64,000 bases of DNA from Actinomadura spongiicola (lineage in GTDB: Bacteria > Actinomycetota > Actinomycetes > Streptosporangiales > Streptosporangiaceae), in NCBI RefSeq assembly GCF_003432485.1, contig NZ_QVNQ01000003.1, forward strand, positions 744,001-808,000, given 5' to 3'. A program made the translations under genes and the position numbers. Below, piece after piece: positions 1-64,000 of this stretch; the stretch's first letter is position 1, and each line of letters begins with the position of its first letter. The notes beneath the pieces were generated by a model. That model did no database searches, was not told the DNA's origin, and saw only the letters and a program-made list of their open reading frames with translations.

Positions 1-727
<727 letters not shown>

Positions 728-1564
728 CTAAGCCTGCCCGACCTTAAACCGGGCAAAGCGGACAACCTTCACGCCGGCCTCGTCCAGGACCTTCGAGATG
801 ATCTTCTTGGGGTCCTTGACGAACTCCTGCTCGAGCAGCACGAGGTCACGGAAGTAGGCGTTCACCCGGCCTTCCACGATCTTCGGGATCGCCTTCTCGG
901 GCTTGCCCTCGTCGCGGGTGCGCTGCTCGGCGAGCGCCCGCTCCTTCTCGACCACCTCGGCGGGGATCTCCTCGCGGGTGAGGTACTGGGGGGCCATCGC
1001 CGCGATCTGCTGGGCGATGTCCTTGGCGACCTGCGGGTTCTCCGAGTCCAGCTCGACCAGCACGCCGGTGGTCGGCGGCAGGGACGGGTCGGACTTGTGC
1101 AGGTAGCTGGCCACGTAGGCACCCTGGAAGTGCGCGAAGCGGCGCAGTTCCAGCTTCTCGCCGATCTTGGCGCTGTTCTCCTCGATCAGGGCCTGGACGG
1201 TCTTGCCCGGCTCGATCTCGGCGCCCAGCAGCGCCGGGGCGTCGGCGGTGCCGCTGCTCCCGGCGAACTCGACGAGCCGGTTCGCCAGCTGGATGAACTG
1301 CTCGTTCTTGGCGACGAAGTCGGTCTCGCAATTGAGCTCCAGGAGGGCGCCGTCGCCGGAGTTCGCAAAGTACTCGGCGACCAGGCCGTTGGCGGCGGTG
1401 CGCTCGGCGCGCTTGCCGACGTCCTTGGCGCCCTTGAGGCGCAGCAGCTCGGTGGCCTTCTCGAAGTCGCCGTCCGCCTCGGTGAGGGCGTTCTTGACGG
1501 CCATCATGCCGGAGCCGGTCAGGTCACGTAGCCGCTTGACGTCAGCGGCGGTGAAGTTAGCCAT
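728..1564 (-). CDS. tsf: Elongation factor Ts
   Basis: Guanine-nucleotide exchange factor that regenerates EF-Tu-GTP during translation. The 278-residue protein has the N-terminal UBA-like segment ([20 protein letters not shown]) and the EF-Tu contact motif [10 protein letters not shown] near residues 78-87, and matches the usual actinobacterial length. The ATG at 1564 lies 84 bases after the rpsB stop, separated by a GC-rich hairpin, and pyrH follows 57 bases downstream, so this is the middle gene of rpsB-tsf-pyrH. No anomaly seen. Confidence 0.97.
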
Positions 1565-1607
1565 CGCTCTCTTCGCTTCTCTCGTCGTTGGTCGTGGGAG
1601 CCGCGAC

Positions 1608-1642
1608 GGTCCCGGCGGCGCCCCGAGGGCGCGGCCGGGACC
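1608..1642. terminator. Hairpin between rpsB and tsf
   Basis: Arms GGTCCCGGC (1608-1616) and GCCGGGACC (1634-1642) are perfect complements, with a further GC-rich inner stem. It lies directly after the rpsB stop codon and before tsf. It has no T-run, so it could be a partial terminator or attenuator setting the S2:EF-Ts ratio, or an mRNA-processing or stability hairpin. The structure is seen; the role is inferred. Confidence 0.55.
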
Positions 1643-1648
1643 TCGGGA

Positions 1649-2644
1649 TCAAGCCTGCTCGGCCTCGGTGGGCTTCGGGGCCTCCTGGCCCTCGTCCGCC
1701 GCCTGCGGGCTCGCGGCGGACTCCGCCGGAGCCGCCTCGGCCTCCGCGGGGGCCTCAGCCGGGGCCTCAGCCGGGGCCTCAGCCGGTGCTTCCGCCGGCG
1801 CCTCAGCCTGTGCCTCCGCAGGTGCCTCGGCGGGTGCCTCGGCGGCGTTCTCGCTCGGCTTGAGCAGGTCGCGCTCCCATTCGGCCAGCGGCTCCTCCAA
1901 GCCCGCGGCCGCGGTGCCCTCGGCGGGCTTGCTGTCCCCGCCGGACGCGCCCGCGCGGGCGATGAGGCCGTCCGCGACGGAGTCGGCGACGACACGGGTC
2001 AGCAGGCTGACGCTGCGGATGGCGTCGTCGTTGCCCGGGACCGGGTAGTCGACCTCGTCGGGGTCGCAGTTCGTGTCCAGGATCGCCACGACCGGGATGC
2101 CGAGCTTCTTGGCCTCGTTGACCGCGATGTGCTCCTTCTTGGTGTCCACGATCCAGATGGCGCTCGGAACCTTCGCCATGTCGCGGATACCGCCGAGGGT
2201 GCGCTCCAGCTTGTCCTTCTCACGACGCAGGCCGAGAAGTTCCTTCTTGGTCATGCCGGAACCGGCCACATCGTCGTAGTTGATCTCCTCCAGCTCCTTG
2301 AGCCGGGTGAGCCGCTTGTGGACGGTGGAGAAGTTGGTGAGCATGCCGCCGAGCCAACGCTGGTTGACGTAGGGCATGCCGACCCTGGTGGCCTGCTCGG
2401 CGATGGACTCCTGAGCCTGCTTCTTGGTGCCGACGAACAGGATCGTCCCGCCGTGGGCGACCGTGGCCTTGACGAACTCGAAGGCCCGGTCGATGTAGGA
2501 CAGGGACTGCTGCAGGTCGATGATGTAGATGCCGTTGCGCTCGGTGAGGATGAAGCGCTTCATCTTCGGGTTCCACCGGCGGGTCTGGTGACCGAAGTGG
2601 ACGCCGCTCTCAAGGAGCTGCCGCATGGTGACGACGGGTGCCAT
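1649..2644 (-). CDS. rpsB: 30S ribosomal protein S2
   Basis: Ribosomal protein S2 of the small subunit. The core ([20 protein letters not shown], then [10 protein letters not shown] and WIVDTKKEH) is canonical. I choose the ATG at 2644 because AGAAGGAGAGC precedes it; an upstream in-frame start would add 13 Arg-rich residues without a ribosome site. After the core, at about residue 235, the protein carries a tail of roughly 95 residues built from repeated EAPA/EAQA units, acidic and Ala/Pro-rich. Such tails are common in actinobacterial S2 but this one is long. The 331-residue length exceeds the 240-260 residues typical elsewhere. Confidence 0.97.
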
Positions 2645-3031
2645 TGCCCGTGCTCTCCTTCTCTGGCCCTTGCCGGGCCGCATTTGGTTGTCTGCCTACG
2701 CCCGGGTGTCGTCCCACCGTCGCCGTGGCGACGGACCGAGGGGCGGCGCCCCACCAGATGTGCGGTGGCATGCGGACGCGTGAAATCAGCCGCCGGGACA
2801 CCCCTAGCGGCTGTGACCCGTTTCCGGGTCTGGTGGCCTCTCCGCTCACGGCGGCTTCTCGGCGGCCCTCCGAGGAAGAGATCGTCGACGGCCTGGCCTG
2901 GCCGGTACCCTCTCGGACACGGTCACAGATTATCAGGGCGCGGACGCGTCCGGGAATCACCGGCGGCGCCGGTTATCCACAGTTAGAGGACCTTCGGGCG
3001 GGTGGTTCGCGCCCGCGGCAGGCTGCCGTGC
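2645..3031 (-). promoter_or_regulatory. rpsB promoter and leader, divergent from the M23 gene
   Basis: This 387-base divergent region has no convincing gene. On the minus strand a GATAAT hexamer (2934-2929) is a plausible -10 element, which would give rpsB a leader of about 280 nt. Within the leader, CCGTCGCC and GGCGACGG (about 2716-2733) form a stem next to other GC-rich inverted repeats, possibly an S2 autoregulatory structure. The hexamer and stem are seen; promoter and regulation are inferred. Confidence 0.4.
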
Positions 3032-3742
3032 ATGAGCCTGCTGACACTGCTCCTCACCTGCGTGATCGCCGTCGTGGCCCCCGGCCCGGTCACCCCGAGC
3101 CCGCCCCCGGAGGACTGGCGCTGGCCCCTCGGGCCTCCGCCTCCGCGGGTCGTCCGGGGCTTCAGCCCGCCCACGTTCCCGTGGGGTCCGGGCCATCGCG
3201 GCGTCGACCTCGCGGCCCGCCCGGGGCAGCCCGTGTACGCGGCCGGCCCGGGACGCGTCACCTTCGCCGACCGCCTGTCGGGACGCGGTGTGGTCGCCAT
3301 CGGCCATGGTGTGCTGCGAACGACGTACCTGCCGGTCCGGGCCAGCGTCCGCGTGGGGCACCGCGTCACGTCCGGCAGCCGCATCGGCACGGTGGAGGAC
3401 GGCCTGGCACACTGCCCGACAACGTGCCTGCACTGGGGCCTGCTGCAAGGGTCTCTCTACCTGAACCCGCTGAGCCTGGTGCAGCGCCAGTTGCGCCTGC
3501 TCCCCCATTGGGACCGCCCGTCGCCGTCCGAGAACCGTCCCCTCCCCCAACGCGACCCCGGCACCGCCCTGCGCGACGCGACAACCGCCACCGGCGGAGC
3601 CCTGACCGGCATGGCCCTCAGTTTCACCATGGCCTTCGTCTGGCGCCGCAGGCGCACCCGCGCTCTCCAGCACCGACGCCGACGCCCACCACCGGGCGTC
3701 ATCGACCTGTCCCGAGAACGCCGCCTACGCCGCACCCCCTGA
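3032..3742 (+). CDS. M23 (LytM-type) peptidoglycan endopeptidase-like protein
   Basis: Probably a cell-wall peptidase or a non-catalytic amidase activator. An N-terminal signal/anchor (MSLLTLLLTCVIAVVAPG) leads to a LytM domain with the zinc motif GHRGVDLA and the end motif CLHWGLL. In most M23 enzymes the latter is HxH; here Cys replaces the first His, so zinc ligation may differ or activity may be lost. A second hydrophobic stretch near the C-terminus (GALTGMALSFTMAFVW) is followed by a very Arg-rich tail, suggesting anchorage. An upstream GTG at 3002 is an alternative start. Divergent from rpsB, a common actinobacterial arrangement. Confidence 0.8.
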   Translation: MSLLTLLLTCVIAVVAPGPVTPSPPPEDWRWPLGPPPPRVVRGFSPPTFPWGPGHRGVDLAARPGQPVYAAGPGRVTFADRLSGRGVVAIGHGVLRTTYLPVRASVRVGHRVTSGSRIGTVEDGLAHCPTTCLHWGLLQGSLYLNPLSLVQRQLRLLPHWDRPSPSENRPLPQRDPGTALRDATTATGGALTGMALSFTMAFVWRRRRTRALQHRRRRPPPGVIDLSRERRLRRTP

Positions 3743-3750
3743 CGCACCCT

Positions 3751-3837
3751 GCCTCAGGGCGGCAGACGGGCTCAGGGCCCAGGTCGCTGGCAACAACGCC
3801 AGCAGGCCCGCACCCAAACCCAGCCCCGCCCTGAGGC
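3751..3837. terminator. Long-loop inverted repeat after the M23 gene
   Basis: GCCTCAGGGCGG (3751-3762) and CCGCCCTGAGGC (3826-3837) are perfect 12-base complements separated by 63 bases. They lie just after the M23 stop at 3742 and could form a transcription stop or mRNA 3' structure. They might also mark the edge of the degenerate segment that follows. The inverted repeat is certain; its role is not. Confidence 0.4.
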
Positions 3838-3886
3838 AACTCCCCTGCCGCCCACCGAACCCGGCTCCGCCATCACACCGCCTTGA

Positions 3887-4083
3887 CGTATCACCTTCGA
3901 GCGCCTGCACATCGCGCGGGAACTGCACGACTCGCTGACGCACCACATCTCCATCATCAAGGTGCAGGCCGGGGTCGCCGTCCACCTGGCGCGCAAGCGG
4001 GCGAGGAGGTGCCGGAGGCGCTGCTGGCGATCCAGGAGGCCGGCCGGGAGGCTCGCCCCTCCGTCCACCCGAAGGGCTACTGA
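3887..4083 (+). pseudogene. Fragment of a NarL-family sensor histidine kinase (HisKA_3 region), frameshifted
   Basis: In one frame from 3887 the DNA reads ERLHIARELHDSLTHHIS followed by IIKVQAGVAVHL, the dimerisation/phosphoacceptor helix of HisKA_3 histidine kinases, including the H of the RELHD H-box. At about 3995-4000 the reading continues in another frame as GEEVPEALLAIQEAGREAR, the usual next helix, so the gene carries a frameshift. No sensor or ATPase domain flanks it. It is therefore a relic of a two-component kinase, possibly left by a deletion. Fragment ends are approximate. Confidence 0.7.
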
Positions 4084-4317
4084 TCAGACACGGGTTCCAT
4101 GAAGTGCACCTACCAGCGGACACGCTCTGCCACTCGGCCATCCCTGCCCCCCGGAGGGCTGCAGGCCCCCGCCCACCGGCCCCGGCCTCCCCGCAGCACG
4201 CCGCCTCGACGTCTCATCACCCCACCACCGAGGGGCTACCGCCCGCGCACGCCGGACTGATCAGACCGGGCTCCACGAAGGGTGCGCCTACCAGTGGGCG
4301 CGCTGGCAGCTCAGCCA
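4081..4317. repeat. Pair of imperfect direct repeats, about 60 bp each
   Basis: Copy 1 (about 4081-4140) and copy 2 (about 4258-4317) both begin TGATCAGA and share GGxTCCAxGAAG, CCTACCAG and a GCCA end, roughly three quarters identical by eye. About 117 bases of GC-rich DNA without a clear gene separate them. They lie between the histidine-kinase relic and xerC and may be the scar of a duplication. I found no matching site beyond them, so an integration event is not shown. The wider 3743-4350 interval holds nothing else I can name. Confidence 0.5.
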
Positions 4318-4350
4318 CCAGGTAGCGCCTATTCCTCCACGGTCGGAGTG

Positions 4351-5253
4351 CTACTCGTCGGATCGGGTTCCGCGAGGGTGTGCTTGTCGGTGGACGTGCT
4401 TGAGTCGTTCGACCGAGACGTGGGTGTACAGCTGGGTCGTTTGCAGAGAGGCGTGGCCGAGGATCTCCTGGACGCTTCGTAGGTCGGCACCGCCTTCAAG
4501 CAGATGCGTTGCGGCGCTGTGGCGGAGGCCGTGCGGGCTCAGGTCGGGTACTTGGCCGACCTCGGCGATCCGGGCGTGGACGATGCGGCGTGCGCTGGTC
4601 GGGTGGAGGCGCCCCCCGCGGGCGCCGAGGAAGAGGGCCGGGCCGCTGCGGTCGGTCGCCAGTGCCGGACGCCCGGCCCGTAGCCAGTCCTGGACGGCGC
4701 GGGCCGCCGGTTCCCCCATGGGGACGGTTCGTTCACGTCCCCCCTTGCCGAGGACGCGGACCGTGCCGCGTTCCGTGTCCAGGTCGTCGATGTCGAGGCC
4801 GCACAGTTCACTGACCCGGACGCCCGTCGCGTAGCACGTCTCCAGCACCGCGAGGTCACGAAGCCCTAGTGGACCCTCCGCGTCCATCGTGTCGAGGAGA
4901 CGTGCCGCCTCTTCCTGGGTGATCACGCCGGGCAGCTCGCGCCCTCGTTTGGGGGTGCCGAGCAGAAGCCCCGGATCGTCCTGGAGCACGCCTCGCCGGT
5001 GCAGGTGTCGGGTGAACGCACGAGCTGCCGCCGTGCGGCGGGCCAGGGTGGCGCGGGAGCGGCCGAGTGCGTGCTGACGGGCGAGCCAGGCCCTCAGCAG
5101 CGAGACCTCCAACGCCGCGGGGTCCGTGACTCCGAGGTCGGAGGCGTAGCCGGTGAGGTCGTTCAGATCACCGAGGTAGGCCCGCAGGGTGTGCGGTGAG
5201 ACGCCGCGTTCGGCGCGCAGGTGGCGCCCGAACTCGGCGACGGCGTCCTCCAT
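4351..5253 (-). CDS. xerC: Tyrosine recombinase XerC
   Basis: Site-specific recombinase that resolves chromosome dimers at dif with XerD. The N-terminal SAM-like domain (FGRHLRAERGVSPHTLRAYL) is followed by the catalytic domain with all expected residues: Arg in ATGVRVSELC, Lys in GKGGRERTVP, HGLRH, the His of LGHASL and the nucleophile Tyr in TTQLYTHV. I use the ATG at 5253, giving 300 residues as in the family; an in-frame GTG at 5355 would add 34 unlikely residues. It sits among housekeeping genes near dprA as in other actinomycetes, so I read it as chromosomal Xer rather than a phage integrase. Confidence 0.9.
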   Translation of the reverse strand: MEDAVAEFGRHLRAERGVSPHTLRAYLGDLNDLTGYASDLGVTDPAALEVSLLRAWLARQHALGRSRATLARRTAAARAFTRHLHRRGVLQDDPGLLLGTPKRGRELPGVITQEEAARLLDTMDAEGPLGLRDLAVLETCYATGVRVSELCGLDIDDLDTERGTVRVLGKGGRERTVPMGEPAARAVQDWLRAGRPALATDRSGPALFLGARGGRLHPTSARRIVHARIAEVGQVPDLSPHGLRHSAATHLLEGGADLRSVQEILGHASLQTTQLYTHVSVERLKHVHRQAHPRGTRSDE

Positions 5254-5420
5254 CGCGTTGGCCACAGCGTCACGGTGCGTCAAGCGCCCCGCCGAAGCAA
5301 GCACCGGATGCCGGTTTGCACGGAATCGCCGCGAACGCTCTCCGAAGTTATCCACAGAGCGCCATTTCTCGACGACGCAGTGTCACGGCGCGGCATCGTC
5401 AGGAAACGGAGGTGAGGCCC

Positions 5421-5774
5421 GTGAACGCCCATATCAGCCTTGGCCGGCGCGGTGAGGACGCCGCCGCCGACTACCTGGTCGGTCTCGGCTGGACGATTCT
5501 CGACCGCAACTGGCGCTGCCGCGAGGGCGAACTCGACATCGTCGCCCACGACGGCCGAAGGCACGTCGTCTGCGAGGTCAAGACCCGTGGTTCGAACCGC
5601 TTCGGCGACCCCCTGGAGGCGATCACCGCTGCCAAGGCGGCCCGGTTACGGCGGCTGGCCTGGCGGTGGGCGGCCGCGCACGGCGTCAGCGGAACGCTCG
5701 TGCGGGTGGACGTCCTCGGCCTGATCTCGGACGGCGAAGGTTTCTTGGTCGATCATCTGCCGGAGGTGTGCTGA
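5421..5774 (+). CDS. yraN: YraN family (UPF0102) nuclease-fold protein
   Basis: Small protein of the UPF0102 family with an endonuclease-like fold and unproven biochemical role, usually beside yifB/dprA. The 117 residues show the family signature GRRGEDAAADYL and the nuclease-like GELDIVAHD followed by VCEVKTR, corresponding to a D...ExK site. The start is the GTG at 5421 with GGAGGTGA eight bases upstream. Its TGA overlaps the next ATG (TGATG), so yraN, yifB and dprA are translationally coupled. Confidence 0.9.
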   Translation: MNAHISLGRRGEDAAADYLVGLGWTILDRNWRCREGELDIVAHDGRRHVVCEVKTRGSNRFGDPLEAITAAKAARLRRLAWRWAAAHGVSGTLVRVDVLGLISDGEGFLVDHLPEVC

Positions 5775-7327
5775 TGACGCTCGCGAGGACACGCTCGGTC
5801 TCCCTGGTGGGAGTGGACGGATGGGTCGTCGATGTGGAGGCCGCCATCACCAGCGGCGTCCCCGGCCTGCATCTGGTCGGCCTTCCGGACACGGCGCTCA
5901 GCGAGGCCCGCGACCGGGTCCGCGCCGCGATCTTCAATTCTGGGGAGGACTATCCCAACCGCCATGTTACGGTCTCGCTGTGCCCGGCGAGCATGCCGAA
6001 GAAGGGGTCGACCTTCGACTTGAGCATCGCCGTGGCCTTGCTCGCGGCGGCGGAAGCCGTCCCGCCACAGGCCTGCGCGGACCTCGTCCTGATCGGCGAG
6101 CTAGGCCTGGACGGCCGCGTGCGCCCCATCCAAGGAGTCCTGCCCGCCGTGCTGGCCGCGGCGAACCAAGGCTGCCAGACGGTCGTCGTTCCACGTGCGA
6201 ACGCCGCCGAGGCGGAACTCGTCCCTGGAATGAAGGTCGTGTCCGCCGCCACACTGCGCGGCCTCCTGTGCCTCCTGCGCGACGAACCACCGCCCGTCGA
6301 GGACGACGAGGACGACGGTCCCCGCTCCCCCGCCGACGGGTTCGCCCTCCGACAACAGGACTTCTCACCCGACCTCGACCTGGCCGACGTCCGCGGGCAG
6401 GCGGAGGCCCGCAGGGCATTGGAGATCAGCGCAGCGGGAGGGCATCATCTCTTCTTCGCGGGCCCTCCCGGCTGCGGGAAGACGATGCTCGCGGAGCGGC
6501 TGCCGACGCTGATGCCCCCGCTGGAGCCCGACACGGCGCTGGAGGTCACGGCGATCCACTCCGTCGCGGGAACCCTCCGGCCGGGGCAGCCGCTCATCAC
6601 GCAACCGCCCTTCTACGCACCTCACCACACCGCCTCCCGCGCCTCGATGGTCGGTGGCGGCTCCGGCCGCGTCCTCCAACCAGGCGCCGTGTCCCTCGCC
6701 CACCGGGGCATCCTCTTCCTGGACGAGGCCCCGGAGTTCGCTGTGGGAACGCTCGACGCCCTCCGCCAGCCGCTCGAAGAGGGCGAGGTGAGAATCACCC
6801 GCATCGAGGGCATGGCGCGCTTTCCCGCCCGTTTCACGCTCGTGCTGGCGGCGAACCCGTGCCCGTGCGCCGCGGCCAAACAGATCGACTGTTCCTGTGC
6901 TCCGGGCACACGCCGCAAGTACACGTCCCGCCTGTCCGGTCCGCTCCTCGACCGCATCGACCTCAAACTCGAACTGGCACCGGCCAGTCGCGCCGAACTC
7001 CGCTTCGATCTGGAGTTCGCCGAATCCAGCCAGGTGGTGGCCGAACGCGTCCAGCTCGCCAGGGAACGGACGCTCAGACGCCTGACCGGCACCGCGTGGC
7101 GTTCCAACGCCGAGATTCCCGGGCCGGAACTGCGCCGCCGCTTCACTCCGCCGTCCGACGCGATGGTGAGCGCCGATGAGGCGCTCCAACGAGGAGCGCT
7201 GAGCGCCCGCGGCCTCGACCGCGTCCTGCGCGTCGCATGGACGATCGCAGACCTGACGGGCCACGACGAACCCGACGCCGACGACGTCGGCGGCGCCCTC
7301 ACCCTGTGGTCGGCGGGGCGCCAATGA
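5774..7327 (+). CDS. yifB: YifB/ComM family Mg-chelatase-like AAA+ ATPase
   Basis: AAA+ helicase-like ATPase. ComM relatives promote branch migration during natural transformation; the role in actinomycetes is less clear. The 517-residue protein has the N-terminal ChlI-like fold (GVPGLHLVGLPDTAL), Walker A GPPGCGKT, Walker B ILFLDEAPEF and the C-terminal Mg-chelatase domain. A CxCx(n)C cluster (ANPCPCAAAKQIDCSC) is typical of the family. It starts on the ATG overlapping the yraN stop and ends overlapping dprA (ATGA), forming a DNA-processing operon. Confidence 0.93.
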   Translation: MTLARTRSVSLVGVDGWVVDVEAAITSGVPGLHLVGLPDTALSEARDRVRAAIFNSGEDYPNRHVTVSLCPASMPKKGSTFDLSIAVALLAAAEAVPPQACADLVLIGELGLDGRVRPIQGVLPAVLAAANQGCQTVVVPRANAAEAELVPGMKVVSAATLRGLLCLLRDEPPPVEDDEDDGPRSPADGFALRQQDFSPDLDLADVRGQAEARRALEISAAGGHHLFFAGPPGCGKTMLAERLPTLMPPLEPDTALEVTAIHSVAGTLRPGQPLITQPPFYAPHHTASRASMVGGGSGRVLQPGAVSLAHRGILFLDEAPEFAVGTLDALRQPLEEGEVRITRIEGMARFPARFTLVLAANPCPCAAAKQIDCSCAPGTRRKYTSRLSGPLLDRIDLKLELAPASRAELRFDLEFAESSQVVAERVQLARERTLRRLTGTAWRSNAEIPGPELRRRFTPPSDAMVSADEALQRGALSARGLDRVLRVAWTIADLTGHDEPDADDVGGALTLWSAGRQ

Positions 7328-8484
7328 ACGACGAACGCACCGCCCGCGCCACGCTCACCGCGGTCGCCGAACCCGGTGACGTCTTCCTCAACCGGATCAT
7401 CGACCACTCCGGCCCGGAACAGGCTCTCGATGCGATACGGACCGGTCGGCCGCCCGACGGCCTGTCCGCCGCCCCGAAGGAGATCCAACGTCTCGAACAG
7501 TGGCGGATCCGCCTGATCGCCGCCGAACCCGACCAGGACATGGCCGTCTGCGCCCGGTTCCGTGGACGCCTCGTCTGCCCGGGAGACCCCGAGTGGCCGT
7601 CGACGCTCGACGACCTCGGCAGCGGACGCCCCTACGCGCTCTGGCTAAGAGGACCCCTCGACCTGAGGTACAGCTGCCTGCGTTCGGTTGCCCTCGTCGG
7701 TTCCCGCGCCGCCTCCCCCTACGGCCTGCGTACCGCGAGCGACTTCGCCTTCGAACTGGCCGACGACGGCTGGACGGTGATCTCCGGCGGCGCCCTGGGC
7801 ATCGACGCGGCGGCGCACCGGGGCGCCCTCGCCGCCGAGGGGCCCACCGTCGGTGTCCTCGCCAACGGCGTCGACGTCCCCTATCCGGCGTCCAACGAGG
7901 GTCTTTTCGCGGAAATGGCCCACCGGTGCGTCCTGGTGAGCGAATCCCCGCCGGGCACGCACCCACACCGCCTCCGGTTCCTCGTCCGCAACCGGGTGAT
8001 CGCCGCACTTTCCCGCGGCACGGTCGTCGTGGAAGCGGAGGCCCGCAGCGGCGCCCTCAACACCGCGGGTTGGGCGTCGAAACTCGGCCGCGTGGTCATG
8101 GCCGTGCCCGGTCCGATCAGCAGCCGGTCCTCGGTGGGGTGTCACCGGCTGCTGCGCGAGGACGGCGCCGTCCTCATCACCCGCGTCGAGGAGATCGTCG
8201 AGGCGGTGGGACGACTCGGCGCCGACCTCGCCCCACCGCCGCACAGGCCCGTCCTCCCCCGCGACCGCCTGGAACCGGTGACACGATCCGTCCTGGAGGC
8301 CTTCCCGGCCCGCGGCGCGGCGGGCCCCGCGCAACTCGCCGTCAAGGCGGGCGTCGACCTGACAACGATCAACGCCAAGCTGGGCCTCCTCGCCGCCGCC
8401 GGCTTCGTCGAACGCACGTCCTCAGGCTGGCGCCTCACCAGGGCGGCCAAGTCCCCCACAGGCCCCGCCGACGACAGCCCCTAG
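7324..8484 (+). CDS. dprA: DNA-processing protein DprA
   Basis: Loads RecA onto incoming single-stranded DNA in competent bacteria. The 386-residue protein has the Rossmann-like DprA core, with VALVGSRAASPYG and SGGALGIDAAAHRGAL, and a C-terminal winged-helix-like segment (VKAGVDLTTINAKLGLLAAAG). The ATG at 7324 overlaps the yifB stop by four bases. Conserved even in actinomycetes with no known competence, so its role here is uncertain. The 177 bases after its stop hold only weak inverted repeats. Confidence 0.93.
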   Translation: MNDERTARATLTAVAEPGDVFLNRIIDHSGPEQALDAIRTGRPPDGLSAAPKEIQRLEQWRIRLIAAEPDQDMAVCARFRGRLVCPGDPEWPSTLDDLGSGRPYALWLRGPLDLRYSCLRSVALVGSRAASPYGLRTASDFAFELADDGWTVISGGALGIDAAAHRGALAAEGPTVGVLANGVDVPYPASNEGLFAEMAHRCVLVSESPPGTHPHRLRFLVRNRVIAALSRGTVVVEAEARSGALNTAGWASKLGRVVMAVPGPISSRSSVGCHRLLREDGAVLITRVEEIVEAVGRLGADLAPPPHRPVLPRDRLEPVTRSVLEAFPARGAAGPAQLAVKAGVDLTTINAKLGLLAAAGFVERTSSGWRLTRAAKSPTGPADDSP

Positions 8485-8661
8485 AGGTCCAGCCTGCCGC
8501 GTTTCACCTGAGTGACCGGGGAGGCGCGGTGCCTGGACCAGCGGAGGCGCGTTCGCAGCCCACTCGCCCGATTCCCACTCAACGGACTCGCTACAGCGCA
8601 AAGAAATGAGGACGCCCTGATACTCACGTCCAGCAGGAGCAGGTCTGCGCCCAGAGGCGTC

Positions 8662-8976
8662 TTACTGGTTCGAAGGGAGCTCGAATTCGCTCTTGGCGAG
8701 TTCCTCGACGTTGACGTCCTTGAACGTGACTACGCGCACGTTCTTGACGAAGCGGGCAGGACGGTACATGTCCCACACCCAGGCGTCCTGCATCGTCACC
8801 TCGAAGAACACCTCGCCGTTGTCGACGCTGCGCACCTGAAGGTCGACCGAGTTGGTGAGATAGAACCGGCGCTCGGTCTCGACGACGTAGGTGAAGAGCC
8901 CGAGGACATCGCGGTACTCGCGATAGAGCTGCAGTTCCATCTCGGTCTCGTACTTTTCGAGATCCTCGGCGCTCAC
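8662..8976 (-). CDS. DUF2469 family protein
   Basis: Small conserved actinobacterial protein of unknown function (104 residues, beginning MSAEDLEKYETEMELQLYRE). It is rich in charged and aromatic residues, soluble, and almost invariant in length across actinobacteria. Its start overlaps the end of rnhB by four bases (ATGA), so it is translated from the same transcript. The tight coupling suggests a link to RNase HII or nucleic acid maintenance, but there is no direct evidence. Confidence 0.9.
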   Translation of the reverse strand: MSAEDLEKYETEMELQLYREYRDVLGLFTYVVETERRFYLTNSVDLQVRSVDNGEVFFEVTMQDAWVWDMYRPARFVKNVRVVTFKDVNVEELAKSEFELPSNQ

Positions 8977-9698
8977 GCTCGTGCCCCTTCCGTGCGGCCC
9001 TCGCCGGGGACCTCCCCTTCGGTCCCCTCCACCAAGGCCACCTCTCCATTGTTACGCAAGGCACGCCCCACGTTGACGTAGGAGAACCGATGTTCCGGAC
9101 AGGGACCGTACGCGGCGAGCGCCTTGCCGTGCGCACGGGTGACATACCCCTTGTGAAGGTCGAATCCGTACTCGGGGTACCGCTCGTGGAGGGCCACCAT
9201 GATCCGATCCCGGGTGACCTTCGCGACGATGGACGCCGCCGCCACGCACGCCGCCGCCTGGTCGCCTTTGATCATCGCGAGTGCGGGGACGTCCAGCCCC
9301 GGCACCCGAAACCCGTCGCTGAGCACATAGGCGGGCCGCTTGCCCAGGCGGGCGAGTGCCCGCCGCATTCCGGTGATGTTGCACCGATGCAGACCGATCC
9401 GATCGATGTCATGGCAGGGGATGACGACCGCGCTCCAGGCGTACGCGCGCTCGATGATCTCCGCGTACAGCGCCTCGCGGCGCGCCGGGGTCAGCAGCTT
9501 GGAGTCGGTCAGGCCGTCGATCTTGCCGCGTCCGCCCTGGAGGATCACCGCCGCGACGACCAGCGGCCCCGCGCACGCCCCCCGCCCGGCCTCGTCGACC
9601 CCGGCGACCGGGCTGAGCCCCGCGTGTGCCAGGGCGCGCTCATAGGCGTGCAGTCCGGCGTCACGGCGCGGCGTGAAGCGAAGTGGACGACCCCTCAT
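8973..9698 (-). CDS. rnhB: Ribonuclease HII
   Basis: Cleaves RNA in RNA-DNA hybrids and single ribonucleotides in DNA. The motif VAGVDEAGRGACAGPL carries the first Asp-Glu of the DEDD active site, and later parts (MRRALARLGKRPAYVLSDG, ASIVAKVTRDRIM) match the family. The 241-residue product starts with MRGRPLRFTPRRDAG, a plausible basic N-terminus. Co-transcribed with DUF2469 downstream. Confidence 0.95.
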   Translation of the reverse strand: MRGRPLRFTPRRDAGLHAYERALAHAGLSPVAGVDEAGRGACAGPLVVAAVILQGGRGKIDGLTDSKLLTPARREALYAEIIERAYAWSAVVIPCHDIDRIGLHRCNITGMRRALARLGKRPAYVLSDGFRVPGLDVPALAMIKGDQAAACVAAASIVAKVTRDRIMVALHERYPEYGFDLHKGYVTRAHGKALAAYGPCPEHRFSYVNVGRALRNNGEVALVEGTEGEVPGEGRTEGARA

Positions 9699-10364
9699 GC
9701 TCCGCAGCGTACGTCGCCACGCCCATCCACCGCTCCCCGAACGCGACCGTTCCCACCATGTCCCTGATCACCCCCGGAGCGAACACGTCACGACCAGGCC
9801 ACTCCGCACCCACCCCACCCGGCACCATGCCCGTGCTGCCCTCCTCGACCACGCGACAAGCGTTGGTAGGACACCGAGATGTGGCTGGTCGGCACACAGC
9901 ACGACGTGACCCTGCAGGGGGGAGACCACGGGCGGCGGGCTGGCACGAGAGGGCCGTTCGCAGGATGGTTGGGGGGTATTCCGCCCACCGTCCCATGCGC
10001 ACGACGCACGTCGGCGGGGTTCGACCACAGGCGACCTGCGTCCACGTGCCAAGCCGGAGGTCTCCAACGCGCGCCACCCAGGACGCGGAATGCCGTACAG
10101 GGCACCACCCGCACTGACCAGGAAGGCCGGGCGGCGAGGGCGTGCGGCCGGGACAGCGCCTGGTTGGGGGCTGGGTGGCGGGGTGAGCTCGCTACGCGGT
10201 CGGGGGTTGGTGGTCGGGTGCGATTCGCTGGCGAGCCCGCCTGGCTGGTGGGGGTTGTTGGGGACGCTCAGGCACCTGCCCCAGTGCCGTCCGAGCGCTC
10301 GCCCGATGGTTAACGCTGCGGGTAGTCCGTCAGCGAGGTCGACGTGGTGCACAGGAAGGGCCCC
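9699..10364. other. Intergenic stretch, no gene supported
   Basis: About 670 bases between rnhB and the lepB-coupled small ORF. Open frames exist on both strands but none has a convincing ribosome site with a recognisable protein; they are typical accidental frames of GC-rich DNA. The part 10130-10300 is G-rich on the plus strand with short GGGGTTGG-like runs. No tRNA, clear terminator or strong promoter was identified by eye. Confidence 0.5.
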
Positions 10365-10595
10365 TCACACTCGGTTCCCTTCGTCGGATAGGTCGACCCT
10401 GCGCGGCTGAGGCGCTCTGGGACACGGTGTCGGCGCCGCCGAGGCCCGCCGCCGGGTTCCGGACCCCGTCCCGTTACTGCGGCGACACCGCCCGCGTCCC
10501 GGACGTGAAGAGTAACGCCATAGGAGGCCGCCACCATCGGCGCCGTCCTCTTCGATGCCCTCCGCCACGGCATCCTCGTCGATGGCGGGGGTCAC
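10365..10595 (-). CDS. Possible small protein coupled to lepB (uncertain)
   Basis: A 76-codon frame whose GTG (10595-10593) overlaps the lepB TGA as GTGA, a frequent sign of coupled translation. The start (TPAIDEDAVAEGIEEDGADGG) is acidic and plausible, but the rest turns Arg/Pro-rich and resembles no family I know. Neighbouring frames are open too, so a frameshifted relic or chance overlap is possible. In other actinomycetes a small hypothetical gene can sit between lepB and rnhB; that position is the main support. Confidence 0.3.
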   Translation of the reverse strand: MTPAIDEDAVAEGIEEDGADGGGLLWRYSSRPGRGRCRRSNGTGSGTRRRASAAPTPCPRAPQPRRVDLSDEGNRV

Positions 10596-11500
10596 GCTTT
10601 GAGGCGGCGGCGTCTCAGGATGTAGGCGAGGGGAAGCGTGCCGAGGGCGCCCAGGGCGAAGGGGGTGGCGGGGAGGGCGGCGGCGGCCGGTTTCTTCAAA
10701 GCGGACTGTTTGAAGGTCTTGGGGATCGGGAGGGTGTCGATGCGGTCCAGGGGCCAGACGACGACGAAGGCGCGGCCGATGACGCGGTCGACCGGGATGG
10801 TGCCGCCGCCCGGGTCGCCGCGGTGGGAGCGAGAGTCGTGGGAGAGTTCACGGTGATCGCCCATGACCCACAGTTGGCCCGGTTTGACCGTGACGTCGAA
10901 GGGGTCGTTGGACGGCTTGTTCCGCTCGTGCGTGATCGGGTCGGTGTAGAGGTAGGAGCCCTCGTCGAGGGGGACGCCGTTGACCGTGACACGGCCTTGG
11001 GCGTCGCAGCACTTGACGTGGTCGCCGGGGATGCCGATGACGCGTTTGATGTAGTCCTTCTCGTTGGGCGCGACACCGAAGGCGGTGCCCACGGCGCGCA
11101 GGGCCTTGGAGAGGGGGTTGCCGGGCTCGTTGACCTGGATCTCCGGGTCCCAGGAGTCGAGGCCGTTGAAGACGATCACGTCACCGCGGGCGATGTCGCG
11201 CGTGTGGTAAACGATCTTGTTGACGAGGACGCGATCACCGACCTGGAGGGTGTTCTCCATGGAGCCGGAAGGGATGTAGAAGGCCTGGACCGCGAACGTC
11301 TTGATGATCAGGGCGAGGACCACGGCGACGACGATGAGAATGGGCAGCTCTTTCCAGAAAGAGCCCTGTTTCTTCTTCTCGTTCTTGCCGTCGTCGGAGT
11401 CGTCGGCCGTCTCGTCGGTCGAGTCCACAGGCTCCTTTTCTTCGGGCACCGCGCCCTCGGCCTCGGATCGCACGTCTCTCCGATCGTCCTCGTCAGTCAT
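10592..11500 (-). CDS. lepB: Signal peptidase I
   Basis: Membrane serine protease that removes signal peptides from exported proteins. A long acidic cytoplasmic N-terminus (residues 1-45) precedes one transmembrane helix (about 53-68). The catalytic Ser80 lies in YIPSGSMENTL and Lys152 in KDYIKRVIGIPGD; the box GDHRELSHDSR is also present. A second hydrophobic segment near the C-terminus ends in RRRRLKA, giving the two-helix topology seen in some actinobacterial SPases. It follows rplS as in Streptomyces, but here there is one copy rather than a cluster. Confidence 0.95.
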   Translation of the reverse strand: MTDEDDRRDVRSEAEGAVPEEKEPVDSTDETADDSDDGKNEKKKQGSFWKELPILIVVAVVLALIIKTFAVQAFYIPSGSMENTLQVGDRVLVNKIVYHTRDIARGDVIVFNGLDSWDPEIQVNEPGNPLSKALRAVGTAFGVAPNEKDYIKRVIGIPGDHVKCCDAQGRVTVNGVPLDEGSYLYTDPITHERNKPSNDPFDVTVKPGQLWVMGDHRELSHDSRSHRGDPGGGTIPVDRVIGRAFVVVWPLDRIDTLPIPKTFKQSALKKPAAAALPATPFALGALGTLPLAYILRRRRLKA

Positions 11501-11594
11501 CAGAGCGAAAGCCTAGCGGCGCCGGGGTCGCCGGAGACCGCCCGTGGGCGTGTCGCCGGGGACCAAGCCGACCATCTCCGCCCGAAACGGGCAA

Positions 11595-11626
11595 CGCCCC
11601 GGTCACCGTTAAGGGTTCCCGGGGCG
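11595..11626. terminator. Terminator hairpin after rplS
   Basis: CGCCCCGG (11595-11602) pairs with CCGGGGCG (11619-11626), with outer ACGCC/GGCGT complementarity extending the stem. It lies 49 bases beyond the rplS stop, before lepB on the same strand. It probably ends or attenuates the rpsP-rplS ribosomal operon. Confidence 0.6.
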
Positions 11627-11674
11627 ATGGCGTTCATCGGCTCAGATGCGCCTTTTGTTCTCGGCGGCGAAGGC

Positions 11675-12025
11675 TCAGTGGTCGCGCTTCTCCTTGATGC
11701 GCGCGGCCTTGCCCCGCAGATTGCGCAGGTAGTAGAGCTTGGCGCGGCGGACGTCACCGCGGGTGACGACTTCGATCTTGTCGATCGAGGGGCTGTTGAT
11801 CGGAAACGTCCGCTCGACGCCGACGCTGTAGCTGACCTTCCGGACGGTGAAGGTCTCGCGGGCGCCGCCGCCCTGACGCCGGATCACCACTCCCTGGAAG
11901 ACCTGGATACGGCTCCGGTTGCCTTCGGTGACACGCACGTGCACTTTCAGCGTGTCGCCCGGACGGAAGTCCGGGACGTCGGCGCGCATCGCGGCCTTTT
12001 CGATCTCCTGGATCAGGGTGTGCAT
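11675..12025 (-). CDS. rplS: 50S ribosomal protein L19
   Basis: Large-subunit protein at the 30S-50S interface. The 116 residues ([20 protein letters not shown], then [20 protein letters not shown]) match bacterial L19 throughout and have the normal length. It is the last gene of rpsP-khpA-rimM-trmD-rplS, which couples ribosome assembly with tRNA modification. Followed by a hairpin at 11595-11626. Confidence 0.97.
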
Positions 12026-12143
12026 CGCAGCGGTTCCTCATGGTCGAACGCGGGCGTCGAGAGGCCCCGGAGTGTCTGCCGTGGGGGCGTCGCGCCGCGG
12101 GAAGTGGTCGTGGGGTGCCGTGCGGTCTGGACGCACGGACGCT

Positions 12144-12932
12144 TTAGTCTGCCATATCTTCGCCGTCAACCGGAAAACCGGCCTCGCGCAGGACAGTCCG
12201 GTCCCGCTCGTCGAGGTCCTCCGGGGCGAGGCGTCCGAGCAGGTCGGGACGGTACCGCGCGGTGCGGCGAAGCGCCTCGTCGCGCCGCCAGCGGGCGATC
12301 GCGCCATGATGACCGGACAGGAGGATGTCCGGAACAGGTCGTTCGCGCCAGACCGGAGGCTTGGTGTAGACGGGGCCCTCCAGGAACGTCTCCATGGCGC
12401 CGGGCGCGAAGGAGTCGTCGGTGACCGACGCGGCGTTGCCGAGGACTCCGGGAAGCAGCCGACCGATCGCCTCGATCATGACGAGGGCGGCGACCTCTCC
12501 TCCGGCGAGGACGAAGTCGCCGAGGCTGACCTCGTCCACGGGCATCCGCGTGCGCGCGTCCTCGACGACGCGGTAGTCGATGCCCTCGTACCGTCCGCAT
12601 GCCACGACCAGCCACGGCTCGGCCGCGTACGACGCCGCGAGGGCCTGCGTGAACGGCCGTCCGCTGGGCGTGGGGATGATCAGCCGCGGCGGGTCGGAGC
12701 GGTGCGGGGGGACGATCGCGTCCAGCGCCTCGCCCCACGGTTCCGGTTTCATGACCATGCCGGGGCCGCCGCCGTACGGGGTGTCGTCGACGGTGCGGTG
12801 CCGGTCGTGGGTCCAGTCGCGCAGGTCGTGGACGTGGACGTCCAGGAGCCCGGTTCGCCGCGCCTTGCCGAGAAGGGAGATGTCGAGGGCGGCGAAGTAC
12901 TCGGGGAAGATCGTGACGAGGTCGATTCTCAT
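12144..12932 (-). CDS. trmD: tRNA (guanine-N1)-methyltransferase
   Basis: Methylates G37 in tRNAs whose codons start with C or U, preventing frameshifts. The SPOUT-fold protein starts [16 protein letters not shown] and has the knot-region motif [17 protein letters not shown] and the SAM-binding loop around [12 protein letters not shown]. Its 262 residues are slightly longer than the E. coli enzyme. The ATG overlaps the rimM stop by four bases. Confidence 0.96.
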
Positions 12933-13441
12933 GATTCGTCGAGCAGGCCGGGGGGCGGGTCGATGACGAGCCGCCCCCCGGGGACGTCCACCTCGGGGAC
13001 GAGCGCGGTCACGAAGGGGACCAGCGTCTCCCCTCGGGGCCCGTCCACGACCAGGAGGTCCTGACCGTGGTGAAGGACGTCGGCGACACGGCCGACGTCG
13101 GCGCCGTCGGCGGTGACGACGGCGAGCCCGATCAGTTCACGGTCGTGGAAGTCGTCCGGGTCGGCGGACGGGGAGATCTCCCCGGGGTCGACGACGAGCC
13201 AGACGCCGCGGAGCTCCTCGGCGGCGGTCCGGTCGCCGACCCCGGCGAAACGCACGAGCAGGCGTCCCGAGTGCCAGCGGGTTCGCTCGACGGTGAGGGG
13301 GCCGGCGGCCGCGGGGTCGGTGGCGATCTCCGTGCCCGCGGCGAACCGGGTGTCCGGTTCGTCCGTGCGGACATCGATGGTGATCTCACCGCGAATTCCG
13401 TGCGGCCGTCCGATCCGTCCCACCACGAGCGGTTCGCTCAT
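12929..13441 (-). CDS. rimM: Ribosome maturation factor RimM
   Basis: Assists 30S head maturation, binding S19. The 170-residue protein has the N-terminal RimM domain ([20 protein letters not shown]) and the C-terminal PRC-barrel part ([20 protein letters not shown]). It overlaps trmD and follows khpA at short distance. Normal length. Confidence 0.95.
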
Positions 13442-13452
13442 CGGGACGCCAC

Positions 13453-13695
13453 TCAGCGGGCCTCGTTGACGTCGAGGAGGTCAACGCGCACGTAGCGACC
13501 ACCGGAAAGGGCGCTGATCACCGTGCGAAGGGCCTTGGCGGTGCGTCCGCTGCGGCCGATGACCTTGCCGAGGTCCTCGGGGTGCACCCGCACCTCGAGG
13601 ACCCGGCCGCCCCTGATCCGGCGGGCGCGGACCCGGACGTCGTCCGGGTTCTCCACGATCCCGCGGACCAGGTGCTCGAGCGCTTCTTCGAGCAC
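13453..13695 (-). CDS. khpA: KH-domain RNA-binding protein KhpA
   Basis: Small RNA chaperone of a single KH domain, which in other bacteria pairs with KhpB to control division and envelope transcripts. The 80 residues include the GxxG loop in GKVIGRSGRTAKALRTVI and the family end RYVRVDLLDVNEAR. The start is a GTG (13695) two bases after the rpsP stop, so translation is probably coupled. Gene order rpsP-khpA-rimM-trmD-rplS is standard. Confidence 0.93.
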   Translation of the reverse strand: MLEEALEHLVRGIVENPDDVRVRARRIRGGRVLEVRVHPEDLGKVIGRSGRTAKALRTVISALSGGRYVRVDLLDVNEAR

Positions 13696-13696
13696 G

Positions 13697-14146
13697 TCAG
13701 CCCTCGCTCTTAGCTTCGGTCGTCTCGGGGGCCTTCGCCTCGGACTTCTTCGGCTCGGCCTTCTTCTTGCGGGTCGTCGCGGCGCCGGCGGACTCGTCGT
13801 CGCCGAGCGATTCCTTCACGGCGGCCTCGAACGCGGCCTTCTTGTCGGGCTTGGGCTCGGCGACCTTGAGCGTGCCCTCGGCGCCCGGCTCGCCCTTGAA
13901 CTTCTGCCAGTCGCCGGTGATCTTCAGCAGGTTGCGAACGGGATCGGTCGGCTGCGCGCCCTTGCCGAGCCAGTACTGCGCCCGCTCTGAGTCGATCTTG
14001 ATGAGCGAGGGCTCCTGCTTGGGCTGGTAGATCCCGATCTCTTCGATGGCGCGCCCGTCACGCTTGGTGCGGGCGTCGGCGACGACGATCCGGTACTGCG
14101 GGTTCCGGATCTTCCCCAGACGCTTGAGTTTGATCTTGACTGCCAC
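13697..14146 (-). CDS. rpsP: 30S ribosomal protein S16
   Basis: Small-subunit protein S16. The core ([32 protein letters not shown]) is canonical. After about residue 80 the protein continues into a Lys/Glu/Ala-rich tail ending [12 protein letters not shown], bringing it to 149 residues against about 80-90 in E. coli. Extended S16 tails are usual in high-GC actinobacteria. The start is the GTG at 14146 with a CTGGAG ribosome site. First gene of its operon. Confidence 0.96.
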
Positions 14147-14959
14147 GGGTGTGGTGTACTCCAGACTTCATTACGGGTGGACGGGCCCGCGCCAGGTGGG
14201 GAACACCGGCTCACGGCCGTCCGAGGACTCCGGTCGCCCAGGACGTGAGAGGGCGCCTGGCGAATCCGGGGTTTCCAGCCTGTCATTCTGCCAGACGATT
14301 CCTGGAAACGCGCAATCGCGCGCTGCCGTGTTGCCGTCCGCGACCGCCACACTCGCACGAAACGAGGGGGACGGCGAGGGGATCCGTCGCTAATTGTCGC
14401 ACCGTGATGCGGTGATTGCCCTCTCTGTTCATTGAGGCGGATGCCGAAGTCCGCCCAGCGACCGGATCCGCCATGCGCGTTTTGCGCGGGCCGGCTTCGG
14501 GCGGACGCCAGGCACGCCCGAAGGCGCGACGCCATGTGCGGCTCGCGCGGGTAACCGCGGGCGGACGCGGGGCGTTCCCGATGGCGCGGCGCCGGTGCCG
14601 ACCACCGGCGAGGCGACTCGGCGCAGACGCGCTAGGTAGGCCGAGAAGCGCAGCTCCCTACGTGAACTTGTGCGGAGCGGCTTCGAGCGGACGCCGGGCG
14701 GGCCCGAAGGCGCGGGGGCACGTGTGAGTTGTGCCGGTGACTTCGGGCGGGCGCGGGGCGGGCCCGAAGGCGCGGGGGCACGTGCGGGTTGTGCCGGTGA
14801 CTTCGGGCGGGCGCGGCGGGGGTGCCGAAGGCGCATGTTGGGGCGTGGCTGCCGGTCGGGGCACGGGGCGGGCGTGGTTGGGGGCGTGGCGGTGAGTGTG
14901 TCCCGGGTGCTTGGAGGGGGTGGGCCGCCGCGGCGTGGATCGGCCGCGGCGGGGCCCTG
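14147..14959. other. Intergenic region between rpsP and ffh, with rpsP promoter candidate and repeats
   Basis: No gene is supported here. On the minus strand CAGAAT (14290-14285) with an upstream TTGCGC about 19 bases away is a weak candidate promoter for rpsP, implying a leader of about 130 nt. From about 14480 to 14830 the plus strand is a run of related GC-rich segments containing GGGCGGxCGC and CCCGAAGGCGCG, culminating in the 60-bp tandem repeat listed separately. Confidence 0.5.
14701..14820. repeat. 60-bp tandem duplication downstream of ffh
   Basis: Positions 14701-14760 and 14761-14820 are two units of exactly 60 bp that differ at only a few positions; both begin GGCCCGAAGGCGCGGGGGCA. 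Shorter, decayed versions of the same motif (CCCGAAGGCGCG) recur at about 14517 and 14580. The array lies between the convergent-facing ends of rpsP's promoter region and the ffh 3' end. It looks like replication slippage in a non-coding zone; a structural RNA role is possible but unsupported. Confidence 0.8.
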
Positions 14960-16537
14960 CTACTTCTTTTTGCGGTTCTGGAGGTTGTTCAGGTCGGGCA
15001 TCTGGAAGCCGGGGGGGAGTTTGCCGAGGCCAGGCGGGAGGCCTCCGGGGGCGCCGCCGAGGCCGGGTGGGAGGCCCTGGGGTGCTGCGTCGACCGCGGG
15101 CTGCTGCTCCTGGGTTCCCTTGCCGGCGGCGGCGCGCTTGCGCGGGTCGCCGCTGCGCTGCTTGCCCTTCTTGTTCTTGGCGGCCTTCGCGGCCTTGGCC
15201 TTCTTGCGTCCGCCGGGCATGCCGGGCAGGCCCATCCCGCCCGCCATCTGCCGCATCATCTTCTGCGCGTCGAAGAACCGGGTGACGAGGCTGTTGACCT
15301 CGCCCACGCTCACGCCGGAACCCGCGGCGATACGGGCCCGTCGCGAACCGTTGATGATCTTGGGCTGGGCGCGTTCCTGCGGGGTCATCGAGCGGATGAT
15401 CGCGGCGATCCGGTCGAGGTCCCGGTCGTCGATCTGGTTGACCTGCTCCCTGACCTGTCCCATTCCGGGCATCATGCCGAGCAGGTTGCCGATCGGGCCG
15501 AGCTTGCGGATCATCATCATCTGCTCGAGGAAGTCCTCAAGGGTGAAGTCCTCGCCCGAGGCGAACTTGCTGGACATCTTCTCGGCCTGCTCGGCGTCGA
15601 ACGCCTGCTCGGCCTGCTCGATCAGGGTGAGGATGTCACCCATGTCGAGGATGCGGCCCGCCATGCGGTCCGGGTGGAAGACGCTGAAGTCCTCGAGCTT
15701 CTCGCCCGTCGACGCGAACATGATCGGACGGCCGGTGATGTGCCGGACCGACAGGGCGGCGCCACCGCGTGCGTCACCGTCGAGCTTGGTGAGGACGACG
15801 CCGTCGAAGCCGACGCCGTCCATGAACGCCTGCGCGGTGTTGACCGCGTCCTGGCCGACCATCGCGTCGACGACGAACAGCACGTCGTCGGGCTGGACGG
15901 CGTCGCGGATGTCGATGGCCTGCTGCATCATCTCGGCGTCGATGCCGAGACGACCGGCGGTGTCGATCACGACGACGTCGTGCTGGGCGTGCCTGGCCTG
16001 GTCGATGGACCGGCGCGCCACGTCCACCGGGTCGCCGACGCCGCTGCCCGGCTCGGGCGCGAACACCGGCACCCCGGCCCGCTCGCCGACGACCTGCAAC
16101 TGCTGGACGGCGTTGGGACGTTGCAGGTCGGCCGCGACGAGCATCGGCGCGTGGCCCTCCTGCTTCAGCCAGCGGGCCAGTTTCCCCGCGAGGGTCGTCT
16201 TACCGGCACCCTGCAGACCCGCGAGCATGATCACGGTCGGTGGGGTCTTGGCCAGCCTGATCCGGCGGGTCTCGCCGCCGAGGATGTTGATGAGCTCCTC
16301 GTTGACGATCTTGACGACCTGTTGCGCCGGGTTCAGCGCCTGCGAGACCTCCGCGCCGCGCGCCCGTTCCCTGATCTGCGCGATGAAGTCCTTGACGACG
16401 GGCAGCGCGACGTCGGCTTCGAGCAGGGCGATCCGGATCTCCCGGGCCGTGGCGTTGATGTCGGCCTCGGAGAGCCGGCCCTTGCTGCGCAGCGACGAGA
16501 AGACCGTCGTCAACCGGTCGGAGAGCGTCTCGAACAC
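14960..16537 (-). CDS. ffh: Signal recognition particle protein Ffh (SRP54)
   Basis: GTPase that binds 4.5S RNA and signal sequences and delivers ribosomes to FtsY. The N domain (FETLSDRLTTVFSSLRSKGR) precedes the G domain, with G1 GLQGAGKTTLAGKLA, DTAGRLGID and TKLDGDARGGAAL. The methionine-rich M domain follows (EDFLEQMMMIRKLGPIGNLL). The C-terminus is a Gly/Pro/Leu-rich tail with PPGLGGAPGGLPPGLG repeats. At 525 residues it is of actinobacterial length. ftsY lies 4 kb upstream on the same strand. Confidence 0.97.
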   Translation of the reverse strand: MFETLSDRLTTVFSSLRSKGRLSEADINATAREIRIALLEADVALPVVKDFIAQIRERARGAEVSQALNPAQQVVKIVNEELINILGGETRRIRLAKTPPTVIMLAGLQGAGKTTLAGKLARWLKQEGHAPMLVAADLQRPNAVQQLQVVGERAGVPVFAPEPGSGVGDPVDVARRSIDQARHAQHDVVVIDTAGRLGIDAEMMQQAIDIRDAVQPDDVLFVVDAMVGQDAVNTAQAFMDGVGFDGVVLTKLDGDARGGAALSVRHITGRPIMFASTGEKLEDFSVFHPDRMAGRILDMGDILTLIEQAEQAFDAEQAEKMSSKFASGEDFTLEDFLEQMMMIRKLGPIGNLLGMMPGMGQVREQVNQIDDRDLDRIAAIIRSMTPQERAQPKIINGSRRARIAAGSGVSVGEVNSLVTRFFDAQKMMRQMAGGMGLPGMPGGRKKAKAAKAAKNKKGKQRSGDPRKRAAAGKGTQEQQPAVDAAPQGLPPGLGGAPGGLPPGLGKLPPGFQMPDLNNLQNRKKK

Positions 16538-16690
16538 GTGTCTGGACCGTCCTTGGAAAGCTTCTGGGATCGCCTATCAGCGTATCGGGTCGTCGGGCGA
16601 GCCCCACCCCCTCTGATCGGACCGCTGCACGACGAGCGCTCCTCCGTCCGGGAACGGCCGCGGCGAGCTGGGCCGTTCTTGCCGATGTGG

Positions 16691-18952
16691 TCAGCGGAGG
16701 GCGGACAGGACGCGGGTGCGGACGGTCGAGAGCGCGGCGGGATCGTCCAGGGGACGGCCTCGTGCGTCGACCACGTAGAAGACGTCCACGGCCTCGGCGC
16801 CCAGTGTGTCGACTCGGGCGGCGAGGACGTGCAGGCCACAGGACCCGAGAGCCTGCCCGATGCGCCAGAGCAGGCCCGGCCGGTCGTGTGCGCGCACTTC
16901 GACGACGGTCGCGGTGCGGGACGCGTCGTCCACGATCATCACGCGTGGAGGCGGCGCCGCCGGGCCGGGACGCGTGCGCCGAGACCGGGCACGCCGGTCG
17001 AGGCGGTCGGCGACGTCGAGCCGGTCCGCGAGCATGCGCCGCAGGTCGGCCTCCAGTCCGGCCGGATCCGGCGGCGTCCCGTAGTCGGGCACGGCCGTGA
17101 AGTCGAGGACGGCGGTGCCGCCGCCCGGGGTGGTGGAGACGGTGCGGGCGGTCTTCACGTCCAGGCGGTGGAGGGCGAGGACGCCGGCGGCGCGCCAGAG
17201 GAGCCCGGGCCGGTCGGGGGCGGAGATGGTGATGCGGGAGCCGGTGACGCGGACGGCGGCGCCGTCGTGGCGGGCGAGGCCGGTGTGCTCGGGGGCGACG
17301 GCGGGGGCGGGCGGCGGTGTGCCGCCGGAGAGGGCGGCGGCCGCGCGACGGGCGAGGTCGGCGACGAGGCCGGCCTTCCAGGGGCCCCATGCGGCGGGGC
17401 CGGTGGCGTGGCCGTCGGCGACGGCGAGCGCGGCGAGGAGATCGAGGGTCTCGCGTTCGCGGCCAGGCACCTCCGAGACCGCGGCGACGACGGTTCGCAC
17501 GGTGACCGGGTCGTGGATGTCGCGGCGGGTGGCGGTCTCGGGGAGGAGCAGGTGGTGGCGGACGAGCGTTTCCAGCACGCGGACGTCGTCCCCGGGAAAC
17601 CCCAGGCGAGTACCGATGTCGCGGGTGATGGCGGCGCCCGCGGCGCTGTGGTCGCCGGGACGGCCCTTGCCGATGTCGTGCAGGAGGGCGCCGACGAGGA
17701 GGAGGTCGGGGCGGGCGACCTCGCGGGTGAGGGCGGCGGCGCCGGCGGCGGTCTCCACGAGGTGGCGGTCGACGGTGAAACGGTGGACGGGGTTGCGCTG
17801 GGGACGGTTGCGGACGCGTTCCCAGCCGGGCAGCAGCCGGACGATCAGTCCGGCCTGGTCGAGGGCCTCCCAGACCCCGATGGCCGCGGGGCCGGCGCCG
17901 AGCAGGGACACGAGGGCGTCGCGGGCGGCGGCGGGCCACGGTGTCCCCGGCAGGGTCGCGTGGTCCGCGAGGCGGGCGACGGTGGCGGGGGCCAGCGGCA
18001 GGCCCGCCTGGGCGGCGGCGGCGGCGACGCGGGGCACGATCGCCGGGTCGTCGAGGTCGGCGCCGCGGGCGAGGACGACCTCGCCGTCGTGTTCGACGGC
18101 GCCGTCCCCGACGGGACGCCGCTCGACGCCCTTCCGGGTTCTGGTCAGGCGCTTCACCTGGTGCCAGGTGTGGGCGGACGCGTAGGCGATCGTCCGGGCG
18201 GCCTCCGCGGTCGCGCGTTGCAGGACGTCGGGGTCGCGGAGCCCGAGGGCGTGGGCGACCGCGTCCTGTTCCTGGAGGACGAGCCGGTCGCTGGAACGTC
18301 CTGTGACCTGGTGCAACGCGTGCCGGATGTCGAGGAGCAGGTCATGGGCGGCCCGCACCGCGTTCCCCGGCCCGGACGTGGTCCAGGACGCGGCGACGGC
18401 CCGCATGACCTGGACGTCCCGCAGCCCACCGCGCGCCTCCTTCAGGTCGGGTTCCAGGAGGAAGGCCAGCTCACCATGAGTCTCCCAACGCTGCCGGCAC
18501 AGGTCCGCCAGCTCGGCGAGCCGGGTGGGGGCGTCGGCGCGCCAGTCGGTGAGGACGGCGGCGCGCAGCTCGTCGGCGAGGGCGCGCTCGCCCGCGACCA
18601 GGCGCGCCGACAGCAGTCCGAGGGCGGCCTTCAGGTCGCGGCGGGCGACCATCCGGGCCTCGGGGACGGTGCGGACCGAGTGGTCGAGCCGCAGCCCCGA
18701 ATCCCACACCGGGTACCAGATCCGGTCGGCGACGTCGGCGACGCCCGCGTGGCCTCGGTGTACCAGGACGAGGTCGAGGTCGCCGCCGGGCGTCAGTTCG
18801 CGCCGGGCGTGGCCGCCGACCGCGAGGAGCGCGACGTCCGCCGATCCCGGGCCGGACGCCAGCAGGGACCCCAGCCACCGGTCCAGTTCGTCCGCCCGGG
18901 CGGCCCGCGCCGCGGCGAGGGCGGCGCGGGCCGTGTCAACGTGCGTCGGCAT
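16691..18952 (-). CDS. glnD: [Protein-PII] uridylyl/adenylyl-transferase GlnD
   Basis: Modifies and demodifies the PII protein encoded just upstream, in response to nitrogen status. In actinobacteria the enzyme adenylylates PII. The nucleotidyltransferase domain has GGHARRELTPGGDLDLVL; the HD phosphohydrolase part has GALLHDIGKG with HSAAG and HHLLLPETA. Two ACT domains follow (TISAPDRPGLLWRAAGVLAL and EVRAHDRPGLLWRIGQALG). The 753-residue length fits. It follows glnB by nine bases in the order amt-glnB-glnD. Confidence 0.95.
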   Translation of the reverse strand: MPTHVDTARAALAAARAARADELDRWLGSLLASGPGSADVALLAVGGHARRELTPGGDLDLVLVHRGHAGVADVADRIWYPVWDSGLRLDHSVRTVPEARMVARRDLKAALGLLSARLVAGERALADELRAAVLTDWRADAPTRLAELADLCRQRWETHGELAFLLEPDLKEARGGLRDVQVMRAVAASWTTSGPGNAVRAAHDLLLDIRHALHQVTGRSSDRLVLQEQDAVAHALGLRDPDVLQRATAEAARTIAYASAHTWHQVKRLTRTRKGVERRPVGDGAVEHDGEVVLARGADLDDPAIVPRVAAAAAQAGLPLAPATVARLADHATLPGTPWPAAARDALVSLLGAGPAAIGVWEALDQAGLIVRLLPGWERVRNRPQRNPVHRFTVDRHLVETAAGAAALTREVARPDLLLVGALLHDIGKGRPGDHSAAGAAITRDIGTRLGFPGDDVRVLETLVRHHLLLPETATRRDIHDPVTVRTVVAAVSEVPGRERETLDLLAALAVADGHATGPAAWGPWKAGLVADLARRAAAALSGGTPPPAPAVAPEHTGLARHDGAAVRVTGSRITISAPDRPGLLWRAAGVLALHRLDVKTARTVSTTPGGGTAVLDFTAVPDYGTPPDPAGLEADLRRMLADRLDVADRLDRRARSRRTRPGPAAPPPRVMIVDDASRTATVVEVRAHDRPGLLWRIGQALGSCGLHVLAARVDTLGAEAVDVFYVVDARGRPLDDPAALSTVRTRVLSALR

Positions 18953-18961
18953 CGACGGTGC

Positions 18962-20622
<1,661 letters not shown>

Positions 20623-20703
20623 CTCCGAGAGAGTCCCTCCTCGACAGGGGAACGTGACTGCTCAGAGACTCGGACGCGGCGGTTTCGGCTGGCGGCCTCC
20701 TAT

Positions 20704-20750
20704 GTTTCCGCGGCGTGAAACCAGACCCGGATGTGTTTCACCGGTGTTTC
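20704..20750 (-). promoter_or_regulatory. Putative GlnR-binding region upstream of amtB
   Basis: On the minus strand two pairs of half-sites occur: GAAAC, six bases, GAAAC (20750-20735), and TTCAC, six bases, GAAAC (20719-20704). GlnR boxes in actinomycetes follow GTnAC-n6-GAAAC, so each pair has one exact and one four-of-five half-site. The region lies 82-128 bases before the amtB start, where activation would be expected. Spacing between the pairs is about 15 bases rather than the ideal 6, so binding is a prediction. Confidence 0.5.
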
Positions 20751-20771
20751 TTCACCGCATCGGCCCATATT

Positions 20772-21920
20772 TCAGTCTCCCAGGATGGCGTCCACGAAGG
20801 CCTCCGGCTCGAACGGGGCGAGATCGTCCGGCCCCTCCCCCAGCCCGACCAGCTTCACCGGAACACCGAGCTCACGCTGCACCTGGACGACGATGCCGCC
20901 CTTCGCGGTGCCGTCCAGCTTGGTCAGCACCACACCCGTGATGTTGACGACCTCGGCGAACACGCGGGCCTGCTGCATCCCGTTCTGCCCGGTGGTCGCG
21001 TCCAGGACCAGCAGGACCTCGTCGACCGTGGCCTGCTTCTCCACGACCCGCTTGACCTTGCCCAGCTCGTCCATCAGCCCGGTCTTGGTGTGCAGCCGCC
21101 CCGCCGTGTCGACGATCACCACGTTGACCTTGGTGTCGATGCCCTGCTTGACCGCGTCGAACGCGACACTGGCCGGATCGGCGCCCTCGTCCTTCCGGAC
21201 GACCCGCGCCCCCACCCGGCTCCCCCACGTCTCCAGCTGATCGGCCGCGGCGGCACGGAACGTGTCGGCCGCGCCGAGAAGCACGGTCTTGCCGTCCCCG
21301 ACGAGCACACGGCCGAGCTTCCCGCAGGTCGTGGTCTTCCCTGTCCCGTTGACGCCGACGACCATCATCACCGCGGGACGGTCACCCGCCGTCTCCGTCC
21401 GCAACGACCGGTCGAGATCCGGCCCGATCTGCTTGAGCAGCTCCTCCTTCAGCAGCCCGCGGACCTCGTCCGGAGTGCGCGTCCCGAGCACCTGAACCCG
21501 CGTCCGCAGATCATCGGTCACCTGACGCGCCACCGCGGTGCCCATGTCGGCGCTGATCAGCGTGTCCTCGATCTCCTCCCAGGCGTCCTCGTCGAGCGTG
21601 TCCCGCGACAGCAGCCCGAGCAGCGTCTTCCCGAAGGTGTTCTGGGAACGCGCCAGCCGCGCCCGCAGCCGGACCAGCCGACCCGCCCCCGGCGGCGGCT
21701 TCTCGATCTCGACGGTCGGCCGCTGCGGCGGCACCTCCACCGGCGGCGCCCGCTCCACGGTCGGCGCCCCCGCCTCATCGACGGCGGTCGCGCCCCCCGC
21801 CCGCTCCGGCGGCCCCTCGACAGGCGGCCGCGGCCGTCCACGCCGGGGCCGCACCAACAGCACACCGCCGATGACCACCGCGACGACGACCAGCGCGGCA
21901 ATGATGATCACATATTCCAT
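20772..21920 (-). CDS. ftsY: SRP receptor FtsY
   Basis: Membrane-associated GTPase that docks Ffh-ribosome complexes at the translocon. A single N-terminal hydrophobic helix (EYVIIIAALVVVAVVIGGVL) is followed by a Pro/Arg/Glu-rich linker and the NG domain: G1 GVNGTGKTTTCGKLG, DTAGRLHTKTGLM, TKLDGTAKGG. Start taken at the ATG at 21920, beginning the hydrophobic helix; an upstream start would add 15 residues. The 382 residues match actinobacterial FtsY with its membrane anchor. Confidence 0.96.
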   Translation of the reverse strand: MEYVIIIAALVVVAVVIGGVLLVRPRRGRPRPPVEGPPERAGGATAVDEAGAPTVERAPPVEVPPQRPTVEIEKPPPGAGRLVRLRARLARSQNTFGKTLLGLLSRDTLDEDAWEEIEDTLISADMGTAVARQVTDDLRTRVQVLGTRTPDEVRGLLKEELLKQIGPDLDRSLRTETAGDRPAVMMVVGVNGTGKTTTCGKLGRVLVGDGKTVLLGAADTFRAAAADQLETWGSRVGARVVRKDEGADPASVAFDAVKQGIDTKVNVVIVDTAGRLHTKTGLMDELGKVKRVVEKQATVDEVLLVLDATTGQNGMQQARVFAEVVNITGVVLTKLDGTAKGGIVVQVQRELGVPVKLVGLGEGPDDLAPFEPEAFVDAILGD

Positions 21921-22993
21921 AGCGCCCCCAGTTTCCCAGATGGTGTTCATTGCAGCACACGTCATTCATGGCAGTGCACTCCTCCTTCGGGCCTGGGGGC
22001 CCTCCATCGTCGTGCACCGCGTGCGATCGCTGGCATCGCTCCGACTCGCCTAGCGGCTCGCTGCGCGATCAGGTTCTCGCTTCGCTCGATCCTGCCTTCG
22101 GACGCGATCGCAGGGGTCTAGGTCGTTGCGGGGTTGCGGAGGCGGGCTGAGGTCGTTGCGTCCGGACGCGCGGTCTCACTACCGCGCGCCCCTACCGGGC
22201 GCCTCCCTCACCCACGATTACCCAACAACCACACACCACACCCGCCTACGGGGCGACACAAGCGCCCACCGCACCCCAACCGTCGCGAACACGGCCTGAA
22301 ACTCACGAGACCCTACCCCGCAGCGAGCCGACGGCCGGACATCTACGCGCACCCGACGACGCCCTTAATCGTCGGCGACCGCGTCCATAGGTGCCGACCC
22401 AAGTTCGCGGGGACGTGACGGCGCAGCGAGCCGAGTCGAAGCCAGTGGTCAAGCGGCGACCCGCCACCGGCTGAGGTGACGCCCCCAACTCCGCGAAGGT
22501 GCGGAAGGCAAGCTCTTCCGACGACAACGTGATCGTGCGGTGAGCGGGAACAACTCCAGCGGCCAGGCACATGTGCCGGTACCAGCGGACGCGACGACAC
22601 CAGCCCACGCCCCAACAGACCAGCCAGCACGGCTCCGCCCGCAGATACAGGCCTCAAGTCCGCGAGACCTAATCGCGCAACAATCCGCAGCACAAATCGG
22701 CCATCGGGCCGACGCCCACCGACTACCCCCACCACGCGAAACCTGAACGCACAGCGAGCCGCAGCAACGTCAGCGATCGAACGCACGTGCCGCGACCAAC
22801 GGACGCGACGGGCCCAGCCCGCCCCCCGACCCCGCAACAACACCAACCATTGCGATCGCGTCCGAAGGCAGGTTCGAGCTCGCGAGAACCTGATCGCGCA
22901 GCGAGCCGCCAGGCGAGACGGAGCGATGCCAGCGATCGCACGTATTTCTCGACGATGGAGGGCCTCCAGGCCCGAAGGAGGAGAGAAATACAA
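21921..22993. other. Gene-free interval between ftsY and the divIVA-like gene, made of repeat copies
   Basis: About 1.07 kb with no convincing gene. Repeat copy A lies at its left end and copy B, inverted, at its right end. The middle (about 22160-22800) holds decayed pieces of the same vocabulary (GCAGCGAGCCG, ATGTGCCGGTACCAGCGGACGCG) that appear more than once. Open frames here are side effects of the repeats. Confidence 0.6.
21940..22152 (+). repeat. Dispersed hairpin repeat, copy A
   Basis: Single unit in plus orientation. Order of parts: TTCATTGCAG-like head, CTCCTCCTTCGGGCC, GGGGGCCCTCCATCGTCGTG, first GCGATCGC, GGCTCGCTGCGCGATCAGG, hairpin arms CAGGTTC.../CCTG, second GCGATCGC, then TTGCGGGGTTGCGGAGGCG ending GGGCTGAGG. 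The head faces the ftsY start codon. Family described in the findings. Confidence 0.85.
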
Positions 22994-22996
22994 TCA
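22815..22996 (-). repeat. Dispersed hairpin repeat, copy B
   Basis: Unit in minus orientation; its head merges with the TGA stop of the divIVA-like gene (22994-22996), reading TGATTGTATTTCTCTCCTCC. Both GCGATCGC octamers are kept. The central arms are CAGGTTC and GAACCTG with loop bases that differ from other copies, so the stem is conserved while the loop varies. Confidence 0.85.
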
Positions 22997-23659
22997 ACGC
23001 GGCAGAGAGGCGCGTTCGGAGGCTTCCCATTCGTCGACGTTGCGGAGGAGTGCTTCTAGGTAGGAGCGGAGGTGGGTGCGGTAGACGTCGCTGTAGGTGC
23101 GCAGGTAGGCGACTTCGCGCTCCAGCTCCAGGGTGTGCCGTTCGGTGTCCGGTAGGCCGCCCTGGTGGGGGACGGGGCGTGCGGTCTGTTCGGTGGCGCG
23201 GACGGCCGTGTCGGCGACGGCGGCGGCCTTGCGGTGGGCGTCCTCCAGGATGTGTTCGGCGCGTCCTTTGGCGTCGGACAGGATCGCTTCGCGGTGCAGG
23301 CGGGCCTCGTGGGAGAGTTCGCGGGTGTAGCGCTCGGCGTCGGCGACGTACATGTCGGCGGTCTGTTGGGCCTGCGACAGGATCCGGACGGCTTGGAAGT
23401 GGGCGTCTTCGGGTGCCATGACGTTGGACGCGCCTTTGGCGCCTTGGGAGCGCAGCCGGTTGACCTCGTCGGCGAGGGCGGCTCGTTCGCTGAGGAGTTG
23501 GACGAACTCCCGTTCGACGTAGGTCAGGAAGTTGCGGACCTGTTCCTCGTCGAACCCGCGGCGGCCGAGGGCGGCCCTGGCGAACGCGACCGACTGGAGT
23601 TCGCCGGGCGTGAGCCGCCGGGTTCCCTCGGAGGCGGCGGGAAGGTCAGGAGAGTTCAT
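22994..23659 (-). CDS. DivIVA-like coiled-coil protein
   Basis: 221-residue soluble protein with an N-terminal DivIVA-like segment (LTPGELQSVAFARAALGRRG, then FDEEQVRNFLTYVEREFVQL) and a long heptad-rich coiled coil. It resembles the actinobacterial DivIVA/Wag31-like proteins often annotated as cellulose-binding. It could form a polar or membrane scaffold. The start is the ATG at 23659 with GAGGTGA seven bases upstream. It lies five bases after the flavohaemoglobin stop, so it is almost certainly cotranscribed with the globins. A link between scaffold and globin function is inference. Confidence 0.75.
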   Translation of the reverse strand: MNSPDLPAASEGTRRLTPGELQSVAFARAALGRRGFDEEQVRNFLTYVEREFVQLLSERAALADEVNRLRSQGAKGASNVMAPEDAHFQAVRILSQAQQTADMYVADAERYTRELSHEARLHREAILSDAKGRAEHILEDAHRKAAAVADTAVRATEQTARPVPHQGGLPDTERHTLELEREVAYLRTYSDVYRTHLRSYLEALLRNVDEWEASERASLPR

Positions 23660-23664
23660 CGCGC

Positions 23665-24867
23665 TCACCTCTGGGCATCTGCGAAGGTTTCCAACCGGAT
23701 GTGCTCGCGCGGCACACCGAGCTGCACGAGCTGCTCGACCGTGTGCCCGACCATAGCCGACGGCCCGCATACATAGGCGTCGTGATCGTTCCAAGGGCCG
23801 TGTCTGGCCACGACGTCGGACAGATTGCCGTATTCGACGTCGCCGTCGGTCCGCGGCACCGGCTCGAACCAGCTGCCCGGGCGCCGTACGGAGCCGGGTC
23901 CCGCCTGGAGGAGGGCGGAGAAGCCGTGTCCGCCGACTTCCTCGGACACGGCGGGGACGACCGTGAACCACTCGAACTCGCTGGCGAGTTTGCTGAGGGA
24001 TTCGAGGTCGTACAGCCCGTCGCGGGTGCGGGCGCCGAAGAACAGGTGGACGCGGGGCGGGGAGGGCCGACCGGCGATCTGTTCCAGGATGGCCTTGAGC
24101 GGGGCGAGTCCGGTGCTGCCCGCGACGAGGAGGACGTCCCGCTGGGAGGTCTCGTCGAGGGTGAGCGTGCCGACGGGGGCTCCCATCCTGATGCGGTCAC
24201 CGGTTTCGGTGGTGCGTACCAAAACGGGGCTGACCGGGCCACCGTCCACGAGTCGGACGTGGAAGTCGATGGTGTGGTCGGGGCGCGGCGCGTTCGCCAT
24301 CGAGTAGTACCGCCAGAGACGCGGGCGGGCCATCGTTTCGACGGCGACGGACTGGCCGGGCTGGTAGGGCAGCGGCCGGTCCGGTTGGACGCGCAGGACG
24401 GTGATGTCGAATCGGCGCCGTTCGACCGCGATGACCTGGCCGTCCCACCAGGCGGGGCGGGTGAGGGCGTCCTCGTCGGCCGCTTCGAGCATGACCTTCG
24501 CGACGAGGGTGTAGGCGGCCGTCCAGTCGCCTTCGATGTCATCGTTCCAGGCCGGGCCGGAGAAGTGCCGGAGGGTGGCGATGAGGCTTGCTCCGACGTG
24601 CGGGTAGTGCTCGGCGATGATCCCGAACCTGCGGTGGTCGCGGCCCAACTGCTGGAGGAACGGGACGAGTGTGCCGAGGTCGTCGACCCGGGCAACGATC
24701 TGGCCGAGCGCGCGCAGCAGCTTGTCGCGCTGGATGCTCATCCCGATCGGGAACATGTCGCGCAGGTGGGGGTTGCGCACGAACAGATCGGAATAGAAGA
24801 ACAGCGCGACCGCGTCGCCCTGCTCGGCGACGTGCGCGAAGTTGTCCTTGAGGCGCTGTACGTCCAC
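23665..24867 (-). CDS. Flavohaemoglobin (globin-FAD/NAD oxidoreductase)
   Basis: Probable nitric oxide dioxygenase or related haem reductase. The globin domain (about 1-130) has B10 Tyr25 in FFYSDLF, proximal His78 in GRDHRRFG and the family Tyr88 in AEHYPHVG. The reductase part has the FAD motif RLWRYYSMANAP (R..YS, near 184-195) and the NAD loop AGSTGLAPLK (249-258), ending in LETFAD. At 400 residues it equals Hmp. Starts six bases after the upstream single-domain globin stop. The globin domain is about half identical to that neighbour. Confidence 0.88.
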   Translation of the reverse strand: MDVQRLKDNFAHVAEQGDAVALFFYSDLFVRNPHLRDMFPIGMSIQRDKLLRALGQIVARVDDLGTLVPFLQQLGRDHRRFGIIAEHYPHVGASLIATLRHFSGPAWNDDIEGDWTAAYTLVAKVMLEAADEDALTRPAWWDGQVIAVERRRFDITVLRVQPDRPLPYQPGQSVAVETMARPRLWRYYSMANAPRPDHTIDFHVRLVDGGPVSPVLVRTTETGDRIRMGAPVGTLTLDETSQRDVLLVAGSTGLAPLKAILEQIAGRPSPPRVHLFFGARTRDGLYDLESLSKLASEFEWFTVVPAVSEEVGGHGFSALLQAGPGSVRRPGSWFEPVPRTDGDVEYGNLSDVVARHGPWNDHDAYVCGPSAMVGHTVEQLVQLGVPREHIRLETFADAQR

Positions 24868-24873
24868 GTCGGC

Positions 24874-25281
24874 TCAGGAGACGAGTTCCGCGGCGGCCCC
24901 GTTCATGACACTGGCGACGAGGCCGTAGGCCGCCCGCCAGTCACGTTCGAGGTCCTCGTTCCATTCGGTGCCGCTGAAGTAGGCCAGGGTCGCGACGAGG
25001 CTGGCTCCAACGGGGACGTAGTGCTCGCCGAGTACTCCGAAGCGGTGGTGCCGCCTTCCGAGGTCCTCCAGGTACGGGATGAGCGTGTCGGGATCGTCGA
25101 CGGACGACACGATCTTGGAGAGCGCCCCGAGCAGGACCTCGTGCTGCCTGCTCATCCCCGCGGGGAACATCGACCTCAGCCCCGGCTCGGTCGCGAAAAG
25201 GTCGGCGTAGAAATATTCAGCGACGTCCACGCCGTTCGCGGCCACCAAGGTAAAATTCTCTTTAAGTTTTCGCGCGTCCAT
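24874..25281 (-). CDS. Single-domain globin related to the flavohaemoglobin head
   Basis: 135-residue globin aligning end to end with residues 1-132 of the next gene: MDARKLKENF versus MDVQRLKDNF, and FGVLGEHYVPVGASLVATL versus FGIIAEHYPHVGASLIATL. It keeps B10 Tyr25 and the proximal His78 (RRHHRFG). Likely a tandem duplicate that acts as an oxygen or NO binder, perhaps reduced by its flavin-containing partner. The ATG at 25281 has GGAAGGTGG upstream; longer frames lack a ribosome site. First gene of globin-flavohaemoglobin-divIVA-like. Confidence 0.85.
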   Translation of the reverse strand: MDARKLKENFTLVAANGVDVAEYFYADLFATEPGLRSMFPAGMSRQHEVLLGALSKIVSSVDDPDTLIPYLEDLGRRHHRFGVLGEHYVPVGASLVATLAYFSGTEWNEDLERDWRAAYGLVASVMNGAAAELVS

Positions 25282-25576
25282 GGGCACCACCTTCCAGGGG
25301 ATCTCCGTATCGGGCGGGGCGCCGGGAAGGGGAGCCGGAGATCCACGGTGCATATGCGTAGTGGATGGGTGCGGAAGGCACAAGCCCGTCAGCGTCGCCG
25401 GTCCGTCACGTTCAGTCGATGAACAACCCGGCTACCGGCACAAATGCCACCGACGCCAAACCGTTATAGGACATAAAAATCAGGCCGGCGCACCTCGAAT
25501 ACGGAACGCCGTTCGATGTACCGATCCAACAAAGAGTGATAGACATTACAACTTTCTAAAATCGACACGTGAGGTA
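25282..25576 (-). promoter_or_regulatory. AT-richer leader/promoter region of the globin operon
   Basis: The 130 bases around 25440-25570 are markedly poorer in GC than the rest of the window, as often seen for regulated promoters or acquired DNA. On the minus strand TATAAC (near 25470) is a possible -10. A palindrome GAACG-C-CGTTC (about 25506-25516) could be an operator. I could not assign an NsrR or other known site. The remainder up to the ATG shows only the ribosome site. Confidence 0.35.
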
Positions 25577-26120
25577 GTGGACGACCGCTAGGCGCACCCC
25601 CCCAACCGTCGCGATCGCTCCCGAGGGCCCCGCCGGGACTTGAGCCCGAGCGAAGCGCTACCGACGCCCGCACCGCGCTTCACGCCAACGAAGACCCGCC
25701 AGCCCAAGGCAGGAAGCACCACCCCCCTCCGTGCACTCCAACCTCAGCCCACCTCCGCACCCCCCAACAACCTGGGCCCCTGCGATCGCGTCCGAAGGCA
25801 GGTTCAAGCGAAGCGAGAACCTGATCGCGCAGCGAGCCGCCAGGCGAGCCAAAGCGATGCAGCGATCGCCCGTGGTGTCACGACGATGGGGGCCCTTCAG
25901 GGGCGATGGGGGGCATTGACGCGTCCCCACGGCCCTCAGCCCGCCTCCGTAACCCCGCGACAACCTGGGCCCCTGCGATCGCGTCCGAAGGCAGGTTCAA
26001 GCGAAGCGAGAACCTGATCGCGCAGCGAGCCGCCAGGCGAGCCAAAGCGATGCAGCGATCGCCCGTGGTGTCACGACGATGGAGGGCCGCCAGGCCCGAA
26101 GGAGGAGTGAACTGCAATCA
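25577..26120 (-). repeat. Dispersed hairpin repeat, tandem array C (two good units plus a decayed third)
   Basis: Minus orientation. The head of the first unit merges with the smc stop codon (TGA at 26120-26118, reading TGATTGCAGTTCACTCCTCC). Two units are spaced exactly 192 bp (matching words start at 25771 and 25963) and appear identical over about 120 bases, including both GCGATCGC octamers and the arms CAGGTTC/GAACCTG. A third, decayed unit reaches back to about 25577, near the globin promoter. Confidence 0.9.
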
Positions 26121-29100
26121 AGCACGCAGCCGTTGGCTGACTACCTGGGTGACGCCGTCGCCGCGCATGCTGACGCCGTAGAGGGCGTCGGCGCCTTCCA
26201 TGGTGCGCTTCTGGTGGGTGATCACGATGAGCTGGGACGATTCGCGCAGTTCCTCGAAGACGGTGATGAGCCGTTGGGTGTTGGTGTCGTCCAGGGCGGC
26301 CTCGACCTCGTCCAGGACGTAGAACGGCGACGGGCGGGCCTTGAAGACGGCAACGAGGAACGCGATCGCGACGAGGGAGCGTTCACCGCCCGACAGGAGC
26401 GACAGCCGTTTGACCTTCTTGCCGGGTGGGCGGGCGGCGACGTCGACGCCGGTGGTGAGCATGTCGCCGGGTTCGGTGAGTGAGAGGCTTCCCTCGCCGC
26501 CGGGGAAGAGGCGGGCGAAAATGCGTTCGAATTCGCGGGCGGTGTCCTCGTAGGCGGCGGCGAAGACCTGCTGAACTCGGTCGTCCACCTCTTTGACGAG
26601 GCCGAGGAGTTCCCGCTGGGTCTTCTTCAGGTCTTCGAGCTGTGAGGTGAGGAAGGCGTGCCGTTCTTCCAGTGCCGCAAACTCCTCCAGTGCCAGCGGA
26701 TTGACTTTGCCGAGCTGGTTGAGCTGCCGTTCCGCCACTTTCGCGCGCTTTTCTTGAACGGCTCGGTCGTAGGGGACGGGCTGCGCGTCCTCCCCATTGT
26801 CGGCGTCGGGCGGGACGGGCTGGTCGGGCCCGTATTCCGACACCAGGGACTCGACTTCCAGGCCGAACTCGTCCAGGGCCCGCTGTTCCAGCTGTTCCAG
26901 GCGAAGCCGCTGCTCGGCGCGGGCGACCTCGTTGCCGTGGACGACGTTGACGAGCCGTTCGAGGGTGGCGGACAGTTCCCGCACCTGTGTCCGGACGACC
27001 TTCAGTTCCGCTTCGCGGGCGGCCTTGGCCTGTTCGGCGGCCTCGCGTCGCCGCACGGCCGCGTCCAGGGAGTGGTCGATGCGTGCCAGGGCCGTCCTGG
27101 CGCCCCTGAGGACGGCGTCGGCGACCCGGGCCTGTTCTTCGCGGCGGGCGCGGCGCCGTGCGGCGCGGGCCCGTTCCTCGCGTTCCCGTCGCGCGCCGCG
27201 TTCGAGCGCGTCGGCGCGGCCCGCGATGGCCTGGACGCGTTCCTCCGCGGTGCGGACCGTCAGCCGCGCCTCCATCTCGACGGCCCGCAGTTCCTGGCAG
27301 CGGGCGTTCAACTCGTCGCGGGCCTCGGTGTCGTGCCCGGCCTCGTCGGCGACCTCCGCGGCCTCCTCCGCCTCGGCGAGCCGCATCGCGAGTTCCTCGG
27401 CCGCCTCCGTGTCGCGCTCCACGGACTCGTTGGCCGCGTCCAGCGCCTTCGTCAGCCGTTCCGCTTCGCCGCGGGCGGCGCGGACGTCGGCCTCCAGACG
27501 CGCGGCACGCTTCGCCTCCTGCGCGGCCTGCGCCTCGAACTCGCGCAGGCGAGCGCGGACGCGGTCCAACTCCGCCTGGGCCTGGTTAACGCTCGACTGC
27601 GCTTCGGAGGCCGCGGCTTCGGCCGCCTCGACCGCTGCCTGCGCGGACTGCTCGCGCTCCAGGCGGGCCGTGAGGTCCTCGGCGGCCGCGCCCGCCGCCG
27701 TCTCGGCGGCCGCGAGGTCCTCGGTGGCCTCGTCGAGGGTCGCGCGCATCCGCAGGAGACTCTGACCGCCGTCGGCCCCGCCTCCCTGCGCCCAGTGCGC
27801 GCCGACGAGTTCCCCGTCGCGGGTGACGGCCCGTAGCGACGGCCGGCCCCGCACAATCGCGGCGGCGGACGGAACGTCGTCGACCACGGCCACATCGCGC
27901 AGTAGATGCTCCACGGCCGGACGCAACGTATCCGGCACATGCACCGCGTCGACCGCGTAGTCGACGCCCGGGACGCGGTCCCACGACACGGTCGCCCCGC
28001 CGCCGACGAGCAGCCCCGCACGTCCCGCGTCACGGGAACGCAGCAGGGTCAGCGCCGCCTCGGCCGTGTCGAGCGAACCCACGGCGATCGCCTCCGCGGC
28101 GTTGCCGAGGGCCGCGGCGACCGCGGTCTCGTATCCGGGACGGACGTTCAGCATCGACGCGACCGTCCCGACAACGCCGTCGAGCGAACCGTCGGACCCC
28201 GCCGCCAGCAGGGCCTCCCCGCCATCCGCGGCGCTGGCCAACGTCAGGTTGAGCGCCTCGATCCGCGCCTGCAACGCCGTGACCCGCTTCTGCGCCGCCT
28301 GATCGGCCGAACGGGCCGACGCCACCGCCGACCGGGCCTCCTTCAACGCGCGGCGCGGACCGTCCACCGCGGCGCGCGCCGCCTCCGCCGCGTCCTTCGC
28401 CACGGCGAGCGCCTCCTGGACCGTCTCATGCTCCGCCGCGAGCACCGGATCCTCCACGACCTCCGCATCGAACGCCTCGAACTCCGCCCGAGCCGACTCC
28501 GCCCGCTGCGCGGCCTCCTCCCGCGCGTCGGCGAGCCGCCCGATCTCCGACCGTCCCGCCTGCGCCTTGCTCCGCAACGCCTCCACCCGCCCGCGCAGCC
28601 GCGCCAACTCCTCACGGCGATCCGCCGCGGCCCGCGCCGCCGCCTGCAACCGGCGCTCCTCCGCCGCCAGCGCGTCCTCCGCCCCCGACCGCTCCTCGAC
28701 GGCCCTGGACAGCCCGTCCTGTGCCTCCTCCAACGCCGCCCGCAGCATCTCCTCCTGCTCGCGGACCTCCGCGGCCTCACGCTCCATGTCCTCCGGATCG
28801 CGGCCCCGCCGCTCCTCCGCCCGCGCCTCACTCGCGTTCCGATGCCGCTCCGCCGCGAGATCCGCGACACCGCGCAGCCGCTCCTTCAACGCCGACAACC
28901 GGAACCACGTGTCCTGAACCTGCGCGAGCCTCGGCGCCTGCTCGGCCTCCTCCGCCTCCAACAGGCCCTCGCGCCCCTGCGCCTCCGCCAGCGCCCGCTC
29001 CGTCTCCGCGCGCCGCTCCCGCACCGCCGCCTCGTCCGCGGCCTCCTGCTCCAACCTCGTCCGCAACGTGACCAGATCGTCCGCCAACAACCGCAGCCGC

Positions 29101-29774
29101 GCGTCCCGCAGATCGGCCTGAATCACGGCCGCCTTCCGCGCGATCTCCGCCTGCCTCCCCAGCGGCTTCAACTGGCGCCGCAGCTCACCGGTCAGATCCT
29201 GCACCCGCGTCAGGTTCCCCTGCATCGCGTCCAGCTTCCGGAGCGCCTTCTCCTTCCGCTTCCGATGCTTGAGAACACCCGCCGCCTCCTCGATCACCGC
29301 GCGGCGCCCCTCCGGCCCCGAATGCAGGACGCGATCCAACTGCCCCTGCCCGATGATCACGTGCATCTCGCGGCCGATGCCCGAATCCGACAACAACTCC
29401 TGAATGTCCAACAGCCGACACGAATCCCCGTTGATCGCGTACTCGCTGGACCCCGACCGGAACATCAACCGGCTGATCGTGACCTCGGTGTAGTCGATCG
29501 GCAGCGCCCCGTCCGAATTGTCGATCGTCAACACGACCTCGGCGCGGCCCAACGGCGCCCGACTCGCCGTCCCGGCGAAGATGACATCCTCCATCTTGCC
29601 GCCACGCAACGACTTCGCGCCCTGCTCCCCCATCACCCAGGCCAACGCGTCCACCACGTTCGACTTGCCCGACCCGTTCGGCCCCACCACCGCCGTGATC
29701 CCCGGCTCGAACTTCAACGTCGTCGACGACGCGAAGGACTTGAAGCCGCGCAACGTCAGATTCTTCAGATACAC
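26118..29774 (-). CDS. smc: Chromosome segregation protein SMC
   Basis: ATPase core of the condensin-like SMC-ScpAB complex that compacts and segregates the chromosome. Walker A is GPNGSGKS (31-38), followed by VDALAWVMGEQGAKSLRGGK. Two long coiled coils flank a hinge around residues 510-680 (DGVVGTVASMLNVRPGYETA). The C-terminal signature is LSLLSGGERSLVAIAFLVAV with Walker B FYVLDEVEAALDD. I place the start at GTG 29774 (VYLKNLTLRGFKSF, the usual N-terminus) because GGAGGGGG precedes it; GTG 29795 adds seven residues. 1218 residues. Confidence 0.96.
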   Translation of the reverse strand: MYLKNLTLRGFKSFASSTTLKFEPGITAVVGPNGSGKSNVVDALAWVMGEQGAKSLRGGKMEDVIFAGTASRAPLGRAEVVLTIDNSDGALPIDYTEVTISRLMFRSGSSEYAINGDSCRLLDIQELLSDSGIGREMHVIIGQGQLDRVLHSGPEGRRAVIEEAAGVLKHRKRKEKALRKLDAMQGNLTRVQDLTGELRRQLKPLGRQAEIARKAAVIQADLRDARLRLLADDLVTLRTRLEQEAADEAAVRERRAETERALAEAQGREGLLEAEEAEQAPRLAQVQDTWFRLSALKERLRGVADLAAERHRNASEARAEERRGRDPEDMEREAAEVREQEEMLRAALEEAQDGLSRAVEERSGAEDALAAEERRLQAAARAAADRREELARLRGRVEALRSKAQAGRSEIGRLADAREEAAQRAESARAEFEAFDAEVVEDPVLAAEHETVQEALAVAKDAAEAARAAVDGPRRALKEARSAVASARSADQAAQKRVTALQARIEALNLTLASAADGGEALLAAGSDGSLDGVVGTVASMLNVRPGYETAVAAALGNAAEAIAVGSLDTAEAALTLLRSRDAGRAGLLVGGGATVSWDRVPGVDYAVDAVHVPDTLRPAVEHLLRDVAVVDDVPSAAAIVRGRPSLRAVTRDGELVGAHWAQGGGADGGQSLLRMRATLDEATEDLAAAETAAGAAAEDLTARLEREQSAQAAVEAAEAAASEAQSSVNQAQAELDRVRARLREFEAQAAQEAKRAARLEADVRAARGEAERLTKALDAANESVERDTEAAEELAMRLAEAEEAAEVADEAGHDTEARDELNARCQELRAVEMEARLTVRTAEERVQAIAGRADALERGARREREERARAARRRARREEQARVADAVLRGARTALARIDHSLDAAVRRREAAEQAKAAREAELKVVRTQVRELSATLERLVNVVHGNEVARAEQRLRLEQLEQRALDEFGLEVESLVSEYGPDQPVPPDADNGEDAQPVPYDRAVQEKRAKVAERQLNQLGKVNPLALEEFAALEERHAFLTSQLEDLKKTQRELLGLVKEVDDRVQQVFAAAYEDTAREFERIFARLFPGGEGSLSLTEPGDMLTTGVDVAARPPGKKVKRLSLLSGGERSLVAIAFLVAVFKARPSPFYVLDEVEAALDDTNTQRLITVFEELRESSQLIVITHQKRTMEGADALYGVSMRGDGVTQVVSQRLRA

Positions 29775-29830
29775 GCGCTCCCCGTCCCCCTCCACGACCG
29801 GCCGACAACATCCGTCGGAACGATACTGTG

Positions 29831-30550
29831 TTTATTGCAGATCACTCCTCCTTCGGGCCTGGCGGCCCTCCATCGTCGTGAACTGCGGTGCGATCGCTGG
29901 CATCGCTCCGGCTCGCCTAGCGGCTCGCTGCGCGATCAGGTTCTCGCTTCGCTTGAACCTGCCTTCGGACGCGATCGCAGTGGCCCAGGTTGTCGCGGGG
30001 TTGCGGAGGCGGGGCTGAGGGCCGTGGGGACGTGTCAGAGCACTCCTTCATCGGCCCTGCCGGGCCCCCAGCGTCATGCACCGCGGGCGATCACTGGCAT
30101 CCGCTTCGGCTCGCCTTGCGGCTCGCTGCGCGATCAGGTTCTCGCTTCGCTCGCACCTGCCTTCGGACGCGATCGCAGTGGCCCAGGCTGTCGCGGGGTT
30201 ACGGAGGCGGGCTGAGGGCCATGGGGACGCGTCAGAGCACTCCTCCATCCGTCCTGCCGGGCCCCAGCGTCGTGAACTGCGGTGCGATCACTGGCATCCG
30301 CTCCGACTCGCCTTGCGGCTCGCTGCGCGATCAGGTTCTCGCTTCGCTTGAACCTGCCTTCGGACGCGATCGCAGTGGCCCAGGTTGTCGCGGGATTACG
30401 GAGGCGGGCTGAGGGCCGTGGGGACGTGTCAGAGCACTCCCCCTTCGGCCCTGACCGGCCTTTGACGTCGGGCACCACGGGCGATCACTGGCATCCGCTT
30501 CGGGCGCGATCGCAGGGGTCGAGGTTGTTGCGGGGTTGCGGAGGTGCGCT
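29831..30550 (+). repeat. Dispersed hairpin repeat, tandem array D (three full units plus a deleted fourth)
   Basis: Plus orientation, head TTATTGCAG at 29831 facing the smc start. Unit landmarks CGATCAGG occur at 29933, 30131 and 30328, so the period is 197-198 bp. Units 1-3 have the arms CAGGTTC/GAACCTG or variants and a right-hand GCGATCGC; the left octamer is intact in unit 1 and has become GCGATCAC in units 2 and 3. Unit 4 (about 30429-30545) lacks the internal hairpin segment and joins CATCCGCTTCGG directly to GCGCGATCGC. Confidence 0.9.
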
Positions 30551-30958
30551 CCGGGCTCGACCTGGTGGGTCTTACGTCGAGGAGTGCGGTGCGATCGTTG
30601 GCGTCGCTTCGTTGGAGTTGCCATTGGGGGCGATCGCGGGTTTGGCGTTCGGGGGATTGGCAGGGGGCGAAGCCGGTGGGGGGACGCGCCAAAACTTGGG
30701 GAGGTTTGACCTAATTTTTGCGGTGTGGGTTGCGGGGTTGGGGAAATGGCGGATGTCCCCGGTTGGGGTATTTCGTGGGGGCGTGACGATTTGGTCGGGT
30801 CACGCGCAGGCGACCGCGGCGCCGGGGCTACGGAGACCGTGGCTGCGGCGAGAGGATCGCCTGCGTCGTGACGGGGGCCAGGGGGTCGTTCCCCTGGGGG
30901 AATGCGTTAGGGACGCCAGATGGCGGCGTCCCTGTCCACTCTGAGAATGAGGCGCCGA
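30551..30958. other. Gene-free G-rich interval after array D
   Basis: Begins with a strongly decayed repeat unit (GTGCGATCGTTGGCGTCGC around 30590) and continues as a segment with repeated GGGG runs on the plus strand (about 30650-30800), including GGGGTTGGGG. A-T content rises locally around 30700-30725. No gene, tRNA or clear terminator seen. Quadruplex formation is possible but the loops are mostly long. Confidence 0.45.
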
Positions 30959-31156
30959 TCAGGTCAGCGCCGGTTCACGGTCCTTCACCGCGAGCGACAT
31001 CACATCGTCGTCTGCCGCCGTCGCCAGCGCGTCGTTCTCCGCCTGGAGCCGTACGAGCTCGGCTTCCAGATCACGTACGCGCTGCTGAAGGCGCCGCATC
31101 TCCGCGACCATCCGGGGGTCGGGACCGCCGACGTGGCCGAGTAGAGCCTTCGCCAT
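30959..31156 (-). CDS. Small conserved actinobacterial coiled-coil protein
   Basis: 65-residue protein starting MAKALLGHVGGPDPRMVAEM, then a leucine-heptad helix (RRLQQRVRDLEAELVRLQAE). I recognise the GHVGGPD start as recurring in actinobacteria near acyP/smc, but the function is unknown to me. The ATG at 31156 has a GGAGGACCC ribosome site; the longer frame upstream lacks one. A TTGACC sequence on the minus strand (31263-31258) might be its -35 element. Probably dimeric. Confidence 0.75.
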   Translation of the reverse strand: MAKALLGHVGGPDPRMVAEMRRLQQRVRDLEAELVRLQAENDALATAADDDVMSLAVKDREPALT

Positions 31157-31335
31157 GACTAAGGGTCCTCCACGCTGAGTAACCAGCAGGGATCGCGCAC
31201 GAGAAACCGCTGAAGTTCGGTGCGCGTATCGTCTAGAGTCGCACCGGCCGGTGTCCTGGTCAAGCCGCACATCACAGGCCGGTAACAACCTTCCAGCTCT
31301 AGTTTAGCAGGTGTAAACCAGGACTCCCTACCCCA

Positions 31336-31623
31336 TCAGCGTTCCTGGAAACCGTCGGCCTCGCCGCGGGGTTCGCTCCAGCGTTCGACGACGCCCGTGA
31401 CCGTGCCGGGACGGGGTGGCCCGGCGGCGTCGCCGTTCAGGAGGGCGAGGAGTCGGTGGCACTTGTCCCGGGGCCCCTCGGCGACGACCTCGACGCGTCC
31501 GTCGGCCAGGTTGGTGGCGCTGCCGGCGAGCCCGAGCTCCAGGGCGCGGGCCCGTACCCACCAGCGAAAACCGACGCCCTGGACATGGCCGCGCACCCAG
31601 ACCGTCAGCCGTACCGTATCCAT
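31336..31623 (-). CDS. acyP: Acylphosphatase
   Basis: Hydrolyses acyl phosphates. The 95-residue protein has the family motif [18 protein letters not shown], with the catalytic Arg of the GVGFR loop, and [15 protein letters not shown] with the catalytic Asn. Normal length. It lies between mutM and the small coiled-coil gene, as in many actinobacteria where acyP neighbours smc. Confidence 0.93.
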
Positions 31624-31685
31624 CTCTCCCCAATCCGGTCATCGGCGCTCCAGGGCCCGTTTCGACGTGACCTCAGCCCGCGCCG

Positions 31686-31827
31686 AACGCGTTACCCGCC
31701 CGGTGCAGCGAAGCCGAAGGCGAGCGGAGCCGGGCGGATCGCGAAGCGATGTCGCGTTCGCCCCAGGAACGGTCACGCAGCGAGCCGCCAGGCGAGCGAA
31801 GTGGGCCGTTCCTGCAATAAATACAGC
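31686..31827 (-). repeat. Related hairpin repeat E, after mutM
   Basis: Begins just past the mutM stop (31828-31830); on the minus strand the head is TGTATTTATTGCAG, as in array D. Arms CAGGAACGG and CCGTTCCTG enclose CCACTTCGCTCGCCTGGCGG, a piece shared with the main family. A second stem GCCCGG/CCGGGC follows. It lacks the GCGATCGC pair, so it is a sister type rather than a full copy. May also act as the mutM terminator. Confidence 0.65.
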
Positions 31828-32718
31828 CTAGTAGCGTGCCCGGCGGGGGCGTGGCTGGCATACGGGGCAACTGTAGGACGAACGGTTCATGAACTCGTCG
31901 CGGCGGATGGGTGTGCCGCAGCGGCGGCATGGTTCGTCCCGGCGGCCGTAGGCGTCGAGGGAGCGTTCGAAGTAGCCGCTCTCGCCGTTCACGTTGACGT
32001 AGAGGCTGTCGAAGCTCGTGCCGCCGACCGCGAGGGCGGCGGACATGACCTCGCGTGCGGCCTCCAGGACGCGTGCCGCCTCCGCCCGTGTCAGCGTCTC
32101 GGTCGGACGGGCCCAGTGCAGCCGGGCCCGCCACAGCGCCTCGTCGGCGTAGATGTTGCCGACGCCGCTGATCAGTGACTGGTCGAGCAGGGCCCGTTTG
32201 ATCCCGGTCCGGCGGCGGCGGAGGGCGCGGAAGAACGCCTCCGCGTCGAAGGCGTCCTCCAGCGGGTCGGCGGCGATGTGCAGGATCGGTTCCGGGACGA
32301 GCCCGCCGTCGACCTTGTCCGGTGCCAGGTCGGTGACCATGAGGTGGCCGAAGGTCCGCTGGTCGACGAAGCGCAGGTCGAAGCCGCCGTCGGCGAAGAC
32401 GATCCGGACCCGGAGGTGCTTCTCGGGGGCCCGGTCGGGCTCGCCGACGAGCAGTTGCCCGCTCATGCCGAGGTGGGTGAGGAGTGCCTCCTCCGGCGGT
32501 CCGCCGCCGGAGGAGGCCAGGGGCAGCCACAGGTACTTGCCGCGGCGGCGCGGGGCGAGGACGGTGCGGCCGGCGAGGCGGCCGGCGAAGTCGGCGGGGC
32601 CGGCCTCGTGGCGGCGCACCGCTCTCGGGTGCAGGACCTCGGCGGAGGCGATGGGGCGGTTCGTGGTGAAGCGGTCCAGGCCGCGGCGGACGACCTCGAC
32701 CTCGGGCAGCTCAGGCAC
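31828..32718 (-). CDS. mutM: Formamidopyrimidine-DNA glycosylase
   Basis: Base-excision repair enzyme for 8-oxoguanine. After the initiator, the catalytic Pro begins [13 protein letters not shown]. The middle contains [10 protein letters not shown] and [20 protein letters not shown]-terminal zinc finger has CRRC...CPVC ([20 protein letters not shown]). The start is the GTG at 32718, overlapping the end of rnc by eight bases, and gives the family N-terminus directly; the longer frame would block the catalytic Pro. 296 residues. Confidence 0.95.
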
Positions 32719-33457
32719 CGGCCTGGGCCGCCTCGCCGGCCTCGCGCTGGACGACGATCGCCCGGATCGCGGTCCAGGCGGCCTCCGCGGCGTGCTGCTC
32801 GGCCTCCTTCTTGCTGCGGCCCTCACCGGACCCGTACGTGCGGCCGCCGACCCGCACGGAGGCGCGGAACGTCTTCTGGTGGTCTGGGCCGCTCTCGGCG
32901 ACGTGGTACTCGGGGACGCCGAGCTCCTCCACCGCCGTCAACTCCTGGAGCGAGGTCTTCCAGTCCAGCCCCGCGCCGAGGCCCGCCGAACGGGCGATCA
33001 GCGCGTCGAAGAGCCGGTGCACCAGCGCGGACGCCTCGTCCAGCCCGCGGTCGAGGTACACGGCGCCGATCAGCGCCTCCAGCGTGTCGGCGAGGATGGA
33101 GGCCTTGTCGCGGCCTCCGGTGCCCTCCTCGCCGCGGCCGAGCCGGATGTGGGCGCCGACGCCGAGGCCGCGGGCGACCCCGGCGAGGGCCCTCATGTTG
33201 ACGACGGCGGCGCGCAGCTTGGCGAGCTGCCCTTCGGGCAGGTCGGGGTGGCCGCGGAACAGGGTGTCGGTGACGACCAGGCCCAGCACCGAGTCGCCGA
33301 GGAACTCCAGGCGCTCGTTGGTGGGCAGGCCGCCGTTCTCGTAGGCGTACGAACGGTGCGTCAACGCCCGTTCGAGCAGTTCGTCGCTCACTTCGACGCC
33401 GAGGGCGTCGGTCAGTTCGGTGCGATCCGGAGCGGGATCGCTCTTCTTGCCGCTCAC
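32711..33457 (-). CDS. rnc: Ribonuclease III
   Basis: Double-strand-specific RNase that processes rRNA and regulates mRNAs. The signature [16 protein letters not shown] holds the catalytic Glu/Asp residues, and [15 protein letters not shown] supplies the second set. A C-terminal double-stranded RNA-binding domain ends [13 protein letters not shown]. The start is a GTG at 33457 with GAGGAGGG upstream; longer frames lack a ribosome site. 248 residues. In Streptomyces the orthologue (absB) also controls antibiotic genes. The 294 bases between this gene and rpmF hold no clear feature. Confidence 0.95.
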
Positions 33458-33751
33458 GGGCCCTCCTCGCAGGCCGTGCACCGCCCATGGGGACGGTCGC
33501 GTCGATGGCGCGCGGCCGGGCGGCCGGATCGGCGAGGACGCACGGCGGGGAGGGGTCCGCGAAGACGAGGTGCGCGCCGGTAGGCAAATCCCGGCGTGCA
33601 CCACGGCTCCGGGCGCAGTGAACGAGGTTCAGTCTCCGCGCCGGTCACCACGCCGACATCGTCGCGCCGGGGTGGTCGGGTGCCTGTCCTGCCGCATCGG
33701 GGGGCGGTAGCGCGCCTACGCGCGTATCCGCCCCCCAGGATGCGAGAAGTC

Positions 33752-33931
33752 TCAGGACGCCGGTTCGATGACCTGCCTCCGGTTGTAGGTGCCGCAGGTC
33801 GCGCACGCGGTGTGCGGCAGCTTGGGGTCGCGGCACGTCGGGCACTCGACCAGGTTGGGCGCCGCGGTCTTCCACTGCGCACGCCGGTGCCGCGTGTTGC
33901 TGCGCGACTTCTTCCGCTTCGGGACGGCCAC
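33752..33931 (-). CDS. rpmF: 50S ribosomal protein L32
   Basis: 59-residue large-subunit protein: VAVPKRKKSRSNTRHRRAQ, then a CxxC...CxxC ribbon (CPTC and CATC), so it is the zinc-binding C+ type. The GTG at 33931 has AGGAGGG seven bases upstream. It follows the yceD gene by a single base, and the yceD-rpmF-rnc-mutM order is standard. Confidence 0.95.
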   Translation of the reverse strand: MAVPKRKKSRSNTRHRRAQWKTAAPNLVECPTCRDPKLPHTACATCGTYNRRQVIEPAS

Positions 33932-33932
33932 G

Positions 33933-34586
33933 TCAGCCCTCCTGCTTTCGTTCTCGTCGGTCGAATGGTCGACGGGAGCCTGTGTCGCTCCCGTCCCCCC
34001 GGTTCGGGGGAGCCGGCGCCGTGTCGCCGCCGAGGCCCCGCAGCGCCGTCCACCGGGGGTCGACGGCGTCGTCGTGGTGGTGGCCGGGTTCGGCGTCCGC
34101 CAGCCGCGCACCGCAGTCCGGGCACAGGCCCGGACAGTCGTCCCGGCACAGCGGGGACAGCGGCAGCGCGAGCACCACCGCGTCCCGCAGGACGGGTTCG
34201 AGGTCGATCAGGTCGCCCTCGAGGCGGAGCTCGTCGTCGTCGGCGTTCCCGCCGGAACGGGTGTCGTCGTAGACGAAGAGCTCCTGGAACTCCGCCTCGA
34301 AGGTCGAGGCGATCGGGTCGAGGCAGCGGGCGCACTCCCCCCGGAGGGGGACGGTCGCCGTGCCGGTGACGAGCACCCCTTCGAGGACCGCTTCGAGCCG
34401 GAGGTCCAGCTCGATCGCGGCGCCCTCGGGGACGCCCACCATCTCGACGCCGAAGTTCTCGGGTGCCGGCACGGACAGGCGCTCCTCCCGCGACGACCCG
34501 GGTTGCCTGCCCAGGGCTCGGGAGTCGAGCACGAGAGGGGCGGTCGGGTCGAGGCGGGTCAGCGGATTCCTGCTTTCGTGAGGCAT
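33933..34586 (-). CDS. yceD: YceD/DUF177 family protein
   Basis: Conserved partner of rpmF implicated in 23S rRNA or precursor processing. Shows VPLRGECARCLDPI and the C-terminal cluster CRDDCPGLCPDCG, which are the hallmark Cys pairs of the family. The chosen ATG at 34586 begins MPHESRNPLTRLDPTAPLVL, matching actinobacterial homologues; upstream frames are less likely. Ends in a charged, disordered tail. 217 residues. Confidence 0.88.
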   Translation of the reverse strand: MPHESRNPLTRLDPTAPLVLDSRALGRQPGSSREERLSVPAPENFGVEMVGVPEGAAIELDLRLEAVLEGVLVTGTATVPLRGECARCLDPIASTFEAEFQELFVYDDTRSGGNADDDELRLEGDLIDLEPVLRDAVVLALPLSPLCRDDCPGLCPDCGARLADAEPGHHHDDAVDPRWTALRGLGGDTAPAPPNRGDGSDTGSRRPFDRRERKQEG

Positions 34587-34706
34587 GAGAACGACGGCCA
34601 CGGTGATGGCCGATGTCTCAGGGTACCGAAGACCTGGCCGTCGCCCCAACTCGCGGGCCCGCCACCAGGGCCGGTCGCCGGTGCGTGGTCCCGTCCTCGC
34701 GGGGCG

Positions 34707-35186
34707 TCAGTCCCCCGTGAGCCGTTCGACGAGCCGGTCGTGGACGATGTCGGGGACGAGGCCGGAGATGTCCCCGCCGAACTTCACGACCTCCTTCATC
34801 AGGCTCGACGACAGGAACGCGTACTCGGGGTTCGTCGCCATGAACAGGGTCTCCACCCCGGCGATGCGGTGGTTCATCTGGGCCATCTGCAACTCGTACT
34901 CGTAGTCGCTGACGGCCCGGAGCCCCCGGACGATCACCGGGATGCCCTGGTTGCGGCAGTAGTCGACGGTGAGGCCGTAGAACGTGTCGACCGTGACGTT
35001 GCCGTACTCCTTGGTGACCTCGGTGATCATGTCGGCGCGCTCGTCGACGGTGAACAGGCTCTTCTTGCTCTTGTTGATCAGCACGGCGACGACCACCTCG
35101 TCGTAGAGGCGGGAGGCGCGGCTGATGATGTCGAGATGACCGTTGGTGACGGGGTCGAACGATCCCGGACAGACGACACGGCGCAC
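34707..35186 (-). CDS. coaD: Phosphopantetheine adenylyltransferase
   Basis: Fourth step of coenzyme A synthesis, transferring AMP to 4'-phosphopantetheine. The nucleotidyltransferase motif is GSFDPVTNGHLDII (TxGH) and the second signature is AFLSSSLMKEVVKFGG. The 159-residue length is standard. It begins with a GTG (35186). Neighbour rsmD, on the far side of the PBP gene, is the usual coaD partner, so the PBP gene interrupts a common pair. Confidence 0.95.
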   Translation of the reverse strand: MRRVVCPGSFDPVTNGHLDIISRASRLYDEVVVAVLINKSKKSLFTVDERADMITEVTKEYGNVTVDTFYGLTVDYCRNQGIPVIVRGLRAVSDYEYELQMAQMNHRIAGVETLFMATNPEYAFLSSSLMKEVVKFGGDISGLVPDIVHDRLVERLTGD

Positions 35187-35276
35187 GGCGCGAACCCCCT
35201 CGGTCCCGTTTTTCCGGCCTGCGGCGCGAAAGTACCAAATCGCGTTCGGAGTCGGTTCAGCCGGGTCCGGAGGTCA

Positions 35277-36734
35277 CTACCCTCCGTTTCCCAGCGCGTC
35301 GATGATCCTCGCGGCGATCGGGCCGGACTCGATGCCGTATCCGGGCGCCTCGGTCATCACCGCGACCGCGTATCTCGGGTCGTCGCGGGGGCCGACGCCG
35401 ATGAACCAGCGGTCGTTGTAGGCGGCGCCCTCGACGTCGGCGGTTCCGGTCTTGCCGCCGAGGATGGACGTTCCCCGCAGTGACCTGCCGGTGCCCCGGT
35501 CGACGACGGCCTTCATCATGTCCAGCATCTGGTCGGCCTGGTCGCCGGTCAGTGGCTTCGACAGCCGTCGCGGGGAGATGTCGTCCACCGTCCTCCCCCT
35601 CGGGGAGCGGAGCCTGTCGACGAGATGCGGTCTCATGACCACGCCGTCGTTGAGGACGGCGGCGGCGACCATGGCCATCTGGAGCGGCGAGGCGACCGTG
35701 CTGCCCTGCCCGATGGAGCCGAGCGCGCTGAGCGACGGCTGGTCGGTCTCGGGGAAGCCACTGGCGGTGCCGCGCACCCCGTCGGCGTACTCGATCCGGT
35801 CACCGAACCCGAACCGCGCGGCCTCCTCGTGGACGGCGCCGTTGCCAGGTTCCTCCCCGCCCATGTAGGCGAACGTGGTGTTGCACGACTGGGCGAACGC
35901 CTCGATGAGCGGGATGCTGCTCAGGTCGCACGATCCGCCGATGTCGCCCGCGTCGTTGTTGATGGCCTGTCCGGCGCCCGGTGGCCGGTAGCTGCGGCCG
36001 GCCCTGACGGGGGTGTCCGCGCTCGCCCCGGCCTTCAGGGCGGCCGCGGCGACGACGGCCTTGAACGTGGAGCCGGGCGGGAACAGCTCGTTCGTCGCCT
36101 TGTTGAGCAGGGGTTTCAACGGCTGGTCGTTGAGGCGTTCGAACGCCGCCTGCGCCCTCTCGCGGTCGAGGGTGGAGACGTCGTCGGGATCGTAGGACGG
36201 CGTGGACGCCATCACCAGGATCGCGCCGGTGTCGGCGTCGAGCGCGACGGCGGCCGCGCGACGGGCGCCCGCGCTCCGCAGCGCGTCGTAGGCGACGCGC
36301 TGCGCCCCGACGTCGACGGTGGCCTCGACGGTGCCGCCCGGGACGGGCCTGCCGATGAGCTTGTCGACGAGGTTGGACGTGGCGAGCCGGTCGTCGGTCC
36401 CGTCGAGGAAGTGGTTCTCGGCCTCCTCAAGTCCGGTCTGGGAGAACACGGAGAAGTAGCCGGTGACGGGCGCGAACGCCGGGCCGTCCTTGTAGCGGCG
36501 GCGGTAACGCTCGTCGTCGATCTTCTCCGACCAGGCGAGACGTTCGCCGTCCGCCACGATGGGACCCCGTTCGATCTTGAAACGGTCGTCGAGCCGGCGG
36601 GCGTTGTTCGGGTCGTCCCGCAGGTTCTGGGCCTCGAACCCCTGGACGTAGGTGATGTTCGCCATGAGCGCGATCAGCAGCACGAGGGTGAGGAGCCAAG
36701 CACGCCCAACGGCACGGTCGATGCCGGGCCTCAT
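35277..36734 (-). CDS. Class B penicillin-binding protein (PbpA-like)
   Basis: Septal or elongation-related DD-transpeptidase. One N-terminal membrane helix (12-29), a short dimerisation domain, and the transpeptidase with Ser222 in GSTFK, SCN at 283-285 and KTG at 428-430. The 485 residues and RGPIVADGERLAWSE match the actinobacterial PbpA type. Normally this family sits beside rodA and pknB; here it is between rsmD and coaD, an unusual address that suggests a paralogue. Confidence 0.9.
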   Translation of the reverse strand: MRPGIDRAVGRAWLLTLVLLIALMANITYVQGFEAQNLRDDPNNARRLDDRFKIERGPIVADGERLAWSEKIDDERYRRRYKDGPAFAPVTGYFSVFSQTGLEEAENHFLDGTDDRLATSNLVDKLIGRPVPGGTVEATVDVGAQRVAYDALRSAGARRAAAVALDADTGAILVMASTPSYDPDDVSTLDRERAQAAFERLNDQPLKPLLNKATNELFPPGSTFKAVVAAAALKAGASADTPVRAGRSYRPPGAGQAINNDAGDIGGSCDLSSIPLIEAFAQSCNTTFAYMGGEEPGNGAVHEEAARFGFGDRIEYADGVRGTASGFPETDQPSLSALGSIGQGSTVASPLQMAMVAAAVLNDGVVMRPHLVDRLRSPRGRTVDDISPRRLSKPLTGDQADQMLDMMKAVVDRGTGRSLRGTSILGGKTGTADVEGAAYNDRWFIGVGPRDDPRYAVAVMTEAPGYGIESGPIAARIIDALGNGG

Positions 36735-36764
36735 GCGATGGCATCTACCCGGATGCCGGTGCTC

Positions 36765-37334
36765 TCAACGGCCGGTGGCGCGCCCGTACCAGAACACTGC
36801 CTCCCCGTAACGCCGGTCGCGTTCGGGTTCGTAGCCGTCGGGCCAGCGCAGCGCCGGGCCGCGGGCGGCGCGTTCCACGACGACCAGCGCGTCCGGGGCC
36901 GTCCAGGCGTGGTCGCGCAGGTCCTCCAGGAGGGTGGTGACGGACGCGTCGTCCAGCGCGTACGGCGGGTCGGCGAAGACCAGGTCATAAGGGCCGTCCG
37001 GCGGCGGTTGGCGGACGACGCGCTCGACCTTGCCCGCGCACGGGACTGCGCCGGGCAGCCCGAGGTCCTCGGCGTTCTTCCGGACGACCCGGATCGCACG
37101 CGGATGCGACTCGACGAGCAGCGCGTGCGCGGCGCCGCGTGACAGCGCTTCCAGGCCGACCGCGCCGGATCCGGCGTACAGGTCGGCGACGCGCAGCCCG
37201 TCCAGCGGGCCGAGCAGCGCCAGGACCGTGGCGAACAGGCCTTCCCGGGCGCGGTCGCTGGTCGGTCTGGTGTCCCGTCCCGGTGGGACGGCCAGCCGCC
37301 GTCCTCCCGCGCTGCCCGCGATGACCCTGGTCAT
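36765..37334 (-). CDS. rsmD: 16S rRNA (guanine966-N2)-methyltransferase
   Basis: Methylates G966 of 16S rRNA. The protein starts MTRVIAGSAGGRRLAVPPG, has the SAM-binding VADLYAGSGAVGLEALSRG and the catalytic DPPY (LVFADPPYAL). 189 residues. The ATG at 37334 has a GGGGGG purine run upstream; the longer frame is not needed. Divergent from the LPXTG gene across a 180-base region. Confidence 0.93.
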   Translation of the reverse strand: MTRVIAGSAGGRRLAVPPGRDTRPTSDRAREGLFATVLALLGPLDGLRVADLYAGSGAVGLEALSRGAAHALLVESHPRAIRVVRKNAEDLGLPGAVPCAGKVERVVRQPPPDGPYDLVFADPPYALDDASVTTLLEDLRDHAWTAPDALVVVERAARGPALRWPDGYEPERDRRYGEAVFWYGRATGR

Positions 37335-37515
37335 CCCCCCAGTATCGCGGCAGCGCGGCGCGGCGGGTCCGGGCGCACGACACGCCCCAAGAGTGCACAA
37401 CCTGACCAGGGGTGTCTTGTGAAACAAGACCTAAATGATCCGATACCGGTTCACAGTCGACTACTGGACGTGCCAACGTGATCGCAGGTTGCAGCCGATC
37501 CCCTCAGGAGCATCA

Positions 37516-38223
37516 GTGCATCACGGTAGGAGATTGGCGGTGACGGCCGGCGCCACGGTTCTCGGCATCGCCGCCATGAGCGGCGTTTCGCACGCCGAGA
37601 CCTCCCGGCCCTCCGCCAAGAAGTCGCCGCGGACGGAAAGGCCCGCGTCCCTGCTCGACCTCGACCTAAGCCCCACGGCGAGTTACGACAAGCCGACCAG
37701 AACGGCGACCGTGAACCTTGATGTCGGGCTGCGCGTCGGCTCCCGGGACGACGGGGTGAACGTCCGGCTGCGCACGGGTGTGAGCGCCTCGCCGGGCGGT
37801 GGCGGGCTCGTCCGCGCGAAGGCCAAGGTCGGAGCCTCGGTGAACCCCGGCGGTACCGCGCCGCCGTCGGTGGACGTGGCGGCGAACGCGTGCGTCGGTG
37901 GTTGCGCGGCCCCGACGCCCCCCACACCGCCGACTCCCCCGATTCCGCCGACGCCCCCCACTCCGCCGGTTCCGCCTCCGCCGCCGGCACCGCCCGGTCC
38001 GGTGCCGCCGAACGCCCAGCCACCGGCGTCGCCGCTGCTGCCGCGGCTTCCGTCCGCGCCGATGGGACCGGGCGCGACGGCGGTCGGCGAGTTCACGCCG
38101 CCGAGGGGCCTACCGTTCACCGGAACGGACGCGCTACCGCTGCTCGCGCTCGGCATCACCGCCCTGGCCGCAGGCAGCGCCGCCGTCGCCGCGACCCGCA
38201 GACGCGACACCCGCGAATCCTGA
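37516..38223 (+). CDS. LPXTG-anchored, proline-rich secreted surface protein
   Basis: Starts at a GTG (37516) with AGGAG at the right distance. Residues 1-27 form a signal peptide ending in SHA. A Lys/Thr-rich segment, a repetitive beta-like middle and a wall-spanning spacer of TPP/PPP repeats follow (PTPPTPPTPPIPPTPPTPP). The C-terminus is LPFTG, a hydrophobic helix, then TRRRDTRES: a sortase substrate. Function beyond surface display is unknown. A terminator follows immediately, and part of its 3' end is duplicated downstream. Confidence 0.8.
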   Translation: MHHGRRLAVTAGATVLGIAAMSGVSHAETSRPSAKKSPRTERPASLLDLDLSPTASYDKPTRTATVNLDVGLRVGSRDDGVNVRLRTGVSASPGGGGLVRAKAKVGASVNPGGTAPPSVDVAANACVGGCAAPTPPTPPTPPIPPTPPTPPVPPPPPAPPGPVPPNAQPPASPLLPRLPSAPMGPGATAVGEFTPPRGLPFTGTDALPLLALGITALAAGSAAVAATRRRDTRES

Positions 38224-38232
38224 ACCGCCCGT

Positions 38233-38266
38233 GGAAGGGGCGCCCCCCGACCGGGGCACCCCTTCC
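38233..38266 (+). terminator. Terminator of the LPXTG gene
   Basis: GGAAGGGG (38233-38240) pairs with CCCCTTCC (38259-38266), with CCCC/GGGG pairs inside the loop, nine bases after the stop codon. No T-run, as is common in actinomycetes. Confidence 0.75.
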
Positions 38267-38327
38267 GAGCGGAGACACCTACAACAGCCCCCTCAACGAC
38301 GCGCCACCGCCGGTCACACTCGACACC

Positions 38328-38410
38328 ACCGCCTTCGCCGCGGGCAGCGCCGCCGTCGCCGCGACCCGCAGACGCAACACCCGCGAGTGGTGAACCGCCC
38401 GTGGAAGGGG
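38328..38410 (+). repeat. Partial duplicate of the LPXTG gene tail
   Basis: Offset by exactly 170 bp from 38158-38240, this copy repeats the codons for AAGSAAVAATRRR, the stop (38391-38393) and the start of the terminator. The upstream part of the frame (LNDAPPPVTLDTTAFAAG) has no LPXTG and no start with a ribosome site. It is probably a remnant of a tandem duplication rather than a gene. Confidence 0.7.
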
Positions 38411-38453
38411 GCCTTGCCGACCGGGGCGCCATTGAAAGCGCCTGGACGGTTTC

Positions 38454-40244
38454 CTAGAGGTTCTCGGAGGCCGCGATGGTCCAGCGGCCGTCCGAGCGTC
38501 GCAGGTGCAGTCGGTGGACGGTGACGCGGTTCTGGTCGGTGCAGCCGCCCTTACAGGCGCCGAGCGTCACCAGCGCCGTCACGCGGTCCGGCCGCCCGGC
38601 CGGGCGCAGGCCGATCTCCACGGGGGTTCCGGACGCGACGGACGGGGCGCGCGTCACGGCGTCCAGCGCCTCGTGTGCCTGCGGGCCGGGCCAGGTCGCG
38701 CCCGTCAGGTCGGCGCGGGGTGAGGCCGCCTTCAGCGAGTACAGGCTGTCGAGCAGCCAGGTGCCGCCCTGCCTGACCATGGTCGCCCGCATCGGGTTCT
38801 GAAGGCGGGTCGGGTCGGCGTCCGCCGCGCGGACCGTTCGCTTGACGTACGACGTGACGACGACCCGGCCGGACGAGGCCGCCACCACGGCCGAGTCGAC
38901 GATCTCCGTGGTGACCGAGCCCTTCTTGGCCTTCACCTCTTCGCGGTACTCGCGGGTGGCGAGCTGCCGGTCGTACTCGGCCCCGTAGCGGGGCGTCGCC
39001 ACGCGGTGCGCGGCCTGTACGTTCTCGTCGAGCGTCACGTGGTCGAAGCTCAGGACCGTCCGGACCGCCTGCGCTGCGGGTTCCACGACCGCCGCCGCCA
39101 CGGCGGGCGGCGCGGCCGAGGCGATGTCCGCCTCCGCGGACTTCTCCGGCGAGCCGTGCGACAGGAGTGCCCACGCCGCGCCGCCCACGCCGAGCACGAG
39201 CAGGGCCGCCGCGGCGGCCGCGACGACGGCGGGCCCGCGGCGGCGCGGCGGGACGGTCGGCGGCGGGCGTCCGGGGCCGAACCCGTCGGAATCCGTCCGG
39301 GGCGGGTGATCGACCCTTCCCACGGTCGGCGGCGCGGGCGACGGCGTCCTCGGGTCGCCCGCGAACCGGGCGCCTGTGCTCAGCGTCCGCTCCTCGCCAC
39401 CGAAGCCGCCCGCCTCGGCCACGTGGACGTTCGCGGCGCCGCCGCCGAGGAGGTCCAGCAGCACCCGCTGCGCCTCCGGGCGCCTCGCCGGGTCCTTGGC
39501 CAGGCACGACGCGACCACGCCGCGCAGCGTCTCCGGCAGCGCCGACAGGTCGGGCTCGTAGTTCAGGATCCGGTGGAACACGGCGGAGATCGTGTCGTTG
39601 CCGAACGGGTGCCGTCCCGTCGCCGCGAACAGCATCGTCGCCGCCCACGTGAACAGGTCCACGCCCGTGCCGAGCTCGGTGTCGTTGACCTGCTCGGGCG
39701 CCATGTACGACGGCGTCCCCATCACGCCGCTGCCCCTCGCCGCCGACGTGCCGACGACACGGGCGATGCCGAAGTCGATGACGCGCGGCCCGTCCGGCCC
39801 CATCAGCACGTTGGACGGTTTGAAGTCGCGGTGCAGGATCCCCGCGCGGTGGATCGCCGCCAGCGCCGTCACGGTCCCGATCGCGAGCCGGTCGAGGTCG
39901 GTGCCGGTCCGCGGGCCCTTCGCGTTCACCAGGCCGCTCAGCGACGGCCCCGGCACGTACTCGCTGACGACGTAGGGTCGGTCACCGGAGACGTCGGCGT
40001 CCAGGACCTGCGCGGTGCAGAACCCCGCCACCCGGCCGATCATGCTCATCTCCCGCTCGAACCGCGCCCGCCACTCCGGGTCACGGCTGAACCGGTCGCG
40101 CAGCAGCTTCACCGCCGCCTGCCCGCCGTCGTCCCGGCGCCCCAGATAGACGACGCTCTGCCCGCCCTCACCGAGCCGGCCGACCAACTCGTACCGCCCG
40201 AGCCGCGCCGGGTCGCCGGGCAGCAGGGGGCCAACGGCCGTCAT
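38454..40244 (-). CDS. Receptor-type serine/threonine protein kinase
   Basis: Hanks-type kinase: glycine loop GEGGQS, Lys46, HRDFKPSN (Asp140) and DFG at 157-159, followed by a Pro-rich juxtamembrane part. One transmembrane helix (about 339-361) leads to an extracellular domain of about 230 residues ending CKGGCTDQNRVTVHRLHLRR, with no PASTA repeats. The HRDFK variant replaces the usual HRDLK. The ATG at 40244 has GGAGGAG. 596 residues. Ligand and substrates unknown; the extracellular part resembles no family I can name. Confidence 0.88.
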   Translation of the reverse strand: MTAVGPLLPGDPARLGRYELVGRLGEGGQSVVYLGRRDDGGQAAVKLLRDRFSRDPEWRARFEREMSMIGRVAGFCTAQVLDADVSGDRPYVVSEYVPGPSLSGLVNAKGPRTGTDLDRLAIGTVTALAAIHRAGILHRDFKPSNVLMGPDGPRVIDFGIARVVGTSAARGSGVMGTPSYMAPEQVNDTELGTGVDLFTWAATMLFAATGRHPFGNDTISAVFHRILNYEPDLSALPETLRGVVASCLAKDPARRPEAQRVLLDLLGGGAANVHVAEAGGFGGEERTLSTGARFAGDPRTPSPAPPTVGRVDHPPRTDSDGFGPGRPPPTVPPRRRGPAVVAAAAAALLVLGVGGAAWALLSHGSPEKSAEADIASAAPPAVAAAVVEPAAQAVRTVLSFDHVTLDENVQAAHRVATPRYGAEYDRQLATREYREEVKAKKGSVTTEIVDSAVVAASSGRVVVTSYVKRTVRAADADPTRLQNPMRATMVRQGGTWLLDSLYSLKAASPRADLTGATWPGPQAHEALDAVTRAPSVASGTPVEIGLRPAGRPDRVTALVTLGACKGGCTDQNRVTVHRLHLRRSDGRWTIAASENL

Positions 40245-40355
40245 GGGAGCTCCTCCGTCGCGTACGAGATCCGCCACGGAACCTGTACCCGCCCGCGCCC
40301 CGCACGGTCACTTACTTTGGTGTCGGGAGTTGTAGGGAGTTGTCGGCTCGTCCGC

Positions 40356-42560
40356 TCAGGTCTTCTCCAGGAAGTCGGCGCGGTCCTCGTCCAGGAGCGA
40401 GGCGAGGACGGTGGCGAGGCCGGGATGTTCGGACAGGTCGGGGTCGGCCTCGACGAGGGCCGTGGCCTCCTCGCGGGCGTCGCGGATCACGTCCTCGTCC
40501 CGTTGCAGGGTGAGCAGCCGGAGGCTGGACGTGCGGCCCGCCTGCGCGGCGCCGAGGACGTCGCCCTCGCGGCGCTGCTCCAGGTCGAGGCGCGACAGCC
40601 GGAACCCGTCGGTGGTGGACGCGACCGCGTCGAGGCGCTCGCGGGCCTTGCTGCCCGGTTCGGCGTCGGTGACCAGGAGGCACAGGCCCTGGAGGGAGCC
40701 GCGCCCGACGCGTCCGCGCAGCTGGTGGAGCTGGGAGACGCCGAACCGGTCCGCGTCCATGATCACCATGACGGTGGCGTTGGGCACGTCAACGCCGACC
40801 TCGATGACCGTGGTGGCGAGCAGGACGTCCAGCTCCCGGCCGGTGAAGCGGCGCATGACCGCGTCCTTCTCGTCGGGGTGCAGCTTGCCGTGCAGCACGC
40901 CGATGCGCAGCCCGGCGAGCAGCTCCTCCAGCTTCGGGAGCACCTCCATGATCCCCAGCGGGGAGCGGCGCCCCTCCCCCGCCTGGGGATCGTCGGACGC
41001 GATGGCGTCGCCCTCGTCGCCCTCCTGCTCGCCGATGCGCGGGCAGACGATGTAGATCTGGCGTCCCTTCGCCGCCTCCTCCTTGATGCGCTCCCATGTC
41101 CGGGCGAGGAACGCGGGCTTCTCGGGCGGCACCACATGGGTCTGGATCTGCGAGCGGCCCGCCGGGAGCTGCCCGAGCACGGACGTCTCCAGGTCGCCGA
41201 ACACCGTCATCGCCACCGTGCGCGGGATCGGCGTCGCGGTCATGACCAGGACGTGCGGGCGCCCGCCGGCGGTCTTCTCGCGCAGCGCGTCCCGCTGCTC
41301 GACGCCGAACCGGTGCTGCTCGTCCACGACGACGAGGCCGAGGTCGGCGAACTGGACGCTCTCCTGGAGGAGCGCGTGGGTGCCGACGACGATCCCGGCG
41401 GCGCCGGACGCCGCGTCCAGCAGCGCCTCCTTGCGCGCCTTCGCCCCCTGCGACCCGGTGAGCAGCGCCACCCGGGTCGCGTTCTCGGCGCCGCCGATCT
41501 GCCCGGCCTGGGCGAGGTCGCCGAGCATTCCGGTGATCGACCGGTGGTGCTGCTGGGCGAGGACCTCGGTGGGCGCCAGCAGGGCCGCCTGGCCCCCGCC
41601 GTCCACCACCTGCAACATCGCCCGCAGCGCGACGACCGTCTTCCCGGCGCCGACGTCGCCCTGGAGGAGGCGGTGCATGGGGTGTTCGAGGGCGAGGTCG
41701 GCGGCGATCTCGTCGCCGACCTGCCGCTGGCCCTCGGTGAGCTCGAACGGCAGGCGCGCGTCGAACTCCGCCTGGACGCCGCCGAAGGACGGTGGGCGCG
41801 GCGTGGCCGGGAGCGCGGCGGCGGCGCGGCGGCGCTGCGCCAGGGCGACCTGGATCACGAACGCCTCGTCCCACTTCAGGCGCTTGCGCGCACGGCCCAG
41901 CTCGTCCCAGCCGCGCGGTCGGTGGATGCCCTCGTACGCCGCGCGCAGGCCGATCAGGTCACGGCGGCGCAGCAGTTCCTCGGGCATCGGGTCGGCGGGC
42001 AGGCTCAGCTGGTCGAGGACGGTGCCGACCGACGTGCCGATCGTCTCGATCGGCAGGGCCTTGGTCGACGGATAGATCGGGATGATCTCGTCGGCCCACT
42101 CCTGCGCGGCCTGCTCGGCGGCGCCCTTCTCGTGGACGACCTTGTACTGCGGGTGGGCGAGCTGCCGGACCGCCCTGCCGCTCCGCGGCCGATAGGTGCT
42201 GATCTTCCCGGCGAACAGGCCGCGGGTGCCGGGCGCCAGTTCCTTCTCCGGACGGTAGGAGCCCTTGCGCCCGAAGAAGCTGAGCTGGAGCAGCCCGGTC
42301 CCGTCGGTGACGGTGATCTCCAGGACGTAGCCGGGGTTGCGGGTGAGGGTGCGGCCCTGGACCTTCACGACCTCCGCCATGACGGTGACGTGCTCGCCGT
42401 CCTCCAGGCTGCTGAGCTGCGTCAACTCGCCGCGGTGCGCGTAGCGGCGCGGGTAGTGGTGCAGGAGGTCGCCGACGGTGTGCAGGTCGAGGCCCTTCTC
42501 CAGGACCTTGGCCGTCTTGTCGCCGAGGACCTTGCGCAACGGCTCGTCGAGGTTCGCCAC
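40356..42560 (-). CDS. recG: ATP-dependent DNA helicase RecG
   Basis: Branch-migration helicase that rescues stalled forks. It has the N-terminal wedge/OB domain (VTVMAEVVKVQGRTL), Walker A GDVGAGKTVVALRAM, DEQH box in VVVDEQHRFG and the C-terminal TRG-like region (QLHQLRGRVGRG). The 734-residue length is normal. The Lys/Gln-rich insertion EQEGDEGDAIASDDPQAGEG between motor lobes is specific to actinobacteria. Divergent from rpmB. Confidence 0.95.
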   Translation of the reverse strand: MANLDEPLRKVLGDKTAKVLEKGLDLHTVGDLLHHYPRRYAHRGELTQLSSLEDGEHVTVMAEVVKVQGRTLTRNPGYVLEITVTDGTGLLQLSFFGRKGSYRPEKELAPGTRGLFAGKISTYRPRSGRAVRQLAHPQYKVVHEKGAAEQAAQEWADEIIPIYPSTKALPIETIGTSVGTVLDQLSLPADPMPEELLRRRDLIGLRAAYEGIHRPRGWDELGRARKRLKWDEAFVIQVALAQRRRAAAALPATPRPPSFGGVQAEFDARLPFELTEGQRQVGDEIAADLALEHPMHRLLQGDVGAGKTVVALRAMLQVVDGGGQAALLAPTEVLAQQHHRSITGMLGDLAQAGQIGGAENATRVALLTGSQGAKARKEALLDAASGAAGIVVGTHALLQESVQFADLGLVVVDEQHRFGVEQRDALREKTAGGRPHVLVMTATPIPRTVAMTVFGDLETSVLGQLPAGRSQIQTHVVPPEKPAFLARTWERIKEEAAKGRQIYIVCPRIGEQEGDEGDAIASDDPQAGEGRRSPLGIMEVLPKLEELLAGLRIGVLHGKLHPDEKDAVMRRFTGRELDVLLATTVIEVGVDVPNATVMVIMDADRFGVSQLHQLRGRVGRGSLQGLCLLVTDAEPGSKARERLDAVASTTDGFRLSRLDLEQRREGDVLGAAQAGRTSSLRLLTLQRDEDVIRDAREEATALVEADPDLSEHPGLATVLASLLDEDRADFLEKT

Positions 42561-42786
42561 GCTGTCTTTTCTAGCCGATGGGCCCGACGGGCATCACGTG
42601 ATGCCGTCGAGCCGCGCCCGGTCGCCCGTCCGGCGGGCTGATTCGCCTCCTCGGCGGGCTGTCGGCTACTCTGATCCGTGCGCCTCGTCCGAGGTGTTCG
42701 TCAGTGAGCACCCATGATGCCCGTCCCGCCCGCGGCGGTGTCCGGGTGGCGCTCCGGTCAGAGTTTCGACACCACTTGGAGTTTCC

Positions 42787-42981
42787 GTGGCTTCCGTCTG
42801 CGACGTCTGCGGCAAGGGACCCGGTTTCGGCATGCGCGTCTCCCACTCGCACCGCCGCACCCCGCGCCGCTGGAACCCCAACATCCAGCGGGTGCGCGCC
42901 GTCGTGAACGGCAGCACCAAGCGGATCAACGCCTGCACCTCCTGCATCAAGGCCGGGAAGGTCGCCAAGCCGACCGTCTGA
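42787..42981 (+). CDS. rpmB: 50S ribosomal protein L28
   Basis: 64-residue L28: ASVCDVCGKGPGFGMRVSHS and RRWNPNIQRVRAVVNG with CxxC near both ends (CDVC, CTSC), i.e. the zinc-binding form. The GTG at 42787 has a TTGGAG ribosome site. It stands alone, divergent from recG, and has its own terminator; a second zinc-independent L28 is common elsewhere in such genomes under Zur control. Confidence 0.94.
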   Translation: MASVCDVCGKGPGFGMRVSHSHRRTPRRWNPNIQRVRAVVNGSTKRINACTSCIKAGKVAKPTV

Positions 42982-42996
42982 ACGCGCCTGGATCGC

Positions 42997-43027
42997 ACCG
43001 GCTCATCGGGACGCCCGATGGGCCGGT
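42997..43027. terminator. Terminator of rpmB (convergent with thiD)
   Basis: ACCGGC and GCCGGT outer arms with CATCGGG/CCCGATG inner arms, loop ACG; a TTT follows on the plus strand. Between the converging rpmB and thiD genes, so it may serve both. Confidence 0.85.
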
Positions 43028-43054
43028 TTCGGTGTGCGCGGGATCGATGCCGGG

Positions 43055-43876
43055 TCAGGCGCGGTGGCGCCAGCCGTGGTCGACCGGGCCGATCCCCGCG
43101 CCGAGCGGGAAGCCCGCCGCGATCGCGCCCGTCACGTACTCCTTCGCCTTCGCCACCGCCGCCGGGACGTCCTCACCGAGCGCCAGATGCGACGCGATCG
43201 CGGACGCGAGCGTGCATCCGGTGCCGTGGGTGTGCCGGTTGTCGTGCCGGGGCGCGGTGAACCGGTACTCGCGCTCCCCGTCGAACAGCAGGTCGGCGGG
43301 CTCGCCCGGCAGGTGCCCGCCCTTGATCAGCACCCATGCGGGGCCGAGCGCCCGGACGGCCTCCGCCGCCTCGCGCAGCCCCGTCTCGTCCACGACCTTG
43401 ACGCCGGTGAGCAGCTCCACCTCGTACAGGTTGGGCGTCGCGACGGTCGCGACGGGCAGCAGCGCCGAGCGGACGGCGTGGACGGCGTCGGGCGCGAGCA
43501 GCGCGTCGCCGTGCTTGGACACCCCGACCGGGTCGACGACGGCGGGCGCGTCGCAGGCGGCGAGGGCCTCGGCGACGGTCTCGACGAGGACCGTGGACGC
43601 GAGCATCCCCGTCTTGACCGCGTGGACGCCGATGTCGGACAGGACGGAGTCGAGCTGGGCGCGCACCGCCTCCGCCGGCAGCTCCCAGTAGCCCTGGACG
43701 CCGAGGGAGTTCTGCGCGGTGACGGCGGCGACGACGCTCATCCCGTGGACGCCGAGCGCGAGCATGGTCTTCAGGTCGGCCTGGATGCCGGCGCCGCCAC
43801 CGGAGTCGGAACCCGCGACGGTGAGCACGAGCGGCGGGGTCCGGGGCGTGGACGGGGAGGGCGTCATGCCGTCCAC
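43055..43876 (-). CDS. thiD: Hydroxymethylpyrimidine/phosphomethylpyrimidine kinase
   Basis: Two-step kinase of the thiamine pyrimidine branch. Ribokinase fold: [17 protein letters not shown] near the start and [17 protein letters not shown] near the end, with the anion-hole glycines. The start could be GTG 43876 or ATG 43867. 273 residues. thiL lies about 1 kb upstream on the same strand, past the CBM-like gene, suggesting a dispersed thiamine group. Confidence 0.95.
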
Positions 43877-43904
43877 TGTAAAGGTTCGCGGAACCGCGAC
43901 GATC

Positions 43905-44819
43905 TCAGACCATCACGCAGGGCTGGCCGTTGAGGATGCAGGTGGCGGGCCTGCTCGCGGTGCCCCGCGCGGCGAACACGATCCGCACCTTCGCGCCGGG
44001 GGCGATCGCGGTACGGCCCCGAATGTGGGCGATCTTGCCCTTCCTGACGACGGTGGCTCCCTTGACGGCGGTGACGGACGCGCCGGAGATCCTGAACGCC
44101 AGCGCCCATCTCGTGATGGGCCGCGCGCCCTTGTTGGCGATCGTGGCGGTCGCCTTGAAGCCGTCCGGGGACTTGGACGCGACCTTGAACGCGATGATGA
44201 GGCCGTCGGATCGGCCCTCGCCGCCGCGGCTGGCGCGCTCGCCCTCGTTCCGCTGGGAGACCGGGTTGTCACGGGGGCTGTTCTGGGTGCTCTCGCTCGG
44301 CGCGCCGCCCGCGAAGTTGAGGGCGATCTGCTGCGTGCTCAGCGCGTAGGCCACGATCCCGACCGCGATGACGAGCGCGACGATCGGCAGCAGCGGGACG
44401 GGCAGCATCGAAAGGAACTTGAACGGCCCCTTCGAGCCGGACTTCTTACGGGGACCGTCCTCGGGACCGGGCGGCTCCGGCGACCAGAGGTCCGGTGAGC
44501 CGAACGGGTCGTCGGGCGCGAACGGGTCGTCGGGCGCGAAGGCGGGATAGGAGCCGGGAGCGCCTGGGTAGTCGCCGGGATAGTCCCCGGGGAGGGGATC
44601 GAACAGATGCTGGTCCGGTGGCCCGTGCGTCCATTCCGCGTCGGGAGGCGGACCTGTCGACGCCCGGTCGTGCGGGGACACGTAGACGCGGTCGTCGGTC
44701 GGTCCGGAGAAATCGTCGAAGGTGGGGTCCGGGAGAGCGTCGTAGAACGACCCGTAGGTCGCGCCGCGATCCGGTACGGGTCCGTCGTCCGGTCGTTCGC
44801 GCCTGGTGTGTCGTCCCAT
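43905..44819 (-). CDS. Membrane-anchored protein with CBM2-like extracellular domain
   Basis: Acidic, Pro/Asp-rich cytoplasmic half with small repeats ([22 protein letters not shown]), one transmembrane helix (about 138-160), a disordered linker, and a C-terminal beta-sandwich (about 205-304). The latter has [11 protein letters not shown], typical of type-2 carbohydrate-binding modules. A Cys pair at the end (CILNGQPC) could form a disulphide. No catalytic domain is present, so it may bind wall glycans or act as a sensor. Located between thiL and thiD without overlap. Confidence 0.65.
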
Positions 44820-44919
44820 CCCATTCCTCTTCGATCACAGGATGTATACCAAACCCGTACCAACCATGCCTACAAGACTCGTCAACTGGTCGGGGTGAGG
44901 AGGTTGAGCGAATACCGCC

Positions 44920-45840
44920 TCACGTCGGGAAATGGTCCCAGGCGCCGGTCGGTGGCTCGCGTCCGTCCACGACCACGCCCGCCCCTTCGGCCACGGTCCC
45001 GATGACGGTCCAGGACGGGGGCGGAACGGTGTCCGGGGGGAACGTCGCGGCGAACGCGTGGTCCTCCCCTCCGGTGAGGGCGTGCCGCAACCCGTCCGGT
45101 CCGAGGATCTCCGGGACGGGCACGCGGGAGGACTCGACCTCGATGCGGACGCCGCTCGCGTCCGCGATGTGTCCGAGGTCCTGGACGAGCCCGTCGCTCA
45201 CGTCCAGCAGCGCGGTGGCGCCGTGCGAACGGGCCTCCTCCCCCGCCCGGTACGGCGGTTCGGGACGGCGATGCGCCGCGATCAGCTCGGCGGGCCCGGC
45301 GCGGCCCCCGGTGAGCAGCGCCAGCCCGGCGGCGGCGTGGCCGAGCCGTCCGCGGACCGCGACGACGTCGCCGGGACGCGCCCCGGACCGGGTGAGCGGA
45401 GCCGCGCCGCCGAGGTCGCCGAGCGCGGTGACCGCGAGCGTGACGGCGGGCGCGGCGACGACGTCGCCGCCCGCGACGGACGCGCCCGCCGCGCGGCACT
45501 CGTCCGCGAGGCCGTCGTAGAGCCGTTCGGCCCAGTCCGAGTCGGTGCCGGGCGGGGCCGCGAAGCCCACCAGGAGGGCCGTGGGGCGGGCGCCCATCGC
45601 GACGACGTCGGCGAGGTTCTGCGCGGCGGCCTTGCGCCCGATGTCGTAGGGGCCCGACCAGTCGAGGCGGAAATGGCGGCCCTCCACGAGCAGGTCGGTG
45701 GTGGCCACGACGCGTCCGTCCGGGGCGGCGATCACGGCGGCGTCGTCGCCGGGGCCGAGCCGCACGTCCGGTCCCGGTGCGAGCCGCCGCGTCAGCCGGG
45801 CGATCAGCGCGAACTCGCCCAGTTCGCCGATCGTTCCCAT
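44920..45840 (-). CDS. thiL: Thiamine-monophosphate kinase
   Basis: Final step of thiamine diphosphate synthesis. The AIR-synthase-like fold shows GELGEFALIARLTRRL, then LGPGDDAAVIA with the metal-binding Asp pair, NLADVVAMGARP, and a late LLDVSDGLVQDLG. The ATG at 45840 has a GGGGGGCGG ribosome site. 306 residues. Divergent from the AsnC-like gene and DUF3515, the usual actinobacterial arrangement. Confidence 0.95.
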   Translation of the reverse strand: MGTIGELGEFALIARLTRRLAPGPDVRLGPGDDAAVIAAPDGRVVATTDLLVEGRHFRLDWSGPYDIGRKAAAQNLADVVAMGARPTALLVGFAAPPGTDSDWAERLYDGLADECRAAGASVAGGDVVAAPAVTLAVTALGDLGGAAPLTRSGARPGDVVAVRGRLGHAAAGLALLTGGRAGPAELIAAHRRPEPPYRAGEEARSHGATALLDVSDGLVQDLGHIADASGVRIEVESSRVPVPEILGPDGLRHALTGGEDHAFAATFPPDTVPPPSWTVIGTVAEGAGVVVDGREPPTGAWDHFPT

Positions 45841-45970
45841 CCGCCCCCCGCGTTTAGATCGTTCCGTATGCGACTGATCGCGGCACGTGCACCCCCCGGA
45901 CACCCGTGGCGGCGCGTAACACGATACGGTGAACCGTCCGACGGTTGATTCTCCGCCCGGGGAGGACGTG

Positions 45971-46204
45971 ATGGTGCAGGCCTACATCCTCATCCAGACC
46001 GAAGTCGGCAAGGCCGCCGAGGTGGCAAGCCATATCTCCGGCATCACGGGCGTCACTCTGGCGGAGGACGTCACCGGCCCCTACGACGTGATCGTCCGAG
46101 CGGAGGCGCGCAATGTCGACGAGCTCGGCAAGCTCGTCGTCGCCCAGATCCAGACGGTCGATGGCATCACCCGGACCCTCACCTGCCCGATTGTTCACAT
46201 CTAA
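45971..46204 (+). CDS. Stand-alone AsnC/Lrp-type ligand-binding domain protein
   Basis: 77-residue protein consisting only of the RAM domain of Lrp/AsnC regulators (MVQAYILIQTEVGKAAEVAS, VTGPYDVIVRAEARNVDELG, ending TCPIVHI). It has no helix-turn-helix, so it does not bind DNA alone; such proteins may oligomerise with full-length Lrp or sense amino acids. The ATG has GGAGG five bases upstream. Next to DUF3515 and thiL as in related genomes. Confidence 0.9.
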   Translation: MVQAYILIQTEVGKAAEVASHISGITGVTLAEDVTGPYDVIVRAEARNVDELGKLVVAQIQTVDGITRTLTCPIVHI

Positions 46205-46655
46205 GCGGTTCGTCGCGGTCCTCGCCGCGGGACTCGTCCCGCTGCTCGCCGGGTGCGGCGACGGCGCCGTCCAGGTGCCCGTCCCGAAGCCGGACGCGGC
46301 CGTGCGGCGCCTGTGCCAGGGGCTGCGGCTCCCCGAGAAGGTGCACGGACAGCAGCGCCGCGACACCACGCCGGAGACGCCCCTCACCGCCGCCTGGGGA
46401 TCGCCCCCGATCGCGCTGCGCTGCGGCGTCCCCCGTCCCCCGTCGCTGAGGCCGATGTCCGACCTGGTGGAGATCAACGGGGTCAACTGGTTCGGCCATC
46501 CCGCCGACCGGCCGGTCACCTTCGTCGCCGTGTCGCGGCAGGCCTATGTCGAGGTGACGGTGCCGCCCAAGTACAACCCGGCCGGGGACGTGTTGATCGA
46601 ACTCGGCCCGCTGATCCAGGCGACGATCCCCCCGAAACCCGAAGGCCAGATCTGA
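46191..46655 (+). CDS. DUF3515 family lipoprotein
   Basis: Conserved actinobacterial protein of unknown function. From a TTG at 46191 the product begins LFTSKRFVAVLAAGLVPLLAGCGD, a lipoprotein signal with the lipobox LAGC. The mature part contains the family pattern with VEINGVNWF and VEVTVPPKYNPAGDVLIELG. The start overlaps the AsnC-like gene by 14 bases; ATG 46161 is an alternative start that would lengthen the signal peptide. 154 residues from the TTG. Confidence 0.8.
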   Translation: MFTSKRFVAVLAAGLVPLLAGCGDGAVQVPVPKPDAAVRRLCQGLRLPEKVHGQQRRDTTPETPLTAAWGSPPIALRCGVPRPPSLRPMSDLVEINGVNWFGHPADRPVTFVAVSRQAYVEVTVPPKYNPAGDVLIELGPLIQATIPPKPEGQI

Positions 46656-46707
46656 TCGCGGTCACGGCGGCGGGTCATGGCGGCGGGTCGCGACGCGCGG
46701 TGTTCGG

Positions 46708-46791
46708 TGGGGCGGGTGGGATTCGAACCCACTCAGTCGGCGACACCTGGGTTACAGCCAGGCTCGACTCTCCGAACGTCGACGCCGCCCC
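46708..46791 (-). tRNA. tRNA-Tyr (GTA), atypical core
   Basis: 84 nt. The acceptor GGGGCGG pairs with CCGCCCC; the T arm GTGGG-TTCGAAT-CCCAC is perfect; the anticodon arm CCTGG-CTGTAAC-CCAGG gives GTA. A 13-nt variable arm with a GTC/GAC stem makes it class II, as expected for bacterial Tyr. Unusual points: position 8 is C instead of the near-universal U, and the D arm is a five-pair stem TCGAC/GTCGA. The discriminator is A, then CCG rather than an encoded CCA. Confidence 0.8.
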
Positions 46792-46818
46792 TCGAACGGC
46801 GGCCTCCCGGCCGCGTCG

Positions 46819-46891
46819 TACCTCCGGAGGGATTCGAACCCCCAGCGCACAGCACCTCATGCTGCCGTCTCTGCCGTTGGACTACGGAGGC
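46819..46891 (-). tRNA. tRNA with anticodon GAG (Leu), atypical class I
   Basis: 73 nt. The acceptor GCCTCCG pairs with CGGAGGT, with G1-U72 at the end. The D arm is GTC-CAACGGCAGA-GAC; the anticodon arm GCAGC-ATGAGGT-GCTGT gives GAG (leucine, CUC). The variable loop is only five bases (GCGCT) and the T arm is GGGGG-TTCGAAT-CCCTC. Bacterial tRNA-Leu is class II with a long variable arm, so this is not an ordinary tRNA-Leu. A73. Five bases separate it from the upstream tRNA, implying one transcript. Confidence 0.75.
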
Positions 46892-46896
46892 GTGCG

Positions 46897-46969
46897 TACG
46901 GCTCCCGGGATTCGAACCCGGAACATCCACTTCCTGAAAGTGGCCTCTCTGCCATTGGAGTAGAGCCGC
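46897..46969 (-). tRNA. tRNA with anticodon CAG (Leu), atypical class I
   Basis: 73 nt. The acceptor GCGGCTC pairs with GAGCCGT, again with G1-U72. The D arm CTC-CAATGGCAGA-GAG closely resembles that of its neighbour; the anticodon arm CCACT-TTCAGGA-AGTGG gives CAG (leucine, CUG). The short variable loop is ATGTT, the T arm CCGGG-TTCGAAT-CCCGG, discriminator A. T8 and A9 are normal. With the GAG tRNA it forms a related pair lacking the long variable arm. Identity of the attached amino acid cannot be told from sequence. Confidence 0.75.
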
Positions 46970-47020
46970 ATGACATCTCGCGAGGGCGGCGTCACTCGCG
47001 GCGGCTCGGCCGGAGAATCG

Positions 47021-47095
47021 TCAGGAGACGGGATACCGGCCGGGGCGGGCGTGCGACGCCGAGGGCAGTCGTAGGCGGTACTGCTCCAAAGCCAT
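47021..47095 (-). CDS. Possible 24-residue small protein upstream of the tRNA genes
   Basis: ATG (47095-47093) preceded by GAGGAGGACC at proper distance, encoding MALEQYRLRLPSASHARPGR plus four residues, then TGA. The ribosome site is as strong as any in the window. It lies about 50 bases before the first tRNA on the same strand. No resemblance to known peptides; it could be a real micro-protein, a leader peptide or chance. Confidence 0.4.
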   Translation of the reverse strand: MALEQYRLRLPSASHARPGRYPVS

Positions 47096-47189
47096 GGCCG
47101 GTCCTCCTCTCGGAAGCCTCGTGTCTCGGACGGGCTGACGTCCTCTACGGTGCCACCGTCGCCGAACCCGCCGCAACGCGTTTTCCGCG

Positions 47190-48554
47190 TCAGGGTTGGT
47201 CCGGCAGGGCGGAGCCGAACGCGACGAGCGCCCAGAACGCGACCATGACCCAGCCGAGCGCGATCCCCGTCACCGCGAGGCCCAGCCCGCGCTCCCCGGA
47301 ACGCCGCAGCCGCGCCCACGCCATATGCCCGGCGATGATCGCCGGAATGGACGGCAGCCCGCAGGTGAGAAGCCCGACCGCGCCCATCGAGACCGCGTAG
47401 ATCGCGAGGCTGTTGACCGGTCGCTTGGCGGGGGCCTGCGGCGCCTGGTACTGGTGCGGCGTGTACCCCGTGGGCTGCTGGTACGCGGCGCCGCGTGCGG
47501 CGACCGCGTCGGCGTAGCGCTTCCACGTCTCCGCCTCGGCCGTGCGCCCCTGGCCGTGCAGCAGCATGGCGAGGTTGCGCATGGCGGCGGGGTCACCGGC
47601 CTGGGCGGCCTGCCGGTACTGCCGTTCGACCAGCGCCTCCGCCTCCCCCATGGCGAGCGCGGGCGGCGGCGTGGCCGACTGTGCCGGGGACCGCGTGGCC
47701 CGCTGCGCCGTAGGTTGTGCCGGGCGTTGTGTCGGAGGTTGTGTCGGGGCCTCCCGGACGCCGCTGGAGATGAGCCCGTCCAGCAGCGCCTGGGCGGACG
47801 GGCGCCGCGCCGGGTCCTTGGCGAGCGCCGCGCGGACGGCGTCGAGGAGCGAGCCGTCCAGGCCGCTGAGGTCCGGTTCCTCGCTGATGATCTGGTGGAT
47901 GATCGCGGGAATCGAGTCGCCGTCGAAGCACCGCCCGCCGCGTGCGGCGAACGCCACGGTCGCGCCCCAGGCGAACACGTCGGACGCGGGGGTGGCGCCC
48001 CGGCCGTCGAGTTGCTCGGGGGCCATGAACGCCGGTGTGCCGATGATGCCGCCGGTCGCGGTGAGGCGCGTCCCGTCCAGAGAGCGGGCGATGCCGAAGT
48101 CGATGACCCGCGGGCCGAACGTGGACAGCAGCACGTTGGCGGGTTTCAGATCGCGGTGCACGACCCCGGCGTCGTGGATCGCGGTCAGCGCGGTGGCGAT
48201 CCCGACCGCGACGGCCTCCAGGTCGGCGCCGCGCAACGGGCCGTCCTTGGCGACCGCCGCGTCGAGGCTCGGGCCGTTCACGAACTCGGTGACGAGGTAG
48301 GGCGGGTCGGCGGCGGGCCCCGCGTCCAGGACGGGCGCGGTACAGAACGGCCGGACCCGCTGCGCCGCCGCGACCTCCGCCTCGAACCGTGCGCGGTACT
48401 GCCGGTCGGCGGCGAACTCGCGCCTGATCACCTTGATGGCGACCTTGCGCCCTGACGCGTCCAGCCCGGCGTACACCGTGCCCATCCCGCCTTCGCCGAG
48501 CCGATCCACGACCCGGTAGGGGCCGATGCGCTCCGGCAGGTCACCATGCGCCAA
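47190..48554 (-). CDS. Serine/threonine protein kinase with C-terminal DUF4190-like membrane domain
   Basis: Kinase domain: GEGGMG loop, Lys41, HRDLKPAN (Asp135), DFG 152-154 and GTPAFMAPEQL. A Thr/Pro/Gln-rich linker (TQPPTQRPAQPTAQ) is followed by a Sel1-like piece (AMRNLAMLLHGQGRTAEAETW) and a two-helix DUF4190-like membrane segment (SLAIYAVSMGAVGLLTCG... GLGLAVTGIALGWVMVAFW). So the membrane part sits at the C-terminus rather than a sensory ectodomain. 454 residues. Upstream of, and on the same strand as, the tRNA trio. Confidence 0.88.
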   Translation of the reverse strand: MAHGDLPERIGPYRVVDRLGEGGMGTVYAGLDASGRKVAIKVIRREFAADRQYRARFEAEVAAAQRVRPFCTAPVLDAGPAADPPYLVTEFVNGPSLDAAVAKDGPLRGADLEAVAVGIATALTAIHDAGVVHRDLKPANVLLSTFGPRVIDFGIARSLDGTRLTATGGIIGTPAFMAPEQLDGRGATPASDVFAWGATVAFAARGGRCFDGDSIPAIIHQIISEEPDLSGLDGSLLDAVRAALAKDPARRPSAQALLDGLISSGVREAPTQPPTQRPAQPTAQRATRSPAQSATPPPALAMGEAEALVERQYRQAAQAGDPAAMRNLAMLLHGQGRTAEAETWKRYADAVAARGAAYQQPTGYTPHQYQAPQAPAKRPVNSLAIYAVSMGAVGLLTCGLPSIPAIIAGHMAWARLRRSGERGLGLAVTGIALGWVMVAFWALVAFGSALPDQP

Positions 48555-48687
48555 GGGATGTTCTCCTCAGAGTGGGGTTTTCAGCCACCAAGCGTGGCAT
48601 ATTCGGCCAGTCCCGGCACGGAAGAACCACCTCGGACGAGTCCGCGTCACCGCGGAACCGGATGGATCGTCCGGGCGTCCAAAGTCC

Positions 48688-50556
48688 ATGCGTGGTCGTG
48701 TTCTTGCCTCGGTCGGGACGATGGTGTTGCTGGCCGGGGGGTGTGGCGGTCCGTCGGGCGACGGTGACCCGCCACGGCCCGCGCCGCCGATGCGGCTCGT
48801 GTCCTACGACAGTTGCGGCGCTCTTCTGGACGGTCTGCGCCGGGCGACGGCGGAGAAGGTCGGCCCCTACGGGCTGGACGACGGCCCCATGATGCCGGGG
48901 TCGCCGGAGAGCGGCATGGCCAAACGGGGGCCGCACGCCGCCGCGCAGGCCCCCGACGCGCCGCCCGCGCACTCCAGGACCAACGCGCACGAGGCGGACG
49001 CGGACGAGCCCGATCTCGTCAAGACCGACGGCCGCAGGATCGTGGCGCTCACCGACGGCGGACTCCGTGTCATCGACCCGGCCACGCGCAAGGTCGTGCA
49101 CAGGCTGAAGCTGCCCGGCCATCACGGCACCGGACAGATGCTGCTCAGCGGTGACCGTGTGCTGGTGCTGCACGAGGGGTCGTCGATGATCTCCTACCCC
49201 CGCCCGGTGCCGCCGAGCCGGGACGGCCTCCTGCCCAAGCCCGTCTCGTCCATGACACGGCTGACGCTGGTCGACCTGTCCGCCGCGCCCGAGGTCGTCG
49301 GGACCATGACGACCGAGGCGGGCTATCTCGACGCCCGGCAGAGCGGCGCCACCGTCCGGGTCGTGATGCGGAACCGGCCGAAGATCGAATTCCCGGGGCA
49401 TCGTCGGGCGGGCGAGCAGGAGGCCGTCGCGGCGAACCGGGCGGCCGCGTTGAAAGCGCCCCTCGACGCCTGGCTTCCGAAGTTCAGGGTGGAGGCCGGC
49501 GGCGCCGCGAAGACGTACGCGCCGCCGTGCGACCAGGTGAGCCGCCCGGCCTCGTACACGGGCTCGACGATGCTGAGCGTGCTGACGTTCGACCTGTCGC
49601 AAGGGCTCGGCGACCCGCAGGCGATCGCCGTCGCGGCCGACGGGTCGACCGTCTACGGCAACGGGAAGAGCCTTTACGTCACCGGCACTCCCCCGCATCC
49701 GCTCACGCGGAGCAAGGCCCCTGCGCAGGGTACGGACGTGTACAAGTTCGACGTCGGCCGCCAGGGAAGGCCCCGCTACGTGGCGGCGGGTTCGGTGAAG
49801 GGCGACCTGCTCAACCAGTACTCCATGTCGGAGCATGCCGGGAATCTGCGTCTGGCCACGACGGTCGGCCGGTTCGATCCCGGACGCGGGCGGTCGGAGA
49901 GTTCGGTGCACGTCCTCGCGCAGGACGGCGACCGGCTCACCGAGATCGGCCGCGTCGACGGCCTCGGCAAGGGCGAGCGGATCTATTCCGTGCGGTTCAT
50001 CGGGGCCACCGCGTACGTGGTGACGTTCCGGCAGGTCGACCCCCTCTACGTGCTCGACCTCAACGACCCCCGCCGTCCGCGCCTCACAGGCGAACTGAAG
50101 ATCACGGGCTACTCGGCGTATCTGCACCCCACGGCCGACGGCAAGCTCCTCGGCATCGGACAGGACGCCGACACCACCGGCCGGACGCGCGGCCTTCAGG
50201 TCTCGCTGTTCGACGTCTCCGGTGCCCAGCCCCGCAGGGTCGCCTCCTACCAACTGGAGGGGGCGTCGTCGCAGGCGGAGTTCGAGGCGCACGCGTTCCT
50301 GTACTGGCCGCGGTCGGGTCTGACGGTGATCCCGGTGACGCGTCCCGACGGCGGGATGAGCGAGGCGCTCGCCCTCAAGGTCTCCGGGACGTCCATCACC
50401 AAGGCCGGAACCATCAGGCATCCCAGCGGGACCTACGGCGGCGGCGTGCGGCGCTCACTCGTCGTCGGCGACACCCTCTGGACGTTCTCCATGGACGGCG
50501 CCCGAGCCACCGACGCCGCCACGCTGGCGAACACGGCGTGGCTGCCGTTCGGTTAG
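48688..50556 (+). CDS. Secreted beta-propeller lipoprotein
   Basis: Starts MRGRVLASVGTMVLLAGGCG, a lipoprotein-type signal with Cys after AGG. The mature protein (about 600 residues) matches the actinobacterial and archaeal beta-propeller family: LVSYDSCGALLDGLRRATAE, DEPDLVKTDGRRIVAL, then repeated strands with VYKFDV, YSVRFIGATAYVVTFRQVDP and LYVLDLNDPRRPRLTGELK. Function unknown, probably protein binding at the cell surface. The ATG at 48688 fits the signal peptide; longer frames overlap the STPK promoter. Converges on ddl with a four-base overlap. Confidence 0.8.
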   Translation: MRGRVLASVGTMVLLAGGCGGPSGDGDPPRPAPPMRLVSYDSCGALLDGLRRATAEKVGPYGLDDGPMMPGSPESGMAKRGPHAAAQAPDAPPAHSRTNAHEADADEPDLVKTDGRRIVALTDGGLRVIDPATRKVVHRLKLPGHHGTGQMLLSGDRVLVLHEGSSMISYPRPVPPSRDGLLPKPVSSMTRLTLVDLSAAPEVVGTMTTEAGYLDARQSGATVRVVMRNRPKIEFPGHRRAGEQEAVAANRAAALKAPLDAWLPKFRVEAGGAAKTYAPPCDQVSRPASYTGSTMLSVLTFDLSQGLGDPQAIAVAADGSTVYGNGKSLYVTGTPPHPLTRSKAPAQGTDVYKFDVGRQGRPRYVAAGSVKGDLLNQYSMSEHAGNLRLATTVGRFDPGRGRSESSVHVLAQDGDRLTEIGRVDGLGKGERIYSVRFIGATAYVVTFRQVDPLYVLDLNDPRRPRLTGELKITGYSAYLHPTADGKLLGIGQDADTTGRTRGLQVSLFDVSGAQPRRVASYQLEGASSQAEFEAHAFLYWPRSGLTVIPVTRPDGGMSEALALKVSGTSITKAGTIRHPSGTYGGGVRRSLVVGDTLWTFSMDGARATDAATLANTAWLPFG

Positions 50557-51674
50557 CGCAGGCCGGTGGAGCGCCGCAGCGCGGTCTGGATGAGCCGGTC
50601 GACGAGCGCCGGGTAGTCGAGCCCGGTCGCCGCCCACATCTGCGGGAACGCCGACGCCGGAGTGAACCCCGGCATCGTGTTGATCTCGTTGAGGATCCAG
50701 CGTCCGTCCGGGGTGAGGAAGAAGTCGACGCGGGCGAGGCCCTCGCAGTCGAGCGCGTCGAACGCCTGGACGGCGATGCGGCGGATCTCCTCGATCGCGG
50801 CGGGCGGCAGATCCGGCGGGATCGCCATGCTGGTGGTGCCGTCGAGGTACTTGGTCTCGAAGTCGTAGAAGTCGTGGCCGCCCGCCATCAGCACCTCGGC
50901 GGGCAGGCTCGCCTCGGCGGGACCGTCGTCCACGCCCTGGAGCACCCCGCACTCGATCTCGCGGCCCTCGACGGCGGCCTCCACGATGACCTTCGGGTCG
51001 TGCTCCCTGGCCTGCTCCACGGCGGCGTCCAGGTCGGTCTCGTCGGTGACGCGGCTGATGCCCATGCTCGACCCGGCGCGGGCCGGCTTGACGAACACGG
51101 CGCGGCCGGACGCCAGGCCCAGCTCCTTGATCTCGTCGATCTTGCGCTTGCGTTCGCGCCGCCACTCCCGGTCCCCGACCACGACATAGGGGCCGACGGG
51201 CAGGCCGCGCGCCTGCCACAAGAGCTTCATGAACTCCTTGTCCATGCCGACCGCGCTGGCCAGCACCCCGGCCCCGACATACCGGACGCCCGCGAGGTCG
51301 AGCAGCCCCTGGAGGGTGCCGTCCTCGCCGTACGGTCCGTGCAGCAGCGGCAGCACCACGTCGACGTCGCCGAGCCGCTCGGGGACCGTGCCCTGCTCGA
51401 CGACCAGCAGACCGCGGCTGTCGGGGTCGAACGGCAGCGCGAGGACGCCGCCGGAGCCGGTGACCTCCGGCAGGCGGCCGTCCTCGATGACGAGCCGCAG
51501 ATCGGCGGGCGGCAGCACCCAGCGGCCGTCGCGGGCGATGCCGATCGGCACGACCTCGTACCGGTCCCGGTCGATGGCGGCCATCACGGCCCCCGCGGTG
51601 ACGCAGGAGATCGCGTGCTCGGAGCTGCGTCCGCCGAAGACCACCGCCACGCGGATCTTTGATGCCTGGGACAT
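50553..51674 (-). CDS. ddl: D-alanine--D-alanine ligase
   Basis: ATP-grasp ligase making the D-Ala-D-Ala dipeptide of peptidoglycan. VAVVFGGRSSEHAISCVTAG at the N-terminus, the serine loop and EGTSMGISRVTD-like GSSMGISRVTD, and ARVDFFLTPDGRWILNEINT with the metal-binding Glu/Asn near the end. 373 residues. Upstream is gpsA on the same strand, as in other actinobacteria (gpsA-ddl). Confidence 0.95.
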   Translation of the reverse strand: MSQASKIRVAVVFGGRSSEHAISCVTAGAVMAAIDRDRYEVVPIGIARDGRWVLPPADLRLVIEDGRLPEVTGSGGVLALPFDPDSRGLLVVEQGTVPERLGDVDVVLPLLHGPYGEDGTLQGLLDLAGVRYVGAGVLASAVGMDKEFMKLLWQARGLPVGPYVVVGDREWRRERKRKIDEIKELGLASGRAVFVKPARAGSSMGISRVTDETDLDAAVEQAREHDPKVIVEAAVEGREIECGVLQGVDDGPAEASLPAEVLMAGGHDFYDFETKYLDGTTSMAIPPDLPPAAIEEIRRIAVQAFDALDCEGLARVDFFLTPDGRWILNEINTMPGFTPASAFPQMWAATGLDYPALVDRLIQTALRRSTGLR

Positions 51675-51738
51675 GAGGCCCGACCCTACCGTCGATCAGC
51701 CCGGGTCGGCCACGAACGACCGGGCACGATGATCATGT

Positions 51739-52749
51739 TCATACCCCGTACCGCTCGGGCTTCGGGGAACGGGAGATCAGCGAGATGGCCGCCTCCTTGA
51801 GGGGCATGCCGTGGTGCAGGACGGCGGCGACCGCCTCGGTGATCGGCATTTCGACGTTGTGCTTGCGGGCCAGTTCCAGCACCGCCTCGGACGACTTGAC
51901 GCCCTCGGCGGTCTGCCTGGTGACGGCGATGACCTCCTCCAGCGTCATGCCGCGGCCGAGGTTCTCGCCGAACGTCCGGTTGCGCGACAGCGGCGACATG
52001 CACGTCCCGACGAGGTCGCCCATCCCGGCGAGCCCGGCGAAGGTGTGCTCGTCGGCGCCGAGCGCGGCGCCGAGCCGGGCGATCTCGGCGAGCCCGCGGG
52101 TCATCAGCAGCGCCTGGGTGCTGGCGCCGAACCCGAGCCCGACGGCCATGCCGACGCACAGCGCGACGATGTTCTTCACCGCGCCGCCGAGCTCGCAGCC
52201 GACGACGTCGGTGGACGTGTAGACGCGGAAGTACGGCGTCATCGTCGCGGCCTGGAGGCGCCGCGCGGCGTTCTCGTCCGCGCAGGCCGCGACGGCCGCG
52301 CCGGGCTCCCCGCCCGCGATCTCGCGGGCGAGGTTCGGCCCGCAGAACACGCCGACGCGGCCCTCGGGGACGTCCGCGACCTCCCGGACGACCTCCGACA
52401 TCCGCCGGGACGTGCCGAGTTCCACGCCCTTCATCAGGCTGACGAGCACCGCGTCCGGCGGCAGCAGCGGCACCCACGCGGCGAGGTTCGTCCGGAGGGT
52501 CTGCGCCGGGACGGCCAGCGCGACGAAGTCGGCGCCCTTGAGCGCCTCGGCCGGGTCCAGGGTCGCGCGGAGCCCGTCGGGCAGGGGGACGCCGGGCAGG
52601 TAGTCGGGATTCTCGTGCCGCTCGTTGACCGCCTCGACGATCTCGGGGCGGCGGCCCCACAGGACGACGTCGCCGCCGGCGTCGTGCAGCAGTCTGCTGA
52701 ACGTCGTCCCCCAGGACCCGGCACCCATCACCGCGGTGCGGTACGTCAC
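51739..52749 (-). CDS. gpsA: Glycerol-3-phosphate dehydrogenase [NAD(P)+]
   Basis: Makes glycerol-3-phosphate for phospholipid synthesis. The Rossmann loop is VMGAGSWGTTFSRLL, followed by CGPNLAREIAGGEPGAAV and the catalytic Lys in GGAVKNIVALCVGM; the C-terminal helical domain has GLAGMGDLVGTCMSPLSRNR. The start is the GTG at 52749 overlapping the plsC TGA (GTGA). 336 residues. Order plsC-gpsA-ddl joins membrane lipid and wall precursor synthesis. Confidence 0.95.
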   Translation of the reverse strand: MTYRTAVMGAGSWGTTFSRLLHDAGGDVVLWGRRPEIVEAVNERHENPDYLPGVPLPDGLRATLDPAEALKGADFVALAVPAQTLRTNLAAWVPLLPPDAVLVSLMKGVELGTSRRMSEVVREVADVPEGRVGVFCGPNLAREIAGGEPGAAVAACADENAARRLQAATMTPYFRVYTSTDVVGCELGGAVKNIVALCVGMAVGLGFGASTQALLMTRGLAEIARLGAALGADEHTFAGLAGMGDLVGTCMSPLSRNRTFGENLGRGMTLEEVIAVTRQTAEGVKSSEAVLELARKHNVEMPITEAVAAVLHHGMPLKEAAISLISRSPKPERYGV

Positions 52750-53609
52750 GAGCCGTCCGCCTTCGGTTCGCGGGCCGTGGTTCGGGCCTCCGCCGGGGCC
52801 GAGGCGGCGCGGCGGCGCTCCTCCAGGACGCGGTGGTGGTCGTACCGTTCCCTCGGCGGCTCCTGGCCGCGCAGGTCCGCGAGCAGGCCGGTGATCGCGG
52901 CCATGATGTCGTCGGTGGCGGAGCGCAGGGTCTCCCGGCCGAGCGGGCGGCCCGCGTACCTCGACAGGTCGACGGGCGGCCCGGCGGCCACCCTCATCGT
53001 CTTGCGCGGGAACGGATGGAACCCCCTCTTCAGGGTGCCCGCGAGGCCCGTCGCCTCGCCCTTGCGGTACGGCATCAGCTCGTGCGCCCCCCAGTTCGCG
53101 ACCGGGACGACCTTCGCGCCGGTCTTCAACGCCATCCGCGCCACGCCCGTCTGCCCGGTCATGGGCCACAGCTCGGGGTCGCGGGTGCAACTGCCCTCCG
53201 GGTAGAAGATCAGGCATTCGCCGTCCAGGAGGGCCCGCTCCGCGTCGTCCAGGGCGAGGGCCGCGTCGGCGCTGTCGCGGTGGACGGGGATCTGGCCGGT
53301 GCCGCGCACCACCCTCCCGACGAACCTGGCCTGGAAGAGCGTCGACTTGGCCAGGAAGACCGGATAGCGGCCGGACTCACACACGAAATGGGCGAGCGCG
53401 AGCGGGTCGGCCTCGGAGATGTGGTTCGCGGCGATGATGACGCCGCCCTCCGCGGGGACGTTCTCGCCGCCGCGCCAGTCGCGTTTCAGCAGGCCGGACA
53501 GGAGCGGGCGAAGGACGACGGTCGTGAACCTCCGCCAGCCCGGCGAATGACCGTGGCCCGTGCGGGCGCCCTGCGGGCCTCCCCCCGGCCCCCGGTTCGC
53601 TTCGCTCAT
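52746..53609 (-). CDS. plsC: 1-acyl-sn-glycerol-3-phosphate acyltransferase
   Basis: Acylates lysophosphatidic acid. HX4D motif NHISEADPLALAH near residue 70; second motif IFYPEGSCTRDPELWP (EGS in place of EGT). Ends in a charged tail (ERYDHHRVLEERRRAASAPA). The ATG at 53609 has GGGGGGAG. 287 residues. Coupled to gpsA by stop/start overlap, giving the acceptor substrate pathway next door. Divergent from cofC. Confidence 0.9.
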   Translation of the reverse strand: MSEANRGPGGGPQGARTGHGHSPGWRRFTTVVLRPLLSGLLKRDWRGGENVPAEGGVIIAANHISEADPLALAHFVCESGRYPVFLAKSTLFQARFVGRVVRGTGQIPVHRDSADAALALDDAERALLDGECLIFYPEGSCTRDPELWPMTGQTGVARMALKTGAKVVPVANWGAHELMPYRKGEATGLAGTLKRGFHPFPRKTMRVAAGPPVDLSRYAGRPLGRETLRSATDDIMAAITGLLADLRGQEPPRERYDHHRVLEERRRAASAPAEARTTAREPKADGS

Positions 53610-53693
53610 GCCGGTCTCCCCCCGCCCTTTCCCCTGGGTGAACGCAAGGTGTCCCCAAGTGTCGCGGTTGCGTGCGCATAGTGTCGAGTTGCC

Positions 53694-54344
53694 ATGTCTA
53701 CCGCAGAGCACGTCTCCTGGTCGCTCGTCGTGCCGGTCAAGCCGCTGGCCCGGGCGAAGTCCCGCATGTCACCGCACGCGGGCCCGCACCGCGAGTCGCT
53801 CGCGCTCGCGGTGGCGACCGACACGGTCGCCGCCGCGTTGCGCTGTGACCGGGTTCGCACCGTGATCGTCGTCACCGACGACCCCCTTCCCGCCGCCGAC
53901 CTGGCCGCGCTCGGCGCCCGGGTCGTGCCCGACGTCCCGGACGCGGGACTGAACCCGGCCCTGGTCTACGGCGCCGGCCGAAGCCGTGAATTCGCCGCCG
54001 ACATGGGCGTGGGCGCACTTTCAGCCGATTTGCCCGCTTTGCGTCCTCTTGAACTCGCCCGGGTCCTCGACGCGGCCGCCGCGTCGCCCGAGGCGTTCGT
54101 CCCGGACGCGGCGGGCACCGGGACGACCCTGTACACGGCCCGTCCGGGCGTCCCGTTCGCCCCGGCGTTCGGCCCCGACTCCCGGGCCGCCCACCGGGCC
54201 CGTGGCGCCCGTGAGCTGCTGCTCCCCGGGACCGACTCCGTCCGGCGGGACGTCGACACCCTCGACGACCTCCGAACGGCCCTCGCGCTGGGCACCGGAC
54301 CCCGCACCGCCGCCGTCGCGACCCGGCTGCCCGCGCTCGCCTAG
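53694..54344 (+). CDS. cofC: 2-phospho-L-lactate / phosphoenolpyruvate guanylyltransferase (F420 synthesis)
   Basis: Activates the three-carbon unit of coenzyme F420 with GTP (named FbiD in mycobacteria, where the substrate is PEP). Nucleotidyltransferase fold with WSLVVPVKPLARAKSRM, VVTDDPLPAADLAALGARVV and GALSADLPALRPLELARVL. 216 residues. Position beside gpsA/plsC and hup is conserved in actinobacteria. Indicates that the organism makes F420. Confidence 0.92.
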   Translation: MSTAEHVSWSLVVPVKPLARAKSRMSPHAGPHRESLALAVATDTVAAALRCDRVRTVIVVTDDPLPAADLAALGARVVPDVPDAGLNPALVYGAGRSREFAADMGVGALSADLPALRPLELARVLDAAAASPEAFVPDAAGTGTTLYTARPGVPFAPAFGPDSRAAHRARGARELLLPGTDSVRRDVDTLDDLRTALALGTGPRTAAVATRLPALA

Positions 54345-54353
54345 AGTTCGGGT

Positions 54354-54572
54354 ATGCAGGCGACGGTCAAGGAGTTCGACGCGGCGACCCGCGCGGGCAG
54401 CGTGCTGCTCGACGACGGAACGGAGCTGCCCTTCGACGCCGAGGCGTTCGCGGCCGGGGGGCTGCGGCTGCTGCGGTTCGGGCAGCGGGTGAACCTCGCT
54501 CTGGACGGCGACCGGATCTCGGTGGTGACGCTCTCGACGTTCCCGCTGCCCGACCCGCAGCGGCCGTCCTGA
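54354..54572 (+). CDS. Small cold-shock-like (OB-fold) protein of unknown role
   Basis: 72-residue protein MQATVKEFDAATRAGSVLLD, LLRFGQRVNLALDGDR. The VKEFDAATRAGSVLLDDGTEL part resembles the first strands of cold-shock domains, without the usual RNP1/RNP2 aromatics. Found near cofC in actinobacteria. The start is ten bases past cofC; ribosome site GAGTTCGGGT is weak. Probably RNA or DNA binding, but not shown. Confidence 0.7.
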   Translation: MQATVKEFDAATRAGSVLLDDGTELPFDAEAFAAGGLRLLRFGQRVNLALDGDRISVVTLSTFPLPDPQRPS

Positions 54573-54578
54573 GCGTCC

Positions 54579-54643
54579 GCGAACATACCGGCCCAGCGAA
54601 CATATCGGCCCAGCGAACGTACCGACACGGCGAGCGTGCCGAC
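54579..54643. repeat. 17-bp tandem repeats between cofC operon and hup
   Basis: Units at 54579, 54596, 54613 and 54630, the first three of exactly 17 bp with consensus GCGAACATACCGGCCCA, the fourth shortened to 14 bp, followed by GCGAACA. Units 1 and 2 differ at one base. The array abuts the large terminator after hup. Slippage repeats or a binding array are both possible. Confidence 0.85.
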
Positions 54644-54645
54644 GC

Positions 54646-54687
54646 GAACAGCGCCCGGACCCGAGTCGCCGGGTCCGGGCGCTGTTC
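54646..54687. terminator. Strong bidirectional terminator between the cofC operon and hup
   Basis: GAACAGCGCCCGGACCC (54646-54662) and GGGTCCGGGCGCTGTTC (54671-54687) form a perfect 17-bp stem with an eight-base loop. Lies between converging genes, so it can stop both. Confidence 0.9.
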
Positions 54688-54696
54688 GTGGTGAGG

Positions 54697-54975
54697 CTAC
54701 TTCTTGCCGGCCACCAGGTTCTTGAAGTCCGCGCCCGCCTTGAACTTCGGCACCGAGGTCGCGGGAACCTCGATGGTCTTGCCCGTTGCGGGGTTGCGGG
54801 CCGTGCGGGCAGGCCGGTCGGCCTTCTCGAACGAACCGAACCCGGTGATCGCGACCTTGTCGCCCTTGGCGACGGCGTTCTGGATCGCGTCCAGGATGGC
54901 GTCGACGGCCTCGGCTGCGGCCTTCTTGCTGCCCAGCCGGTCAGAGATGGCGTCGACCAGCTCACGCTTGTTCAT
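54697..54975 (-). CDS. hup: DNA-binding protein HU
   Basis: Nucleoid-associated dimer. 92 residues: NKRELVDAISDRLGSKKAAA, GFGSFEKADRPARTARNPAT, with the beta-arm RTARNPATGK and KAGADFKNLV. This is the short form without the Lys/Ala tail of HupB/HupS, i.e. HupA-like. Followed by a perfect terminator hairpin. Confidence 0.96.
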   Translation of the reverse strand: MNKRELVDAISDRLGSKKAAAEAVDAILDAIQNAVAKGDKVAITGFGSFEKADRPARTARNPATGKTIEVPATSVPKFKAGADFKNLVAGKK

Positions 54976-55132
54976 GGGTTACTCCTCTAGTTCCCCCCTT
55001 GCCCGAACGAAACTAAGGGACCCTCAGCGTGGACACAATCACCTGCACGCACGAGTTGGCGTGTCGCTGGCGTTTTGTCGGCCTCGCCCCCGTCTCGACG
55101 GGTGACCGGACCTGATCCGGCCACTGCGCACG

Positions 55133-55366
55133 CTAACCGACGTCGGGCGTCTCGGAGAAATCGGCGAGGAAGGCTTCCAACCTGCGGGCGGCCAGTTCCG
55201 GGTCCCGTTTCGCCAGATCGGTGATCGCCAGGAGCTGGCGGATGAGCCGCCGCCGGGTCGACGGCGGCAGCGGCGCGACGGCCCGATGGGCGTCACGCAA
55301 CTGCCGTGCGAGCTGGGTCAACGCGGGGTCGTCCCACTCCGGGCCGGTCCACTGGACCATGGCCAA
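55133..55366 (-). CDS. Hypothetical small actinobacterial protein
   Basis: 77 residues MAMVQWTGPEWDDPALTQLA, then a helical segment (RRRLIRQLLAITDLAKRDPE) and LEAFLADFSETPD. I do not recognise the family. The TTG at 55366 has GGAGG six bases upstream; an ATG at 55360 is the alternative. It lies between leuD and hup on the same strand, in a region otherwise empty from 54976 to 55132. Soluble and helical. Confidence 0.6.
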   Translation of the reverse strand: MAMVQWTGPEWDDPALTQLARQLRDAHRAVAPLPPSTRRRLIRQLLAITDLAKRDPELAARRLEAFLADFSETPDVG

Positions 55367-55484
55367 GGCATGCCTCCGAACGGTCGAACGGGTCTTCGCA
55401 CTAACGCGATTGTCCCCGCCGACCGTTCCAAGGCGTCCACCCGGGTACGGGATAGACCGGTCTTCCCCGCCGAACCGGCGGGCC

Positions 55485-56072
55485 TTACACCGTCGTGGGC
55501 AGCCAGTCGCGGCGGGCGGCCTCGTACTCGCTGACGGCGTCGGCGTGCCGGAGGGTGAGGCCGATGTCGTCCAGGCCCTCCATGAGACGCCAGCGCGTGT
55601 AGTCGTCGATCTCGAACGAGGCGGTGCCGCCGTCCCAGCGGACCTCGCGGCTCGCCAGATCGACGGTGATCTCCAGCGTGGGGTCCTTCTCGATCCGCGT
55701 CTGGAGCTCGTCGACCTGCTCCCCGGGGATGACGACGGGCAGCAGGCCCATCTTCGTGGAGTTGTTGCGGAAGATGTCCCCGAAGCGCGGCGCGATGACG
55801 ACCCGGAAGCCGTACTGCTGGAGGGCCCACACGGCGTGCTCGCGGGACGATCCGGTGCCGAAGTCGGGCCCGGCTACGAGGATGCCCGCGCCGTCGTACC
55901 GCGGCTGGTTCAGGACGAACTCGGGGTCCTCTCGCCAGGCGGAGAACAGGCCCTTGTCGAACCCGGTGCGGCTGACCTGCTTCAGCCAGACGGCGGGGAT
56001 GATCTGGTCGGTGTCGACGTTGCTGCGGCGCAGCGGCACGGCGCGCCCGGTGTAGGTGGTGAACGCTTCCAT
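55485..56072 (-). CDS. leuD: 3-isopropylmalate dehydratase small subunit
   Basis: Second step of leucine synthesis with LeuC. Swivelling domain with [37 protein letters not shown] and [17 protein letters not shown]. 195 residues. The ATG at 56072 has AAGGAAAG upstream and lies eight bases after the leuC stop. Regulated with leuC by the divergent ndgR. Confidence 0.95.
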
Positions 56073-56080
56073 GACTTTCC

Positions 56081-57478
56081 TTACAGGTCGGCGGGGGCGG
56101 CGAGGCGGCCGGTGACTGCGGTGGCGGCGGCGACGGCGGGCGACACCAGGTGGGTGCGGCCGCCGGGGCCCTGCCTGCCCTCGAAGTTGCGGTTGGACGT
56201 GGACGCGCTGCGCTCGCCGGGCGTGAGCTTGTCGGGGTTCATCGCCAGGCACATGGAGCAGCCCGCCTCCCGCCACTCGGCCCCGGCGGCGGAGATGACC
56301 TCGTCCAGCCCCTCCTCCTCGGCCTGCTTCTTGACCTTCATGGAGCCGGGCACGACCAGCATCCGGACACCGTCCGCGACCTTCCGGTCGCGCAGGACCC
56401 CGGCGACGGCGCGCAGGTCCTCGATGCGGCCGTTGGTGCAGGAGCCGACGAAGACGGTGTCGACCGCGATGTCGCGCAGCGGCGTCCCGGCGGTGAGGCC
56501 CATGTACTCCAGGGCGCGTTCGGCGCTCTGCCGCTCGACCGGGTCGTCGAAGGACGCGGGGTCGGGCACGGAGTCGCCGAGCGGCAGGCCCTGGCCCGGG
56601 TTGGTGCCCCAGGTGACGAACGGGGTCAGCTCGGCCGCGTCGATCACGACCTCCTTGTCGAAGACCGCGTCGTCGTCGGTGCGCAGGGACGTCCAGTACT
56701 CGACGGCACGGTCCCAGTCGGCCCCGGACGGGGCGTGCGGGCGCCCCTTGAGGTAGGCGAACGTGGTCTCGTCCGGGGCGATCATCCCGGCGCGGGCCCC
56801 GGCCTCGATGGACATGTTGCAGACCGTCATGCGGCCCTCCATCGAAAGTGACCGGACGGCCTCACCCCGGTACTCGATGATGTGGCCCTGCCCGCCGCCG
56901 GTGCCGATCCGAGCGATCACCGCGAGGATGAGGTCCTTGGCGGTGACGCCCTCGGGCAGCGCGCCCTCGACGGTGACGGCCATCGTCTTCGGCTTCGTCT
57001 GCGGCAGCGTCTGCGTGGCGAGGACGTGCTCGACCTCACTGGTGCCGATGCCGAACGCGAGCGCGCCGAACGCGCCGTGCGTGGAGGTGTGCGAGTCGCC
57101 GCACACGACCGTCATGCCGGGCTGGGTCAGGCCGAGCTGCGGCCCGATGACGTGGACGATGCCCTGCCCGTCGTCGCCCATCGGGTGCAGGCGGATCCCG
57201 AAGTCGGAGCAGTTCTTGCGCAGGGTCTCGACCTGGGTGCGCGACACCGGGTCGGCGATGGGCTTGAGCAGGTCCGTGGTCGGGACGTTGTGGTCCTCGG
57301 TGGCGATGGTCAGGTCGGGACGGCGGACGGGACGGCCCGCCATGCGCAGCCCGTCGAACGCCTGGGGGCTGGTGACCTCGTGGACGAGGTGGAGATCGAT
57401 GTAGAGCAGGTCCGGCTCACCCTCGGCACGCCGGACCACGTGCGCGTCGTACACCTTCTCGGCCAGTGTTCGGCCCAT
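56081..57478 (-). CDS. leuC: 3-isopropylmalate dehydratase large subunit
   Basis: [4Fe-4S] isomerase, first half of the dehydratase. Signatures: [40 protein letters not shown] and [12 protein letters not shown], which supply the cluster cysteines. The ATG at 57478 has GAGGTGGGAG; an upstream in-frame start would add 16 unlikely residues and cover the operator. 465 residues. Confidence 0.96.
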
Positions 57479-57520
57479 CACTCCCACCTCGTATGTTGGA
57501 CGGCTCTGTTCGGACCCGAC

Positions 57521-57546
57521 TTGCATCTCAAAATCCGAGACGGCAA
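57521..57546. promoter_or_regulatory. Operator-like palindrome between leuC and ndgR
   Basis: TTGC-A-TCTC at 57521-57529 mirrors GAGA-CG-GCAA at 57537-57546 around AAAATCC. It lies in the 77-base divergent region and just ahead of both starts, the place where NdgR-type regulators bind in Streptomyces. Candidate operator for both leuCD and ndgR; the exact match to a published site was not checked. Confidence 0.5.
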
Positions 57547-57555
57547 TATCAAGAC

Positions 57556-58275
57556 ATGGACAACTCTAGCGGAGTCGGCGTACTTGACAAAGCCGTTCTT
57601 GTTCTGAACGCCCTGGAGGCCGGTCCGGCTTCGCTCGCGCAGCTCGTCCAGGCGACCGGTCTGGCCCGTCCCACGGCGCACCGGCTGGCCGTCGCGCTGG
57701 AACACCACCGCCTCGTCCACCGCGACACGCAGGGGCGGTTCATTCTCGGCCCGCGGCTCGCCGAACTCGCCATCGCGGCCGGCGAGGACCGTCTCCTCGC
57801 GATCGCGCAGCCCATCCTCGCCCAGCTCCGCGACCACACCGGCGAGAGCGCCTCGCTGTTCCGCCGCCAGGGCGACGTGCGGGTGTGCGTGGCGGCGGCG
57901 GAGCGCGCCAGCGGCCTGCGCGACACCATCCCGGTCGGCGCGGCGCTCCCGATGACGGCGGGTTCGGCCGCGCAGATCCTGCTGGCCTGGGAGGAGCCGG
58001 ACCGGCTGCACCGCGGGCTGCGCGGCGCCAAGTTCGAGGCCGCCACCCTGGCGTCGGTGCGCCGCCGCGGCTGGGCGCAGAGCGTCGGCGAGCGGGAGCA
58101 GGGCGTCGGCTCGGTCTCCGCCCCGGTCCGCGGCGCGGGCGGACGGGTGATCGCCGCCGTCTCGGTGTCCGGACCGCTGGAACGGCTGACCCGCTCCCCC
58201 GGCCGCCTGCACGCCGGACCGGTCGCGGCGGCCGCCGAAAAGATCACCGAGGGAATGCGCCGGACCGCGTCCTGA
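57556..58275 (+). CDS. ndgR: IclR-family regulator (NdgR-like)
   Basis: Transcription factor controlling leucine/amino-acid genes. N-terminal winged helix ([40 protein letters not shown]), C-terminal IclR effector domain with [20 protein letters not shown] and [20 protein letters not shown]. The ATG at 57556 begins [14 protein letters not shown] as in NdgR. 239 residues. Divergent from leuCD, the hallmark location of NdgR in actinomycetes. Confidence 0.92.
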
Positions 58276-58362
58276 CCCGGACCCGCGCCCTACTGGTCCC
58301 CCCTTACCCCCATAACTCGGACACCCTTTGGATAGTGCCGGTATCTAATCGGTCCCCCCGGA

Positions 58363-58380
58363 TACCGTTAACCAACGGTA
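58363..58380. promoter_or_regulatory. Palindromic operator ahead of the MerR-family gene
   Basis: TACCGTT (58363-58369) and AACGGTA (58374-58380) are perfect inverted arms around AACC, ending 14 bases before the GTG start. MerR regulators typically bind such palindromes within their own promoter, so autoregulation is likely. TTGGATA (about 58329) could be part of the promoter. Confidence 0.6.
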
Positions 58381-58394
58381 AAGGGGGTGCGACG

Positions 58395-59024
58395 GTGCAG
58401 ATCTCCGAACTCAGTGATCGGAGCGGCCTGACGGTCCAGACGATCAAGTTCTATATCCGCGAGGGCCTGCTCCCCAAGGGCTCGGCGGTCAGCGCGACAC
58501 GGTCCGAGTACGACGGGCGCCATCTGGAGCGGCTCCGGCTCATCAGCGCCCTCCGCGAGGTCGGCGACCTGCCCGTGTCGGCCATCCAACAGATCATCGC
58601 CGCCATCGAGGACGACCGGGTCAGCCTGCACGCGCTGTTCGCCACCACGCAGCACGCGATCGGCCCGCACGTCGCCGCGCCGCACGACCCCCACTGGCGG
58701 GCCGCCCGCGAGGACGTGGACGCCCTCGTCCGCGAACTCGGCTGGGACGTCGGCGACCGCGCGCCCGCCCGCGACCTGCTCGCGCACACGTTCGTGGCGT
58801 TGCGCCGCCTCGGCTTCCCGATCACCCTGCGCGACCTGCGGCCCTACGTGAAGGCGGCGACCGAGGTGGCCGACCACGAGATCGGCCGGGTCGCCGCCGG
58901 GACGCCGCGCGCCAGAACGGTCCACTCGCTGCTGGTCTCGACCGTCCTGTACGAGCAGGTCCTGACGGCCCTGCACCGGTTGGCGCAGGAGGACGCCTCG
59001 TCCCGCCGCTTCGGCAAGTCCTGA
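58395..59024 (+). CDS. MerR-family transcriptional regulator
   Basis: N-terminal MerR helix-turn-helix and wing: VQISELSDRSGLTVQTIKFY, IREGLLPKGSAVSATRSEYD, HLERLRLISALREVGDLPVS. A C-terminal all-helical sensing region of about 130 residues lacks the Cys ligands of metal sensors, so an organic ligand is more likely. The GTG at 58395 has GGGGGTG. 209 residues. A palindrome sits just upstream. Target genes unknown; RidA follows in the same direction. Confidence 0.85.
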   Translation: MQISELSDRSGLTVQTIKFYIREGLLPKGSAVSATRSEYDGRHLERLRLISALREVGDLPVSAIQQIIAAIEDDRVSLHALFATTQHAIGPHVAAPHDPHWRAAREDVDALVRELGWDVGDRAPARDLLAHTFVALRRLGFPITLRDLRPYVKAATEVADHEIGRVAAGTPRARTVHSLLVSTVLYEQVLTALHRLAQEDASSRRFGKS

Positions 59025-59194
59025 CCTGCGCGTCCCCTACGGGCGGGCCGGCCGTTCCCTCCGCGCCGCGTAGATCACAGTCATGTCATGGACGCATGGC
59101 TGCCATGCGTAGTCTTCGCTGGTGTCATGGCACGGTCGCCGCATAGCGTTTCGTCACGCCAGCCAATGCAGGCCCTGTCAGGAGGAATCCAAGG

Positions 59195-59593
59195 ATGCGC
59201 GTCACTTTCGGCAACCCCGAGACCGTCCCCCCGCCGCCGCGGCCCGTCTACTCCCACACCGCGCTGGTGACGGCGGGACCGCTCCTGTTCGTGTCGGGCC
59301 AGGTCGCCCTGGACGAGAACGGGAACATCGACGCGCCGGGCGACATGGCGCGCCAGACCGAGGTCACCTTCGGCTACATCGAGAAGATCCTCGCGGCGCA
59401 CGGCGCCGGTTTCGCCGACGTCGTCAAGGTGCAGACGTTCCTCACCGACATGGACCTGCTGCCCGAGTACGCGGAGGCCCGCAAGCCGTTCCTGAAGGAC
59501 AACCGCCCGGTGAGCACGGCCGTCGAGGTGTCGCGGCTGTTCCACCCGGACGCCCTGCTGGAGGTGGAGCTGGTCGCCGTCCCCGGCAGCTAG
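59195..59593 (+). CDS. RidA/YjgF/UK114 family deaminase
   Basis: Hydrolyses reactive enamine/imine intermediates of amino-acid metabolism. 132 residues with LLFVSGQVALDENGNIDAPG and the signature-like DALLEVELVAVPGS. The conserved catalytic Arg of RidA (in the RPARST pattern) is replaced: here the region reads FLKDNRPVSTAVEVSRLF, so classical activity is uncertain. Ribosome site AGGAGGAAT. Ends overlap those of the converging LysR gene. Confidence 0.85.
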   Translation: MRVTFGNPETVPPPPRPVYSHTALVTAGPLLFVSGQVALDENGNIDAPGDMARQTEVTFGYIEKILAAHGAGFADVVKVQTFLTDMDLLPEYAEARKPFLKDNRPVSTAVEVSRLFHPDALLEVELVAVPGS

Positions 59594-60513
59594 GCGGGCG
59601 GCCGGGGACGGAGTTCTTCGGCCACGTCACGCAGATCCGTCAGGAACGCGGTGACGGCCGGGGACCTGCGGGCGTGCCGTCCCATGGCGGCGTAGACGGT
59701 CCTGCGCGGCTGGTCGGGGGCCACGCCGCGCAGGACGACACCGTCCCGCGCCATGGCCGTGGCCGCCAGCGCCGGCACGAGCGCGACGCCGAACCCCTCC
59801 GCGACCAGCCCCAGCTTGGAGATCCACTCGGCGGCCCGCAGCGGCGTCTGCGGCACGAACCCGGCGCTCTCGCAGCGGGCCCGCATGGTGGCGATCGCCT
59901 CGGGGTTGTCGGCGACGATCCACGGCTCGTCCGCCAGATCGGCGAGGGAGACGCGGTCGTGGCCCGCGAGCCGGTGGGTGCTGGGGAGCGCGACGAGCAG
60001 CGCGTCGTCGGCGAGCGTCACCAGCTCGTCGGCGGCGATCGACGGGTGCTTGTGCGTGCTGACCACGGCGATGTCGAGTTCCCCGCCCTCCAGCATCGGC
60101 AGCAACCGCTCGGTCATCCCCTCCCGCAGCAACGGCCGGACGCCCGGATGCCGGGCCCGGAATCGGGCGAGGGCGCGCGGGACCAGCGCGGCGTTCGCCG
60201 TCGGGAACGCGCCGAGGCGCAGGGTGCCGGTGTCGAGCCTGCGGAGCCCGTCGAGCGCGCGGGCGGTGTCGGCCAGCCGGTCGAGGAGGCCGCGGGCGTG
60301 CGGCAGCAGGGACTCGCCGGCCGGTGTCGGGCGGACGCCCCGCGCGCCACGGGCGAACAGTTCGACGCCGCACACGTCCTCCAGCGCCGCGATCTGCCGC
60401 GACACGGCCGACTGCGTGTAGCCCTCCGCGGCCGCGGCGGCGGTGAACGAGCCGAGGTCGGCGACGGCGACGAACGTCCGCAGCAGGACGGGATCAAGGG
60501 CTTCGGCGCGCAC
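59590..60513 (-). CDS. LysR-family transcriptional regulator
   Basis: N-terminal winged helix (DPVLLRTFVAVADLGSFTAA, GYTQSAVSRQIAALEDVCGV) and a periplasmic-binding-protein-like effector domain (TLRLGAFPTANAALVPRALA). The GTG at 60513 gives VRAEALDPVLLRTFV; GTG 60570 is possible but adds a Gly-rich stretch. 307 residues. Target unknown; the converging ridA and the divergent DUF62 gene are candidates. Confidence 0.85.
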   Translation of the reverse strand: MRAEALDPVLLRTFVAVADLGSFTAAAAAEGYTQSAVSRQIAALEDVCGVELFARGARGVRPTPAGESLLPHARGLLDRLADTARALDGLRRLDTGTLRLGAFPTANAALVPRALARFRARHPGVRPLLREGMTERLLPMLEGGELDIAVVSTHKHPSIAADELVTLADDALLVALPSTHRLAGHDRVSLADLADEPWIVADNPEAIATMRARCESAGFVPQTPLRAAEWISKLGLVAEGFGVALVPALAATAMARDGVVLRGVAPDQPRRTVYAAMGRHARRSPAVTAFLTDLRDVAEELRPRPPA

Positions 60514-60735
60514 TCCCGCAGCATACGAGCCGCGGGCGAGGTCACCGCCGCCCTGTCCCACCCCGTTCACCGGCTACCGGCCGCGTCCCGAGGAGACCGC
60601 CGAGGCCCGGGACGGCGACCGCCCCCAACGGGGCGAACGTGTCACCGCCGTCGTCCCCGGCCCGTCCGGCGTACCGACCGCCCCCATGTTCGAACGCCTT
60701 CAGCGGGGTCGCGCGGCGCCGGTAGTGTCGTTCGC

Positions 60736-61548
60736 ATGCCGCAGCGCCGCGCGTTCGTCAGCTTCGCGACCGACTTCGGCTCCGCGTACACCGGCATCTG
60801 CGCGGGAGTCGTCCACACGATCGCCTCGGGCGCCACGGTGCTCGTCCTCTCCGACGAGATCACCCCGTACGCGGTCGTCGAGGGCGCGCTGCTGCTCCGG
60901 CAGGCGCTGCCGTACCTGCCGGTCGGCGTGCACGTCGGCATCGTCGACCCTGGGGTGGGCACGCCGCGCCGGCCCATCGTGATCGAGACCGGACGCGGGG
61001 ACGCGCTGGTCGGCCCCGACAACGGTCTTCTGGTCCCGGCCGCGGAAGAACTCGACGGCGTGGTCCGGGCGCATGTGCTGGAGAATCCGGAGTACCGGCT
61101 GCCCTCCGTGTCGGCGTCGTTCCACGGACGCGACGTCTTCTCCCCCGCCGCCGCCCACATCGCCACCGGCGTTCCGGTGGCCGATCTCGGCGCGCCGGTC
61201 GATCCCGTGCCGCTGAACGTCGCGCCCCCCGTGGCGGGCGACGGCGAGCTGACCGCGCCGATCCTGTACACCGACCGCTTCGGCAGCCTGATCCTGAACG
61301 CGGGCCCCGACGATCTCGCCGCCGCGTTCGGCACGGTGGAGCACGGGACCCCGCTGGAGTTGTCCGGTCCCGGCCACGTCTCGCCGGTCACGTTCGAGGA
61401 GACGTTCGGCGCCGTCGCGCCCGGCGACCCGCTCCTGTGGGTCGACTCGTCCGGACAGCTGGGCCTCGCGGTCAATCAGGGCTCCGCGGCGGAGCGTTTC
61501 GGGCTGCGCGAACCGGCGGTCGTCACCCTCCGCACGGCACACTCCTGA
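60736..61548 (+). CDS. SAM hydrolase / DUF62 family (fluorinase-like fold)
   Basis: Converts S-adenosylmethionine to adenosine and methionine using hydroxide. Conserved triad: Asp71 in IVDPGVGTPRR, Arg78/79 in the same loop and His130 in ASFHGRDVFSP; LVGPDNGLL and NQGSAAERFGL at the C-terminus also match. This triad marks hydroxide-type enzymes rather than halogenases. Start ATG 60736 (PQRRAFVSFATDFGSAY). 270 residues. Physiological role unknown. Confidence 0.9.
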   Translation: MPQRRAFVSFATDFGSAYTGICAGVVHTIASGATVLVLSDEITPYAVVEGALLLRQALPYLPVGVHVGIVDPGVGTPRRPIVIETGRGDALVGPDNGLLVPAAEELDGVVRAHVLENPEYRLPSVSASFHGRDVFSPAAAHIATGVPVADLGAPVDPVPLNVAPPVAGDGELTAPILYTDRFGSLILNAGPDDLAAAFGTVEHGTPLELSGPGHVSPVTFEETFGAVAPGDPLLWVDSSGQLGLAVNQGSAAERFGLREPAVVTLRTAHS

Positions 61549-61606
61549 GACGCAACCCGGTGGCCGTTTCCGGCAGCATGCTGGTGGTTTGTATGACTAA
61601 GTCGTA

Positions 61607-61612
61607 TATGAT
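61607..61612 (+). promoter_or_regulatory. Possible -10 element and near-palindrome ahead of the MHYT gene
   Basis: TATGAT (61607-61612) lies 35 bases before the ATG, within a rare AT-rich patch TATGACTAAGTCGTATATGA; TATGAC/GTCGTA makes a near-palindrome that might be an operator. No good -35 at 17 bases. Confidence 0.3.
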
Positions 61613-61647
61613 CCCGCGCACCGCATCGCATAAGGCCGGGGGGTCGG

Positions 61648-62517
61648 ATGTCAGAGGTCCACCACTTCTCCTATGGGCTGCTGACGCCCGTACTGGCCTA
61701 CGTCATGTCCGTCATCGGCTCCCTGCTCGGACTGCTGTGCACGGCACGGGCTCGGGGCACGTCGGGCGGCTCCCGCGCGTCATGGCTCGTCCTCGCGGGG
61801 ACGGCGATCGGCGGAACCGGCATCTGGGTGATGCACTTCATCGCGATGCTCGGCTTCAGCGTGCCGGGCACCGAGATCCGGTACAACGTGCCGCTCACCC
61901 TGCTGAGCTGCGCCATCGCCGTCGTCGTGGTGGCGAGCGGGCTGTTCGTCGTCGGCTTCGGCTCCACCGGCCCCATCAAGATCGTTGTGGGCGGCGTCGT
62001 CATGGGCGTCGGCGTGGCGAGCATGCACTACATGGGCATGGCGGCCATGAACATGGCCGGAGACGTCTCCTACCGGAGCGTGCTGGTGGCGCTGTCGGTA
62101 CTGATCGCGGTGGTGGCGTCCTCCGTCGCGCTGCTGTTCGCGCTGAACATCCGCGGCGGGTGGGCCACCGCCGGTGCCGCGCTGATCATGGGCGTGGCGG
62201 TGACCGGCATGCACTACACCGGCATGGCGGCGATGCGGGTCACCGCGCACACCGAGCAGGCGACGCCCGCCGGCGCGACCGCCACCGACTTCCTGATGCC
62301 GCTCATCGGCGGGATGGGCGTGGTGTCGGTGGTCCTGCTGGCCATCATCGCGATGGCGCCGACCGAGGACGAGATGCGGATCGAAGCCGCCCTACAGGAG
62401 CGGGTCCGGGCCCGGCAGGACACGGTCGTGCCCCAGGCGGCGCCTCCGCCGTACGCGCCGACACGGCCGATCGAGCCGCCGCGAACCCGCTCCACCGGCG
62501 AGTGGTTCGACGGCTGA
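61648..62517 (+). CDS. MHYT-domain membrane sensor protein
   Basis: Seven-helix integral membrane protein with three MHYT-type motifs: WVMHFIAML, MHYMGMAAMNMAG and MHYTGMAAMRV. The His/Met pairs are thought to bind copper and sense diatomic gases (O2, CO, NO). It lacks a GGDEF/EAL or kinase output domain; instead it ends in a cytoplasmic Pro-rich tail (PPPYAPTRPIEPPRTRSTGE). 289 residues. A gas-sensing role linked to the globins 36 kb away is speculation. Confidence 0.88.
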   Translation: MSEVHHFSYGLLTPVLAYVMSVIGSLLGLLCTARARGTSGGSRASWLVLAGTAIGGTGIWVMHFIAMLGFSVPGTEIRYNVPLTLLSCAIAVVVVASGLFVVGFGSTGPIKIVVGGVVMGVGVASMHYMGMAAMNMAGDVSYRSVLVALSVLIAVVASSVALLFALNIRGGWATAGAALIMGVAVTGMHYTGMAAMRVTAHTEQATPAGATATDFLMPLIGGMGVVSVVLLAIIAMAPTEDEMRIEAALQERVRARQDTVVPQAAPPPYAPTRPIEPPRTRSTGEWFDG

Positions 62518-62528
62518 CCGGGACATGA

Positions 62529-63905
62529 TCAGGACGCGGTGAGAGCGATGCCGCTGCCGACGCCCAGCAGTACGGACAGCACTGCCGCCACGACCGCGAC
62601 GGTCGAGGCGCCGCGTGCCGGACGGGGTGCCGGGCGGCCGGTTCGCCGTCCGAACAGCGGGATGATCCAGCGCAGATAGTAGAAGACACTCGCGACCGTG
62701 TTGACGGCGGCGACCACGGCGAGCCAGGCGTGACCGCCGTCCAGCGCGGCGCCGAACATCAGGACCTTGCCGACGAACACGGCGGTCGGCGGCGTTCCGA
62801 CGAGGCCGAGCAGGCAGACGACCAGGGAGAGCCCGAGCAGCGGCGAGCGGCGCAGCAGGCCCGTGTATCCGGCGAGATCGTCGCGTCCGGCGGCGAGCAC
62901 GACGGCGAAGGCGCCCACGTTGGTCACGGCGTAGGCGGCGAGGTAGTAGAGCACGGCGGGCTCCGCGAGGTCCGTCCGTCCGGCCATGGCGACCGGGACG
63001 AGCAGGTAGCCCGCCTGGCTGACCGTCGAGTACGCCAGCAGCCGCCGGACGTTGTCCTGCCCGAACGCGGCGAGGTTGCCCAGCGTCATCGTGACGGCGG
63101 CGATCACGGCGACGAGCACCGCCCAGCCGCCGGGCGACGTCTCGGCGCCGAACCGGTACAGGGCGGCGAACGCGCCGATCTTCGGGACGGTCGTGACGAA
63201 GGCGGCGACGGCCGGGGGCGCGCCCTCCGTGACGTCCGGGACCCAGAAGTGCCCCGGGACGGCGCCCGCCTTGAACAGCGGCCCGGCCAGCAGCGCGACG
63301 ACGCCGACCGCGACGACCGCCGGCGACGCGTCCGCGAACCCCTCGCGCAGCATCGGATACGCCGTGCCTCGCCCGACCCCGAACAGCAGCGTGACGCCGC
63401 CGAGCATCACCACGCCGAGCAGCGCGCCCATCAGGTAGTACTTCAGCGCGGCCTCGGTGCCCGGCGCGTCCTTGCCGAACCCGGCGAGCGCGTACGCGGG
63501 GATGCTCGCCAGCAGGTACGCGGCGACCAGCACCAGCAGGTCGGACGTCGCGCCGAGCGCGACGGTCCCGAGCGCCGACAGCAGGATCAGTGTGTAATGC
63601 TCGCTCTCCCGCGGATGGTCGCGCACCTGCCCGGCGGCGAGGATCACGACGAGAAGGGTCGAGCCGAACACGACGATCCGGGTGACGTGCGTGACCGGGT
63701 CGATCTCGAACGCGTCGAACGCCATCAGGTCGGGGCGGGTCGCGGCGACGCCCGCTACGGCCAGCCCTGCGACGAGCCCGGCCGCGCAGATCACGGCGAC
63801 CCGCCACTGCCGTGTCCGCGGCAGGAAAAGCCCGTTGACCAGGCCGAGCACGGCGGCGATGAGCACGCACAGCTCGGGCGCGAGGTCGGCGGGGTTCTCG
63901 TTCAT
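62529..63905 (-). CDS. nuoN: NADH-quinone oxidoreductase subunit N
   Basis: Proton-pumping antiporter-like subunit of complex I. Fourteen hydrophobic helices with EAALKYYLMGALLGVVMLGG, GALPGHFWVPDV-like GAVPGHFWVPDVTEGAPPA and FVGKVLMFGAALDGG. 458 residues, short for the family (about 480-500). The ATG overlaps the nuoM stop (TGATG). Last gene of a nuo operon reading into the window from the right. Confidence 0.92.
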   Translation of the reverse strand: MNENPADLAPELCVLIAAVLGLVNGLFLPRTRQWRVAVICAAGLVAGLAVAGVAATRPDLMAFDAFEIDPVTHVTRIVVFGSTLLVVILAAGQVRDHPRESEHYTLILLSALGTVALGATSDLLVLVAAYLLASIPAYALAGFGKDAPGTEAALKYYLMGALLGVVMLGGVTLLFGVGRGTAYPMLREGFADASPAVVAVGVVALLAGPLFKAGAVPGHFWVPDVTEGAPPAVAAFVTTVPKIGAFAALYRFGAETSPGGWAVLVAVIAAVTMTLGNLAAFGQDNVRRLLAYSTVSQAGYLLVPVAMAGRTDLAEPAVLYYLAAYAVTNVGAFAVVLAAGRDDLAGYTGLLRRSPLLGLSLVVCLLGLVGTPPTAVFVGKVLMFGAALDGGHAWLAVVAAVNTVASVFYYLRWIIPLFGRRTGRPAPRPARGASTVAVVAAVLSVLLGVGSGIALTAS

Positions 63906-64000
63906 CAGCGGCCCACGAGCGCGACGACCGCCGCGGACAGCGGTTCGATCGTGTCGAGCAGGACGCGCGGCGCGACACCGATCAGCAGGGACAGCGCGAG
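63905..64000 (-). CDS. nuoM: NADH-quinone oxidoreductase subunit M, C-terminal end only
   Basis: Only the last 31 residues (LALSLLIGVAPRVLLDTIEP, ending AAVVALVGR) lie in the window. The LLIGVAPRVLLD pattern and the stop overlapping nuoN identify it as NuoM rather than NuoL. The rest lies beyond 64000. Confidence 0.8.
   Translation of the reverse strand, partial: LALSLLIGVAPRVLLDTIEPLSAAVVALVGR

Follow-up and report, generated by a model that had tools for sequence, protein, structure and literature searches.

A family of dispersed repeats of about 200 bases is described from Actinomadura, and is probably best explained as a genus-specific, non-autonomous mobile repeat with a conserved, RNA-like single-strand fold. 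The conservation of the fold is strongly supported. The units probably represent a small mobile element, and no description of such a family was found in Rfam or among the top literature matches, in line with the initial annotation, which recognised no known insertion sequence or CRISPR. Actinomadura, which includes antibiotic producers and agents of mycetoma, gains a well-supported folded repeat family that offers a case of a small repeat taking over gene 3′ ends. It is also a tractable system for studying the spread of elements that have no recognised transposase.

Architecture and copies of the repeat

The unit begins at CTGTGTTTATT and its tail ends near GGCTGAGGTYGTYGCG, with a head edge that can be seen and a tail edge that is approximate; at about 200 bases it is longer than the 170-198 bp first assigned to it. 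A T-rich head is followed by hairpin HP1, by an octamer stem closing a three-way junction with two hairpins, and by a GC-rich tail (Table 1); the fixed order of parts noted initially was borne out. The two GCGATCGC octamers are the arms of one stem (S2), which closes the junction. The reference copy probably starts 3 bases to the left of 29829, at CTG. The terminal inverted repeats of MITEs were not seen in the one copy tested, where the best end-to-end 12-mer match was 8/12 and was equalled in 174 of 200 shuffles.

The window, the whole stretch of 64,000 nucleotides of Actinomadura spongiicola that was analysed, holds seven full copies scoring 117-173 bits with the family covariance model; at least seven good copies had been claimed. 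Within the array at 25577-26120 the two good units stood. The decayed unit described there, near 25577-25742, gave no match to the model and has an octamer at 25611. The copy at 22847-22999 does retain its hairpin arms with an altered loop, as had been stated. The sister-type element shares its head TTTATTGCAGG and tail GGGCTGAGGT with the main family and differs in its interior, the layout of which is similar by eye. It lies directly 3′ of the mutM stop codon.

Table 1. Repeat units in the window and parts of the reference copy
Feature	Position	Strand	Remarks
Unit 1 core	21963..22116	+	covariance model 166.1 bits; tail extends to about 22160
Decayed unit	22370..22517	-	covariance model 24.2 bits, E 0.00017
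Unit 2 core	22847..22999	-	covariance model 173.3 bits; copy B of the initial annotation; head contains TGA stop of DivIVA-domain gene 22994-23668 (-)
Unit 3 core	25777..25922	-	124.7 bits; second in array, T-rich head replaced
Unit 4 core	25970..26123	-	covariance model 155.9 bits; head contains smc TGA stop 26118-26120; smc is 26118-29795 (-)
Unit 5 core, reference copy	29829..29983	+	171.4 bits; upstream of smc
T-rich head	29829..29836	+	reference copy
Hairpin HP1	29837..29886	+	outer arms 29837-29845 / 29878-29886; inner stem GGGCC/GGCCC
Stem S2, 5′ arm (first octamer)	29890..29897	+	co-variation analysis, helix 2
Hairpin HP3, three-way junction	29902..29936	+	helices 3 and 4
Hairpin HP4 (CAGGTTC/GAACCTG), three-way junction	29937..29961	+	helix 5
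Stem S2, 3′ arm (second octamer)	29971..29978	+	co-variation analysis
Tail	29979..30028	+	end approximate
Unit 6 core	30027..30181	+	117.4 bits; array-internal, without T-rich head
Unit 7 core	30224..30378	+	117.9 bits; array-internal, without T-rich head
Deleted unit	30421..30518	+	covariance model 26.9 bits
Sister-type element	31661..31835 (range as cut)	-	26.2 bits at 31708-31822

Co-variation and the structured strand

A maintained structure had been proposed from the hairpin arms, and this is supported and extended by co-variation, arm variety, folding scores and wobble pairs. Co-variation was assessed at 33 pairs in 98 units from a dereplicated set of 120; the HP1 inner stem, in which two sub-types do not align in register, was omitted. 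Changes on both sides were found in 16 of the 33 pairs. Paired cells amounted to 96.4%; shuffles gave 88.7% and slid partners 26-40%. Double-changed cells numbered 232 (64.6 in shuffles), and the covariation score reached 0.199 (0.067 in shuffles). None of 500 shuffles attained any of the five fold measures, a count which the relatedness of the copies prevents from being read as a probability. The outer arms of HP1 carry both-sided changes at all 9 pairs and the HP4 helix at 4 of 7, and the inner stem of HP1 occurs with 26 different 5′ arms. The two HP3 helices have no such pair; HP3 hardly varies and therefore gives little information on the fold. In the octamer stem, 6 of the 98 copies read GCGATTGC...GCAATCGC, co-varying across about 73 bases of junction.

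Part of the co-variation may come from hairpin-templated repair. Carried further, the repeat could be a DNA palindrome similar to REP/BIME elements, acting as a cruciform or hairpin, with arms matched by such repair and not by selection on RNA. This is unlikely, even though HP1 at one orthologous site is an imperfect hairpin in the window's own genome (G000) and a perfect 24-bp palindrome in a relative (G043), with further perfect HP1 palindromes at L082, L188 and L221. Of 55 head-only pieces, 32 also directly abut another unit, mostly at CTG, which suggests slippage at hairpins. The octamer co-variation, however, spans more than simple fold-back copying would, a strand asymmetry is not expected of cruciforms, and the GTAG/CGTC-tagged REPs are palindromes of only 20-40 bp in passages of PMC3733652.

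This asymmetry is seen in the folding z-scores, at -3.34 for the minus strand versus -1.47 for the plus strand of the unit, the minus strand scoring lower in 231 of 237 units. Among distinct arm combinations, A.C outnumbers G.T by 33 to 6 in HP1 (p 1.4e-5) and by 8 to 4 in HP4 (jointly p 1.5e-5), with an opposite trend in S2 (5 G.T, 1 A.C) and HP3 (2 G.T, 0 A.C). Across all helices as first aligned there were 59 A.C and 52 G.T cells, a total that includes the misregistered inner stem of HP1. That stem gave 32 G.T against 1 A.C, opposite to the outer arms and HP4, and its counts are read as a product of the sub-type misregister. On the basis of folding scores and wobble pairs, the structured strand is probably the opposite of the one presented in the initial annotation, which would be its antisense.

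Between 23 orthologous units of G000 and G043, stems differ at 6.4% and loops at 11.1% of positions, a weak indication of local constraint on stems. The same units contain 63 one-sided, pair-breaking changes versus 13 compensated doubles.

Distribution and location at gene ends

A count of copies in the genome and its relatives had been proposed at the outset, and the numbers are far beyond chance. With one copy as query, the own genome yields at least 59 matches at E<=0.001, a lower bound as 40 of 106 candidate places were scored. Matches are present in 46 of 60 Actinomadura genomes and, among genera sampled in the same family, in 1 of 68; occurrence is so far only in Actinomadura, Spirillospora albida included. 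Copies are not limited to the window, and their structure is conserved beyond it.

The intergenic bias suspected initially is present, most copies being intergenic, with gene positions for this and for the stop-codon and arm tests below taken from a simple caller which misses small genes. Divergent promoters are avoided, with 1/40, 0/36 and 7/120 units in divergent gaps. Between tandem genes, the head follows the stop in 57 cases and the tail in 60, without consistent orientation towards transcription. Of 21 genomes compared by eye, 5 have a filled gap downstream of smc, 6 show a head at a common ..ATAC site in the upstream gap, and 2 hold the sister-type element in the gap downstream of mutM. 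Many copies are old, since several species have those upstream of smc at one common site. Differences between G000 and G043 reveal the head edge and leave the tail edge blurred; these comparisons yielded neither a target duplication nor a clean empty site with both edges. No gene flanked by head and tail pieces was seen among the loci examined.

Of 134 units whose head faces a stop codon, 60 have the start of HP1 no more than 15 nt from it; for the end of the tail the corresponding count is 18 of 137. Heads sitting directly on stop codons, together with the avoidance of divergent gaps, would suit a portable terminator or mRNA-end module behind genes, selected by the host for ending or protecting transcripts, a reading held to be unlikely. 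In one gap, five genomes with the element on a small-ORF stop all lack the terminator-like hairpin kept in 16 of 21 loci, yet these five may share one event, a sixth genome has both in the same gap, and element and terminator are present together in G006 and G002. Type-1 HP1 arms are AT-rich near stops (mean 5.15 of 9, the array-internal units having 2.78 and the remaining ones 3.90; near-stop versus rest, p 9.5e-7), whereas type-2 arms show little effect (2.47, versus 2.00 and 1.81 elsewhere); arms were taken by pattern, and a few are misplaced. The structured strand is moreover antisense to the gene whose stop is touched, and the predominance of one-sided breaks shows that stems still break in place. 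An intrinsic terminator of hairpin and U-tract was not recognised: no window copy has a U-tract after HP1, which by eye has the T-rich stretch in front of it when read on the plus strand and an A-rich one behind it when read on the minus strand.

Under the favoured reading as a mobile repeat, copies would be inserted in trans by a putative enzyme recognising the head/HP1 end. Genes would tolerate an insertion that enters their 3′ end head first, because the T-rich head can readily provide TGA, TAA or TAG as a stop codon and the hairpin could then be used as a transcript end. The fold may be retained mainly since copies must fold for mobilisation, and weakly for a local host function.

Candidate movers and relation to known repeats

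The heads TTGAT, TTTAT and TTCAT adjoin a hairpin and resemble the TTGAT-type targets known for IS200/IS605-type elements. A hairpin-ended element with a TTNAT target driven by a Y1 transposase is nevertheless very improbable, as the own genome has no match to Y1_Tnp (PF01797) or the TnpB zinc-ribbon, and no TnpA/TnpB relative sharing the ends was found. Across the genus Y1_Tnp occurs in 16 of 60 genomes, not associated with the repeats (13/46 carriers, 3/14 non-carriers, p 0.74). The 20 Y1 loci examined give only matches of about 16-35 bases to the repeat, and the covariance model detected no copy in 9 of them, in 4 IscB loci or in 4 RT loci. The IscB N-domain is absent from the own genome and present in 9/46 carriers and 0/14 non-carriers (p 0.10). 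HEARO / IscB RNA was rejected, as the Rfam HEARO model gave no match at the gathering threshold or at E<=5, a comparison that has no positive control as the 4 IscB loci likewise gave no Rfam match. The Y2_Tnp search was silent, as were its controls.

An RT domain has one match in the own genome (44.8 bits), with no association across the genus (19/46 carriers, 4/14 non-carriers, p 0.53); Y1, IscB and RT all fall short of an association with carriers at p<0.05. A bacterial SINE-like element, although distinctly unlikely, has been considered, in which the structured RNA, running from tail to head, would itself move, with its 3′ end (HP1 and AAUAAACAG) being placed at stop codons and terminators. 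Such an element would explain why the strands differ, why the head end is fixed, why terminal inverted repeats are lacking and why some pieces keep the head and break off at helix ends. If true, a tail-to-head transcript ending at AAUAAACA is expected.

Of the described families, bcr1 of the Bacillus cereus group is similar, by description only, in being intergenic, confined to one species group, about 150-170 bases long and MITE-like with a conserved fold, according to passages of PMC2267715 and PMC3446304. The Actinomadura repeat differs in its three-way junction, its docking at stop codons and, in the copy tested, the lack of a terminal inverted repeat. Passages of PMC3049150 describe pneumococcal BOX as a modular folded repeat with detected RNA, and SPRITE as a terminator-like repeat enriched near gene 3′ ends; the present family is similar to the first in its modular fold and to the second in its location. 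BOX and RUP have terminal inverted repeats and target site duplications in this source, and SPRITE a U-rich tract, none of which was found in the Actinomadura repeat. REP/BIME elements with RAYT also occur as many palindromic intergenic copies and arrays. They were rejected, as the unit of about 200 bases has several hairpins, and Y1/RAYT is absent from the own genome and Y1 shows no association across the genus. The main text of the REP survey PMC3733652 has no match to 'actino' or 'streptomyces', leaving Actinobacteria unmentioned there.

The units are dispersed or near head-to-tail, and short repeats with unique spacers were not seen by eye, which upholds the earlier exclusion of a CRISPR. 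MIRU of Mycobacterium, likewise an actinobacterial repeat, lies between genes with a link to stop-codon sites, and is likened to the present family in these features from its general description only. HIP1 is the GCGATCGC repeat of cyanobacteria. The link to it drawn in the initial annotation is not upheld; the likeness is the octamer itself, whereas in Actinomadura this is a co-varying stem arm that shows no enrichment beyond the repeats within the window. Of 25 octamers in the window, 15 lie within repeats and 10 outside, compared with about 7-9 expected for the whole window from a Markov model.

Fold and strand asymmetry of the unit

The folded repeat unit is ordered, in the head-first (plus) direction, as a CTGTGTTTATT head, hairpin HP1, octamer 1, hairpins HP3 and HP4, a small loop (TTCG), octamer 2 and finally a tail that ends near GGCTGAGGTYGTYGCG. 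The two octamers pair as one stem (S2), closing a three-way junction, and energy minimization on the reference copy (window 29829-29983, +) yields this fold for its minus strand; the folding z there is -2.48, versus -0.25 on the plus strand.

Co-variation was tested for 33 pairs over 98 of 120 dereplicated units. Two-sided changes were found in 9/9 outer HP1 pairs, 2/8 pairs of the octamer stem, 4/7 HP4 pairs and likewise the small-loop pair, which bears out the maintained structure proposed in the initial annotation. None of the eight HP3 pairs changed on both sides among these units. The outer HP1 arms vary as GCAGTTCAC/GTGAACTGC, GTATTTCTC/GAGAAATAC and GCTTTTTTC/GAAAAAAGC, and among 228 of 237 units the inner 5′ arm takes 26 different forms that the opposite arm matches exactly, although some of these matches may be due to chance. 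On the minus strand, GA stands beside the inner stem on both sides of the HP1 internal loop (for example, window 29846-29877); a likeness to a kink-turn or tandem G.A motif is offered as an idea only.

Across the 237 distinct units the fold beats shuffles by 3.34 SD on the minus strand versus 1.47 SD on the plus, with the lower score on the minus strand in 231. An A.C mismatch on one strand is a G.U on the opposite strand. Among distinct arm combinations, a count that removes copy relatedness only in part, A.C outnumbers G.T in HP1 (33 vs 6) and in HP4 (8 vs 4). The opposite direction is seen in S2 (5 G.T vs 1 A.C), HP3 (2 vs 0) and the inner HP1 stem (32 vs 1), the last being a stem whose register differs between sub-types. 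The folding score of the minus strand may be helped by its purine-rich internal loops. It is on the strand asymmetry that the case for a predicted RNA form of the repeat is built.

Placement between genes and at stop codons

Gene positions were taken from a simple gene caller. More than half of the unit lay inside a called gene for 0/40 units of the A. spongiicola genome, 0/36 of the related genome G043 and 5/143 of other Actinomadura; for positions drawn at random in the window the share was 76%. An intergenic bias was raised for checking in the initial annotation, and the copies are mostly intergenic. Few units lie between two gene starts (1/40, 0/36 and, where both neighbours were called, 7/120 of the others).

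Among 217 distinct units, heads face a stop codon in 134 and tails in 137. HP1 starts within 15 bases of the stop in 60 of these 134, whereas the tail end, which is approximate, lies as close in 18 of the 137 (p = 9e-9). The 77 stops within reach of a head comprise 32 TGA, 23 TAG and 22 TAA, several of them sitting within the T-rich head itself. By eye, some copies come after a terminator-like hairpin (loci L094 and L086), and, by eye only, one (locus L073) after an apparent tRNA 3′ end.

The composition of HP1 varies with this context. In the 134 distinct type-1 units, the 9-base outer arms are AT-rich beside stops (mean 5.15 AT) and GC-rich inside arrays (2.78), with 3.90 in the remainder; type-2 units (n = 53) show little effect (2.47, 2.00 and 1.81). 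One possible reason is that the ribosome would be hindered by a hairpin with a strong base located a few bases past the stop.

Features of the window associated with the repeats
Feature	Position	Strand	Remark
DivIVA-domain gene stop codon	22994		Inside T-rich head of repeat
smc stop codon	26118-26120		Inside T-rich head of repeat
Small ORF next to smc	30959-31156	-	GGGACGCC..GGCGTCCC terminator-like hairpin on 3′ side
Sister-type element	31661-31835		Head and tail as in main type; interior different with similar layout

Two adjoining genes for globin-domain proteins (window 23665-25287), one of which also has FAD/NAD reductase domains, lie between the smc-side and DivIVA-side repeats. Two adjoining tRNA genes are also present (46819-46969, -).

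Orthologous sites, arrays and decay

Gaps beside smc and mutM were compared by eye in 21 genomes. The element is found after smc in 5/21; before smc, its head occupies a shared ..ATAC site in 6/21, and elements stand at other positions in at least G002, G006, G007 and G041. The sister element follows mutM in 2/21. By pattern search, the terminator-like hairpin behind the small ORF is present at 16/21 Actinomadura loci and missing in exactly five genomes, each with an element on the small-ORF stop codon (in G055, a short piece and then the element). The protein in these five still ends in REPALT (REPVLT in G059), and the five may reflect one shared ancestral event. In G006 the terminator is kept behind an element on the small-ORF stop, and in G002 the element directly follows the terminator. 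A long array upstream of smc in a related genome (L110) contains a run of N, perhaps an assembly gap.

Comparison of the 40 A. spongiicola units with G043 gave a syntenic flank match for 31 and an aligned partner for 23, a few of these being array units of doubtful orthology. Partners differ at 6.4% of stem and 11.1% of loop positions; 13 changes are compensated doubles, versus 63 one-sided changes that break the pair in one genome. The copies are thus under some constraint in place, yet much decayed. Hairpin-templated repair probably acts on HP1, because HP1 is a perfect 24-bp palindrome in G043 at an orthologous site (L277:5040-5470 vs L098:4100-4420).

Arrays extend head to tail. The 398 pieces comprise 257 full units, 55 heads only, 55 tails only and 31 middles. 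Head-only pieces abut another unit directly in 32/55 cases, mostly at ...C/TG before TGTTTATT, and tail-only pieces follow another unit in 7/55; these junctions fit both slippage at CTG and insertion of short copies. The head edge is CCCTACG/CTGTGTTCATTGC at a site where a unit in A. spongiicola is replaced in G043 by a different 2.9-kb stretch.

Host range and candidate mobility

With one copy as query, the 7.7-Mb A. spongiicola genome gave at least 59 matches and three relatives at least 77, 52 and 54, lower bounds from 40 candidate places scored per genome. Matches occurred in 46 of 60 same-genus (Actinomadura) genomes, own genome included. Examination of own-genome loci gave three further sister matches, two adjoining each other. 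A pattern scan with a 22-letter core matched at least 110 stretches across named genomes and, among the matches listed, 80/80 titles were Actinomadura or Spirillospora albida. Under strict filters, with 25 candidates scored per genome, a covariance model matched 3/120 family genomes in only 1/68 genera, all three falling among the four listed as own genus. The short core pattern is present in two viral contigs, neither with a full unit and one with a weak 15-bit match.

The many dispersed copies, presence/absence differences and fixed head edge make the repeat a candidate mobile element. Of the known single-strand movers, Y1_Tnp, TnpB and IscB were not found in the A. spongiicola genome, nor was any gene found to be associated with the repeats, either in the comparison of carrier with non-carrier genomes or at the loci examined. 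An IscB N-domain match occurs in 9/60 same-genus genomes, all nine carriers, and in 0/14 non-carriers (p = 0.10 for association with carriers); it has no match in A. spongiicola, and four fetched IscB loci contained no repeat unit.

In Rfam the repeats matched nothing at gathering scores and nothing noteworthy up to E 5, and no paper on the family stood among the top matches of searches in open-licence literature. It is classed as a new family of folded interspersed repeats in bacteria, set apart by an unusual three-way junction and by docking at stop codons.
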